A stretch of DNA of 64,000 nt, from assembly GCA_029204225.1 (NCBI GenBank), contig CM055112.1, positions 27,673,063 through 27,737,062 of the forward strand, written 5' to 3'. Below the pieces are notes generated by a model. The model saw only the letters and a program-made list of their open reading frames with translations. It was not told where the DNA came from and ran no database searches. The stretch is from Diphasiastrum complanatum. Lineage: Eukaryota > Streptophyta > Lycopodiopsida > Lycopodiales > Lycopodiaceae. This document shows positions 1 through 64,000 of this stretch, in pieces. Position 1 is the first letter of the stretch. Each line of letters starts with the position of its first letter. Both the position numbers and the translations under genes were made by a program.

Positions 1-635
1 TGGAGCATTGTTCAAGGATCTCTATCAATTCCCAGTCATAGATATTACACCAAACTCGCATATGGAATTGGAAAAGGTCCTTCTTCAAATGTAGATGGGG
101 TGATAGATGCAAAAACAATTCCTCCATTATTTGGTTTGACCACGTTGTGTGGTTCATGATGAACAACCTTAGCAAATTCTTTCCTAGTGCTTCCATGCAA
201 AACCAAGTCAATGTCATCTTTCTTTGGTTACACAAGCCCGCTAGGGATGTTGTTAAGTCCCATACCAACTTCCTTTATATTAGGCAGTACACGATTGAAG
301 CCTCCATTGAATTGTCACTCGATCCTTCCTACAAACTCCTTTCCAGACTTGGGGATGCTCAAAACATGTGAGATTAAAAGGCTATTAAATATACCGAGCT
401 TCTTTACTCTCCAAAACAAATACGTTCAGAATTCAAACAATAAGACCTGGGACTTCTAATTTAAACACACATGACTTCTACTTTTCAAAATGGCCACTTT
501 TTTTACTGGAGCTCTTTGTATGCTGACTCATCTCCTCATGGAGGGAGCATGCCTTAAAGGAAAATACTTACCAGAGTATCCTTAATGTGGATACCAATCT
601 TTTTGGAAGTGCGATTCATTTTATGAATACTATCT
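1..635. other. unrecognised AT-rich flank
   Basis: No gene or repeat recognised. Short open frames at 147-371 and 187-459 carry no family motif, have no homologous second copy in the window, and look like chance frames. Confidence 0.3.
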
Positions 636-1290
636 TAATGTATCACATAAGATTAGTTCTATGTGGACAACTGATATAGCGAAATGCTAAGAAAATATTT
701 CGCTTAACGGCCTCGAGGACTAAAACCGGTTATGAGTAAGCTTACTAAGTTTGCCATTAAACAAGTTAAACACGATTCTTTGTCATACAAATGGAAACCA
801 CGAAGTGGTAAGTTTATGTGGTCATGGGATTGTAAACAATAGAAGATATGGACTATGATTAGCATGAGTAAGTTATGCGTATGTAATGACTTCTTGGTAG
901 ACAACTGTGTCATCAGACTCGGTGACAAAACTTGGAGACAAGTTCGTGGAATGCCTATGGGTTTTTCATGTTCCCCTATGTGGTGTAATTGGTATCTAAC
1001 TTACTATGAAATGCAATTTATCAAGAGACTTGCGAAACAATATGCGAGCTAGACAATATGTGAGCTTTTAAATATACTCGTTACATAGGCATGCGATTTC
1101 TGGACAAAAAGCAACCACGCCATGGATACGAACCCTTTTTGGATTTATCCGCTTTGAGTATCTGGATATTTAGTCGGACATTGTCGAAAACTGTACTCTC
1201 AATTTCTTGAACATTACGACTAAATTTGAACTTGATATTGATTGTTTTCACATGTCCAAATATGATAAGAGCAAGGGGGTGCTAGATTAG
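636..1290 (+). pseudogene. reverse transcriptase remnant, Penelope-like or other non-LTR type
   Basis: Seen: translation around 667-715 gives TDIAKC-stop-ENI, which resembles RT motif A. A 65-codon open stretch at 855-1052 carries VRGMPMGFSCSP, which fits RT motif B (GxPMGxxxSP), followed by an aromatic-rich segment ending YEMQFIKRLAK. A weak RYI near 1080 sits where the YxDD box is expected but has lost the aspartates. The intervening frame has several stops. Known: a G(I/M)PMG-SP motif directly followed by N-Y/F-L and an acidic aromatic pair is typical of Penelope-like and some non-LTR RTs and is unlike the copia and gypsy RTs in this window. Inference: a dead fragment of a non-LTR or Penelope-like element. 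The clade is uncertain, and no endonuclease domain or element end was found. Confidence 0.5.
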
Positions 1291-1880
1291 CCAAGTTGCA
1301 GGATTGCATGTGCTAGCTAACTATGGTTGGGTGGTGAATACTTGAGGCCACTTGTTATCTACCTTTGTGATTAAGATTAGGGACACAGGTGGAGGAGAGA
1401 TCCTTGGAGGCTTGCAAATTCTTACTTGTAGGTGGAGTCATCCTAGCTTGGAGTTGGGGAGCATCTTGGAGCTTGTAGGTTACTTGGAGGACCTTTGGAT
1501 TAGGAGGATTTCCTGAATCAGAGCTAGACAAAGGATGGTAACCTTTCTAACCTTCTTCAAGTTCTATAAAGATCACAAACTAATTTTTTTTTTGGGAAAG
1601 ATTATTGGCTTTTCTAGTAATAGGAAGCTTGTAGTTGAAGTACCCAATGAATCTAGGTTTCTTGATAAAGAGTAGTGATGCTTAAAGAATTGTTTAGGGG
1701 CTAATTTTTTATTATGTTAGAGAAGTTTTAAAGTGGGCTTTTGGTTTAAAATCTTTTTTAAAAATGATTTGTGGAATGGTTAGAGGAAGTCTTCCTCTAC
1801 ATTCACAATTTTTTTTTTTTTGCAAAAAGATTGATTCTAGCTATGTGTTTTGATTAAAACTAGTGTTTTTTCTTTTTAAA
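1291..1880. other. AT-rich spacer
   Basis: No gene. Contains G-rich, TTGGAGG-rich simple sequence (1380-1520) and several T-runs. Probably the ragged junction between the RT remnant and gypsy-1. Confidence 0.3.
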
Positions 1881-2520
1881 GTGTAGAAACTTTTGATTTT
1901 CATTTTAAAGTTCTATTTTTCAGACCTGTAAATCTGAATCAGATATGAAAAGTGAAGTTTTCATAAAAACTTCATTAGTTACACCTTTCTCCTACTAGTT
2001 TCATGAAAATGGCAATTTAGGAAGGAAAAGGTAGTGTAACTTTATGCATAAAAAAGGTTTTGAAGTTCTATTTTTTGTCATTTTGAAGTTTTGCTTTTCA
2101 GACCTGTAAATATGAAAAACAGATCTAAAAAGTGAAGTTTTCTTCATTAGTTTTCCATCTCTAGTCAATACTTTCATGGATTTCAAGACTAGGAAAGTGG
2201 GAAATGTAAAAAAAATTTGTGTTGAATTTGAAATGACAAATGGAAATGGAATTGGAATGGGAACTTTATGTAAACATTACTTTGAAGTAGTTAATTGAAG
2301 TTTACATAAAGATTAGTTTTGATTTTTGCTTTGGGTTGAGGCAAAAGTAGGAAATTGCTTGGTGTAGTTTTCTCTTAAGCTTGGATTGAGCTTGCAAAAA
2401 GTAGGCTTGGATTGAGCTTACTTATAATAAGTATTGAATGAGTAGAAGTAAATGCTTTTATTTCTATTGGATTATGTAAGAATTGAAGCATTTCTATCAT
2501 TCTAATTAGAATTACTTGTT
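1881..2520 (+). mobile_element. gypsy-1 leader region
   Basis: This stretch aligns by eye with 30640-31110 upstream of the gypsy-2 gag gene. Shared features are the repeated GAAGTTTTC/TTCATTAG segments, the CTTGGATTGAGCTTGCAAA pair and the TTGAAG(CA)TTTCTATCATTCTAATT stretch. It is therefore the untranslated leader of a Ty3/gypsy element. No convincing LTR boundary or primer-binding site could be assigned. Confidence 0.6.
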
Positions 2521-3276
2521 GTTAACTATGTTCCTTGAAGGAAGAGCCTTAGTATGGTGGGATGGCCTAGTTGCAAAAGACAATCAACCTTGTACATGGG
2601 AAAATTTTTGCATGGTTTTTGGAGAATACTTCCTACCACTATTAGATGACTATGAACACTCAAAAGTTGAGTCATTTAACAATAAATAAAGGTCTGGAAC
2701 AATTTATTCAAGATTTTCATGAGTACCTGAATCCACTTTATAGTGACATTCCACCAAAGGTACAAATGCTAATGTTTATTGATGGGTTACCAAAATATTA
2801 CCAAGTGGATGTTCATAGGAACCATCTAGAAACCCTAGAGAATGCTATTAGGGCTGCAAAGTATTTTGATGACACACCTAAGCCATCTAGGGTCACCAGC
2901 CTAATGAGCCAAATAAAGTTTTTCAATTTAAGATGAAGGATAGGGAAGCTGATAATGAAACGCATCCTAATCCCAACAATCCTAAGAAAACCAAGAAAAA
3001 CTTTAAAAACCATCAGGGTGGCAAAGATTTAGCTGAAGCTCGTAAAAAGAACATGTGCTTCTAGTGCAATGGCGAGGGTCACCTTGCACGAGATTGTGTC
3101 AAAAAACTAGCTTCTACCTCAGGTAATCTATCTTTAAGTAATGAGATGGATGTATGTTTTCTTAGTTCTTTAGTTTTTGGACCTACTGACCTTATTTGCA
3201 TTAAAGGTAAAGTTAAAGATCAAGCTGTTAATGTCCTTTTTGACACAAGATCCACTCATAACTTTATTAATATAAA
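2521..3276 (+). pseudogene. gypsy-1 gag fragment
   Basis: Seen: the frame starts abruptly in the middle of gag (a VWWDGLVAK-type segment) compared with gypsy-2, where the same sequence begins at about 31437, so roughly 330 bp of 5' gag is deleted. The capsid part is open at 2646-2936. A zinc knuckle follows near 3055-3100 (stop-C-N-G-E-G-H-L-A-R-D-C), in which the codon before the second cysteine is TAG where gypsy-2 has AAG. Known: this is the Ty3/gypsy gag/CCHC nucleocapsid layout. The copy cannot encode a functional Gag. The protease part is missing: at about 3277 the sequence jumps directly into reverse transcriptase. Confidence 0.8.
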
Positions 3277-3917
3277 TTGGTAAGGTTTTGCGTCGATTAT
3301 AAGAAATTGAACAAGGTAACCGTTAAGAATAGATATCCACTGCCACGGATGGATGACCTAATAGATTATCTTGGTGGTGCTAAGTACTTTACCAAGATAG
3401 ATCTAAAATCAAGATACCATCAGATACGCATTAGGGCAGAAGATATACCAAAAATGGGTTTTCAAACTTGCTTTGGACATTACGAATTTTTGGTGTTGCC
3501 TTTTGGTCTAACAAATGCACCGGCAACTTTCCAATAGATGATGAACGATTTGTTCAGGCCATATTTGAAAATATTCGTAGTGGTAGATGATATCCCAGTG
3601 TTCAGTAAGACTTTGGTGGAACATAAAGAGCATCTTAGGATTGTCCTGGACATCCTAAGAAGGGAAAAGCTCTTTGTCAAAGATTCTAAGTGTGACTCTT
3701 TTGCTAAGGAGTTGTCCTACTTGGGGCATAAGATTTCCAAACGAGGAGTGGAGATCGAGGCCGATCGTATCTAGAGGGTTATTGAATGGCCTATTCTTAC
3801 CACAGTTCGGAAAATCAAGTCTTTCTTGGGGTTTGTAAGAATTTTCTGTTGGCATATTCCCCAATTTGCTCGATTGGCATATCGTCTTACCCAGGCCTTG
3901 AAAGGCTATAAGAAACT
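3277..3917 (+). pseudogene. gypsy-1 reverse transcriptase fragment
   Basis: Seen: [44 protein letters not shown] and FVVVDDI (the catalytic YLDDI-type box with Y/L replaced) occur in order, typical of Ty3/gypsy RT. Two stops interrupt it: TAG at about 3536-3538 after ATFQ, and TAG at 3772-3774, where gypsy-2 has CAG at the equivalent place (33403-33405). The fragment ends at GYKKL where the copia-A LTR begins. Compared with gypsy-2, about 720 bp covering protease and RT start is deleted at the 3277 junction. Dead copy. Confidence 0.85.
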
Positions 3918-5005
3918 TGTCGAAAATAGGATAGATAATGTAATGTGGAAACTTTCTACTTCCAATGCATGACTACACCTATCAAAAATTAAACAAAGCA
4001 GTAGTGATGAAAATCACGTTCAATCTTTAGCAACTAGCTTTGAAATTGCTAGATACTAAGTAATTCCATAGCCAAACATAACGTATTGAATTCTCGGACA
4101 ATTTCTATCAGTTACAAAAGCAATACAGAGATGCATGCATTCTGACATATACTGAACACAATAAGAAGATAGTATTGATTCAAAAAAGCCAAAATCAGAT
4201 GCTAATGAGCGCAAAACAATAGCGGATAGAAACCGTGCACTCTAAGTTGTCTCTGAGTAACTGAGTATAAGTCTGATAATAAGCAGCTCTGCTGATAAGT
4301 AGTAGTGCAATAGCAACTCTAAAATAAATCTCTAAAACTATGAACTAGAATGTTCAAGAGAGTTCAAGTTTGAAAGCTTGATAGAGAGCTAACAACAATG
4401 CTTTCTGATTATGAATGATCTGCTTGATAAGAGCGCAAGAAGCGTCGTGTAATAACACTCAACTCCTTCACAATTCACAATGTTGATTCGTTGCTTCAGA
4501 ACTTGAAAAGAGATGTATGAACAACTAATTTATACTAAGTAATTAGGTCATCAAATGCGATTGCCAGTTGGCTGGTGTCCGCTGGCATTCGTCTAGTTCC
4601 TTCTCAGAAATTACTTGATGATAAGCGGTGAAAATTGGTCGTAAACAGTTTGTCTGCATAAATGAACTAAAATTGTCACTCTGCAGAAATGAACTAAAAC
4701 TGCCACAGGCGACAGTGTCGCAAAAAGACGACAGTATCATAAAATCTCATTTTTTTAATATTGGGGTAGCCCCACACTTTGCCAGAGTCATATTTTTAAC
4801 ATTTGAGGCACTTTGAAAAAATGCGACTCTGCATATTCACTCGTAATTCCTGACAGGCGAACTCCGTGTATTTATGCAGACTGTGTAAAAACACTTGTAA
4901 ATCTACAGACTGTATAAAGACACGGGAAAATCCGCAGAACTAGATAAACAATGGATGAGGATTAAAATCAATTAGTCGATTAGTAAGAAGGAGAATAATC
5001 CAACA
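3918..5005 (-). repeat. copia-A copy 1, 3' LTR
   Basis: On the minus strand it starts TGTTGGATTATTCTCC (at 5005) directly after a polypurine tract (5006-5017, AAGGGGGAG) and ends ..TTTTCGACA at 3918, giving the usual TG...CA ends over about 1,088 bp. It matches the LTRs at 8814-9234 and 9235-10397. It is inserted into the gypsy-1 RT. Confidence 0.8.
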
Positions 5006-6560
5006 CTCCCCCTTAATCTGAATCCTTGAATGCCTTGACCTTCAAACTTGGTTCTACACAGAATCTTATGTGTGCTTCCAAACTTAATGCTTTGGTAAAA
5101 ATATCAACTGTCATATCTTGCGTTTTATAGTACTGCAATTTGACCTCTTCGTTGAGAACTTTGCTTCTGACGAAATGATATTTCAGTTCAATGTGCTTAC
5201 TACTAGAATGAAATCTAGGGTTGGCTGATAAAGCAATGGCACTTTGATTATCACAAAATAATGTCGTTGGGACATATTGATTCAGATCAATATCTGAGAG
5301 AAAGTTCCTCAACCAAATTGCTTTCCAGTGTAGTTTGAGAGGCTGCGATATACTCTAATTTTGTGGAAGATAGAGCTATCGAAAATTGCTTGCGACTGTT
5401 CTAAGAAATTGGACCATTGTTGAGGAAGAATGTAAATAACCACTAAGAAATTGAGTTTGTCATTGCCGACTGCTATATAACAAATGCAAAAGTCCATAGT
5501 AGCTCAAAGATATCTCATGACTCTGATAAGAGCCTTCCAATGTGTTATACCAGGATTAGCCATAAACTAACTGAGAGAGCTGATTGCAAAAGCTATGTCT
5601 GGCTTGGTACAGATCATGGCGTACATAAGAGATCCTATAATACAATGGTAAGGATACTCACGCATCTGCTGCTTCTCATGAATTGTTTGGGGACATTGGT
5701 CCTTTGAAAATTTGAGACCTGGTTCCATTGGTGAGAGAGCTAACTTGCATTTAATCCGATTATATCTGACTAACATGTTGGAGATGTACCTCTATTGTGT
5801 AATGTAGATCAACTTCTGTTTTCTGTCTCTATGGATTTGTATACCAAGCCAAAAATGAGCTTCACCCAGATCGGTCATGTCGAATTCGGAAGATAGCATT
5901 GTCTTGGCCTCTTTTATCAGATCAGTACTATTGCTGAAAAGCAATGTATCATCCACGTGTAAAGTGATAATGATAAAAGACTGCTGAACTGTTTTGAAGT
6001 AAACATTCGAATATGAAGAGCTAGGTGTGTAGCCATGATCAATAAAGAAAGTATTCATCCTTTGAAGCCAGCTCGGGCAGATTGCTTCAAGCCATAAAGT
6101 GCCTTATGGAGTTTACACACATGATTGTGTTTACCCTCGATAATATAACCTTTGGGTTGTGCCATGCAAATGTCTTCCTCGATAACTCCATTGAGATATG
6201 TTGTCTATACATCCATTTGATGTATTTCCAAATCTGCTGCAGCAGCAAATGATAGCAAAAGTCGAATAGAAGAATGCTTGACTACTGGATTGAAGGTCTC
6301 AGTGTAATCGACATTGTATACCTAAGAAAATCGTTTGGCGACAAGTCGTGCTTTTCTCTTGTTGATGCTTCCATCTGCATTGTACTTGACTTTGAAAATT
6401 CATTTGCAATCAACTACGTTTCTACTAGCAGGTAATTCAACAATTATCCATGTCTGGTTCTTGATAAGAGATAAATACAAATATCTTCGACTCGATGGGA
6501 TCAAACAACTTGTAGGTTTGATCTAAGTAGTGTAGCTAATGAAAATACATTTGATACTCT
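5006..6560 (-). pseudogene. copia-A copy 1, reverse transcriptase-RNase H part
   Basis: Seen, reading leftward: RT with the box HVDDTLLFSN near 5940 (the usual Y of YVDD is H), then MTDLGEAHFWLGIQIHRD, and RNase H ending CDNQSAIALSANPRFH...KHIELKYHFVR and VDIFTKALS (5013-5312). The frame is cut by several stops and frame changes between 5310 and 5800 and again above 6060. Known: this is the pol C-terminal half of Ty1/copia elements, which follows integrase. Dead copy. Its RT codon at about 6350 (CGA in KARLV) is a useful comparison for the TGA at 14113-14115 of copy 3. Confidence 0.85.
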
Positions 6561-7584
6561 GAAAGTCGAGCTTATTTATGAGATCACGAGATATCTGCAC
6601 AAAAGTAATACATCCAAAAACTCGTAGGTTTGATAAAGAAGGATTGGTACCTGTCCAAACTTCGAATGGTGTTTTGTCTGAGAGACCTTTAGTAGGACAT
6701 CTGTTCGAATGTAGGTTGTTGTTGAAACAGCTTCAGCCCAGAAGGACTTCGGAAGTGTTGCATGTGATAACATGCACTTTGCCGATTCAACTAAGGTTCT
6801 GTTCTTTCTCTCAACAAGACCATTTGACTAAGGCGAATAGGAGGTAATGTATTGTTGCTTAATGTCGTTGTTAAGACAATACTCCTTGAATTCGGTGGAG
6901 ATGAATTCTCCCCTGTTATCAGATCTCAGTTCTTTGATTCGTTTGCCAGTTTGATTCTTAGCATGCTCTTTGAATTGTCTGAATTTGATGAAAGCCTCTG
7001 CTTTCTGTTTAATGAAATAAACAACTATTCTTCTGGATAATTTGTCAACAAAAGTAATGAAATACTTTGCATCTAGCAATGAAGGAGTTTGCATAGGTCC
7101 ACATATATTTGTATGAACAACATCTAACAGACCTTTTGTTGCATGCCTATGGTTTGATCTAAAGGGAATCCTAGTCTGTTTTCCAAAGATGCAGCTATGA
7201 CAGACAGAGAGATCGACCTTACCATAAGGATAGTCGAGATCAAGAACCATGGATTGTCTAGACATGTTCAAAACAGATGCATAATTGAAGTGTCCTAAGC
7301 GATTATGCCATAGTAATGCTTTATTGACTAGAACAGAGGTTTTCAAGGCTTGACTAGACTCATAATAACAATGTGCCAATCTATATAAGTAACCATGTCT
7401 CTTGTCGTCTTGCCGAGTGCAAGGATCTTAATACTCCTATCAATAATTTTGCATTGATCAGATTCGAATTCTACCTTATGACCTAAATATGTAAGTCTAC
7501 TTATTGATAATAGATTTGTAGAGAGTTTAGGAACATATAAGACCTTTGATAGTAGTTTGAATTGATCATGTTGGAATCACAATT
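6561..7584 (-). pseudogene. copia-A copy 1, integrase part
   Basis: Seen: LLWHNRLGHFNYAS and CHSCIFGKQ form the HHCC zinc-binding region. The core follows with HTNICGPM, where the expected first catalytic D is N, and the last catalytic region appears as SDNRGEF where DNGGE would be usual. The open stretch is 6828-7379; a stop at the CAG/CAA position after YSP and further breaks interrupt the rest. Known: Ty1/copia integrase lies between protease and RT. Substitution at two catalytic positions plus frame breaks means it is inactive. Confidence 0.85.
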
Positions 7585-8640
7585 TTACATACCTTCACCT
7601 TCAATAGTGTGAGTACTGTTGTCACCAAGATGAACAAATTTCTTCGTGCTATAAGGCACGTAGGAGTTGAAGATCTCACGTTGATTGGTCATATGTTGAG
7701 TTGCTCCAGAATCAAGAAACCATGAATCATCCAAAAATGCGCTTTGATCTTTGACCATGAATGTGCCTTCATCCACTTCGACCTGGGGAGATGATGAGAT
7801 TGTGTTTGCTTGTTGATCAGGTTGCTTGGCTGCGCTCTTTGCTTGGAGAATTCGGCAATCCTTGATCTCATGGTTATTGCGCTTGCAATACCTACAAAAC
7901 ATCTTCTTCTTTGACTGTGGATTCGATGATTGTTCTTGACTTTGAGACGACTTTTGATTCGTTGCAGCCTTCTTGGATCCTTTTTGCTTTTGTCGCTTAG
8001 AGCCTTTGTTGACATATAGAGCTTGAGAGGAGGAAGTAGACAAAGTGTCTTGACTTCTTCTATTGTCTTCTTGCAGCAACATAGTGATAATTCTAGTGAG
8101 AGTTAAATCTGAGTTTGTCGATATGATCATCACCCAGTTCTCATATGTAGAGGGCAAGCTTGAAAGCAATGTCATAATTGCGTCTTGATTGTCTATGACT
8201 AATCCAACAGCGGCCATTTGTTGCAAGAGATTCTTAAACTGGTTAATGTGACTCTAAAGAGAAATTAGCATTAGACATCTTGAATGTGAAGAATTTCCTT
8301 CGTAGATGTAATTTAGTAGTTATATCCCTCACGTCATATAGTGAGTTCAAGATGTCCCAAACATCTTTTGAAGTTTTAGCTTCAACTATGTGTCCAATCT
8401 GTGTATTTGATATATTGAGGATAATAAGCATGAAAGCTTTACCATCCTTCAGTTTCCACTTTGAGTCTTCTGTGTCGTCTTCAGGTTTTCATTCTGTACC
8501 TGTACAACATCCCATAACTCATTGGCGATTAGAAAGGTCTTCATCTTAAATTTTCACAAATGATAATTGGATCCATTCAGCTTGTCTGCAATAAGACCAG
8601 TTTTACTTTGAGAATCCATCTGGAACTTAGTCTGTCGATT
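7585..8640 (-). pseudogene. copia-A copy 1, gag and protease
   Basis: Seen: the gag start MDSQSK...IADKLNGSNYH lies near 8620 on the minus strand, with UBN2-type gag sequence (KAKTSKDVWDILNSLYD, FKNLLQQMAA, LPSTYENWV). A CCHC knuckle CRYCKRNNHEIKDC is intact at about 7870-7910, and the aspartic protease motif FLDSGATQHMT at about 7700. The C-terminal 213 codons (7585-8226) are open; frames upstream (8243-8640) are broken. Known: gag-protease of a Ty1/copia element. This copy retains the knuckle histidine that copy 2 has lost. Confidence 0.85.
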
Positions 8641-8801
8641 GTATTGATGACACTAAGATGTAGTAATGCCAACAACAGGAAATCAATTCTCTAATACTAA
8701 AACGATGAAAAGAACTGAAGAATATGATATCAATTTGATATCGCGAAAGATATCAAGTATTAAAGCTTTCGCTCTAATATCAAAATAGTATTAGGCCCAA
8801 C

Positions 8802-9234
8802 GCTCTGATACCATGTCAGAAATTGGATAGATAATGTAATGTGGAAACTTCCTACTTCCAATGCATGACTACGCCTATCAAAAATTAAACAAAGCAATAG
8901 TGATGAAAATCACGTTCAATATTTAGCAACTAACCTTGAAATCGCTAGATACTAAGTGATTACGTAGCCGAACATAAAGTATTGAATTCTCAGACAATTT
9001 TTATCAGTTACAAAATCAATACAGAGATGCATGCATTCTGACATATACTGAATGCAATAAGAAAATAGTATTGATTCAGAAAAAACAAAATCAGATGCTA
9101 ATGAGTGCAAAACAATAGCGGATAGAAACCGCGCACTCGAAGTTGTGTATGAGTTACTGAGAATAAGTCTGATAATAAGTAGCTTTGCTGATAAGCAGTA
9201 GCGCAATAGCAACTCTAGAATAAATCTCTAAAAG
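8802..9234 (-). repeat. copia-A copy 1, PBS and truncated 5' LTR
   Basis: The minus-strand primer-binding site TGGTATCAGAGC (initiator tRNA-Met type) lies at 8802-8813, next to the LTR end at 8814. The LTR runs right for only about 420 bp and then meets, in opposite orientation, the start of the copy 2 LTR at 9235. It is therefore truncated by over 600 bp compared with its partner at 3918-5005. Confidence 0.8.
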
Positions 9235-10409
9235 TGTTGGATTATTCTCCTTCTTACCATTTGACTAATCGGTTGTTTATCTAGTTCTGCGGATTTTTCC
9301 GTGTCTTTTTACAGTTTGCAGTTTTACAAGTGTTTTTACACAGTCTGCAGAAATACACAGAGTTTCACCATAGTGTTGCATTTCTCTCTCACTTCGATTT
9401 TTTCGCTTTTTGCGAAGCTATTGCCTGTTAGGGATCTCGTGTAAAAATGTAGTGTCGCTTTTTGCATTTTTCACCTGTCAGGATTTGCGAGCAAATATGT
9501 AGAGTCGCATTTTCGCCTAACAGAATGTCACATTTTTTGCATTTTCCAAAGAGCCTCAAATATTAAGGAAATGATTCAGGCAAAGTGTAGGGCAACTCTA
9601 AATGAGATTTAAAGGCACTATCTCCTTTTTCTCATTTTTCGCAAAAAACTTGACACTGTTGTTTTTGTGACAGTGTCACCTGTGGCTGTTTTAGTTCATT
9701 TCTGCAGAACTATAGTTGTGGTTCATTTATGCAGACAGAACATTTATGGGCAATTTCACCGCTTATCAGCAATCAATGACAAGGAACCGGATGGATGCCA
9801 GTGGATACCAGCCAACTGGCAATCGCAATTGACGACCTAATTTCTTAGTGTAAATAGCTGTTCATATTCATATAGTTTTAAGTAAGTTAGAAAATGATCC
9901 AAGAGATCAATCAGCAAGTATTGTTATTAGCTCTCTATCAAGCTTTTAAGCTTGAACTCTCTTGAGAATTCTAGCTCATTCTTTTAGAGTTATATTTTAG
10001 AGTTGCTATTGCGCTATTGCCTATCAACATAGCTGCTTATTATCAGACTTGTCTTCAGTTACTCATAGACAACTTAGAGTGCGCGGTTTCTATTCGCTAT
10101 TGTTTTGCGCCCATTAGCATCTGATTTTGTTTTCTCGAATCAATACTATCCTTTATTGCATTCAATATATGTCAAAATGCATGCATCTCTGTATTTCCTT
10201 TGTAACTGATTGAAATTGTCTGAGAATTCAATACTTCATATTTGGCTACGTAATCACTTAGTATTTAGCGATTTCAAAGTTAGTTACTAAAGATTGAACG
10301 TGATTCCTATCACTCCTGCTTTGTTGAATTTTGATAGGCGTAGTCATGCATTGGAAGTAGGAAGTTTCTGCTACGATTATCTAACTTATTTTCGACATGG
10401 TATCGAAGC
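9235..10409 (+). repeat. copia-A copy 2, 5' LTR and PBS
   Basis: Begins TGTTGGATTATTCTCC and ends ATTTTCGACA at 10397 (about 1,163 bp), followed immediately by TGGTATCGAAGC at 10398-10409, a one-base-shifted version of the usual TGGTATCAGAGC binding site. Same family as 3918-5005. Lies head to head with copy 1. Confidence 0.85.
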
Positions 10410-10592
10410 AATTTCACTACTTCTTTATCTGATTCCTACATGATATCAGAACGAAAGCTCTAATATTTGATATCTTTCACGATATCAAACTCTTCAGTTC
10501 TTTCCAACCTTTTAGTATCAGAGAATTAGTTTCCTATTGTTGGAATTACTACATCTTAGCGTCATCGATACAATCGACAGACTAAGTTCCAG

Positions 10593-11551
10593 ATGGATTC
10601 TCAAAGTAAAGCCAATCTTATCGCAGACAAGCTGAATGGATCCAATTATCATTTGTGGAAATTTAAGATGAAGACCTTGCTAATCGCAAGCTAATTATGG
10701 GATGTTGTCACAGGTACATAAGAAAAACCTGAAGACGACGACTCAAAGTGGAAATTGAAGGACGGTAAAGCTTTCTCGCTTATTATTCTCAATATATCAA
10801 ATACACAGATTGGACACATAGCTAAAGCTAAAACGTCAACAGACGTTTGGGACATCCTGAACTCACTATATGACGTGAGGGACGTAACTACTAAGTTACA
10901 TCTACGAAAGAAATTCTTCACATTCAAGATGTCTGTTGGTGATTCACTTCAGAGTCACATTAACCAGTTTAAGAATCTCTTGCAACAGATGGCAGCTATC
11001 GGATCAATCATAGACGATCAAGATGCAATCATGACATTGCTTTCAAGTTGCCCTCTACATATGAGAACTGGGTGATGATCATATCGACACACTCAGACTT
11101 AACTCTTACTAACAAAGGCTCTAAGCGACAGAAGCATAAAGGCTCCAAGAAGGCTGCAACGAATCAGAAGCCGACTCAAAGTCAAGAACAATCATCAAAT
11201 CCACAGTCAAAGAAAAAGATGTTTTGCAGGTATTGCAAGCGCAATAACCTTGAGGTCAAGGATTGCCGAATTCTCCAAGCAAAGAACGTAGCCAAGCAAC
11301 CTGATCAACAAGCAAACACAGTCTCATCATCTCCCCAAGTCAAAGTGGATGAAGGCACATTCATGGTCAAAGATCAAAGCGCATTTTTGGATGATTCATG
11401 GTTTCCCGATTCTGGAGCAACTCAACACATGACCAATCAATGTGAGATCTTCAACTCCTACATGCCTTACAACACGAAGAAATTTGTTCATCTTGGTGAC
11501 AATAGTACTCACACCATTGAAGGTGAAGGTACTGTAAGATTGCGATTCTAG
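10593..11551 (+). pseudogene. copia-A copy 2, gag and protease
   Basis: Seen: ATG at 10593 opens MDSQSKANLIADKLNGSNYH, followed by a stop in place of the glutamate of NELWDVV, then a long open gag part at 10755-11075. A frame change near 11060 leads into 11048-11551, which carries the nucleocapsid CRYCKRNNLEVKDC, in which the zinc-binding histidine is leucine, and the protease motif FPDSGATQHMT. About 80 codons present in copy 1 between TLT and NKGSKRQK are absent. Known: UBN2 gag, CCHC knuckle and DSG protease are the Ty1/copia order. Inactive. Confidence 0.85.
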
Positions 11552-12760
11552 CATAATCAATTCAAATTAATATCAAAAGTCTTATATGTGCCTAAACTCT
11601 CTGCAAATCTGTTATCGGTCAGTAGAATTACATATTTAGGTCATAAGGTAGAATTCGAATATGTTCAATGCAGAATTATTGATAGGAGTGATAAGATCCT
11701 TGCACTCGGCAAGAGGCAGGGTTACTTATATAGATTGGCACACTATTATTTTGAGTCTAGTCAAGCCTTGAAAACATCTGTTCTAGTCAATAGAGCATTA
11801 CTATGGCATCATCACTTATGACACGTGAATCATGCATCTATTTTGAACATGTCTAGACAATCCATGGTCCTTGATCTCGACTATCCTTCTGGTAAGGTCA
11901 ATCTCCCTGTCTGTCATAGCTGCATCTTTGGAAAGCAGGCTAGGATTCCTTTTAGATCAAACCATATGCATGCATCAAAAGGTCTGTTAGATGTTGTTCA
12001 TACAGATATATGTGGACCTATGCAAACTCCTTCATTGCTAGATGCAAAATACTTCATTACCTTTATTGACAAACTCTCCAGAAGAACAATTTTTATTTCA
12101 TTAAATAGAAATCAGAGGCTTTCATCAAATTCAGACAATTCAAAGAGCATGTTGAGAATCAAACTAACAAACAAATCAAAAAGCCGAGGTCAGATAAAGG
12201 GGGAGAATACATCTCCAGCGAATTCAAGGAGTACTGCCTTAACAACGACATTGAACAACAATATATCACCTCCTATTCGCTTCAGTCAAATGGTCTTGCT
12301 GAGAGAAAGAACAGAACCTTAGTCGAATCGGCAAAGTGCATGTTATCACGTGCGACACTTCCAAAGTCCTTCTGGACTGAAGCTAGTTCAACAACAACCC
12401 ATATTCAAAACAAATGTCTTACTTAAGGCCTTTTAGACAAAACAACATTCGAAGTTTGGACAGATACCAAACCTTCTTTATCAAACTTACGAGTTTTTGG
12501 ATGTACTACTTTTGTGCAGATACCTCATGATCTCAGGAAGAAGCTCGACTTCCAGAGTATCAAATGTGTTTTCATCAGCTACACTACTTCAGATCAAGCC
12601 TACAAGTTGTTCGATCCCATCGAGTCGAAGATATTCACTAGCCGGGATGTCATCTTCATCGAAGATCAATTTTAAGACCTCAAAGGAAAGGGCAGTCCCC
12701 ATGTAGCTGACCTGTCAGATTCTCCTGACGCATTGAACTTTCTAGTTCCACATGCGACTA
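11552..12760 (+). pseudogene. copia-A copy 2, integrase part
   Basis: Seen: LPKLSANLLSVSRITYLGHK pre-integrase region at 11588-11821; a TGA replaces the glycine or arginine of RLGHVN at 11820; zinc-binding CHSCIFGKQARIPF, then HTDICGPM with the first catalytic D kept, DNKG.EY replaced by a shifted frame near 12180, and SPQSNGL.ERKNR. Past 12500 the frame DVLLLCRYLMI is a shadow of FGCTTFVQIPHDL in another frame. The copy stops near 12760, where protease sequence starts again (copy 3). Confidence 0.8.
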
Positions 12761-14599
12761 TTCTGGAGCAACTCAACATATGACCAATCAACGTGAGATC
12801 TTCAACACCTACACGCCTTACAACACAAAGAAATTTGTTCATCTTGGTGACAATAATACTCACACTATTGAAGGTAAAGGTACTGTAAGATTGTGATCCC
12901 AGCATGATCAATTCAAATTACTATCAAAAGTTTTATATGTTCCTAAACTCTCTACAAATCTGTTATCAGTAAGTAGAAATACAGATTTAGGTCATAAGGT
13001 AGAATTCGAATCTGATCAATGCAAAATTATTGATAGGAGTAATAAGATCCTTGCACTCGGAAAGAGACATGGTTACTTATATAAATTGGCACACTGTTAT
13101 TTTGAGTCTAGTCAAGTCTTGAAAACCTCTGTTCTAGTCAATAAAGTATTACTATGGCATTATCGCTTAGGACACGTGAATCATGCATCTATTTTGAACA
13201 TGTCCAGACAATCCAGGGTTCTTGATCTCAACTATCCTTCTGGTAAGGTTGATCTCCCTATCTATCATAGCTGCATGTTTGGAAAGCATGCTAGGGTTCC
13301 TTTTAGAGCAACCATATGCATGCGACAAAAGGTCTGCTAGATGTTGTTCACACATATATATCTGGACCTATGCAAACTCTTTTATTGCTAGCTGCAAAGT
13401 ATTTCATTACCTTTATTGACGAGTTTTCCAGAAGAACAGTTGTTTATTTTATTAAACAAAAATCAGAGGTTTTCATCAAATTCAGACAATTCAAAGAGCA
13501 TGCTGAGAATCAAACTGACAAACGAATCAAAGCGCTGAGGTTAGATAATGGGAGAGAATACATCTCCAACAAATTCAAGGAGTACTGCCTCAACAACGCA
13601 CAATATACCACCTTCTATTCACCTCAGTCAAATGGTCTTGTTGAGAGAAAGAACAGAACCTTAGTCAAATCGACAAAGTGCATGTTATCACATGCGACAC
13701 TTTCAAAGTCCTTCTGGGCTGAAGCTGTTTCAATGCAACCTATATTCAGAACATATGTCCTACTAAAGGCGGGTCAAAAGATGATGATATTGCAGTTTAG
13801 CAACTACAGTATGATAGAAACCATCAACTTCCTCTATTACTCAGAAGATCTTCAAGAACCAGCATACCACCCAACTGGTATATCGACAAGTCTGCAGCCT
13901 ACCTTGTTCAGGAATCGACGTTTGTCGAAGAGGCACTCATTCAACCTGATTCCGATCTCTGGAAAAAGGCTGCGAATAAAGAGTATTCATCTCTTATCAA
14001 AAACCAGACATGGACGATTGTCGAATTACCTGCTAGCAGAAACGTAGTTGATTGCAAATGGATTTTCAAAGTCAAGTACAACGCAGATGGAAGCATCAAC
14101 AGAAGAAAGGCATGACTTGTCATTGGAGGATTTTCTCAGGTATACAACGTCGATTACACTGAAACTTTCAGTCCAGTAGTCAAGCATTCTTCTATTCAAC
14201 TTTTGCTATCATTTGCCGCTGCAACGGATTTGGAAATACATCAAATGGATGTACAGACAACATATCTCAATGGAGTTATTGAAGGAGACATTTACATGGT
14301 GCAATCCGAAGGTTATATTATCGAGGGTAAACACAATGATGTGTGCAAACTCCATAATGCACTTTATGGCTTGAAGCAGTCTGCTCAAGCATGGTTTCAA
14401 AGGATCAATACTTTTCTTATTGATCACGGTTACACACCTAGCTTTTCAGATTCAAATGTTTACTTCAAAGCAATGCATAAAATCTTTTACCATTATCACT
14501 TTATATGTGGATGATACATTGCTTTTCAGCAACAATACCGATCTGATAAAAGAAGCTAAAATAATGCTATCTTTCGAATTTGACATGACCGATCTGGGC
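12761..14599 (+). pseudogene. copia-A copy 3, protease to reverse transcriptase fragment
   Basis: Seen: it starts inside the protease (GATQHMTNQREIF), repeats the pre-integrase and integrase of copy 2 (LLWHYRLGHVNHAS, YHSCMFGKHARVPF with the first Cys lost, SPQSNGLVERKNRTL), and continues into RT (VDYTETFSPVVKHSS, MDVQTTYLNGVIEGDIYM, LYGLKQSAQAWFQ, YVDDTLLFSNNTD). TGA at 14113-14115 stands where copy 1 has CGA (KARLV). It ends at DMTDLG, fused at 14599/14600 to copia-B gag. Inference: a truncated, rearranged copy, perhaps a tandem duplication or template-switch product with copy 2. Confidence 0.8.
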
Positions 14600-15663
14600 A
14601 CCTTGATCACAAGGATGCTTCTGACCAAACTCTCTAACAAGGAGAAGACGAAGAAGCAGTTCAAGCCTAAGAGGGACTTAGACCGAAGGCAGGATCGAGA
14701 CCAGCAAGCAGAGGGAGCCAACAGAGGCAAATGGAAGAACAAAGAGAAGCTGAAACAACAGAATGGCGACAAAAAAAATATGCGTGAGATGCAAACACGA
14801 AGGACATACTGTCGATTCGTGTTGGCTAAATCTGAAGATTGAGTGTATCCATTGTCACAAGAAGGGTCATGCAGCCATGGACTGTTATCAAAATCCAAGA
14901 AACAAACAAGCTCAAAGTAGACGAGAGAACAATAATAGTTCGTCCTACATCGAAGAGCCAGAAAGCTCAAAGATGGGCGAAGAAAGATCGAATCATGGTA
15001 ATTCGACCGCCTACATGTGGGCAGTGTCGACACCTGACACACAGGAGGTAATCCTCAATTCAGGAACAACCTCACACTTCATTACATCAAGACAGATAAT
15101 GTCTGACTTTCGAAGTGTAGATCCATCCAGATTTATTATTCTTGGCAAAACATCAAGTGAATGGTATTGGTTCACTACGGCTCAACACAAACGACAGAGA
15201 CAGACGACTCAAAGACGTTCTGCTCATAACTACACTACAACAAGACTTGTTATCAGTCGCAAGAATAGCAGATGCTGGGATGCGTGTGACATCCTCAGAT
15301 GAAGCATGCAATGTCGTTGATGCAAGCACCAGTACATTGATTACACAAGGTAGAAGAAAAGACAACCTATAACACTTGAAGGTATACCTATCTGCAGATC
15401 AAGTACATCAAATCCATGATGATTCGTCAGATATTCTATGGCACAGAAGACTATGCCATATGAATTCAATGGCATTGTATCAAGCAAACTATCATGGAGC
15501 AATCATAGGGGTGAGCATCTCGAATGCAACCAGTTTGATGACCTGTGATGCATGTATAAAAGTTAAGATGTCAAGTACTCCTTTTGTCAAGGACTCCCAC
15601 ATAACGACAAAGATTTTGGAACTAGTGCATTCGGACATATGTGGACCTATCCACAATTACTCC
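14600..15663 (+). pseudogene. copia-B fragment: gag end, protease, pre-integrase
   Basis: Seen: it starts in the copia-B gag tail (LDHKDASDQ-like, then KEKTKKQFKPKRDLDRR) and carries two successive CCHC-like knuckles (CVRCKHEGHTVDSC and CIHCHKKGHAAMDC), a protease motif ILNSGTTSHF (catalytic D of DSG is N) and pre-integrase ILWHRRLCHMNSM...CDACIKVKMSSTPF, ending HSDICGPI. Frame changes occur near 14840 and 15160-15240. Same family as 42990-44900, 57931-59700 and 62767-64000. Junctions on both sides are with unrelated DNA. Confidence 0.8.
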
Positions 15664-16474
15664 CACTAACTCCAACTAGTGTGCTGGCTCTTTTATCTTT
15701 GGATCGCCATTGTATTGCCTTCTAACATTTACATCCATGTAGGCTATCATTGGAGTTGTAGTAGCATGCTCAAAGTTTTCTTTGCATCATGGATGGATTT
15801 TCACATCACTTTTACAATCAATATCGATTACACTTGCGGTGTCTTATGTCCATGTTCTGTATATATGGGATTTGGTATAATCCTAGACTTGGATACCTGG
15901 AACTTCAGTACATGAGACTATTGTTTACGCCTCGTTATTCCAGACTAGGCTAGAATTGTAACTAATAACCTTGTGAGAACCCAATCACATATCTAATGAC
16001 ATGTGGAGCTATTGCATGGACAAGGATGGCTATCATCGTCAATAGTAATTACCTGCATGTATGGAAATATTGTATGTTTGCATGGGCACATGCATAGATA
16101 AAGCATGAGCTATATCATCATGGAGAAACTCACCCTACTCTCATGTGAAAATTATAGCAAAAAGAGATACTGAAACACTTGAAATGATGAGGGAAACAAT
16201 AGATTATGATTCCATAATGTTAGCACAAGTTGCACCATCAAAATCCATCAAAAATCTATGCTTGAACCTCACTAAATGACCCAAATCCTTGAAGAAGCCT
16301 TCACACATGTACAAGTATGGCCTCCCACAGTCTGAGCACCATACACCAAACCCACATTCAATCCTATAATGATTAGAAATCACAAAAACTCAAAGAAATA
16401 TGAACATAGAGAGCAATTGCACCAATATGAGAGAAAAAACATGAATTTGCTTGATTGATTTTGGTGAGAGATCA
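15664..16474. other. unassigned repeat-like spacer
   Basis: No gene. About 70 bp near 15840-15910 (TATGTCCATGTTCTGTAT..GGGATTTGG) resembles 20530-20590, so it is probably the end of an old repeat. Nothing else recognised. Confidence 0.3.
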
Positions 16475-17790
16475 TCACCTATATATACATGATCCATCAT
16501 GAGTTTGAGTAGGTATGAGTAGCCCTAAATTGGATCCATAAATCTTTAGCTCCCATAGTAGTCTCTTGATCCAAAGCACCTCCTTGGTTGTTGTAGTAAG
16601 TGCCTTGTACTGGGGCTCGATTGAAGAGAGTGAGATTGTTTCTTGCTTCTTTGATAGCCAAGAAACTACTCCATCACCTATGAAGGTTGCATATGCACTT
16701 GTTGATCTTATATCTCTCTTGTCACCTGAAAAATATGAATTGCTATAGGCATGCAAGTCAATTACATTTCCTCTATAAAGTATACCAAGATCTAGTGTAC
16801 CCGAGATGTACCTCAAGATCTTTTTGGCTTTCTTCCAATGAATGTTCAATGGATCTTGCATAAATTGACTTAATCTACACACACTACAGCTAAGATTAGG
16901 ATTAGTAATAGTAATCCACATTAAGGATCCTATAAGTTGTCTATATAAAGTGATGTCCATGAAGGATCTTTCATCATCTTTATTAGACACTTTTACATCT
17001 TGCTCCATAGGAGTTTCTACATACTTGCAATCTTGCATCATCAACTTCTTTAGAAAACTTTGAGCATAGTTTTTTTGACTAATAAAGATAAAATTGGACC
17101 CTCTAATGACCTCTATGCCCAAAATATAATGAAAATCACCTAGATCTACCATTTTGAACTCTAAGGAAAGATCTACCTTGACTCTCTCAATTCCAACAAT
17201 ACTATCGCCACTAAGGATGATGTCATCAACATAGATTAGCAAAAGTACACTACCATGATCATCAAACTTAAGGTATAAGCTAGGATCATATTCACTTTGA
17301 GAGAAACAAAGTGAAATAAGATAATGATGTAGTCTTGAATTCGAAGACCTAGAAGCTTGCTTCAAGCCATAGATGCTCCTTTGTAGATGACAAACTTTGT
17401 CCTCCAATCCGAGCTTGATAAATTTTTTGGGGATACTCCCTAAAGATGTCTTTTTCCAAGAATCCATTAAGAAATGCATTTGACACATCCATTTGACAAA
17501 GCATCTATCCAAAATGAGAGGCAAGAGCAAGAATCAACCTTATTGTGACCATCTTGGCCATGGGTGCAAAAGTCTCATCATAATCTATGCCCTTCTCTTG
17601 GGCATATCCCTTGACAACTAGCCTTGCCTTGTGCTTGCTTATGCTTCCATCTGAATTTAACTTGAGTTTGAACACCCACTTACTTCCCATCACATTCTTA
17701 GAAGGTCTATCAACAAGGATGCAAGTACCGTTATTCATAAAAGCATTATACTCATCTAGCATAGCTTGGTACCATTATTTTGAACTCAAA
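16475..17790 (-). pseudogene. copia-C reverse transcriptase-RNase H
   Basis: Seen: two long open pieces. 17505-17762 holds GSKWVFKLKLNSDGSISKHKARLVVKGYAQEKGIDYDETF. 16475-17530 holds LQRSIYGLKQASRSSNSRLHH, IYVDDIILSG (intact YVDD), VDLGDFHYILGIEVIRG, then RNase H SNSYFSGDKRDIRSTSAYATF and LSSIEPQYKAL. The two pieces are separated by a frame change around 17505-17530 in the DVSNAFLNG region. The C-terminal RNase H end (the VDIFTKPL region) is missing. Known: Ty1/copia pol C-terminal half. A different family from A, B and D, and the least damaged RT in the window. No LTR identified. Confidence 0.85.
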
Positions 17791-19762
17791 GAATCTTCTA
17801 CATCTCTAATGCTAATTTAGGTGGATCTTGCATCCCTATCAAGTTAGGGTTGGAATCATGGAGATCCCTCAACAATGTAAAAGCTAACAAAAATAGCTCC
17901 TATTTTTTTTCTCTTGTATCTAAACATGATTTGGACTCATTCCAAAGGTTCTATCACTTAGGTCAACTTGAAAACAGCCCTATGAATGGAATCCTATGCT
18001 ATTTGGCACGTGTGACATGCCACGTCATGACCATCTAACTATATACAAGTCACATGACCAAAATTGGTCAAGCTAGAATTGTGAAATTCTAACACTCCTC
18101 AAAATAAATTTGAAAAATAGCAACTTTCCATAATATCCAACTTTTGTATGAAGCACATACAAACAAAGCTTGTAATGTCACCATCTTGACTTCATAAAAC
18201 AATGAACTCCAAATTGGAATCCTTCCAATGAAGGTCTTCATTCCTTGGAAATTCAAGAGAGAATGGATCACAAAACTCCAATCAAAGTAGTAATGATCAT
18301 TATTTCATCATCATAAAATATAGGATGAAAAACAATGTTCATACTAGCATCATCAAAGGACTTTATATCAAATACATGACATGTTTTTTATCAAACACAA
18401 AATAAGATGAGTAAAGGGAAATATGGGTAAAGTTCCTTGCCGCTCCTTTCTCTTTACCCAAACCTTCATATTGATGTAGTTTCAGGTCTCTTTTGCCTTG
18501 AGAAAAGTGCTCCTTCTCGAGTTCCTCCTTGATGTCTTTTTCCTTCATCATGCTCACTCCCTCTTGGTGTTGATGATGGAAACATGGATCCAAACCATAA
18601 ATTTGACTCTCAAGGACTTTGTGCTCAAGTCTCAAAACCTGAATGCTCTCCTTCTCAACATGATAATTTTTCAAGTCAACAAAGCAATCACCAGGATCAT
18701 TTATGCCAAATTGACTAGTCCACAATTGCTTACCACTAGCAATTTGCACTGGTACTTGTTGAACTTGAAACTAATGAGGCCAAATATTCTTGTATGGATA
18801 TAGTGTCTTCCAAAGATGATTCACTTACTCTCATACAAGGTTCACAATATGCCTCTTAAAAAATGAAGTCAAAATCTTTCAACTTGAATGAAAATATCAT
18901 GCTTTCTTCTAGCACATTCAAGAGTAAGTAGGTATGACAACCACCTTTCATTCCATAATTTAGAATTCAAAGTGACTGCATTACAAAACTTAGCAAATGA
19001 AGTACAAAATGTACCCCCCTCTCTCCTTTCCTTATCCACAAAATGAGCATTGATAGCTCCATCTTTGCTCTTGTGGATCTCCTTGGTGTGATAGGATCCT
19101 CCATGAGGTCCTCCTAAAAATCAAGATCTTGCTCCTCAGCCATCTTTTTCTTGATTGTTGGGGTACTTGAGCCTTCTTCAAGCACATGCATATTATGTTC
19201 ATCAAGGCTTTGCTCCATTGCCATTCCTTTGTGTGTGTCTTGTAAGTAGGGTCTTGAGGTGCTTTCCCTTACACTGTGCCATGATATCTTCTTTTATAAA
19301 CAAATTGCAAGCTCTAGAGTCTTCCCTCCTTAGCTTTGGCCATTCTACATGTGCTCAATATCTTGGCATGCCTTTGTTATTTTGCTCCACCTTCTCATTG
19401 CCCTCAATCACACCAACACATTACACTCTTTTAGCAATAACCTCATCTTCCAACCTCAAATTCCATCTTTCAATTCTTCTAGCTAGTATATAAACCTATG
19501 ATCAATTAGTTCCAACATTGTGTGTAGTCATTCATTTGCAAATGTTCACGTGTCTCCTTTGAGATGTCTCAAAGTGCTTTTGGCAACAGTTTTTGCACTC
19601 GTATTTGAGATATTGTAAGTTCTATAAAGGTTATTTAGAACTAGGTAGGTGGGACCATAACCTTCGCAAGCAAAAGTGAAGCAAAATTTTTGATCATATC
19701 AACACAAGCTAAAAATTGAGTTAAATACAAAACATGTAAATGTCAAGCAAAAATCATGTAAA
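17791..19762. other. unassigned AT-rich region
   Basis: No supported gene. A 128-codon minus frame (18363-18749) and a 112-codon plus frame (19155-19493) have no recognisable motif and no coding-like context. The region may be the rest of the copia-C element or an untranslated repeat. Confidence 0.25.
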
Positions 19763-19850
19763 CTCCTATGTATCATACCTTATAAGTAGTGGGCATTCGG
19801 CCTCATCTCCTATGTATCATACCTTATAAGTAGTGGGCATTCGGCCTCAT
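19763..19850. repeat. 44-bp tandem duplication
   Basis: Two identical-looking head-to-tail units (19763-19806 and 19807-19850), each starting CTCCTATGTATCATACC and ending GGCCTCAT. Looks like recent replication slippage. Confidence 0.85.
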
Positions 19851-21094
19851 ATACGAAGGACATCAAGATTAAGCCATCAATGCCCATTACATTCATGGAT
19901 GACTTTGAATCTCTACAGATTCACTTGACATGTCAATTTCTACAAATTATTCTTTGTAAAAATATCAGAAAAAGTGATAAGGAAAGCATAAAAAACTATA
20001 GGCAACAAACAATAAGCTAAGGTGTCCTCCTAATGACTAGGGGGTTGGTTTGATCCTCATTTCGTCTCCTGAAGGTTAAGAGAAAAAACAATATGAATGA
20101 GGGATATACAAGAGAAAAAACAATAACATGAGTTGAGTATGATATACTTGAGATTTTTAAGATCTAGGCAAGGGATGTATACAAGCATGTTATGGAAACA
20201 AACTACTTAGTGGTTTTCATATGCAAGGGCCCCCACACTCATCCCCCGCTTTGAAGCTTTGAAGAGACAATAGAAATCTTAGATGAGGCCACTTGATACA
20301 TGACAAAATATGAAAATGTGATAACTCCTGCTTTCATTAGCCCTCAAGTTTCAATGCACAATATGACTACTTGCACTTGGATACATGGATATGTCTGTGG
20401 TACCAACATGTCCGTTAGATAGGGTGGTTTCAGACAAAGGCAGGGAAGCGAAGAGGGCACCAAATTCTTTCCATTTGTAGAGACCACTTCAACTGGCTGT
20501 CATGTTTATCACCTAAGTAACATTGATGTATGCCCCTACGTCCATGTCCAGTATTTGGGATTTAGAATAATTCCTGACATGGATAGCCAACACTCCAACT
20601 GAGAGGCTCTTCACATGCACAACCCATCCCGTGATTAACGTAAGAAGTGGGATGGGCCTCTTCTCTCTCTCTTTCCAATCCGGGTCAGAAGTCCTCTTTG
20701 CATCTCATCTTCACGCTGCCCGGATCTTGTTGCAGTTTGGGAATGAAAGATTCAAGATTTTTGAATCTGTTGCAACTAGGCCCATGATCATGCCAAAAAT
20801 GGCAAAGCATTGAACACAAGCTTAACCTGGGGAAGATGAGCGAGCTCAAAGGAGCGGTGTTGAGAAAACCGCCCCGACAGATAGTATCATGGAAGCAACA
20901 CGAGCACAACTGAAGGTGATTCCTCACCAAGGAACCCGTTCTTGATGTCAAGAAATGCAAGTGAGAGAGCATATGAAGAGGCCCTAAAACCATCTTAAGG
21001 AGTTAATTAGCATGCTTAATTATGTGTTAAGCCAAAAAACAACACAAGTTTAAGTTTCATTGAATGTAGTCAGTTTACTTGTCAGCCAGCAGCT
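19851..21094. other. intergenic region upstream of the aminoacylase gene
   Basis: No gene. 20530-20590 resembles 15840-15910. 20590-21060 should contain the aminoacylase promoter, but no TATA box or initiator stood out. A GGTTTGATCC stretch near 20050 resembles a tRNA B box without a convincing A box. Confidence 0.3.
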
Positions 21095-23259
21095 ATGGAG
21101 GATCAGCAGCGATGGCGATGGCGATGGCGATCATGCAGAGCAGCGCTATTGCTGCTCCTTTTTACTGCCACAGCTGATGCTTCTTCCTTGGGATCACAGG
21201 AGCATGGCGATGGAGATGGAGATGGGGATGATGGTGATAAAGCAGCAGTCGAGCGGCTTAGACAGTACCTCCGTTTTCCAACCGTGCATCCCGATCCTGA
21301 TTATGGCCCTGCTGTTCAGTTCCTGCTGGCTCAGGCTGCATCCCTCGCCCTTGATACCATGGTGAAAGAGTTTGTGGCAAAGAAGCCTGTGGTGCTACTC
21401 ACATGGAGGGGCCAGGATCCTTCCCTCCCATCCATTCTGCTGAATTCGCATATGGATGTGGTGCCTGTGGAGGTGGAGGATTGGAAATACGACCCATTTG
21501 GTGCTTTTATGGATTCCAATGGGGATATTTACGCACGGGGAGCACAGGATATGAAGAGCATAGGCATTATGTATCTGGAAGCCATCAGGAATCTGAAAAA
21601 GACAGGATTTAGGCCTTTAAGAAATGTGCATATTTCTTTTGTGCCAGATGAAGAGATCGGAGGTGTCGATGGGTTTGGACAATTTAGCAAATCTGAGGAG
21701 TTCAGAAATTTGAATTTGGCTGTGGGATTAGATGAAGGCTCTGGCACAGAGACTGAAAGTTACAGAACCTTTGCTGGGGAAAAATCTCCCTGGTGGCTAT
21801 CCATCAAAGCCGTGGGAACACCAGGCCATGGTTCCAAATTGTATGACAATAGTGCAGTTGAAAACCTGCTCAAATCTATAGAAGCGATTTCCATCTTCCG
21901 TACATCAGAATTTGACAAAATTAAGTCTGGGAAAGCAACCCTTGCTGATGTTGTCTCAGTCAACCCGGTGTTTCTGAAAGCAGGCACTCCTACTCCTACA
22001 GTAGGCCATTGCTACTCCATTCCATTTAATACCCCAGATATGTTCTTTGACTGCTTTGCTTTGAATGCAGCCATTTGATGGATGTGTTTGTGTAGAAGTC
22101 AGTCAAAATTTCTCATAAAAGATGGCATATCTCTTTATGGAGGACTACACATTATGCACGCTACAACTGCCACTACCCACATTTAGTTTTAGTGCTGTGA
22201 GATAACTTGTTGACTATTTTGTAGTCCAAACAATTTCTGATCGGTGGTGACTGGTAAAATTGCTTTCTCTCTTGTGCCAAATTGCAGCTTCTATTTAGGT
22301 TTAGTAGCAGCCATTTCGAATTGTTGTTGACTAGTTCAATCGATCAAGATAAAGTTCATATACGTCATAAATGCAGGGATTTGTAATGAATGTGCAACCA
22401 TCAGAAGCCGAGGCAGGTTTCGACATACGTCTACCACCATTTGCAGACAGAAAAGCAATTGAAAGGAGAATAGCTGATGAATGGGCACCTCCCCTCCGGA
22501 ACATGACCTATAAGGTACTGAGCCTGACTTTGTTTTTCTTGTTACCCTTGATTTCCAAAGCTAGGTAGTACCAAGCTCTATTAAGAAGGAAAGAATATTG
22601 CTAACACAACACAATCAAACACAGCTGTAATGTGCATAAATTTGCTAGCTTTCTAGTTGATCAGCTACTAATCAATCAAGCTGGATATGTATTCATTACT
22701 GAGATGCTGAAATTTTTTTGAATCCCAGCAAGCTTTGGGCATGACTCAGGCTTGCTAAAATGTAAGTGATACTTGCAGTTTATTCTTAAATCCGGAGGTG
22801 AAGGAAATGCATCTGCCATAGCAGCAGAGTCCTCCAAGTTGTGGTGGAAGCTCTTTGAAACAGCTTTAGCAAAAGCAGGTGTTAAGTTCAGCAAACCTGA
22901 AATAATATATGGAACTACAGATGCAAGATATGTACGAGATCAAGGAGTTCCAGCGCTTGGGTTTTCACCGATTGCTAATACCATATCTTTATTGCACAAT
23001 CATAACGAGGTGTGGGGCTTAGATTTTGTCCTTTATTTTCCCTGTACATTCCCTGGCTAAAGATAATCCGTACATTTTCTGTTTTGGTGCTGACTGTTTT
23101 GACTTGTTTTTGGAACAGTATTTGAACATGAAGGAATTTTTGAAGGGCATCAAAGTCTATGAGGAAATATTGCGAATCTTTGCCAATTACAAAAACTTCG
23201 ACTACCATTCAGACGCTGCAATATATGTGATTGACTCTTTATATATCAGGAATTTCTAG
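21095..23259 (+). CDS. ACY1: aminoacylase-1-type M20 metallopeptidase (4 exons)
   Basis: Deacetylates N-acyl amino acids; M20 family with two metal ions. Exons by GT-AG sites and frame: 21095-22000, 22377-22514, 22779-23009, 23119-23259, all phase 0, 471 residues. Seen: an N-terminal hydrophobic stretch (about residues 14-30, ALLLLLFTATADAS) that looks like a signal peptide; NSHMDVVP (H119, D121), RGAQDMK (D152), PDEEIGG (E186, E187), LDEGSG (D213), the PGHGSKLYDNSA dimer-lid motif, GTPTPTGFVMN...EAEAGFDIRLPP, and near the C-terminus TTDARYVRDQGVPALGFSP and LHNHNE (H421, H423). These match metal and catalytic positions of the family. Odd: an acidic GD-repeat follows the signal, and the segment after NMTYK (FILKSGGEGNASA) is shorter than and unlike the usual TDSNPWW-preceding loop, so a small exon may be missed. 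No in-frame stops; probably functional, secreted or ER-located. Confidence 0.9.
21110..21131 (+). repeat. GATGGC microsatellite inside the aminoacylase exon 1
   Basis: Hexamer-like run giving an alternating Arg-Trp stretch at residues about 6-11. A second GATGGAGATGG run at about 21204-21235 gives the Asp-Gly stretch after the signal peptide. Both are slippage-prone and probably length-variable. Confidence 0.7.
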
Positions 23260-23281
23260 TATTCTATCAACACTTACCGTA

Positions 23282-23520
23282 GTAGTTGATAGTACAAGGA
23301 GCAGTTTACTCTAGAAACCATCACAATTACACTCTATGAAGGCAGCTCCAGCAAAATTATGCATGCTCGTAAGTTTCCGTTTGAGGATTTCTTCACTGCT
23401 CATAGTTTTGTGTCTATCATGTAGTTGATAATACAAGGAGCAGTTTACTCTGAAAACCATCGCAATTACACTCTACGAAGGCAGCTCCAGCAAAATTATG
23501 CATGCTCATAAGTTCCCGTA
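23282..23520. repeat. direct repeat downstream of the aminoacylase gene
   Basis: A unit of about 100 bp starting GTAGTTGATA(G/A)TACAAGG and containing AAAATTATGCATGCTC occurs at 23282 and again at 23421 (offset 139 bp) with few differences. It sits where the 3' untranslated region is expected. Confidence 0.8.
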
Positions 23521-24090
23521 CAATCCATTCCGTACACTTACCTTACATATATTTCATGAAAATTTCTTCCGGCAGGTTTTTATGTCTCAAAAAAATCAAA
23601 ACAAAAATGAGCTTCTGTCAAGTACACCCTGAGTGCGTTGGGGTAGGTTTGGTGGGAAAATTACTAAATGCCACCAACCACGAATTAGAACAAGACAAAC
23701 TTATTACAGGATTCAAGATGTACGGAACGACTTGGCTCTTCTCAGGGTTTGCTTTCGGTTCCCTCATGGCTGATGTGAAGATGCTCGGCGGGGATGGGCT
23801 TTTGCCATCTCCCATCTATGGGAGGTCTTCTCCTAGACTGGCCTCCCTGCCTCTTCCTTGTTCTCCTGCTCTCTGCTCCTTGGCTCCTTCTTTCTCTATG
23901 CTGGTCTTGCCCCAGCTGCCCTTGCATGGATCTCTGCTGCATCCTCTCCAGTTTGCTCATCTGTTTCATCTCCATCCCCTTTTTCCCCTTTCTTTTTCCT
24001 CCCTTGTGCTCAGCTACTAACTTCTAAGTTCCTGCCTGTCTTGATGCCCAATGACCCCTCTGGCCACAACGCCCAGAGATGGTCCCCCTT
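23521..24090. other. intergenic, with a pyrimidine-rich tract
   Basis: No supported gene. 23790-24030 is C- and T-rich on the plus strand, which explains several long overlapping open frames of low-complexity Leu/Ser/Pro/Phe composition; these are not believed to be coding. Confidence 0.4.
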
Positions 24091-24295
24091 TTGCAGATGG
24101 CTACTAAGATTGCAGATTTGCTTGCCGATATGTTCCCTCTTATGCGGCAGATGGTATAAAGGTTTGTTCCTTTTGCAGATGGCTGCTCAGATTGTCGATT
24201 TGCTTGCCGATATGTTCCCTCTTATGCAGCAGATGATATAAAGGTTTGTTCCTTTTGCAGATGGCTGATCAGATTGCCGATTTGCTTGCCGACGA
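24091..24295 (+). repeat. 82-bp unit, three tandem copies
   Basis: Copies of TTGCAGATGGCT begin at 24091, 24173 and 24255 (exact 82-bp offsets). Each unit encodes a start like MA..IADLLAD followed by MFPLM(R/Q)QM and a stop; the third runs into the copia-D frame. Confidence 0.85.
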
Positions 24296-25680
24296 AAAGA
24301 AGAAGCAGTTCGAACAACAAGCACATAGTGCTACAACCAGTCACTCAAATCAGCAACAACAAGAAGAAGATAAAGCAGCTTTCATGACCAAAGTCGGAGA
24401 ACAACAAGATATTGATTCCTGGTATCTAGATTCCGGAACAACTCAACGCATGACACACCATCGCCACTGGTTCAAAGACCAGAAGTCATTCACCCACGAG
24501 TTGTGCAACTTGGAGACAACTCATCACATTCAATCGAAGTTGAAGGAACAATCAGAGTTGAATTCAAAAAAGGTGAGGTCAAGTTGCTGTCCAACGTTCT
24601 CCACGTTTCAAATTTGACCAAGAATCTGCTCTCAGTTAGCAGAATCACCGATTCAAGTCGGAGGGTCGAATTCGATACAGAAGGCTGCACAATTCTTCAC
24701 AAATCCCAGAAAGTTTTAGTCTACGGAAGAAGAAGCGACTATCTTTACAAACTTAGCCATTGCTATACTTTTAAAAGTCAAGCTCTTCACACAGCCACTT
24801 CTGAATCAATTGATATGTTGTGGCATTTCAGACTTGGCCATCTTAACTTCAACAGTATTCAGCAAATGTCAGCTCAGAGTCTCGTACAAGATCTGCCTTC
24901 AGTCAGCAAGCCAACTTCTCCATGCAAAAGCTGTATTATCAGCAAACATAATAGAAGTCCTTTCAATTTAAACTCAATTCATACATCCAAGGGCTTGCTT
25001 GACCTTGTACATAGCGACATTTGTGGCCCGATGTAGACTGCTTCCACAAGGGGAGCTCTCTATTTCCTAACCTTCATCGACGACTTCTCTCGAAGGACTG
25101 CAACCTACTATATGAAGAACAAATCCGAAGCATTCAAGTTCTTCAAGCAGTTCAAGGCATCTGCAGAAAACTAGACCTAGAGGAAGATCAAGGCTCTACG
25201 CACAGATGGAGGGGGAGAGTACATCTCCATAGAATTCAAGGAGTTCTGCAAGGCCAACGAGATATATCAACAATATACAACCAGCTACTCATCTCAGTCC
25301 AATGGTGTAGCTAAACGGAAGAATCGGACATCATCGAAAGTGCCAAGAGCATGATGGCCCATGTCTCTCTTCCAAAGAAATTCTGGGTAGAAGCTATCAC
25401 TATAGCTGCCTATTTGCAGAATCGATCCATCACCAAAGCCTTGAATGGCAAGACACCTTATGAGGTGTGGATAGGATTAAAACCATCACTCAAACATATT
25501 CGAGTGTTTGGATGCATCGCTTTCGTTCAAATCCCTGAAGATCTAAGAAAAAAACTGGATGATAAAAGCAGGAAGATGATCTTCATCGGCTATTCTCCAA
25601 ATCACAAGACATACAAGCTTTACAATTTGGATATCGAGAAGACATTCACCAATAAAGATGTCATTTTTGTGGAAGACTAG
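24246..25680 (+). pseudogene. copia-D protease-integrase region
   Basis: Seen: WYLDSGTTQRMTHH (protease DSG motif; the usual alanine is threonine), LLSNVLHVSNLTKNLLSVSRITD, the HHCC region LWHFRLGHLNFNS...CKSCIISKH, HSDICGPM followed by TAG at 25034-25036 (copia-A has CAA or CAG there), FLTFIDDFSRRT in a shifted frame, GGGEYIS, QSNGVAKRKNR, then KTPYEVWIGLKPSLKHIRVFGC. Frame changes at about 24500, 25035 and 25350. Gag is absent except for a short KKQFEQQ tail. Known: Ty1/copia order. Dead copy, but the DNA is well preserved. Confidence 0.85.
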
Positions 25681-26840
25681 TTCATCGACCACAAAGGAAA
25701 AGCTGCTGATAATTCCGACCCAAGGATCGAGCAACCAAACAATTTCGATCCAGGGATTCAACTGCTGAATAACGACAATGGCTCAGAACCTCAACGAGTC
25801 AATCCACATCAGAGGACCGAAGGTCAACCCAGAAGATCGAACAGGTCCAAATAGCCTCCATCCAGATTTATGGATGATCCATCCTGCTACTTTGTGTAGG
25901 AACCAACCACCGTTTCTAAGGCAATGTCTACTCCTGATGCTGACCAGTGGAAAGCAGCGATGGACATTGAATTCGATTATCTTATGGAGAATCAAGCATG
26001 GACACTCATCGAGTTGCCAAAAGACTGAAACCCAATTTCATGCAAATGGATATTCAAGGCGAAGTATGACGCTCAAGGCCAGGCGTCGCCAAAGGCTTTT
26101 CCCAGATTCCAGATCTGGATTATTCAGAAACCTTCAGCCCAGTCGTCAAACATACTTCGATCCGCCTACTCCTCTCCTTTGCAGCCGCAACAGATCTTGA
26201 AGTCCACCAGATGGATGTCCAGACCGCTTTCCTCAATGGAACCATCGAAGAGGAAATCTATATGACGCAGCTAGAGGGATACGAACTCAACGACAAGCAT
26301 CAGCACCTTGTATGCAAGATCCACAAGGTGCTCTATGGGCTGAAACAGTCACCCAGAGCCTGGTTCCAGAAGATCAACGCATTAGGAGATGTCAACACCA
26401 GAAAATCAACTTCTAGAAGTGTATTTTTATATAACCAAGGCCCAATCTCATGGAACAACCGGAAGCTGACCTCAGTTGCATTATCATCAACGAAATCCAA
26501 ATACATAGCTGCCACAAATGCAACCAAAAAAGTGATCTGTCTAAGGCAACTGCTTGCAGACATCAACCTTGCGCAATCACTTCCTACAACAATCTATTGT
26601 GACAATCAAAACACAATAGCGCTATTTCTCAATCCGAGATTTCACTCTCGAAGCAAACATATAGAAATCAGGTATCATTACCTTAGAGAAAAAGTGCATA
26701 ACAAGGAAGTAGCATTAGTTTTCTGTAGAACAAATTACATGGCAGCAGATTACTTCACAAAGACTCTATCAAAGGAGCAACATCTCAGATTTAACGATAT
26801 GTTAAATCTGAAGATCAAAGTTTTTCAAGATCCACATTAA
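25681..26840 (+). pseudogene. copia-D RT-RNase H with in-frame internal deletion
   Basis: Seen: broken RT start at 25900-26200, then a 209-codon open frame at 26211-26840: MDVQTAFLNGTIEEEIYM, LYGLKQSPRAWFQKINAL, fused in frame at about 26384 to RNase H GDVNTRKSTSRSVFLY, ALSSTKSKYIAA, CDNQNTIALFLNPRFHSRSK and ADYFTKTLS, ending in TAA. The central RT with the YVDD box, roughly 170 residues by comparison with copia-A, is gone. Known: RT cannot work without it. Inference: the deletion is recent enough that the fused frame is still open, or it has been kept by chance. Confidence 0.8.
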
Positions 26841-27712
26841 GGGGGAGTGTTAGATTTTTTATGCTCAGTCTTAAACAAATCGTTCAAGTAATGAACATCC
26901 TGAAAACTGAAGGCTGACAACATGTTTTCGGACCTTCACATTTTTCTTTTGAGATTTTTTGTGCCTTAAACGTTTTTAAGACACCTTTTCTTTTTTCGCC
27001 TTTTTCGTCCCTTCGCAAAAAATGCGACAGAGTGGCCAGAATGTCTTAGAAATCATTTTAAGGCACCTTTGTCTTTTTCGCCTATTTCGGCCCTTCGCGA
27101 AAAAAGCGACAAAGTGGCCAGAATGCCTTAGAAACCATTTTAAGGCACCTTCGTTCTTTTCGCTGCCTTCGCTTTAAAGGCGCCTTCGGAATTTACATAC
27201 CTTCAATCTAAGGGCACCTTTGAGATCTACATACCTTCAGTCTAAGGGCACATTCGAGATTTACATACCTTCAGTCTAAGGGCACCTTCGTATTTTTCGG
27301 GTTTTTCGCGTTTTTGCTACATTGGCAGACCGACGTCGCTAACTTATCATCAACTCTAAAACAGCTGGACAAACAAATATCCTAATGGCGGTTACCAAAC
27401 TTTGTACATATGCAAAACTGGAGTAAATGACAGTTAAGACTTATAAGATATTTGTCTTTCGACACTTGTAAATATATATATTAGCTGAATCAAGCTATGT
27501 AAGTGTTAATCAAGCTCTTTTTCAATCAGAGTTATCTGTAGCCGGCGTTATCACGCTCAACAAGCTGAAGTTATTACTTCAAGCCATTGTACTCACTGTT
27601 GATATTAATCAGAGTGCAATTTTTGTCTCATTATTGTTCATTTGCGCAATCTGTATGAATCATATTACTTGAATATTTCTGTTGCTAACTGTTGCGTTTC
27701 TATTCCTACACG
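26837..27712 (+). repeat. copia-D PPT and 3' LTR with internal tandem repeats
   Basis: Polypurine tract TTAAGGGGGAG (26837-26847) precedes the LTR start TGTTAGATTTTTTATGC at 26848. Inside lie 82-bp repeats (starts near 26978, 27060, 27142; each with TTTTAAGGCACC and an AGTGGCCAGAATG block) and 34-bp repeats (AAGGGCACCTTTGAGATCTA type, three copies at about 27205-27295). The right end near 27712 (CCTACA) is approximate, because no 5' partner is present. Confidence 0.7.
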
Positions 27713-28165
27713 CCTACGCTTAAAGCCTCGAGCTTCCGCAACCGGTCATACCCACGTTTTACGACAAGTACAAGATCACCTCTTTCGTTGGCAGTTTCTC
27801 ATCCCTTTGGTAGTTGACACCATTTTGTTGGGCAACTCACTGATCCAATAACGCTTCGCTTACATTTTAGCATTTGTTCAGGCTTACCATTTTTTGGCAA
27901 ATATGGATGACGCGAAATCGGCAGGTTTTTGATGGCTCTTCCTCCTCGCTCTCGAGGGCCTGCTTGTGGCTGGTTATGTATATTTGCACTGTTGTTTAGT
28001 TGTATCAGCCTCCCTACGTGGTGTGCAAATAGTCCTATTTACTTTTTGTTGTATAGTGCACCCTTTTGGGTTTGATACTACTTCGGCCTTGGGTTGTCGT
28101 TTACCTTTTTGTATTTGTACATTTGTAAAAATTTAATAGTATATTAAAGCTTTGCAAATAATAAT
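27713..28165. other. unassigned, possible LINE-type 3' tail
   Basis: No gene. The stretch ends in CAAATAATAATAATAACAAC (about 28156-28175), the kind of short tandem tail left by some LINEs or SINEs, after a TG-rich segment. No RT or endonuclease motif was found, so this is only a suggestion. Confidence 0.25.
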
Positions 28166-30470
28166 AATAACAACTGCCACGTATCTTAAATAGGAACAAA
28201 ATAGTTCATCACAAGATATGATAACACAATGATTATTGTAGTACAAAATCAAGAACATATCACACAAAGAGATCAATAATCATATGATTAGAAAAAGAGA
28301 TATTCTTGCCCTTGTCATCTATTCATTAAATAAAACCAAAAAGGTACGTATCAAAAAAGTCACTATACTAATGCCAAGAAACCATTCGAGTGAGAAGCTC
28401 TCTAGTTGTTGTCACCTTTTTCGTTTGACATGAATTGGATAGCGCAACAACTAACGGTCGTTAGCCTATGTCCTCAAACCCTCTCTCGCTATTCACTTCA
28501 ATAACACAATATTCATTTATACTTTTAATTCCTATTAAACACCCTTTTGTCATAATGTCAGCTGCCATCCTAGTAGTGGGGGAAAAATTTAACTGTCAAT
28601 AACTTATCTTGGACTAGATCTTAAACAAAATGATATGGATACTAATGTGTTTGCTCCTCTTACGAAATCCAAAATTCTTACTTAGGAATAGACATCCTTG
28701 ATTATTAGTGACCAAAACGATGCTTTGTTCAACGGAAAGGTCCTTCATTAGATTGTTGATCTACAATTACACTTTACTAACGTGGCATAAACCCATATAT
28801 TCTACTTTTGTAGATTAGAGAGCCACAAAGTGTTGTTTGCAACAACTCCAGCTGATGGGAGATCATGCCAACAAGAAAATGTATCCGCATGTGGATTCCT
28901 TGTTGTCTAAGTCGCCTCCCCAGTCTAAATTAGATTATCCAATTATGTCTTGATTATTTTCTTTGAACAGAATTCCATATTTTGAGGTTCCTCTGAGTAT
29001 CGAAGGGCTCTGTTAGCCACAACCAAGTGCTCTTGGCCAAGATCTCATCAAGAACTGGCTTTAAAGTTTAGTCACAGCTACAACAATGTTTAAGCTAGTG
29101 CATATATCCTTTGTCAACTTGACATCAATATCCAATGTTGTTGATATATTGCAACAATTATTCATTTCAAAACTCTCAAGTATGTATTCTACATAATCTC
29201 TTGAGTGATCCAGGTCAAAGCGTTTAGATCTATCCATGTGAATTTGAATTCCTAAGCAATAATGGATAGCTCCCAAATTCTTCATCTCAAATTTCTAGCT
29301 AAGTTTTTCTCAAACTTCTTCAGTGAAGCTTTGTTATTACAAACAAGAATTAAATCATCAATATAAACTTCTACGAGCAAAATTGACTTTCTTATTTGCA
29401 CATACAAACTGGGATCTGAATAACACCTGTTAAATCCATTTTCAAGAAAAAACTTGTCACGTTTCTGGTACCACATCCTAGATGACTGCTTCAATCCATA
29501 GAAAGCCAAACTCGTTACCCACAAACCTGGTGGCTGTTTCATATACGCCATGTAGAAACATTGTTTTGACATCCATTTGCTCATCATCCATGTCCTATAT
29601 AGTCACCCATGCTAATATCAATCGAAAGGAGGCCATTTTCATCACAAGTGCAAATGTCTCGATATGATCTATTCCCTAAATTTAATTGCTTTCTTTTAGT
29701 ACTAACCTGGTATTATAACTTTCAATTGATCTGTCTTCTTGGTATTTGATCTTAAATACCCATTTACACCCAACTGCCTTCCTCCCATTTGGTATATCAA
29801 CTAACTCCCATCCATCATTCTTTTCAGTCTATGGATTCTGATTATTCTTTCATTGCTTCGTTCCATAACTCTCTGTCCGCTCCTTTTTTGATTTCATTGG
29901 TGTTCTTAGGTTCTCTAGTTCTTCCTTGTGTGGTGGTTAGAAAATTCATTTCCTCATAGTGCTCTAGAACATTTCTCAGTCTCTCTCATCTCCTAGGATA
30001 TTTTATCATCCCTTCATCATCTAAGAGGATTTCCATGTCAACTTCTTGAATTGTGGGCTCTTGATTTTCCTCTACCTCTAAGTCATACTCTGTGTCATTT
30101 GCTCGGGACTATAGCTCATTGTGAATTCTTGATGAATTTCTTTCTCACGGTAGATAGCTTTAAATCTTCCACCTTTGTATTCTCCTCCATTATCTGACCT
30201 TATTTGTTTGGTCTTTTCTCTAGTTTGATTCTTAGCCAATTCTTAGTAACTTTATCTTTGGTTTTCAAAGGCTAAAGGAAAATCTTCTTGCTATAATCAT
30301 CTATGAATGTGGCAAAGTATCTGGAATGTGCTAGTGATTCATTCTCCATGGGGCCGGAAATGTCAGAGTGAATTAATTCCAACAACTTGGTGGTCTGCGC
30401 ATCCACTCTCCTCTTGAATGGCTCATGTTACATACCTATGCAACTAGCAGTACTTCAGACCCCTATTGGT
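28166..30470 (-). pseudogene. copia-E fragment: integrase to RNase H
   Basis: Reading leftward: integrase end with a GGEY-like stretch (about 30150-30200) and a broken middle (29600-30130), then RT LAFYGLKQSSRMWYQKRDKF, VYIDDLILVCNN (YIDD box intact, 29282-29587), MKNLGAIHYCLGIQIHMDRS (29061-29285) and a degraded RNase H to about 28320. Frames change at 29282-29285 and elsewhere. It differs from the other copia families here in the LVEVYIDDLILV sequence. 28310-28560 is similar to 55100-55320. Dead copy. Confidence 0.75.
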
Positions 30471-31185
30471 CCATTTAGTGTTGGGGGCTAAATGGCAAAT
30501 TACCATTGGATAAGGGGTACCCTTAGAATTAAAGGTAGGTGTTTTAGATTAAGGTACTAGTGTCTTTGGTTAAGGACAAGTAGATGTCTATGCCTTGGAT
30601 GGAGGTATGGAACCTAGAGAGGTGTTGCATAAAACAAGTCTTGAAGTTCTGTTTCTTGTCATTTTGAAGTTCTGATTTTCAGATCTATAAATCGAAAAAT
30701 CAGATCTGAAAATTGAAGTTTTCATAGGGTTTCATTAGTTTTCCATTTCTAGACACTAGTTTTATGGATTTGGAGATCTAGAATAGTGAGAAATGTGAAC
30801 ATTTTGGTTTCTTTTGAAATGACAAATGGAAATGGAATTGGAACAAGAACTTTATATAAACATTAGCTTGGATTAGTTAATTGAAGTTTACATAAAGATT
30901 TGGTTTTCATTTTTGCTTTGGATTAAGACAAGTGTAACTTGTTGTTATTTTTCTCTTAAGCTTGGATTGAGCTTGCAAATAGTAGGCTTGGATTGAGCTT
31001 ACAAACAATAAGATTGAATGCGTAGAATTAAATGTTTTTTATTTGCATTGGATATAAGAATTGAAGTTTCTATCATTCTAATTTGAGCACTTGTTGTTGT
31101 ATTTGCATAATAGGAAAACACACAAGCAACTCCAATGGATTAAACCAATGCAAACCCAACATTTGATCTATCAAACCCATCCAAT
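30471..31185 (+). mobile_element. gypsy-2 leader region
   Basis: Untranslated region upstream of gypsy-2 gag, homologous to 1881-2520. Contains the paired CTTGGATTGAGCTT segments near 30960 and 30987. No LTR boundary identified. Confidence 0.6.
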
Positions 31186-32060
31186 GTGGCACAAGCTCTT
31201 GAACTTTTATACCAACAAATTCAAACCACTCAACTTCTTGAAACTAATAAAAAAAACCAAGACTTAGAGTCTAGGTTAGCCAATCAAAAGAAGCATGTAG
31301 TTCCACCTTCCGTAAAAGTGTTTAAGGGGGAGAATAAAGATGGAAATTTACAAGTGGTAAGTTGTTGGCTAAATGTTTGGAACAAATACTTTGCCATGAA
31401 CCAATTCCCTGAATCTGAAAAGTTATCCACTGTCACCATGTTCCTTGAAGGAAGAGCCTTAGTTTGGTGGGATGACTTAGTTGCAAAGGGCAATCAATCT
31501 TGTACATGGGACGATTTTTGCAAGCTTTTTAGAGATTATTTTCTACCACTTTTAGATGACTATGAACACTTCCAAAAGTTGAGTCATCTAACCATGAATA
31601 AAGGTTTGGAATAATTTATTCAAGATTTTCATGAGTACTTGAATCCACTTTATAGTGACATGTTGCCTAAGGTACAAATGTTAATGTTCATTGATGAGTT
31701 ACCAAAAGATTATCAAGTGGATGTTCATATGAACCATCCAAAAATCCTAGAAGATGCTATTAGGGCTGCGAAATACTTTGATGACACACCTAAGCCACCT
31801 AGGGGTCAACAGCCTAATGAGCAAAAAAAAAGTTTTCAATTTAAGAGCAAGGGTAGGAAAGCAGTTAGTGAAACACATCCCAATTCCAACAATTCTAAGA
31901 AAACCAAGAAAAACTTTAAAAACCATCAAGGTAACATTGATAAAGCTGAAGCTCGTAAGAAAAACGTGTGCTTCAAGTGCAATGGTGAGGGTCACCTTGT
32001 ACGTGATTGCGTCAAAAACAAACTTCAACCTCAGGTAATCTATCTCGAAGTAATGAGATG
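31186..32060 (+). pseudogene. gypsy-2 gag
   Basis: Seen: the start region MAQALELLYQQIQTTQLLE in an open frame, a retrotransposon-gag core (VSCWLNVWNKYF, FLEGRALVWWDDL, WDDFCKLFRDYF), then TAA at 31612-31614 where gypsy-1 has CAA, a second open part 31639-32085 and the CCHC knuckle CFKCNGEGHLVRDC at about 31967-32010. Known: Ty3/gypsy gag. A single stop, of C-to-T type, is the main break in an otherwise readable gag, so this copy is younger than gypsy-1. Confidence 0.85.
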
Positions 32061-33532
32061 GATGTTTGTTTCCTTAGTTCTTTAGTTTTTGGATCTAATA
32101 ACCTTATTTGCATTAAAGGTAAAGTTAATGATTAAGTTGTTAATGTTTTTTTTTGACACGAGATCCACTCATAACTTTATTAATGTAAATTTGGTGCAGA
32201 CGCTAAACCTTCCTACCAAAAAAAGAAATATCGTGTGACAATGACATCGAGAAGTGATTCCAATTTGATAGACTTTGTTGTTCCTGATGTAGAATTGCAC
32301 ATTCAAGATTATTTTGAAAAATTAGAATTCCATGCTGTTGCATTAGCTAATGTAGATATTGTTCTTGGGCAACAATGGCATTTTGATAAGAACAAGTCAT
32401 TGAGAATTGATTTTGTTGAAAAATCTTTATCTTTTATGCACGAGAATTCTTTAATTAAGATCAAGGCTAGTTTAAGTGTTGACACTAAAAACCCTAAACC
32501 CTAAACCCTAAACATGAACTTAATTCTATTATGAAGAATTCTGATTTTAAAGTTTATTTATATTTTCATAATGATATCATTTGCTGCAATGATAAAGAAC
32601 TTAACATAAATGTCATGAATATACCCAGTGAGAACACTACATAATTTGAAGCTTAGAATGAACTTAGGTAGGAATTTAATGATGTTTTTTTAGACCTTCT
32701 TGTAGGTCTACCACTAGAAAGGAAAGTTGATCATAAAATTGACTTAGTACCTGGAGCAATTCCAATCACACAGCGTCCTTATAGGATGAGTGCATCGGAA
32801 TAGGCTGAGGTAAGTAGGCATTTACATGATTACCTGAAAAAAGGGGTGGGTACAACCTAGTAAGTATCCTTGGGCATCACCAGCGGTTCTGGTTGCCAAG
32901 AAGGATGAGACTATAAGGTTTTGCGTCGACTATAAGAAATTGAACAAGGTAACCGTTAAGAATAGATATCCACTGCCGCGGATGGATGATCTAATAGACT
33001 ATCTTGTTGGTGCTGGGTACTTTACTAAGATAGATCTAAGATTGGGCTACCATCAGATACGCATTAAAGTAGAAGATATACCAAAAACCGGGTTTCGAAC
33101 TCGCTTTGTTCACTCCAAATTTTTGGTGTTGCCTTTTGGTTTGACCAATGCACCGACAACTTTCCAACGATTTGTTCAGGCCATATTTGGGAAGATTCGT
33201 AGTGGTATTCTTAGATGGTATCCTAGTATTCAGTAAGACTTTGGCGGAACATAAAGAGCATCTTAGGATTGTCTTGGACATTCTAAGAAGGGAAAAGCTC
33301 TTTGCCAAGGAGTCTAAGTGTGACTTTTTTGCTAGAGAATTGTCCTACTTGGGACATTATAAAATTTTCGAACAGGGTGTGCAGATTGAGGCCGATCATA
33401 TCCAGAGGGTTATTGATTGGCCTATTCTCACCACAGTTTGGGAAATCAAGTCAAGCTTTGAAATGCTATAAGAAGCTAAGCCGAAGGGCTAAGAGCCCAC
33501 TGGTGGTGTGGATGAAGGATATGAATAATTGT
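32061..33532 (+). pseudogene. gypsy-2 protease and reverse transcriptase, with deletion
   Basis: Seen: a protease-like region (SNLIDFVVPDVEL...DIVLGQQWHF, 32235-32504), an interrupted linker with an interstitial telomere-type repeat, then [52 protein letters not shown] and, after a frame change at about 33215, [10 protein letters not shown], where the YLDDILVFS box has lost one aspartate (D to G). A deletion near 33455 removes about 110 bp compared with gypsy-1 (SFLGF...TQ). Known: Ty3/gypsy pol. Inactive because of the active-site change and frame breaks. Confidence 0.8.
32491..32513 (+). repeat. interstitial telomere-type repeat
   Basis: A little over three units of CCCTAAA, the plant telomere repeat, inside the gypsy-2 coding region between protease and RT. 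Confidence 0.85.
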
Positions 33533-34320
33533 CATTAGAGGAATTCTGAATCCAAAAAAGACCCATTAAGGAATGCCACTTAGATTGACAAAGTTTATTA
33601 ATGTAAATTACCAAAATAAATTCATTTTTTGTTCAAATTCTTTTTCATTTCTGTCCGCACTAGTTTCGAAGCTTAACCATTCTATGTACACTACCGTTTG
33701 TAGTTCATTTAAAATAGCATAAATTTTTAACCGTAGCTTCGATTGAGACGAAAATTATACCGTTGAAAAGCGCTCAATGAGAGCTTTCCAATGGTACCCT
33801 AGATCACCTACTTCCAAACTACCATTCAAAAGTTATGGCCGGTCAAACTTTCAGACCAAAAAGAAAAGGTCCACATATCTTTCTTGTGCGCGGATAGAGT
33901 ACCCTCTCACTGAGAGAGAGATATGTGGACTTTTTTTTTTTTTGAGTCTGAAACTTTGATTGGCCATAACTTTTGAACGGTAGTTTGGAAGTAGGTCATC
34001 TAGAGTACCGTTGGAAAGCTCTCGTTAAGCGCTTTTCAACGGTATAATTTTTGTCTTAATAGGAGCTACGGTTAAAAAGTTATGCTATTTTAAATGATAT
34101 TGCATATTATACTATGAATAACATGTCATGCTTGTGGGCTGCCCTCGGCGCCGAATTATAGCATTATTAAGAAAACTTTTTTTTTTCAATTCTAATGAAC
34201 TACGTTACGTAGATTTCAAATTTGAGTGTTTTGATTGGTCCATGTATAAGCAAAATTTGAGAAAAAATATAAAAAATATCTTTACAAAGGGTCTTTTTTG
34301 GATTTATAACTCATCTAATG
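33533..34320. mobile_element. 788-bp inverted-repeat (foldback) MITE in gypsy-2
   Basis: Outer terminal inverted repeats of 32 bp (33533-33564, starting CATTAGAGGA, and 34289-34320, ending TCATCTAATG), with an exact inner 16-bp core AATCCAAAAAAGACCC at 33549-33564 and its complement at 34289-34304. An inner inverted repeat pairs 33706-33905 with 33905-34096 (CATTTAAAATAGCAT at one end, its exact complement at the other). Removing 33533-34320 rejoins the gypsy RNase H reading TGT-TTT-GAG without gap, so I see no target-site duplication. No coding capacity. Confidence 0.8.
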
Positions 34321-35668
34321 TTTGAGTTGCTTAAGAAAAGTGTCACTTCGGCACCAATACTAATCATTGACGATCCTAATAAGGCTTTTGTGGTTAGGAC
34401 CGAAACTAGTGATTATGCTATTGGAGCCATTTTGATGCAGGATGGACATCTTGTGGCTTATGAAAGCAAAAAACTCAATCCTGCTCAGTCTAGTATTGTA
34501 CCTATGAGAGGAATTGTTTGCAATTGTTCATTCCTTGAAAATTTGACGACATTATTTGTATGGAGCTAGATTTGAAGTTTTGACAAATCATCAGAATCTT
34601 CGATATTTCTGTGATGTTGTAGATTTAAAGGGGAGACAAGCTAGATGGGCTGAGCTGATGCAAATCTTTGACTTTTCTATACATTATTGGAAAGGAAGTC
34701 AAAATACTCTAGCAGATGCATTGAGTCGGTTACCAGTTATTAATCAATTGTGCTTTATCGTTACAGAACCGGGGTTGTTTCAGTCTCTTCAAGAACTATA
34801 TGAGTCTGATCTCTTTTTTGAAAAGTATTGACAACAAGTACTTTCGGGGGTCGATTTAGGTTTGCAAGATTCCTCAAGTCAGTGAAAGATTGAAACGGAT
34901 TTTCTAATTCGAAACAAGATTTTGTTTCGTAAAGAAAAAATGTGTGTACCGGAGAATGACACTGTAAGAGCCCAAATCTTGCATGAGTGTCATGATAGTC
35001 CATGCACAGGACATCCGGGTATACAAAAAACACTTGATTTAGTTCGAAGGCAATTTTGGTGGCCTAAGATGAAAAGTCAGGTAGAGGCCTATGTACTTAA
35101 ATGTCCTAAGTGCTAGTTAAATAAAGCAGAGAGGCTAAAAGCTAGTGACCTATTACATCATTTAGATATTCTTACCAGAAAGTAAGAAAGTATATCTATG
35201 GATTTTGTGGTCGGGCTTCCACGTACAAGGAAGGGCCACGATTCGGTTTGGGTCATTGTTGATAGACTTACGAAATCTGCTCAATTTATTCCAACGAAAA
35301 CTACTGTTAAAGCTTCAGAACTAACTCAACTGTTTGTCAACTATACGGGCTGCCTTGCGATATTGTCAGTGACCGTGACCCAAAATTCACTGGGAATTTT
35401 TGGCAAGCAGTATTTAAAAAGTTGGAAACAACTTTAAGTATGAGTTCTACAGATCATCCAGAATCAGACGATCAAACGGAAAGGACCAATCAGATGATGG
35501 AGGATATGCTTTGAGCATATGTGGGCCATCGGCATTCTGATTGGAAACAATATCTTCCACTGGTGAAATTTGCATATAACAATGCAAAACATTCAGCGAC
35601 CAGATTCAGCTCTTTCATGCTTATGTATGGTTTTCAACCTCGATCACCAATTAGTGTTGGCATGAAAA
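34321..35668 (+). pseudogene. gypsy-2 RNase H and integrase
   Basis: Seen: FELLKKSVTSAPILIIDDP and FVVRTETSDYAIGAILMQ (RNase H start), TNHQNLRYFCDVVDLKGRQARW, GSQNTLADALSRLP, then integrase HDSPCTGHPGIQKTLDLVRRQFWWP...CPKC-stop-LNKAERLK (the H-H-C-C finger, with TAG at 35114-35116 where CAG is expected), [18 protein letters not shown] and KQYLPLVKFAYNNAKHSAT...YGFQPRSP. The frame breaks at about 34560, 34830, 35440 and 35515. It ends abruptly at 35668, where element T begins. Dead copy. Confidence 0.85.
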
Positions 35669-35719
35669 TATTAGAGGAGTTTTCAATATCAAAAAGACCC
35701 TTTAAGGAATGCCACGTAG

Positions 35720-36540
35720 GATATAGAAAAATATCAAAATAAAAAAAACAATATTGTTTATTTGCTTGCCCACACCACTCCCAAGCCTCCCCAACTCCCA
35801 ATGATCTAACCACAGTGTCTATAGTCACAGTTAAGAACTGTTAACAGTTCGCAATATAACTTGACTAAATTCAAAAATATTCCCTCCATTGGTTACGAAA
35901 AGGGCAATATTTTCACTGGATCTAGAATATGACCGCCATCCCCAAATTCAATTTTGAAAAAATTGCAAAATGTTTACATATGTATTACTTCCACGAGAAT
36001 GAAAATATGAGCGCCAACTACCTATTGGAATGAAAAAATGAGCGACATTTTCAAATTTGAATCAAGCATACAAGCATGGAGATTGGATTGATCGTACATA
36101 GTATATAATATAATCAAAGATGAATATTTTGTTTTGCTTCATAGAATCTGGTCATAGTACTTTGATGCAACTGATTACTCTATTATTTTTTTGATGATGA
36201 CATTATATCATTTACGTGTGGATATCCCTATTGATTTGGCACCTTTGTAGAGAAGAGGAGGCAAAGGAATTCAAATATCTGTTGAGGATCGTTCTCGTTA
36301 CAGGGCAGAAGGAAAAAAAAAACTTGGATTTATGGATAGATGGAACATTATATCCACAAAATCCAAGCACTTTGACACATCCCACATTCTCTTCAATAAC
36401 TCATTTAGTTACATGGATATACAATGGGCATAGTGGATTACTAGGATATTGTGAAAGATTGTAGAACCATGGAAAACAACTTTATATGAATTAAGTCACT
36501 TTTAAGAAGGTGAGTTAATTTGGATATCATCTTATTGTTA
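35720..36540. other. element T left non-coding part
   Basis: AT-rich. Contains frames without motifs (for example 36216-36464). A possible 5' exon of the transposase-like gene may lie here but could not be fixed. A palindrome-like TTAAGAACTGTTAACAGTTC occurs near 35833. Confidence 0.3.
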
Positions 36541-38700
36541 GAATAGAGATTGTCATCTCCAAAAGACGTTAGAAGAAAATGAACAACTTAAAAAAAAATG
36601 AATCATTATAGAAGATAACAATCAATATCAAATCAGAACTAGAGCAAATGCAATCAATCTTACAGTCTATTCATATTGAAAACTTACAATTATTGAAAGA
36701 TGTGGATTTGGCAAAGAAAAAGGCTGAAAATAAGAAGCGAAAGCGACAAAGTTGCAAGGATATTCAAACGCTTTCAAAAGGAGGTTATCAAAATAGAAGG
36801 ATCCGTGCATTCAAGTAAGCATATTCTGATTTTTGTAAGTTTTTCAATGACATTTGGATTTAATTTCAACTATGGTGATATTCTGTTAACTATCTATTTT
36901 TTTTGCAGATCTGCATTAGTAGCTCCTCAGGATATTAAAGACAAAGCTTCACTAGGAATGTCATTGGGCACAATATTGACTTGCAAATCCACTGAGCGTA
37001 TCATGATGAACAATAGGATTTCAAATGTAAAGTGTAAAATAGTAGAGCCTTTGATGGTGGACATTCAAATTTTTTTAGATAAGACTATAGTTCAGGGTGC
37101 TTGTGATTTTGCAGGTATTAGCAGGGAAGCATATGCAACAATATTTAAACTAATTAGAGAAGCTTTTAAGCAAGTTCAAATTAGAAAAGTCCCAATCCCT
37201 AAGACATATCACTTGAAGAAAGAGAAGGATACATTAAACATAGGTATGCATAAGATCACTGGAACTCCATTTCATATTGAGGAGGTGTATGAAACTGATG
37301 GAAGATCGATATTCTATAATTCATCAAACAATTTATTTGTTGATCTAAATTACTTGCTGAGATACATTGTCACATTCTATGATATAACCTATGAGATGTG
37401 AATGGCAAAATAATCATAGTAATTAAGTTAGATCAGTCAGAAATTGTGAAAGGGCAGAAGATGGAGAGGGTTAGTATAACTCTCATGAATGGTGCTCTAT
37501 CACAAACAGAGAACCAAGAAGATTTCAGATTCAGTGTCCAGTTAGAAAATGATATATGGTGGTTGGCAACGTTTCAGGTAACTAGCCTCATTATTACATT
37601 ACATTCATTAAATAGTATTTATACATTGTAAACTAAGTCTGATTAATTCTTTGGACAGGTGCTGAAAGAGGATCATGATATATTATCATGGATATTCTCA
37701 AGGACATCTTATCCTAGGATCATCAAGGACCATATGGATGAAGGACTTCTCAATGTTCCAAGAGTTGGAGACTTCAATGTTGAATGGCACTTAGCAGATG
37801 ATTTGAAAACATTGAAATGTATGTATAATGTCTCTCACGGTGCTACATCAAAACACCCTTGTTTGTATTGCATGAAAATGGCAAAAGATGTAACTAGGAG
37901 TACATGAACTACTAGAGAATATGCAGATCCAAACTGGAAGCCTATGCTGCCTATCCCCTTAAAAAATGTGCATGTTTGCACTCTTCATGTAGAAGTTAGA
38001 TTAATAGAAAAGATCATTTATCTTCATATAGTTTTTGCTTGGAATACTAAGCCAACATCATTAGCAAAGGAAGCTATCTCTCGATCAGAAGATGTTTTAT
38101 CAAAAGCAGGACTCCATAAAGGACATGTCAAAATTTAAAAGATGAAAAACTCACGTCATTTTCTATCAAATCATACTGGTAAGGCTTCTAACATTCAACA
38201 CTCAGTCTGGACAGATATTATTGCTGCTAAGAAAAAAAAAACTCTGATATTGATAAGAAAGTTGTCCAAAGGACTTGTGTCGAGTTTGTTAATGCAGTAT
38301 CAAAAGCATGGGAAGAAGATCACATCACTCATTACATGGTTAGTATAAAATTTTCAAAATGCTTTTAAATTTTCATATATATTTAGATCCAAACATAAGA
38401 CTAACATTATGATTTTGACATATGCAGCACATACTAAGAGATCATATAGCATTTCTTGCAAATACATATGGAAGCTTGAGTGTATGGTCATCACAAGGGA
38501 TGAAGAAGTCACACTGGCAAGCACGAGCAACATTTCATCGAAATACACAACATGGAGAAACCAATGAAAAACGAAACTACATTTGTCAATTGTTTCAGTG
38601 GTTCTACCGCAGAGTTCAGATTCGACACATAACAAAGTCCACACAATACAACAAGTTTAGAAAAGCATGCAAGTTCATACAGGAAGCGAAAATTAGATGA
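36541..38700 (+). pseudogene. transposase-like gene (DDE-type candidate with CxxC insertion), decayed
   Basis: Model: exons about 36541-36814, 36909-37577, 37659-38338, 38428-38700, with GT-AG introns. Seen in order: a coiled coil (EENEQLKKK, SELEQMQSILQS), a basic stretch KKKAENKKRKR that could be a nuclear signal, a conserved middle, IVIKLDQSE (candidate first acidic residue), VEWHLADDLKTLKCMYNVSH (second), HGATSKHPCLYCMK with a CxxC pair, LHVEVRLIEKII, and SVWSSQGMKKSHWQ near the end. Breaks: a one-base frameshift at about 37397, TGA at 37905-37907, TAA at 38136-38138, an A-run frameshift near 38235. Family (from memory): resembles uncharacterised transposase-like proteins common in cnidarian and other repeat-rich genomes, with a GATSK-PC-WC and QQG-EK signature. 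The catalytic assignment is inference. Confidence 0.6.
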
Positions 38701-38908
38701 TTGATGAGTAGAAAATCATCATTGTCATCAAATCATAACATGTTCAGAATTGCTTTGCAAATTCATTGAACAAGAGAGGAGAAATACCCAATGTAAATGT
38801 ATTGATTGTATTATACCAAAATACAAAGTGTCAACTATTCATCATCAGATCTTGTATCAGATTCTATGGCAGTATTGTCATGAAGAAATTCTTTGCTAGC
38901 ATATGCAT
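38701..38908. other. convergent 3' ends
   Basis: Short spacer between the transposase-like gene (+) and the orphan gene (-). AT-rich; no gene. Confidence 0.4.
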
Positions 38909-40323
38909 CTAATAGATGTGCATTATTCTTATTTTCACTAAGCTCAATATAAGTGGAATACAATGAATAATCCTTAAAGGAACATTCCCATCAGTAAAAC
39001 CTAAAATGTTCAAAACATAAGATCTTTTGACAAAAATGATATATTTATGTCCTCCTAGGTAAAATGATAAAGCTTTAACTGCCATTATAAGACTCTCCCC
39101 GACTAGGCTCAGCTTGGAATGAGCAATACAGATCTCATTCTTCAGGAAATGCCTAAGATAGTAGCCTAGTCCACTGTCCCTCTGGAACGAGGATGCGTGT
39201 TGTCTGAAACCACCTCGTCTCGCAGCAAAATCATCTATTATGAGAGCATCCTGGAATAGGAAATATGTTAGCAAAAACACATTCAGTGATTGAAAACATT
39301 CAAATGCAAGGAGGATTAAACACTTACACATTCTTCATCATCAGCAGCAACCAGATTAGGATGATCAATATAATGACCACGTCCTAAAGTGGAATTATTA
39401 GTGAAATGCATTAATGATGGACGAGGGAAGCCCACCTGGGATTGAAATGCCGTGAATTCTTCATCGGATGGTCTGCCTTGCCCATCCTCAACTATATTCG
39501 ATAAAGTCTTATTCAAGCATTCTTCACCGGTCATAAGTCCCTCCTCATCATCAAAATTAATACCAGCAACAAGGTCATCTGTTTCAAAATCTACAAAGTT
39601 GGAGAATTCGGAAATTGTGCCAGATAATAAACATAGAACCTCGTCCTCACGATAGTCAAAAAATTTACATAAATCAGTAGTAGCAAAATATACATTAATA
39701 TAATATACAGACAAATTGAAAAGACATTTTGCCTCCTCCATAGATTTGGATTCATCATCAATTGTATTTTGGCCAATGAAAGAATCCCGAAGAACATCAG
39801 TATTTACATCAATAAAGTCACTTTTCTTATCAAGAGTGTCGATAAGAAAGTAACTGATATCCTTAATAGCTGACTGAATAGAGGATGGTGCAAAAGGAGG
39901 GTCAGCAACAGAAACATCATCATCATCTGGGATCGGAACTAACAAGAAAAGTACGAAACCACTCTGAAATTCAACCAATCGACATTTCTTGCTGTAATAC
40001 GGACACATTGAACTGCTTTTCAAAAGATCAAACAATTTGGTAAACATTCTATCCAGTCTATGTCTGAAAGCTGAGAAGAAATGAACAAGATCAGTATAAT
40101 GCATGTACTGGAGTGGACCTATGGAGAAAACAGGCTTACTAAGTATATCTTTGAATCTGACATAATGGTCATAAAATACGTTAGAATTTGGTTGTGCAGT
40201 CCTAAAAACATGTAGATATGGCCTGAATAGAATGTGAAAATAGTCTAGGTTTTTAGTAATCCCAAATTCACTAAGAAATGAACTCAAGCTTGAATCTTGT
40301 GAGGATGATGAGGAAGAGGCCAT
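38909..40323 (-). CDS. orphan 445-residue protein, two intact exons
   Basis: Not recognised. Exon 1 is 40323-39328 (332 codons) and exon 2 is 39250-38909 (113 codons plus stop); the donor TGT|GTAAGT and acceptor TATTCCAG are canonical and the phase is 0. Start chosen at 40323 because its context GCCATGG is ideal and a Ser-rich leader (MASSSSSSQDSS) follows; the frame extends further upstream without need. Seen: mostly globular, rich in Phe, Tyr, Asp and Leu; an acidic linker near residues 140-150 (PIPDDDD) and further acidic patches; a C-terminal part with RRGGFRQHASSFQRD, LGYYLRHFLKNE and hydrophobic helices. No signal peptide or obvious membrane segment except weak C-terminal hydrophobicity. 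It is the only undamaged long gene in element T and shares an inverted promoter with the H3-ULP1 gene, so a joint role is inferred. Confidence 0.75.
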
Positions 40324-41099
40324 GGCAGTAACGTGAATATTGCACTTGTGCACGAGGGAGAACTGAACCAAAACTAACTATCAAGATGGCGCACAAGAGG
40401 GATATGTACGGCAGGCAGAATCCGAATATCGCACTTGTGTGCGAGTAGGTATAGAACGGAAGGCAATGAGCGTGCACAAGAGCGATATGTCGCGAATCGA
40501 GAATGAAAAAGATAAAAAATTAATCGGTTTTCATGACACGTGTCAAATTTCAATTGGACTACAGGCGCAGGCACGTGTGAGGTGACACCAACACACGTGT
40601 GAAATGACACCTACACACGTGTCGTGTATTCATTCGTTTGCTCGACAACACATGTCGCTCTCGCATAGATCGTACAAATCTCACACGTGTAATGTGACAG
40701 AGTGACACGTGTCGCTCTAGCATTTGTCCGTACAACTCCCACACGTGTGACATGAGTTCTTTCATACGTGCGAACCGCAATATAAAATCACAAACTTCGA
40801 TGAATTTTTTTCACTTTTTTTTAGGCTCCGCATATGGCACTTGTGCGCGTCTTTCACAATCAAAATTCCTCCTACCGCCTTCCATGCGCACAGGTTCGAT
40901 ACGTCTGCCTACGTGTCACCCCATATCGCACTTGTGCGTCTTTCCTCAAAACTAATCATTCTCTCTGATATTTGGCTCGCACAGGTCCGATATACTGTAC
41001 ATTCTGTCCGTACATATCGGTCCTCTGCGAGTTCTTTATCACCCCTCCCTGCTCATCCTAACTGTCATGCACAAGTCCGCTATCACATAGTACACGTCC
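40324..41099. promoter_or_regulatory. divergent promoter built as an inverted duplication
   Basis: Between the orphan gene ATG (40323, minus) and the H3-ULP1 ATG (41100, plus). Each side carries four motif copies near ATATCGCACTTGTGCG in alternating orientation. Left arm: 40337 (+), 40389 (-), 40426 (+), 40471 (-). Right arm: 40923 (+), 40978 (-), 41013 (+), 41068 (-). Two extra copies lie at 40832 (+) and 40886 (-). Reverse-complementing the left arm aligns the four copies with those of the right arm and places the nearest copy 14 and 17 bp before the two start codons. No TATA box was assigned. Confidence 0.75.
40537..40747. promoter_or_regulatory. cluster of seven CACGTG palindromes
   Basis: CACGTG at 40537, 40572, 40594, 40616, 40684, 40706 and 40742, mostly within ACACGTGT. 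Three of the six spacings are exactly 22 bp. CACGTG is the G-box/E-box core bound by plant bZIP and bHLH factors. The block also contains a direct repeat of about 57 bp (40649 and 40706). Confidence 0.75.
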
Positions 41100-42845
41100 A
41101 TGGATAGGAGAAAGCAGACAAGGAGGGACTTCTTCTCTCTCGGCTCATCCTCATCCCCTACGGTTGCCATCACACCACCCGCTAGACCTAGAACGCGCAA
41201 CCGCAGCAGGTGGCTCTCTGAGATACGCAAGTATCAGAGATCAACAGCTCTGTTGATCCCAAGAGCTGCATTCTACCGTGCTGTCTAGAACATAATAAGA
41301 AATGATCTTGGACAGCTGGTTAGATTCACACCCAGTGCTCTTCAGTGCCTTTAGGAGGCTGCTGGAGATTACATTAGTCTTTTTTTTTAGGATTCTTTTT
41401 TGCTTGCCATCCATTCCAAGAGGGTTACCATAATGCCCAAGGATTTTCAGCTCATGAAGAGGATGAGAGATAGGTACTGTAGGTTACATATATCTCAGCC
41501 TGCTGCTCCTAGACCAACTCTTGTAGATAGGACTGATCTTCCTACGAAGCATCCTAGGAAGCAGACAGCCCCCAAGCGTGCTCCTAAGAAAGTGAAGCCT
41601 AACCCTCCAAATTCTATGAAGCCTAACCCGGAATCCATTGTAGATAACGCTGCTGTTGATAATGTTGTAAATATAGCTACATCTATTTTGGATACCCCTT
41701 CAATTGCTATAGATACTACACATCCACATCCACCTCCTCCTCCAAATTTTTATACATATATAGATTCGGATGATTATCTTCAATTTGAGAAAGACATATC
41801 TGATGCTATAGATACTATTGGTACTCCCTTTTGCTTTAGACTAGATGCAGTTGATTTTAGTATTAATTTTAGACTTATAGATTGCTTGGATTGCAAAGTC
41901 AGACGGGCTCCTATCAGTGATCCTGTGATAGAGTCCGGGCTCACACTCTTGCAATATGACATTGCAAGAGATTCATCAAATGACTTGCTGGTGCTGAGTA
42001 ACTTTCTGCTTCAGGCCTTCAAAGAGAACAATGACACATTGTCACAGTTTTTGACTAGTAAATTCACACCAGCAACAAAGTATTTGCTCATACCTTATCA
42101 TACGAAGTAAGATATATTAAATGCTTCTTGTTGTTTTATGCATTAACATTGGCATTGTCAATGGAAATAGTTCTCAGAATTGCAACTAAAAAAATTTCAA
42201 TCTTATTTTGCAGTGACCACTGGAGTTTAAACCAGATCTCTATTAAAAGATCTGTAAATAATATTATTAAAGGTTTTTGTGTCAAGATGAATTCGGTGAG
42301 AAATACGCATAAGGATGTAGATATGTACCTTCCATATCTAAGTAAATATATTCCTACAGACGTTTCCCATTCCGTGGATTGGCAGATCATCAGTTTGGAG
42401 GTAAATTTTGTCTTTCTTAATAGCATTTTGAAATCAGTATTCTAATGAAATATTTTCAATCTAATTCATTCTGTTTCATAATTGATTTCTTGTGTGCTGA
42501 ATTATTTTGCAGTCACCCCAGCAAAATGATTCATTCACCTGTGGGTGGTACAATGCCAAGTTATTTTTAGACTGATTCGTCCTTTAACAAGATGTTGATA
42601 TTTCTAAGGTAATAAATTCTGTTTATTCTTATTTTGGAATCATGATTAGTTTTCTATTATGGTGATGTTTTTGGCCATTACTAATACATGAATGTTCTAT
42701 TTTGCAATTTACACTTCCTGAGTACACATCAAGCCAGGTGTACAAATTTAGACAAGAAATTATCCTGAGTATACTGGCTAGGGCAAGGCTTCAGCCTCCC
42801 ATTATTGATGATGGTGCAAAGGATGATGTAGTTATACTAAATTAA
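41100..42845 (+). pseudogene. histone H3/CENH3-like domain fused to a ULP1-type (C48) protease, decayed
   Basis: Exons 41100-42106, 42214-42400, 42513-42608, 42708-42845; one continuous frame of 476 codons including the final stop. Residues 1-30 begin MDRRKQTRR, like the H3 tail. The histone fold (about 35-127) reads WLSEIRKYQRSTALLIPRAA, RFTPSALQCL, LLAIHSKRVTIMPKDFQLMK; the LLIP-A-F form and one extra residue before RF resemble CENH3 more than canonical H3. A proline-rich linker follows (HPHPPPPPNF). The protease half has YLLIPYHTNDHWSL (His338), DWQIISLE and PQQNDSFTCGW (Gln402, Cys408), the ULP1 His/Gln/Cys pattern; the usual Asp after His is not evident. Breaks: TAG at 41286, 41352 and 41388, TGA at 42573, TAA at 42585, and the last acceptor is AA instead of AG. 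Histones package DNA (CENH3 marks centromeres); ULP1 enzymes process SUMO or related tags. A combined function is inference. Confidence 0.8.
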
Positions 42846-42989
42846 GATAAAAAAAAAATATAGATAGCATAGAACAAAAATACATGTATAGACTTCATAG
42901 AAAGATATACATTGATATATCAAATGTTGCTCCAGTTTATAGATTTGGGAGCACAAAATACATGTATAGATGCCCAACTTGGGCTTTCA
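42846..42989. other. junction of element T with copia-B
   Basis: AT-rich. AAAATACATGTATAGA occurs twice (about 42878 and 42955). No terminal repeat matching 35669 was found. Confidence 0.4.
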
Positions 42990-44900
42990 TTCCACGATCA
43001 TTGCAGAAATCAGTGAATCGGTTTGAGATGTATTCTCCACCCCGATCAATTCTGATCTGCTTCACCTTGTTTCATGTGCATCTTTCTGTCCAATTCACAT
43101 ACTCTGTAAATTTGTTAAATGCATCTGATTTATTGTGAATGAAATAGACTCTGGCAAACTTACTGTGATCATCAATAAAGGTGATATAATATTTTGAGCC
43201 TCCTACTGAGATCACGTTGAAAGGTTCACAGATGTCTAAATGTACTAGCTCCAGAATCTATGTCGTTCTATAGGAGTCCTTGACAAAAGGAGTACGTGAC
43301 ATCTTACCCTTTATACATACATCACAGGTCATCGAACTGGTTGCATTCGAGATGCTCACCCCTATGATTGCTCCATGATGGCTTGCTTGATATAGTGTTA
43401 TTGAATTCATATGGCATAGTCTCCTGTGCCATAGAATGTCTGATGAATCATCATGGGTTTGATGCACGTGATCTGTAGGTAGGCGTATCTTCAAGTGATA
43501 CAGGTTGTCTTTTCTTCTACCTTGAGTAATCACTGTACTGGTGTCTTCATCAACAACATTGCATGCTTCGTCTGAGAACGTCACACACATCCCTGCATCA
43601 GCTATTCTTGCCACTAATAGCAAGTCCTGCTGCAGCATAGGCATGAATAGAACATCTTCGAGCCGTCTATCTCTGTCGTTAATGTTGGGCCATAGTGAAC
43701 CAATACCATTCACTTGATGCTTTGATCTGTCTCCAAGAATAGTAAATCTTGATGGATCTGCACTTCGGAAATCAGACATTATCTGTCTTGATGTAACAAA
43801 GTGCGAGGTAGCTTCTGAATCAAGGATTACCTCCTGTGTGTCAGGTGTTGATACTGCACACATGTTTGCATAGATGTAGGCGGTCGAATTTCTGTGATTC
43901 GATCTTTCTTCGCCCATCTTTGAGCTCTCTGGCTCCTCGACATAGGATGAACTATTATTGTTCTCCTGTCTGCTTTGAGCTTGTTTGTTTCTTGGGTTCT
44001 GGTGGCAATCCATGGCTGCATGACCCTTCTTATGACAGTGAATACACTCAATTTTTGGAATTAGCCAACACAAATCGACAGTATGTCCTTCGCGTTTGCA
44101 TCTCACGCAGGTCTTCTTGTCTCTGCTCTATTGTTTTGACCTTCCTTTGTTCTTCCATTTGCCTTTACTGACTCCTTCTGCTTGCTGATCTCGATCATAC
44201 TTTCGGTCTGACTTCCTCTTAGGCTTGAATTTCTTCTTAGTCTTTTCTTTGTTGCTGTAAAGAGCTTGGTCATAAGCATCCTTGTGATCAAGGTGCTCTC
44301 GAGCATCGACTTCTTCTCAAATCTCGACAACTGCCTTTTCGAGTGTCATAGTAGGATCCTTTGCTAGCAGCGTTCTGGTTGTCTAAAAGGATCTTGGTAA
44401 GGCTCTCAACAGATAGGTAAGCTGCTTTTCTACTGATACTGCATTCTCTGCTCCGGAATTGTGTAATGAAAGAAACAGATCATTCATCTTTTTGATAAAG
44501 GATGTGAGGTCTTTGCCATCCCATTACAGGTTTGTCAGCTGATCTTCAAGAAGCATGATCTGATTGCGTGATTTCGTCTGAAATCTTATGAGTAAAGTAT
44601 CTCACGTCTCTTTTGCTTTAGAGAGTGTAGTCAGGTTTTGATCCAGGCTATCCTCGATGGATGATGACAACACGGCTACTGCCTTGTCATTCTTCTCTCT
44701 CCATTTGCGTAGCTCCTTGCCTGTAGTTGTAGGCATCTCCTCGGTGCCATCTACCCAGGGAAATAATCCTTCTCCCTTTAGTATAAGAGAGGTCTTAACC
44801 TTCCATGCTAGGAAGTTAGATCCTGATGAGTCGAAGATTGTACAGATTTTTGATTGTATACTGCTTATTGAAGTCATTGTTGTGAATTGTGTTCTCACTT
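42990..44900 (-). pseudogene. copia-B copy: gag, protease, start of integrase
   Basis: Reading leftward from 44898: UBN2-type gag (NFLAWKVKTSLILKGEGLFP, EEMPTTTGKELRKW), broken near 44600 and 44330, two knuckles in 44100-44000 (CKREGHTVDLC, CIHCHKKGHAAMDC), protease LDSEATSHF (G of DSG is E), pre-integrase ILWHRRLCHMNS...CDVCIKGKMSRTPF, and the integrase core to GGEYISNRF near 43020-42990, where it stops. RT and RNase H are absent on this side. A 282-codon stretch (43258-44106) is open. Same family as 57931-59700 and 62767-64000. Dead copy. Confidence 0.85.
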
Positions 44901-44977
44901 GTTAATGGTTCTTTGTCTTGAATGTTTTGCCTCCTCCTGGATCTGATAGCTTTGTGGCTATGTCAGACTATGATTGG

Positions 44978-45688
44978 CTCTAATACCACTGATGAGTTCA
45001 GAAATGTCAAGAACGCTCTGATACCACTGATGCAGTCAGAAACATCAAGAACACTCTGATACCACTGATGCAGAAATTTTGCAAATCTATCAGGCTCTAT
45101 AACAAAACGAAACTTGAACGAGCTCTGATAGTCGCGAATGAAAGTAATTCGGATGGAGTTTGGATATGATTGATGGTCATTGCCTGCTATATCATTCCTA
45201 CAATCCTCCAGAAAGTAGATAGACATTGCTGACCTACGTTATAAATTAGTTCAACATTCAACAAGATTGAACCAATGTGTGGAATAGATAAGACAACTAA
45301 ATGAGATACACGAGCAATAGCAGACAGTAATTCATTCGAGATCAGACAAGATTTAGAATGATATGTGCATAACAACTACAATATCATCTATTGATCTTCT
45401 TTATTTCAAGCATTGTGTGATAGACTCACACAGCACATTGACATGAGAGAAGTTGTGTTCTCCCACAAACAGTGTCTCGCTTACTAGCGGACTTCTTGGA
45501 TCTCTGTGGATCCTGCTTACAAAATTGTCTCGTTCACAGACGAACTTCTTTTTTTATATTCTCTATTTTCTACTTTTTATGCATCTAGCAAATTGCATAT
45601 ATTCAGAGTAGCATATCTGATTAGATAGATTAAACAATCTATAACTAATCATGGATTACAAGAGTGGTGGGTTAGGCACGTCCTAACG
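44978..45688 (-). repeat. copia-B LTR with three tandem PBS units
   Basis: The LTR (minus) runs from about 45688 (GTTAGGACGTGCC, with the expected first T mutated) to 45069. The reverse complement of the primer-binding site, CTCTGATACCACTGATG, occurs at 45054, 45016 and, with one change, 44978, at exact 38-bp spacing. Confidence 0.8.
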
Positions 45689-45810
45689 CTCTTTTGTTGA
45701 CGTCATCATATCAGATCATGGATCTGTACTTTATGGTACTCGTTTGATTTTTTTGATCTTCTGGAGCGTGAAGGGTTTTGTGTTGCGAACATTTTTCTTT
45801 CGCGAACATT

Positions 45811-46128
45811 TCACTTTCGTGTCTTTTCGTCAAATTGGGAGTTGAGAGCTAGCAGAGCTTTGGTAACAGAAAAATTTTGTTTCTTCAGCTCCCTCTCAAA
45901 GCGTGATAGCTTGATGACTCCAAGACTGCTCCTTTGTTTCTCGAATAGACCTTTGTCTAAGGCCTTTGTGAAAATGTCAACAACCATCTCTCTCGTTCCA
46001 GTGAAGGTAGTCTGCAGCTTCTTCTTCTTGATCAAATCTCTTATCAAGTGGTATTTGATTGCAATGTGTTTCATCCTTGAGTGAAACACGAGATCATTTG
46101 TGAGATGTATTGCGGATGTATTATCCAT
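45811..46128 (-). pseudogene. copia-B RNase H C-terminal end
   Basis: Seen: MDNTSAIHLTNDLVFHSRMK, KYHLIRDLI, EMVVDIFTKALDKGLFEKQ and a tail LKKQNFSVTKALLALNSQ. This is the 3' end of a copia-B element, lying immediately upstream (in element orientation) of the LTR at 45069-45688, whose other side carries gag. The rest of this upstream element is missing. Confidence 0.85.
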
Positions 46129-46588
46129 CTACAGACTGTATTAATGGTTGTAAGACCCCAAACTCATACTAGAGGCACAAAGGACCACTATAAATAGCTA
46201 ACCTAGTGCTAAGTTTGGAGGCTATTCTACATTTGTCATTTTTGAACTCTATGTGTTCTTGGAGCTTCTCTTTGAGAGCTTTCATGTGTCTAAAATCACA
46301 TGAGAGCTTTGATCATGCTCTAGATTCAAACCAAATGTATGGAATGATCAATAATGATAAAGAATGCTATCTTACTTTGTACATGTCTAATTCGCTGAAG
46401 ATTTTCTAATTTTATCTATTTTCTTGATTTCTTGTTTTGCCATGCTAATTTGATTCTTAAGAATGGATTAGATGTTTGAATGCTATAGCACATGATAAAG
46501 GCAACTTCGTTCTCAAGAGTTTGATTTTTTTTTTTTTTTTTTTTTGGGGGGGGGGGGTTGTTTCACCCTCAAAGGCCGTTTTGTCAGG
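46129..46588. other. unassigned, with T and G homopolymers
   Basis: No gene. A long T-run followed by a G-run of about 12 lies at about 46525-46558. Confidence 0.4.
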
Positions 46589-47447
46589 GAATTGTTAAAA
46601 TTCACATGTGTGGGAATGCCCTAAAGTGTGAATATGATCTCCTAAGCAAAGCTTTTGCACTTTAGATCAACACTAGATTGAAATCCAAGATCTATGTCAA
46701 AATCTAAGGCAAAGAAGCAAAGATAGATGCATAGATTGATAACCAAAAGTGTTTCACACGTTGACTAGAAATCTTTATGACACCCCAAAAGTCAACATTA
46801 TAAACTAATTTTAACTATTTTACACATGTGGGAACATGCTCCACACGTGTGAAATGTACTTACAAACATAAAGTCATAAAATAACCAAACCAAAAGTGTC
46901 CACACAGGTCTAGGTGCCATACCTAACCCTCTTCAAAAGCTTATAACTTTTGATTGGCTCAACCAAATGGATTGAAACAATTTGCTACAAAAACTAGACA
47001 GATCTAGCTCTCAAACAAGCTATCTAACACCAAATTTGGATCTAACTTGGAAGAGAACCACCCAAATGAATTTGGTTGTCCTTCACACGTGTCTGAGCAC
47101 TAAATTCCGTATAGTACTAGATCTGGTCCAATCCATATGATAATGAACCCTCTTGATCCAAAAATCACTAAGATAGCATGGGAGATGCAATCAACACTCT
47201 CTAGATCTTGATTTTCATGAAATTTTCGAATTTATGGATGATAGATGCATCAATAGCTTAGGTAGGCTCTGATACCATGTGAAAATTCACACATGCGAAT
47301 GCCCTAAAGTGTGAATATGATCTCCTAAGCAAAGCTTTTGCACTTTTGATCAACACTAGATTGAAATCCAAGATCTATGTCAAAATCTAAGGCAAAGAGG
47401 CAAAGATAGATGCATAGATTGATAACCAAAAGTGTTTCACACGTGGG
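46589..47447 (-). mobile_element. TRIM-like element remnant
   Basis: A 160-bp direct repeat (46599-46762 and 47282-47447) is nearly identical and starts with AAATTCACA. Next to the right copy, the reverse complement of TGGTATCAGAGCC (GGCTCTGATACCA) ends at about 47276, as expected for the PBS of a minus-strand element with a 5' LTR to the right. Internal part about 500 bp, no coding. CACACGTG occurs three times. Confidence 0.5.
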
Positions 47448-49148
47448 AAAAGTACATCATGAAAAAACTCAAACAAATGAAGCTCCTCTCCTAGGGTAGA
47501 GAGAGAATAGAGTAAATTGCCCTCGGGTAGAGAGAGAAGGAAATACAAGCAAAATTGATTGATGTCACAACTGACTCAAAAACTCACATTAGATTATGAT
47601 AGAAAATCAAAGTACATATAGAACTTGTGGAGATCCATGCTTCAATCCTATGGGACCCCTCAATCCTAGCCTCTCTAATCCTATTGGATGTGTGATGCAA
47701 CATCCCTCACTTTGATTGGACCCTTACAGCACATCTCCCTCTTATGATGGACCCTTTGACTTTTGCCACCACATAGGGTGCATCACTCATCAAACCTAAA
47801 CTTAACATGGGTAAGCAACCTAACTAGATCGAGTTTGTCATCTTTGACTTTTGGTCAAATCAACACAAAACAAGTGCACTTGCATTCACATTAGTTTACT
47901 GGAACCTGCTTTAAACCCACCCGATATGTTCTCGACATATATCAAACATCTTGAAGCTACATTGTTGACATCTTGGACCTTGCAAGTTCATATCAGTATA
48001 CTAGGGCTCTTGTTAAGGAGTGCACTGCATGCACTCCATGTAAGGGAGTGCATGTGTGCAATCCTCACCACCCCTCTCCTAGCTTAAATTTTTGTCTTTT
48101 TTCATGTGCAGATGCGCTCACTCCCCTACATGGTGCAAGCAGTGCATTTCTTAAGTAGGCTTATATACTAGAACCTGTTCATAGTATGTGAGCAAGCACA
48201 TGCTCCATTTTAGTCTACATTAAAAGGAAAAAAAGAAAGAAAGGTAGAAAGTCCCCCCAAATGCAAGGATAATAGACACACATGTTACCGTTGGTTAGCC
48301 CTAGTAAATGGTAACCGTTTGAACGTAGAAGCAAAATTCAAATCTGTTTCTCTATTCTCCCTCTTTCTTCACTCCCACCCCTATAGCTCACCATGCTTCG
48401 ATCTCGATCGATCCATTGGATCTCTGGCTAGATTTCCCAGACCCTTCGATCTGACATATGTCCTCGCAGATTGAGCAAGTGCTGACGATGAGGAGGGTGT
48501 TTTGCTGTTGGCAATTATGAGCTCTTGTCATTGCTTGTTTTGGAAATCTATCTGTCCAATGTCTGGTTTTTTGGATGCTGCATTTAGACAGTAATGCATG
48601 CTGCCAAGCTGATCAGCAAGCTAATGGCTCAATTTTAGTATGTCCTGGTTTGTGATTAGGATTCTAGTTTCAGCAAAGAAGCTGCACTGACATCGAAAAG
48701 CCTTGTTCTTCTTTGTCTCTGGTTTTCTATACAGGTTGCCCAGTCCTCATCCCTCAAAAAATATGCAGAACGTTTCCATAAATGCATGCAAATTTTGTCA
48801 AGAACAAGCAATTTTGCAGATATTGATGTTAACTGTTGATAGAGCATTGAACTGTGCTGATGCTGATAGGAAGCTAGACATATTGTTGCTTGGTTGGGGT
48901 CCTTATGAACTGGGTGTTACGCTGAGCTCTTGGTAATGCCAGTGGCCACACGCCCCAAAAGAGGTACCACTCCAGAGCTGCAGCACCTCCACCGCATAGA
49001 ACGAAACATCCAAGGGAGGTGCACCAGCGAGAAACAAGTCCACCTGGATTTCTGAAAGCTTCAGAGGCACAATATTGCATCGATTCTTTCCAGGCATGTG
49101 AGCTTTGTTAGTGAAAAGCAGCAGCTGGACAGGAATGGTGATAGAACA
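47448..49148. other. intergenic and probable 5' untranslated region of the kinesin gene
   Basis: No coding gene. 48340-48500 is pyrimidine-rich and gene-proximal. A plausible 5' UTR intron runs from CTTG|GTAATG at 48935 to TTTCCAG at about 49093, which would place an untranslated exon to the left. A GGAGTGCACTGCATGCACTCC near-palindrome lies at about 48017-48037. Confidence 0.4.
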
Positions 49149-53422
<4,274 letters not shown>

Positions 53423-54060
53423 GCATGTAAAAGAGTGGGTTATTTGGGCTGTACTTGCAATGATCAGGATAGATCGTGCTACACCCAGTAGAACAAAGTC
53501 AGGGCACAGCTTTTTCTAGAAATCAAAAGCCCAAAAGGGGGGCTATATTCAGTGAATTGAATTTGAATTTCATTGGAATTCTGAGCAGCAGTGTACATAA
53601 AAAAATCATTAAGCTTTCCTTTCGATTAAAAGATTTGGATATTGTCAAGGTGATCAACAATTATTCCTTTTAAAGAACATTGTGTGTATGTTTGCCACAA
53701 TGTGAGTCCTTGGACTATTTTATTTCTGATGAGAGGCATTATGTTGACACAAGTACATAAAAGCTTGCATTGTTTGGAAAAAAAAAGTTCGAAGCAAAAG
53801 TTTAACTTTCCAAGAACAAATCATTTGTAGATGCAGCTCCAGAATTTGAACAATAGCTGTGTATAAATTTCATCCATATCAGGACCTTACAAAAATACTT
53901 ATAAAATAATGCTTGGATATTCTCTCTTTAAGAGTGCTTTCTGAATCATCATGGTAAGTGAGATATTCTATTGTTCTGGTTTAGGATAGGTGGTGACGAC
54001 TAGTGATTTTTCCTCCCATAAGATCTACTCCATCGGACTTAAGTCATATCTAATCACTAC
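53423..54060. other. intergenic, kinesin downstream
   Basis: No gene. 53690-53730 (GTATGTTTGCCACAATGTG) resembles 54958-54985. AT-rich. Confidence 0.35.
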
Positions 54061-54147
54061 AACCCAACGGGGTTGGCTCAGTTGGTTGGCTTGGCATCCA
54101 AAGTTTCTTTGGTCCCAGGTTCGAGCCTTCCCTTGGAAACCAAGAAG
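54061..54147 (+). mobile_element. 87-bp tRNA-derived SINE-like insertion with target duplication
   Basis: Flanked by identical 16-bp CATATCTAATCACTAC at 54045-54060 and 54148-54163. Inside are an RNA polymerase III A-box-like TGGCTCAGTTGG (54074-54085) and a B box GGTTCGAGCC (54118-54127), 32 bp apart as in tRNA genes. No poly(A) tail; it is too diverged in the acceptor stem to call a tRNA gene. Confidence 0.65.
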
Positions 54148-54151
54148 CATA

Positions 54152-54240
54152 TCTAATCACTACATGTTCCGTATATTTTGGTATGCACATTTCAATTAAT
54201 CACTACCTGTTCCGTATATTTTGGTGTGCCCATTTCATTT
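54152..54240 (+). repeat. 43-bp tandem duplication after the SINE
   Basis: TAATCACTAC(A/C)TGTTCCGTATATTTTGGT occurs twice in a row (from about 54154 and 54197). Confidence 0.75.
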
Positions 54241-54999
54241 CATACATTTTGTTGATAAATTGTTTGGTTCTAAATTCTAATATATGGTAAGTGGAAGTTA
54301 ATAATTTTTCATAGACTCGAAGTCATAACTAGTCATGCATGTTGACTTACAAAAACCAACACCATTTTCTGACTTACAAAAAACCAACACCATTTTCTTT
54401 TGTACGGAAGTTTTTGTTCGACAAAGATGATTAAAGGACTTTAAAGTCAAAGTTTTCTAGTATGATAGGATACTCAAATAAATAATCTATGAAAACATCT
54501 AAAAGTGTATGAATTGTTATGCATGAATATTTTATAATATAGGGGAGGGGAAGAAAACCAAGGAACTTTTAAACATTCGGATATCATAAATCTATGATAT
54601 TATTCATAGCTAAGATAAGTTGATTGCAAATCTTAAGCTGCTGTATAGCTAATCCCAAAATTTAGACTATATGTGTGGGACCTCAAGGCCAAGGGCATAA
54701 AGCCCCTACTTAGTGGCACACTCAAAGGGATTTTTCTTGCCCAGACCTTTAGAGCCTGGGGTTGCTCCAACGAATGCCTAAGGTGTTTTATGAATATAAT
54801 ATTTATCGACAAAGCTAGCATCTATACGAGATGACAAGAATCTTGATTTGTAGGATAGGCAACGTTCAAAAAATGTAATCTCCATGAAAGTTTTCTAAGC
54901 TTCTTTTGGGTAAATAATCTGGACATTGTCATTTTCTTAATTGAAAGTGCATGGAGTGTATATGTTTGCCATAATGTAGGTCCTTGGGATGATGTAATC
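54241..54999. other. intergenic
   Basis: No gene. 54650-54790 is less AT-rich (CTCAAGGCCAAGGGC, CAGACCTTTAGAGCCTGG) and may be an old repeat; not identified. Confidence 0.3.
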
Positions 55000-55920
55000 A
55001 TTGAAATTGTACATAATACCAAACACAACAAATCAAGCAATCAAAGCATCTAAAAGCAAAAGGCACAATCATAAAAAGTAGGGTAAAGTTGCCCTTGTCC
55101 TATTTCATGAAATAAAACCCAAAAGGTACATATCAAGAACATAAGAGTTATTATGCCAAGAACTTAGCAAAATGGCAGGTTTCTTAGCTTTTGCCACCTA
55201 GGCTTTCACATGAAATGGATAGCGTTACCGGTGACGACAGTTACTCTATACAAACCTTCTCTCGCTATTCAATTTCATGGCACTATAGTCATTTGTGTTT
55301 TCAATCCCTATTAAACCTCTTAAGAAAACAAAACAAGATTTCATTCGTCATAATATCAACTGCCCTTCTGATTGTAAGACAAAATTTGACTGTCTGCAAC
55401 TCCTCTTGAACTAGGCCTCAAACAAAAACATATTGGATACTGACATGCTTATCCTTTTATGGAATTCGAAATTTTTACTCAGGAGCAAACACCCTTGATT
55501 ATTGATGAACAAGATGATGGTTTGCTCAATAGCAAAATCCTTCATGAGGCACTTTATCCATAGGTACTCTTTACTGACATGGCACAAACCCATGTATTTT
55601 GCTTCAGTCGACGAAAGTGCTACAGAATGTTGTTTGCAACAGCTCCAACTAGGCGATCCTGCTACTAAGAAATATAGTCAAAAGTGGTTTTTCTATCATC
55701 TAAATCACCTCTCCAGTCTTTGTTGGAAATTAAGCCCACAGTTTCCTCCTTGGTGAATGACTACTTTCTATTTCATGATTCTTCTTGCATTTTATTGATC
55801 ATTGATCTAGAGTTAGGTGAAACCAACTTTGGTTCTACGTCTGCTCATCTGATACCTGCAGGAATCACAAACTTAGACAACCAATTTATTTGAAGAACGT
55901 TTACAACGGGCTTCCGGCTG
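55000..55920 (-). pseudogene. copia-E-like RNase H remnant
   Basis: 55100-55320 resembles 28310-28560. The minus frame 55411-55593 gives LWIKCLMKDFAIEQTIILFINNQGCLLLSKNFEFHKR, a degraded copia RNase H (CDNQGAI-, NP.FH-RSKHI-type region). Short, broken. Confidence 0.6.
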
Positions 55921-57074
55921 ATCTCCAGGAAAGGGTAACCAATCTTGTCATAGTTTCAAAGTTCAGATGTCAAGTTTAATAACTTGAAATCATTGAAGAC
56001 TTGGCCATCTTCAACGACTTCCACAAAATTTGCAATTAGAACAAGTCTGCAGAAATACATTACTTTTTCAACAGCAACAGCTTCGGCTTTTTCGCATTTC
56101 CCCGAAATGCGACACTTTCATAGTTCAAAAGCTTAACTATTTTAAACACACCTTCGGCTCTTTGCAAAAAATGCAAAGAGAGAGATAATTCCCGAAGGTC
56201 ATCTACTTTCATGCGTTAAGCTGTTTTAAAGACATCACCGTCTTTTTAGGGCACCTTCGGCTTCTTGCGAAAAATGCGAAGAGAAAAATCCCGAAGGTCA
56301 TCTCAAATAAACGAGGAACGTTCCAGCGACGTCCTCATCCTCGTCAACGATGCTAAATTATTGACCATATATACTGTGTACAGTTGTTATTAAAGCCATA
56401 TACTTCCAAGTACAATGGCTTTCCTAATCAGGTGACAAGCATTCAATGTAATTAATACACGGATGAAGTCTATAACTAGATCATCCAAGCACAGCTTAAG
56501 GGTTGCTCCATCCATGAGACACATTATTTGAGCATCCCAATTACGCCATCATTTTTTTGGTTGTAATTGCTATTTTGTATTGTGCTTCAGTGTAATATAG
56601 CAGCAGCTTGCTTTTATCTATGTACAACGTAGATGAAAGCCTGTTGTGATTGAATGCATTTTCATTGTTGTTTGATCGCTTGTTACTCACTCTGATCAGA
56701 ACACGGACGTCAATGACTCCTCAGTTTCTGATCAGACGATGGCTGTCTTTGACGCCTGAGAAACTCACGTTATCATACTGCTCTTCTGTTTATTTCAAAA
56801 TATACTTCACGTTGAATCTGATTTCAGTAGTACCACATACAAATCATCTCTAATCTCTTCGGTGGACTGTACTCTTGTTTCTAAGTATGAATTAATTTTT
56901 AAGATCATGTTGGGCAATTAGGACACTTGAAGCTGCAATTACATTTAGCATATGCTATCTATTCAACTGTTTTTGCATTTAGCAGTTGATTAGAGAGCTA
57001 TTCCGAAATATTCATGCTCTCTTCTCCATTCACGTTCTTCTATCTCCCTTGCCCCATCAGATTGGTATCAGAGC
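55921..57074 (+). repeat. copia-F LTR region and PBS
   Basis: The 3' part ends CCCCATCA before TGGTATCAGAGC at 57063-57074. Contains repeated CCTTCGGCT..TTGC(G/A)AAAAATGC(G/A)A and CCCGAAGGTCATCT blocks (56080-56310) similar in style to the copia-D LTR. The left boundary is not defined. Confidence 0.6.
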
Positions 57075-57126
57075 ATAGCTCAAATAAACCGAGAGATTAA
57101 GTTTGTTTTATTTGCATACTGTTATC

Positions 57127-57705
57127 ATGTCTCATATAGGTAGCTCTTCATCTTCATCACTCAGTGAAGCTAGAGTCATTGACAAGCTCAATGGTTCTAA
57201 CTTCCACATTTGGAAGTTAAAACTTAGAATGATGTTGATAGATAGAGATTTTTGGGATGTAGTTGAAGGTGCAGACCTGAAACCAGAAGATGGTGATCAA
57301 GCAAAGGCCTGGATGATCAAAGATCAGAAGGCCCTAGCATGTATCACACTCAATCTGGCCGACTCCCAAATATCTCAAGTCTTTATGAGACTCACGATGT
57401 GACCACGAAATTACATCTTAGAAGGAAGTTATTTACTCTTAGCATGTCTGATTCTACTGCCATCACTTCTCACATCAACAGCTTCAAGTCCCTGTTAGAT
57501 TAGTTATCAGCTGTCGGATGTTCTATTCAAGATGATGATGCCGTTATGACCTTGCTTTCTTCTCTTCCAAAGTCCTATGAGCACTTTGTGGTGATGATCT
57601 CTACACAACCCGACCTCACTCTTCAAAAGGTGATCGGTCATGTTCTTCAAGAAGAAATGTGGAGAAAGACCAGCAGCCTATATGGTTCAAAGAACACCAT
57701 TGGAT
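57127..57705 (+). pseudogene. copia-F gag fragment
   Basis: ATG at 57127 opens MSHIGSSSSSSLSEARVIDK, then LNGSNFHIWKLKLRMMLIDR, LKPEDGDQAKAWMIKDQKA, ending at a TGA after a frame change at about 57388. The following frames give SDSTAITSHINSFKSLLD-stop-LSAVG and SSLPKSYEHFVVMIS. UBN2-type copia gag with C-terminal parts missing. The downstream element is lost; copia-B begins at 57931. Confidence 0.8.
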
Positions 57706-57826
57706 GAAGTTAGATCAATTGAATACTTGTTTACAAACTATTTTGAAATTTAACCAGTTCTCAGGAAGGAAGTCGTGAATGATGTTCCACCATGACTGAA
57801 CACGTCCTTAGAAATCTGATGAGGCA

Positions 57827-57930
57827 AAAAAAACCATACTACTGTCACCAATACATCCACTATAGTAGAAAAAAACCATACTACTGTCACCAATACATCC
57901 ACTGATGAGACAAAGAAAACCATACTAGCA
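57827..57930. repeat. 42-bp tandem repeat
   Basis: ACCATACTACTGTCACCAAT recurs at 57833 and 57875, with a partial third unit at about 57919. Confidence 0.75.
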
Positions 57931-59700
57931 GTTTGAGATGTATTCTCCACTCCTGATCTGCTTCACCTTGCTTCTTGTGCATCTTTCTACCCAGTTCACA
58001 TATTCTGTGAACATGTCGAGTGCATCTGATTTGTTGTGTATGAAGTAGACTTTGGCAAACTTCTTGTAGTCATCAATGAAGGTGATATAATATTTCAACC
58101 CTCCTACTGAGATCACATCAAAAGGTCCATAGATGTCCAAATGTACCAGCTCCAGAATCTTTGTAAAAGGAGTTTGGGACATCTTCCCTTTCATGCACAC
58201 ATCACAGGTCGTCGAATTTGTGGCATTCATGATGTTGACTCCTATGATAGCTCCATGTTGGTTTGTTTGATACAATGCCATTGAGTTCATGTGGCATAGA
58301 ACATCTGCAGATTCGTGAGCTTGGTGGGCTTGATCTGTCGGTAGGCATACTGTCAAATGATACAGGTTGCCTTTTTGTCTACCTTGAGTGACAAGTGTGT
58401 CGGTGCTGGCATCAATGACATTGCATGTTTCATCCAAAAACGTCACACGCGTCTCAGCGTCTGCTATTCTTGAGACTGATTGCAAGTCTTGCTGCAGTGT
58501 AGGTACAAAGAGAACATCTTCTACTCATCTGTCTTTGCCGTTTGTGTTGAGCCACAGTGAACCAATACCATTCACTTGATATTTTGATCCGTCTCCAAGA
58601 ACTATAAATCTTGATGGATCTACACTCTGAACGTCATACAATATCTGTCTTGATGTAACGAAGTGTCATGTAGCTCCTGAATCAAAGATTATCTCTTGTG
58701 TGACAGATGTCGATGCTGCACAGATAGGCTGTCAAATTTCTGTTGTTCGAATTTTTTTAGCCCATCTTTGAGCTTTCTGACTCTTCCACGGAGGATGAAC
58801 TGTTGTTGTTCTCCTGTTTGCTTTGAGGTTGCTTGTTCCTCGGATTTCGGTAGTAGTCCATGGCTGCATGACCCTTCTTGTGGCAATGGATACACTCGAT
58901 CTTCAAATTTAGCCAACACAAATCGACAATATGTCCTTCGTGTTAGCATCATAAGCATACTTTCTTGTCGACATTTTGCTTTATCGGCTTTCTTTTGTTC
59001 TTCCATTTGCCTTTGCTGGCTCCCTCTGGTTGCTGGAGCCTTTGATCTGACTCCCTCTTAGGCTTGAACTACTTCTTTGGCTTCTCTTTGTTGTTGTAGC
59101 TTGGTCAAAAGCGTCCTTGTGATCAAGGTGCTAACGAGCTTCGACTTCTTCTCGAATCTCGATCACTGTGTCATAGCTGGATCCTTTGCTAGAAACATTC
59201 AGGTTGTTTGGAAAGATCTTGGTAAAGCTCGTAAAAGGTAAGTGAGCTACTTCTCTGCTGATACTACACTCTCCGTTCCGACGTTGTGTAATGAAAGGAA
59301 TAGATCCTTCATCTTTCTAATAAAGGAGATGAGGTCCCTGCCATCCCATCGCAGATTTGTCTGCTGATCTTCGAGAAGCATAATCTAGCTGCACGACTTC
59401 GTCTAAAATCTCGTAAGCAATGTATCCCACATCTCTCTTGTATTAGAGAGTGTCGCGAGGTCAAGCGTTAGGCTATCTTCGATGGATGATGACAACAAGG
59501 CTACTGCCTTGTTGTTCTTTTCTCTCCATTCTTGTAGCTCTTTGTTGGTGGTTGTAGGCATCTCTTCGGTGCCATCTACCCAGGGAAATAGCCCTTCTCC
59601 CTTTAGTATGAGAGAGGTCTTCACCTTCCATGCTAGGAAGTTGGACCCTGATGAGTCGAGAATTGTACAGATCTCGACTGCATGCTGCTTATTGATGCCA
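57931..59700 (-). pseudogene. copia-B copy: gag, protease, start of integrase
   Basis: Reading leftward: gag NFLAWKVKTSLILKGEGLFP-like start near 59640, TEEMPTTTNKELQEWREK (59403-59624), gag tail and knuckles (broken, 58689-59006), protease and pre-integrase, then a 186-codon open part 57925-58485 (SVSRIADAETRV, VLCHMNSMALYQ, CDVCMKGKMSQTPF, HLDIYGPF, YYITFIDDYKKF). It lacks about 16 residues before LCHMN compared with the other copies. The integrase stops at a GEYIS stretch near 57930. RT absent. Dead copy. Confidence 0.85.
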
Positions 59701-59808
59701 TTGCTTGTGAACTATTCTTCAGTCTATTTTTTGGTTTCTTGTTCTGAATGCTTGTCTTTGGATCTGATAACTCTTAAGCTATATCAGCTCTCGGATATCA
59801 GCCTAAGG

Positions 59809-60341
59809 CTCTGATACCACTGATGATCTATGTTTCGATATACAAAACGTCAAATGCTCTGATACCACTTTTGATAAATGAAGGCCGGATGGGAGTTCGA
59901 TTCTGTTTGTTGGTCAACTGCCTACTATCACAGATCTACAACCCTCCAGAACGTGGATAGACATTGTTGACCTATGTTGTAATTTGTTTTAGCATTCAAC
60001 AAGATGAAACCAGTGTGCGGAATGAGTAGTAAACAGCTGATTACAAACAGATAACAATAGGAAATCAAAGCATTCAAGATAAGAAAATCGTCTACATAAC
60101 ATCTACTGAATTATCAGTGAATTTCTTAAGCGTTGCTGTGACAAACCCACACAGCGCGTCGACGTGAGAGAATTTGTGTCTCTCACGAATCATAAACTAT
60201 CTCGCTTACTAATGGACTTCTTGGACATCTATATGATGTTCAACTAATCCTCTCGTTTTCAATTTGTTTATATAGTGAAGGAGGATAAAGGTTTAAGCTA
60301 AACTGAGATTACAAGAATTGCTGATTAGGCACGTCCTAATG
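59809..60341 (-). repeat. copia-B LTR with duplicated PBS
   Basis: Reverse complement of the PBS (CTCTGATACCAC) at 59857-59868 and again at 59809-59820 (48-bp spacing). The LTR extends to about 60341 (TCCTAATG, complement of the family start). Same family as 45069-45688 and 61884-62650, but shorter. Confidence 0.75.
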
Positions 60342-60720
60342 GTGTCTAGATTTTTCGTGGAGGATGACGTCCTCTTTGTACTTTCCTAATTTCCTTTGTA
60401 CTTTGAAGCGTGAAGATCCATCGCCTTTCGGTCTTCGTGTCTTCTTCGTCTTTCGTCCTCGCCATTGAGCTTTTCTGGGTCCATGAACATTTCTTCTTCG
60501 TGTTCGGGTATCCTCCAGTCAACGAGCCTTTGACCATTGTCTTCGGGTCGTCAGTCCTCGAAGCTTTGGTGTTCGCATGTGGAAAGCTCCCTTGCATTTC
60601 TGCGGACTTGAGCTCTAAAGCTAGCAAAGCTTTGTGGCTCGAAACAAACTGTTTGTTCAGCATTAGCATAGTGACTTTCTTGATATGTATCTGTTTTGTT
60701 TTATTTAATGAATTATAGAG
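60342..60720 (-). pseudogene. copia-B 3' internal end
   Basis: The minus frame contains LNKQFVSSHKALLALELKS, matching the RNase H tail (SVTKALLALNSQ) at 45811-45900. The rest of the 107-codon frame is the region between RNase H and LTR. It lies upstream of the LTR in element orientation. Confidence 0.65.
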
Positions 60721-61590
60721 GACGAGGGCATAAATACCCTATCTTTTAAACATATGCTTATGTTGGACAACAGAACTTATAAAAAAAGCATTAGCAAATT
60801 ACGTGAATTTAGTAGGAAAAAAAAAAAGACAAGACAATCGCAATGGTAGTAGCTAGAGTGAAGCAAGGCATGAAGTGTTACAAGATAATAGTGAACAAGA
60901 GAAAAGGCATCATTTTTTTATTGCGAGTCATGAGCTTGGAATCTACAAGATTAGGAGTCATTTACCAAAATGACTCTTGGTATCTAGACTTAGGGGCAAT
61001 AGCGCGCTGTTTTCATTGCCTACAGAGAACTGTCACTTTAAAAAAAAACTTGTGGTTCTAACTACCACAATTCTGAAGGCACCTAGAATGGGATATGTGT
61101 GCATCATATTGTCTAAAGGCAATTTTGCAAGAAATTCTGTATGCACTAGGATTAGCAAAGAATCTAATCTCTATCAATAAAATGACTGCGATTGGAATTA
61201 ATGTGAATTTCTCAAGAAGAAGATGTGAACTGCATAAAGGCGAGGAATTATTGACAATCAGACTGAAAACAGGAGAAGACTTGTTCAAGATTAGAGGGGA
61301 AGTGATGAGATTGCACCATGACTTCTCTGTTGTAGTAGAAAGCAAGAAGAATAGCTTTTGGCACAAAAGGCTTGGTCACCTAGGGGTTGAAGCACCTGAA
61401 AAGATGTGGAGAGGAGAGATGGTGTTGAGCTTCCATTACAATGGAAATAATGATTCATATACTTGCGAAGGATGCACTGTTGGGAGGCAACATCGTGAGC
61501 TACAAGTAGAGGTGAGGAAGTCCTCCAAATCCAAGGTAGAGCCTCCAAATGTCCTCCAAGCAATCTGCAAGCTCCAAGATGCTCCCCAAC
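60721..61590 (+). pseudogene. copia-G fragment: protease to integrase finger
   Basis: Seen: WYLDLGAIARCF (DSG of the protease is DLG), then 61095-61595 with VGLAKNLISINKM-like pre-integrase, CELHKGEELLT, FWHKRLGHLGVEA and CEGCTVGRQHR (the HHCC finger). The sequence leaves the family at about 61520 and joins a copia-B 3' end. A copia lineage distinct from A-F by these motifs. Dead fragment. Confidence 0.7.
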
Positions 61591-61883
61591 TCTGAAGAAA
61601 CAAAATGTTTCTGTACATGTTACCGAAGCTCTGCTAGCTCTCGACTCCCAATCTGACAAAAAGACATGAAAACGAAATGTTCGCGAACAACACGAACAAC
61701 AGAAGAAGGTCAAACAATGCAAAAGGAAAATGTTCTGGACACAACAGGAAAAGGTCAAACAACACGAAATGACACAAAACTCTTCGCGACACGAAATCCT
61801 TTGCGCTCCAAAGGACCAGGAAGCCCAAACAAGTACCATGAAGTATAAATCCCTGATATGATATGGTGACGTTAGCAGGAGAG
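61591..61883 (+). pseudogene. copia-B 3' internal end (second instance)
   Basis: Reads LKKQNVSVHVTEALLALDSQ, the RNase H tail of copia-B, then A-rich sequence with a GACACGAAA theme down to the LTR start at 61884. Confidence 0.75.
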
Positions 61884-62666
61884 TGTTAGGACGTGCCTAA
61901 TTCGCCACTCTTGTAATCCATGATTAGTTATAGATTGTTTAATCTATTTGATCATGAATGTTACTCTGATTCTACAATTGCTAGATGTATCAAAATATAC
62001 ACAAACATAGATAGAAAAAATACAGAACTAAATAAAAGTCCGCCAGTGACCGAGACAATTTTGTAAGCAGCATCCACAGATATTCAAGAAGTCCGCTAGT
62101 AAGCGAGACACTGCTCATGGGAGAACACCGCTTTCTCTCCCGCCAATGCGTTGTGTGGTTTGTCACACAGTTCTTGAAACCAAGAGGATCAAAAGATGAT
62201 CTTGTAGTTGTTATGCACATATCACTCTAAATTTTGTCTGATCTCGATTGAATTATTGTCTGTTGTTATTCGCGTATCTCATTCACTTGTTTTATCTATT
62301 CCGCACATTGGTTCAATCTTGTTGAATGGAATTAATCTATAACGTAGGTCAGTAGTGTCTGTCTACATTCTGGAGGATTGTAGGAATGACGTAGCAGGTA
62401 GTGACCACCAATCATATCCGAACTCCATCCGAATTGATTTCATTCACGATTGTTCCGCTTCGCGTTTCGTTTTTCGCACATTGGTTCAATCTTGTTGAAT
62501 GCTGAATTAATTTATAACGTAGGTCAGCAGTGTCTATCTACATTCTGGAGGATTGTAGGAATAATATAGCAGGCAATGACCAACAATCATATTCAAACTC
62601 CATCCGAATTGATTTCATTCGCGATTGTTTCGCTTCCCAATTATTTCGCATCAGTGGTATCAGAGT
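61884..62666 (+). repeat. copia-B LTR with internal 173-bp duplication, and PBS
   Basis: Starts TGTTAGGACGTGCC, ends TTTCGCA at 62650; PBS TGGTATCAGAGT at 62655-62666. Units 62302-62474 and 62475-62647 are tandem copies, each beginning CGCACATTGGTTCAATC. Confidence 0.85.
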
Positions 62667-62766
62667 CTGCCATAGTCTGACATAGCGACAAAGCTATCAG
62701 ATCTAGGAGGCAAAACATTCAGAACAAGAAACCAGAAAGAACAGCTGAAGAACATGATCTACAACA

Positions 62767-63449
62767 ATGGCCTCAATAAGTAGTATACAATCAAAGATCT
62801 GTACAATCCTCGACTCATCAAGATCTAACTTCCTAGCATGGAAGGTCAAGACCTCTCTTATACTAAAGGGAGAAGGATTATTTCCCTGGGTAGACGGCAC
62901 CGAGGAGATGCCTACAACTACAGGCAAGGAGCTACGCGAATGGAGAGAGAAGAACGACAAGGCAGTAGCCATGTTGTCATCATCCATCGAGGATAGTCTG
63001 ACACTTGACCTGGCTACACTCTCCAATGCAAGAGAGATGTGGGATACTTTACTCACAAGATTTCAGACAAAATCACGCAATCAGATCATGCTTCTTGAAA
63101 ATCAGTTGACAAGCCTGCAATGGGATGGAAAGACCTCACCTCCTTTATCAGAAAGATGAAGAATCTGTTCCTTTCACACAATTTCGGAGCAGAGAATGCA
63201 GTATCAACAGAGAAGCAGCTTACCTACTTGTTAAGAGCTTTACCAAGATCCTTCCAGACAACTCGAACATTGCTAGCAAAGGATCCAGCTATGACATTCA
63301 AAAAGGCAGTGATCAAGATTCGAGAAGAAGTCGAAGCTCGTGAGCACCTTGATCACAAGGATGCTTCTGACCAAGCTCTCTACAACAACAAAGAGAAGAC
63401 AAAGAAGCAGTTCAAGCCTAACAGGGAGTCAGACCGATGGTTCCAGACC
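62767..63449 (+). pseudogene. copia-B gag (5' end), deleted after gag middle
   Basis: ATG at 62767 opens MASISSIQSKICTILDSS, then SNFLAWKVKTSLILKGEGLF, EEMPTTTGKELREWREKND, LDLATLSNAREMWDTLLTRF. A frame change near 63150 leads to LPRSFQTTRTLLAKDPAM and EKTKKQFKPNRESDR. At about 63437 gag is joined to the integrase-RT linker, so the knuckles, protease and integrase are deleted. This is the best-preserved copia-B gag start in the window. Confidence 0.85.
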
Positions 63450-64000
63450 TAGCAGAATAGATAAAGGCAAGAGCATTGCAGTACCAGAAGGATCTCCCAG
63501 AAGATCAACAAGAGAACGAAGAGCGCCAGCAAAGTTTGTGCTAGGGTCAGCTTCTACATCTAAAGAGTTTTGTGGATTCAGTGGAGAACCACAAACATTC
63601 GAGGAAGCAATTCAATGTTCAAACAAGGTCAAATGGATCCAAGCCATGAATGAGGAGATAGAATCTATGAAAAAGAATGAGGTATAGACATTGCAACCAT
63701 TACCAGATAAGCAAAGGACTATACAGTGCAAGTGGGTATACAAGCTGAAGTATGGACTGAATGGAAATATTTCAAAGTATAAAGTCAGACTTGTAGCAAA
63801 GGGTTTTTCTCAGAGATATGGTATCGACTATGTTGAGACCTTTTCTCCTGTTATGAAACATTCGTCCCTACGTCTTTTGTTTGCATATACAGTCGCTTAT
63901 GATCTCAGGATTCACATCGTGGATGAAAAGACAACGTTCTTACATGGTGAGCTAGACGAAGAAGTCTACATGGATCAACCTCCAGGCTACATTTCAAACT
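63450..64000 (+). pseudogene. copia-B RT start, running off the window
   Basis: Seen: SRIDKGKSIAVPEGSPRRST, EEAIQCSNKVKWIQAMNEEI, a TAG at 63686-63688 where TGG is expected, then WVYKLKYGLNGNISKYKVRL, VAKGFSQRYGIDYVETFSPV, LRIHIVDEKTTFLHGELDEE and VYMDQPPGY to the window end. Known: Ty1/copia RT N-terminal half. Only one clear stop in this stretch. The catalytic YVDD lies outside the window. Confidence 0.85.

Follow-up and report, generated by a model that had tools for sequence, protein, structure and literature searches.

Transposon-borne histone H3 and transposon-borne ULP1 proteases are both known, each on its own. On the protease side, the Ulp1-domain proteins VANC and KIU (Kaonashi) are encoded by VANDAL-type MULEs and, according to the available part of a review, are tied to short motifs in non-coding DNA (PMC13317346). 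The same source describes ULP1 in MULE-ULP elements, and the accessible parts of two further papers place ULP in CACTA elements of grapevine and rice (PMC2528002) and C48 peptidases in CryptonF and CryptonS elements (PMC3212892). On the histone side, the available portions of two reports describe H3L inside a hAT transposon of Pyrenophora tritici-repentis (PMC3538342) and H3 inside hAT elements of Pseudocercospora fijiensis and its relatives (PMC6710886).

In this study we describe a locus of Diphasiastrum complanatum at which the two are joined in one protein, here called H3-ULP. The locus lies in a stretch of 64,000 nt (G000:C21:27673063-27737062), to which we refer as a whole as the window. 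An initial annotation had stated that no example of such a protein was described. For the fusion this agrees with our finding none in the literature searched, which left most subscription papers and preprints outside its coverage; it does not hold for the two halves, given the H3 genes of hAT elements and the ULP1 domains of MULE and CACTA elements cited above.

H3-ULP resembles VANC and KIU in being a transposon-encoded Ulp1-domain protein whose element has short motifs in its non-coding DNA. It differs from them in its H3 fold, no histone being mentioned in the available part of the review, and in its setting, as VANC and KIU sit in non-TIR MULEs whereas H3-ULP sits in a TIR element whose transposase has no Pfam match (PMC13317346). 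With CACTA-ULP, MULE-ULP and CryptonF/CryptonS elements it shares an Ulp1/C48 domain as passenger or partner in a DNA transposon; those elements belong to other transposase classes, and the accessible text on them describes no histone domain. The fungal hAT elements are similar in that a DNA transposon carries H3 next to a transposase (in Pyrenophora also next to an ORF of unknown function) and has multiplied it, but there H3 is a separate gene, with no protease mentioned in the available portions of the reports, whereas in H3-ULP it is fused to C48. These systems differ also in target-site duplication, which is 8 bp in Cercospora zeae-maydis and an inferred TA in our element, and in the state of the copies: according to the same portions, fungal H3 copies are near-identical (Pyrenophora) or RIP-inactivated, while the fold of H3-ULP is diverged with low dN/dS.

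Results

The H3-ULP gene

The four exons of H3-ULP (Table 1) join into 1428 nt of a single frame without any frame break, exactly as the initial annotation had read them across three introns. The window copy is itself broken, because it holds five internal stops (residues 63, 85, 97, 419 and 423) and the acceptor of its intron 3 is not AG. Its exon 3 measures 96 nt against 105 nt in intact copies, with the 9-nt difference lying right behind the catalytic Cys. A structure prediction for exon 1, in which TAG was translated as Gln, reached a mean pLDDT of 35.4 and yielded no usable model.

Residues 28-122 of the window translation match the Pfam family Histone (PF00125) with an E-value of 7e-21. 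The best solved relatives of this part are H3 proteins, with H3.1 in the PDB reached at 1.7e-18 by the window sequence and at 8.3e-25 by a profile built from six copies. By these matches the N-terminal part of H3-ULP is a histone fold of the H3 type; in the profile of the copies it also retains KRVT and KD of H3. The conserved H3 tail is absent, and the tip RxKQTxR alone has been retained (RRKQTRR in the window): across 43 aligned copies, whose choice is described below, R3 is present in 43, K5 in 41, Q6 in 38 (with stops in the other five), T7 in 40 and R9 in 42. While H3 ends near its last helix, H3-ULP continues for 350 residues past the histone fold.

A Pfam scan of the whole 475-aa window translation does not return Peptidase_C48, whereas the C-terminal 294 residues scanned alone match it with 28.2 bits (cut-off 20.7, E = 2.1e-6). 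The family is also matched by each of six copies tested, at best with 1e-10, and solved structures are reached weakly by sequence (SENP2 at E = 0.0089, Ulp1 at 0.015). On this evidence the C-terminal part is an Ulp1/C48-type domain, and the fusion of an H3 fold with a ULP1/C48 protease proposed in the initial annotation stands. Three C48 loci were set aside, two of them (L001, L002) as apparent host ULP genes by eye and the third (L003) as ambiguous on reading.

Of the 43 copies, 41 have the catalytic His, 39 the second Gln and 36 the Cys, the remainder being gaps or other residues; in copy L044, which is otherwise open, Phe replaces the catalytic Cys. All 43 copies have Asn at the site aligned with the catalytic Asp of Ulp1, with the caveat that the Ulp1 alignment is weak and the site may be misplaced. 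In papain the third catalytic member is Asn. Since papain also uses this residue and the alignment is weak at this point, the Asn would neither prove nor exclude SUMO cleavage, which is thus not assured.

Table 1. Features of the window, and sister-family loci elsewhere in the genome.
Feature	Position	Strand	Remarks
Short stretch	33533..34320		Ends like those of the element (CATTA/TAATG flanks); inverted repeat I2, direct repeat D2
Transposon remnant, left part	35674..42991	+	blastn to L034, homology 35670-42991
Left TIR	35674..35703	+	GAGGAG..., TA directly before
Transposase-like open stretches	36697..38720	+	ORFs, broken in window; 90 genome places scored
Gene 2	38909..40322	-	Predicted ORFs; open stretches 39316-40322 and 38909-39334
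15-mer array	40337..41083		Between gene 2 and H3-ULP; 9 15-mers (ATATCGCACTTGTGC) flanking a core of CACACGTGTG palindromes
H3-ULP exon 1	41100..42106	+	H3-like tip, tail, histone fold (residues 38-125), proline-rich linker, protease start
H3-ULP exon 2	42214..42400	+	DHW (catalytic His) region
H3-ULP exon 3	42513..42608	+	PQQND..CGW (Gln, catalytic Cys)
H3-ULP exon 4	42708..42845	+	C-terminal part up to TAA; acceptor not AG in window copy
Family B loci	L065-L068, L070-L073, L076, L077, L080, L081; also C2616:22198-23271, C4:3324380-3325462
Family C locus	L069, G000:C13:7458104-7458397		More diverged H3-like gene (KFMEEIKKYQKSTRLLLLRAPF...)

Copies in the genome and selection

Genome searches were run on the 1.74-Gb assembly. 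With the exon-1 protein as query, 90 places were listed, the window among them, from 12,799 first-look candidates; the remaining 89 are 74-88% identical to the window, and the majority of the listed matches extend from residue 1 to about 336. Exon 1 is stop-free in 16 of the 90 listed matches (one of the 16 spans residues 1-308 only), and stops are present in the other 74. Chance is excluded as the source of the fusion reading, because the same reading recurs across the 90 listed places.

Full alignments were made for 43 copies: the window; 28 of 30 loci from the exon-1 search, leaving out L004, which is the window, and L033, whose exon ends could not be aligned; L036 and L037; and 12 copies chosen by hand, in most cases because their exon 1 has no stop and in some for their divergence. 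Certain of these copies are near-identical to each other. Six of the 43 (L031, L037, L042, L044, L045 and L049) are stop-free with GT-AG at all three introns, a proportion that, coming from a non-random sample, does not represent a genome frequency. The initial annotation had asked for the joined architecture with intact frames, to be sought in fern and other plant genomes; these six show it in other copies within the same genome.

Selection was assessed by a pooled pairwise count on 37 non-redundant copies, reduced from the 43, which gave dN/dS values of 0.365 for the tail, 0.267 for the H3 fold, 0.636 for the linker and 0.342 for the protease. As a control for reading frame, the five alternative readings were scored too. 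They yielded 0.35-1.08 in the H3-fold stretch and 0.44-1.52 in the part of the protease encoded by exon 1, where the true frame has 0.277. The lowest control value in both sets comes from the same antisense reading, which we take to share the wobble position of the true frame. Decay after insertion should draw dN/dS towards 1. Given six open copies and low dN/dS in both domains, H3-ULP is, as judged from these comparisons, one protein preserved by selection. A search of viral contigs with one protein, of a kind that reaches close relatives only, returned no relative.

The transposon

To define the limits of the element, four copies were retrieved, with 10 kb of sequence for each. In the complete copy (L034 plus L038, on C18) the two ends lie about 9.26 kb apart and consist of identical 30-bp TIRs, GAGGAGTTCTCAATATCAAAAAGACCCTTT and its reverse complement. 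TA flanks both ends, inside CATTA/TAATG, from which we infer a TA target-site duplication; the copy thus has the TIRs and, with that qualification, the duplication of a cut-and-paste element. Both ends are present only in L034/L038, the second copy, L037, being without its left tip. At two insertion places the TA lies within CATTAATG. The window retains the left part of this element (Table 1). Of the right part, about 1.85 kb was not found between positions 30000 and 50000, and the sequence to the right of 42991 is foreign to the other copies and copia-like by reading. In view of these alignments the locus belongs, in decayed form, to a large, high-copy family of DNA transposons, which bears out the mobile-element setting suggested in the initial annotation.

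The order of genes in the element is transposase-like (+), gene 2 (-), H3-ULP (+) and, near the right end, a fourth gene (-). The transposase-like protein has no Pfam match above cut-off, and hence none to a MULE or hAT transposase domain; a composite query matches RAG1 weakly (E = 0.93) around GSLSVWSSQGMEKSH, and kinship with RAG1 is at this level only a lead. Gene 2 and the fourth gene, the latter in a hand-joined reading, likewise have no Pfam match above cut-off. In L037 the fourth gene occupies about 1200-2775 on the minus strand of the element and includes the stretch SYWKAKILEFKTTPGGQ.... H3-like hits, taken from a second list of 72 histone hits hand-picked as mainly of the window family, occur within 8 kb of at least 14 transposase places among the 90 listed, with 0.13 expected by chance. 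All 14 are on the same strand as the transposase and 2.1-4.0 kb downstream of it.

The 15-mer of the array upstream of H3-ULP was counted in both orientations with up to 3 mismatches. The window contains 11 matches against 1.44 expected, and nine of the 11 fall inside the array. The upstream 1 kb was also read in 29 other copies, a set that includes near-identical loci: 24 have at least four 15-mers there and the other five have one, with simple shuffles averaging 0.2 or less. None was seen in 12 loci of the sister family B described below, which extend little upstream of the coding part. More CACACGTGTG-like palindromes, together with a direct repeat of 151 nt whose copies are 683 nt apart, occur outside the remnant at 46602-47448.

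A short stretch to the left of the remnant (Table 1) is probably a non-autonomous relative, to go by its ends and by a 75% match between 34177-34320 and the right end of L037. Its internal inverted arms measure 163 nt and are 90% identical. Elsewhere in the window, a kinesin-like host gene (49056-49919 and 52191-53276) and a peptidase M20-like gene (21020-22078) were tentatively recognized by eye.

Sister families and the origin of the histone

A histone-domain search of the genome gave 153 matches, of which 150 were listed: 13 canonical H3 near 164 bits, 134 matches at 95-110 bits and, at 83-84 bits, three short matches, one of which turned out on reading to belong to a canonical H3 with introns, as one of its exons. 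Loci were retrieved from the group at 95-110 bits, 17 in all: four belong to the family of the window (family A), 12 to a family B and one to a family C. The protein of family B has the tip MARTKQTAR (read in L066), a Ser/Arg-rich and polyproline region and a C-terminal H3 fold, with a stop within few residues past the fold in the 12 loci. With a family-B query, 117 places in the genome were scored and gave 307 matching stretches, two being full-length without a stop, and the fold has a dN/dS of 0.32 (11 copies). In the family C locus the fold is closely preceded by an open stretch that also starts with MARTKQTAR, the exact H3 tip. Gene 2 has homologues, 30-35% identical (E = 7e-10 to 6e-4), next to 11 of the 12 B loci and next to the C locus. 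One B locus was extended, and by reading it shows retroelement-like ORFs after gene 2.

Three of the four family A loci have the C48 protease; in the 13 B and C loci, at each of which about 3.3 kb were read, it was not found. As no C48 turned up near the H3-like genes of the sister families over these 3.3 kb, it is probable that the elements of this lineage had the histone first and that family A gained the protease later. Of the original proposal that an element captured a histone and joined it to a protease, the fusion is upheld and the order of events is revised: H3-like genes are carried by B and C as well, and the protease was probably joined to a histone that the lineage already carried.

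The fold of family A is 51-53% identical to the host H3 and 48-52% identical to two plant CENH3 sequences. A tree of 14 folds places A, B and C in one group (83/86), apart from the host H3 and the CENH3 sequences, with the deep branches unsupported; the CENH3 of the host itself was not found. H3-ULP is like CENH3/CENP-A in combining an H3-type fold with an altered tail and in having LIPxAPF in helix 1. This motif is common to the A folds in the tree, to B and to the rice CENH3 (the window copy reads LIPxAAF). The EDY and KDF of H3-ULP also occur in one or other of the two plant CENH3. Compared with H3, loop 1 has one extra residue in H3-ULP and two in both plant CENH3. H3-ULP is unlike CENH3/CENP-A in being multi-copy and mobile and in its C-terminal protease; in the tree, as far as its deep branches allow, it does not group with CENH3. 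Of the captured CENH3-like histone in the initial annotation there remains a real H3 fold whose CENH3 ancestry is not established; a recent capture of CENH3 is not upheld.

Discussion

Our preferred reading, which is unproven and to which we assign a probability of about 0.4, is that H3-ULP is an anti-silencing chromatin factor encoded by the element. The H3 fold would pair with H4 and so place the protein at the chromatin of the element; alternatively, it might be recruited by binding through H3 chaperones or readers of the H3 tip, and targeting could be seeded at the 15-mer array. The protease domain would then remove or bind SUMO on silencing proteins at the element, which would thereby escape heterochromatin and remain transcribed. 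H3-ULP would act like VANC and KIU of VANDAL elements, with the histone in place of their targeting part. Each of the three steps (fold to nucleosome, Ulp domain to SUMO, array to targeting) is something we infer. This reading draws support from the precedent of KIU and VANC, in which, as far as the available part of the review goes, an Ulp1 domain is found together with short motifs in non-coding DNA (PMC13317346). It is supported as well by the single frame, the H3 and C48 matches, the open copies and the low dN/dS of the domains, and by the array in 24 of 29 copies, the H3-like hits near the transposase and the gene-2 homologues in the sister families. It is weakened by the Asn at the Asp site in all 43 copies, by the five of 29 copies with one 15-mer and the 12 B loci with none, and by the stops in 74 of the 90 listed exon-1 matches. 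The array, moreover, could be a plain promoter or a transposase-binding region.

A different role, rather unlikely in our estimate, would be in transposition itself: the fold would bind nucleosomes or DNA and direct insertion towards particular chromatin or gather the transposase there, and the Ulp domain would be a SUMO-binding or regulatory module. The invariant Asn fits binding over cutting, H3-ULP shares its element with the transposase-like gene, gene 2 and the fourth gene, and gene-2 homologues adjoin H3-like genes in the sister families; yet the array is internal, beside the H3-ULP gene and away from the ends of the element, and the insertion-site evidence is limited to TA within the same short sequence at two places. 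The conservation of the RxKQTxR tip across the 43 copies, together with the exact MARTKQTAR tip in both sister-family loci in which the start was read (L066, L069), would be expected if H3-ULP were an H3 decoy whose tip and fold sequester H3 chaperones and H3K4 readers or writers, with the protease adding stability or a SUMO contact. We regard this as less probable again, as a decoy acting by its tip only would have no need of a fold with a dN/dS of 0.27 that retains KRVT and KD.

The abundance of stops among the listed exon-1 matches is also what one would see if the histone were a captured passenger without function, as in transduplication by Pack-MULEs or in the RIP-inactivated H3 of fungal hAT elements, and gene-fragment capture is common in plant transposons according to the available part of the review (PMC13317346). 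Pooled dN/dS values of 0.27 and 0.34, taken with the frame controls, contradict such a history, and six fully open copies among 43 and a similar histone in the sister families, with a fold dN/dS of 0.32 in B, also speak against it; we consider it quite improbable. The five stops and the broken acceptor of the window copy could by themselves have suggested an artefact, neighbouring genes or a wrong gene model having been joined by eye. This explanation can hardly be credited and is refuted at the level of sequence, as exon 1 by itself spans the H3 tip, the linker and the start of the protease, is stop-free in 16 of the 90 listed matches, and is followed by GT-AG introns in all six open copies.

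A wider version of the anti-silencing reading, possible but doubtful, would see here a selfish histone: a transposon lineage with its own long-kept H3 variant, in at least three families, one of which would have added a SUMO-protease domain to build or edit its own nucleosomes and evade SUMO-dependent silencing. Transposon silencing is usually told as the host acting on passive DNA. If the anti-silencing reading is true, an element with its own histone under purifying selection, joined to a domain of the SUMO-protease type, would strike directly at nucleosomes and at SUMO-dependent silencing, and H3-ULP would be a natural tool to tether an activity to H3-containing chromatin. The open copies in the genome make its function testable in cells.
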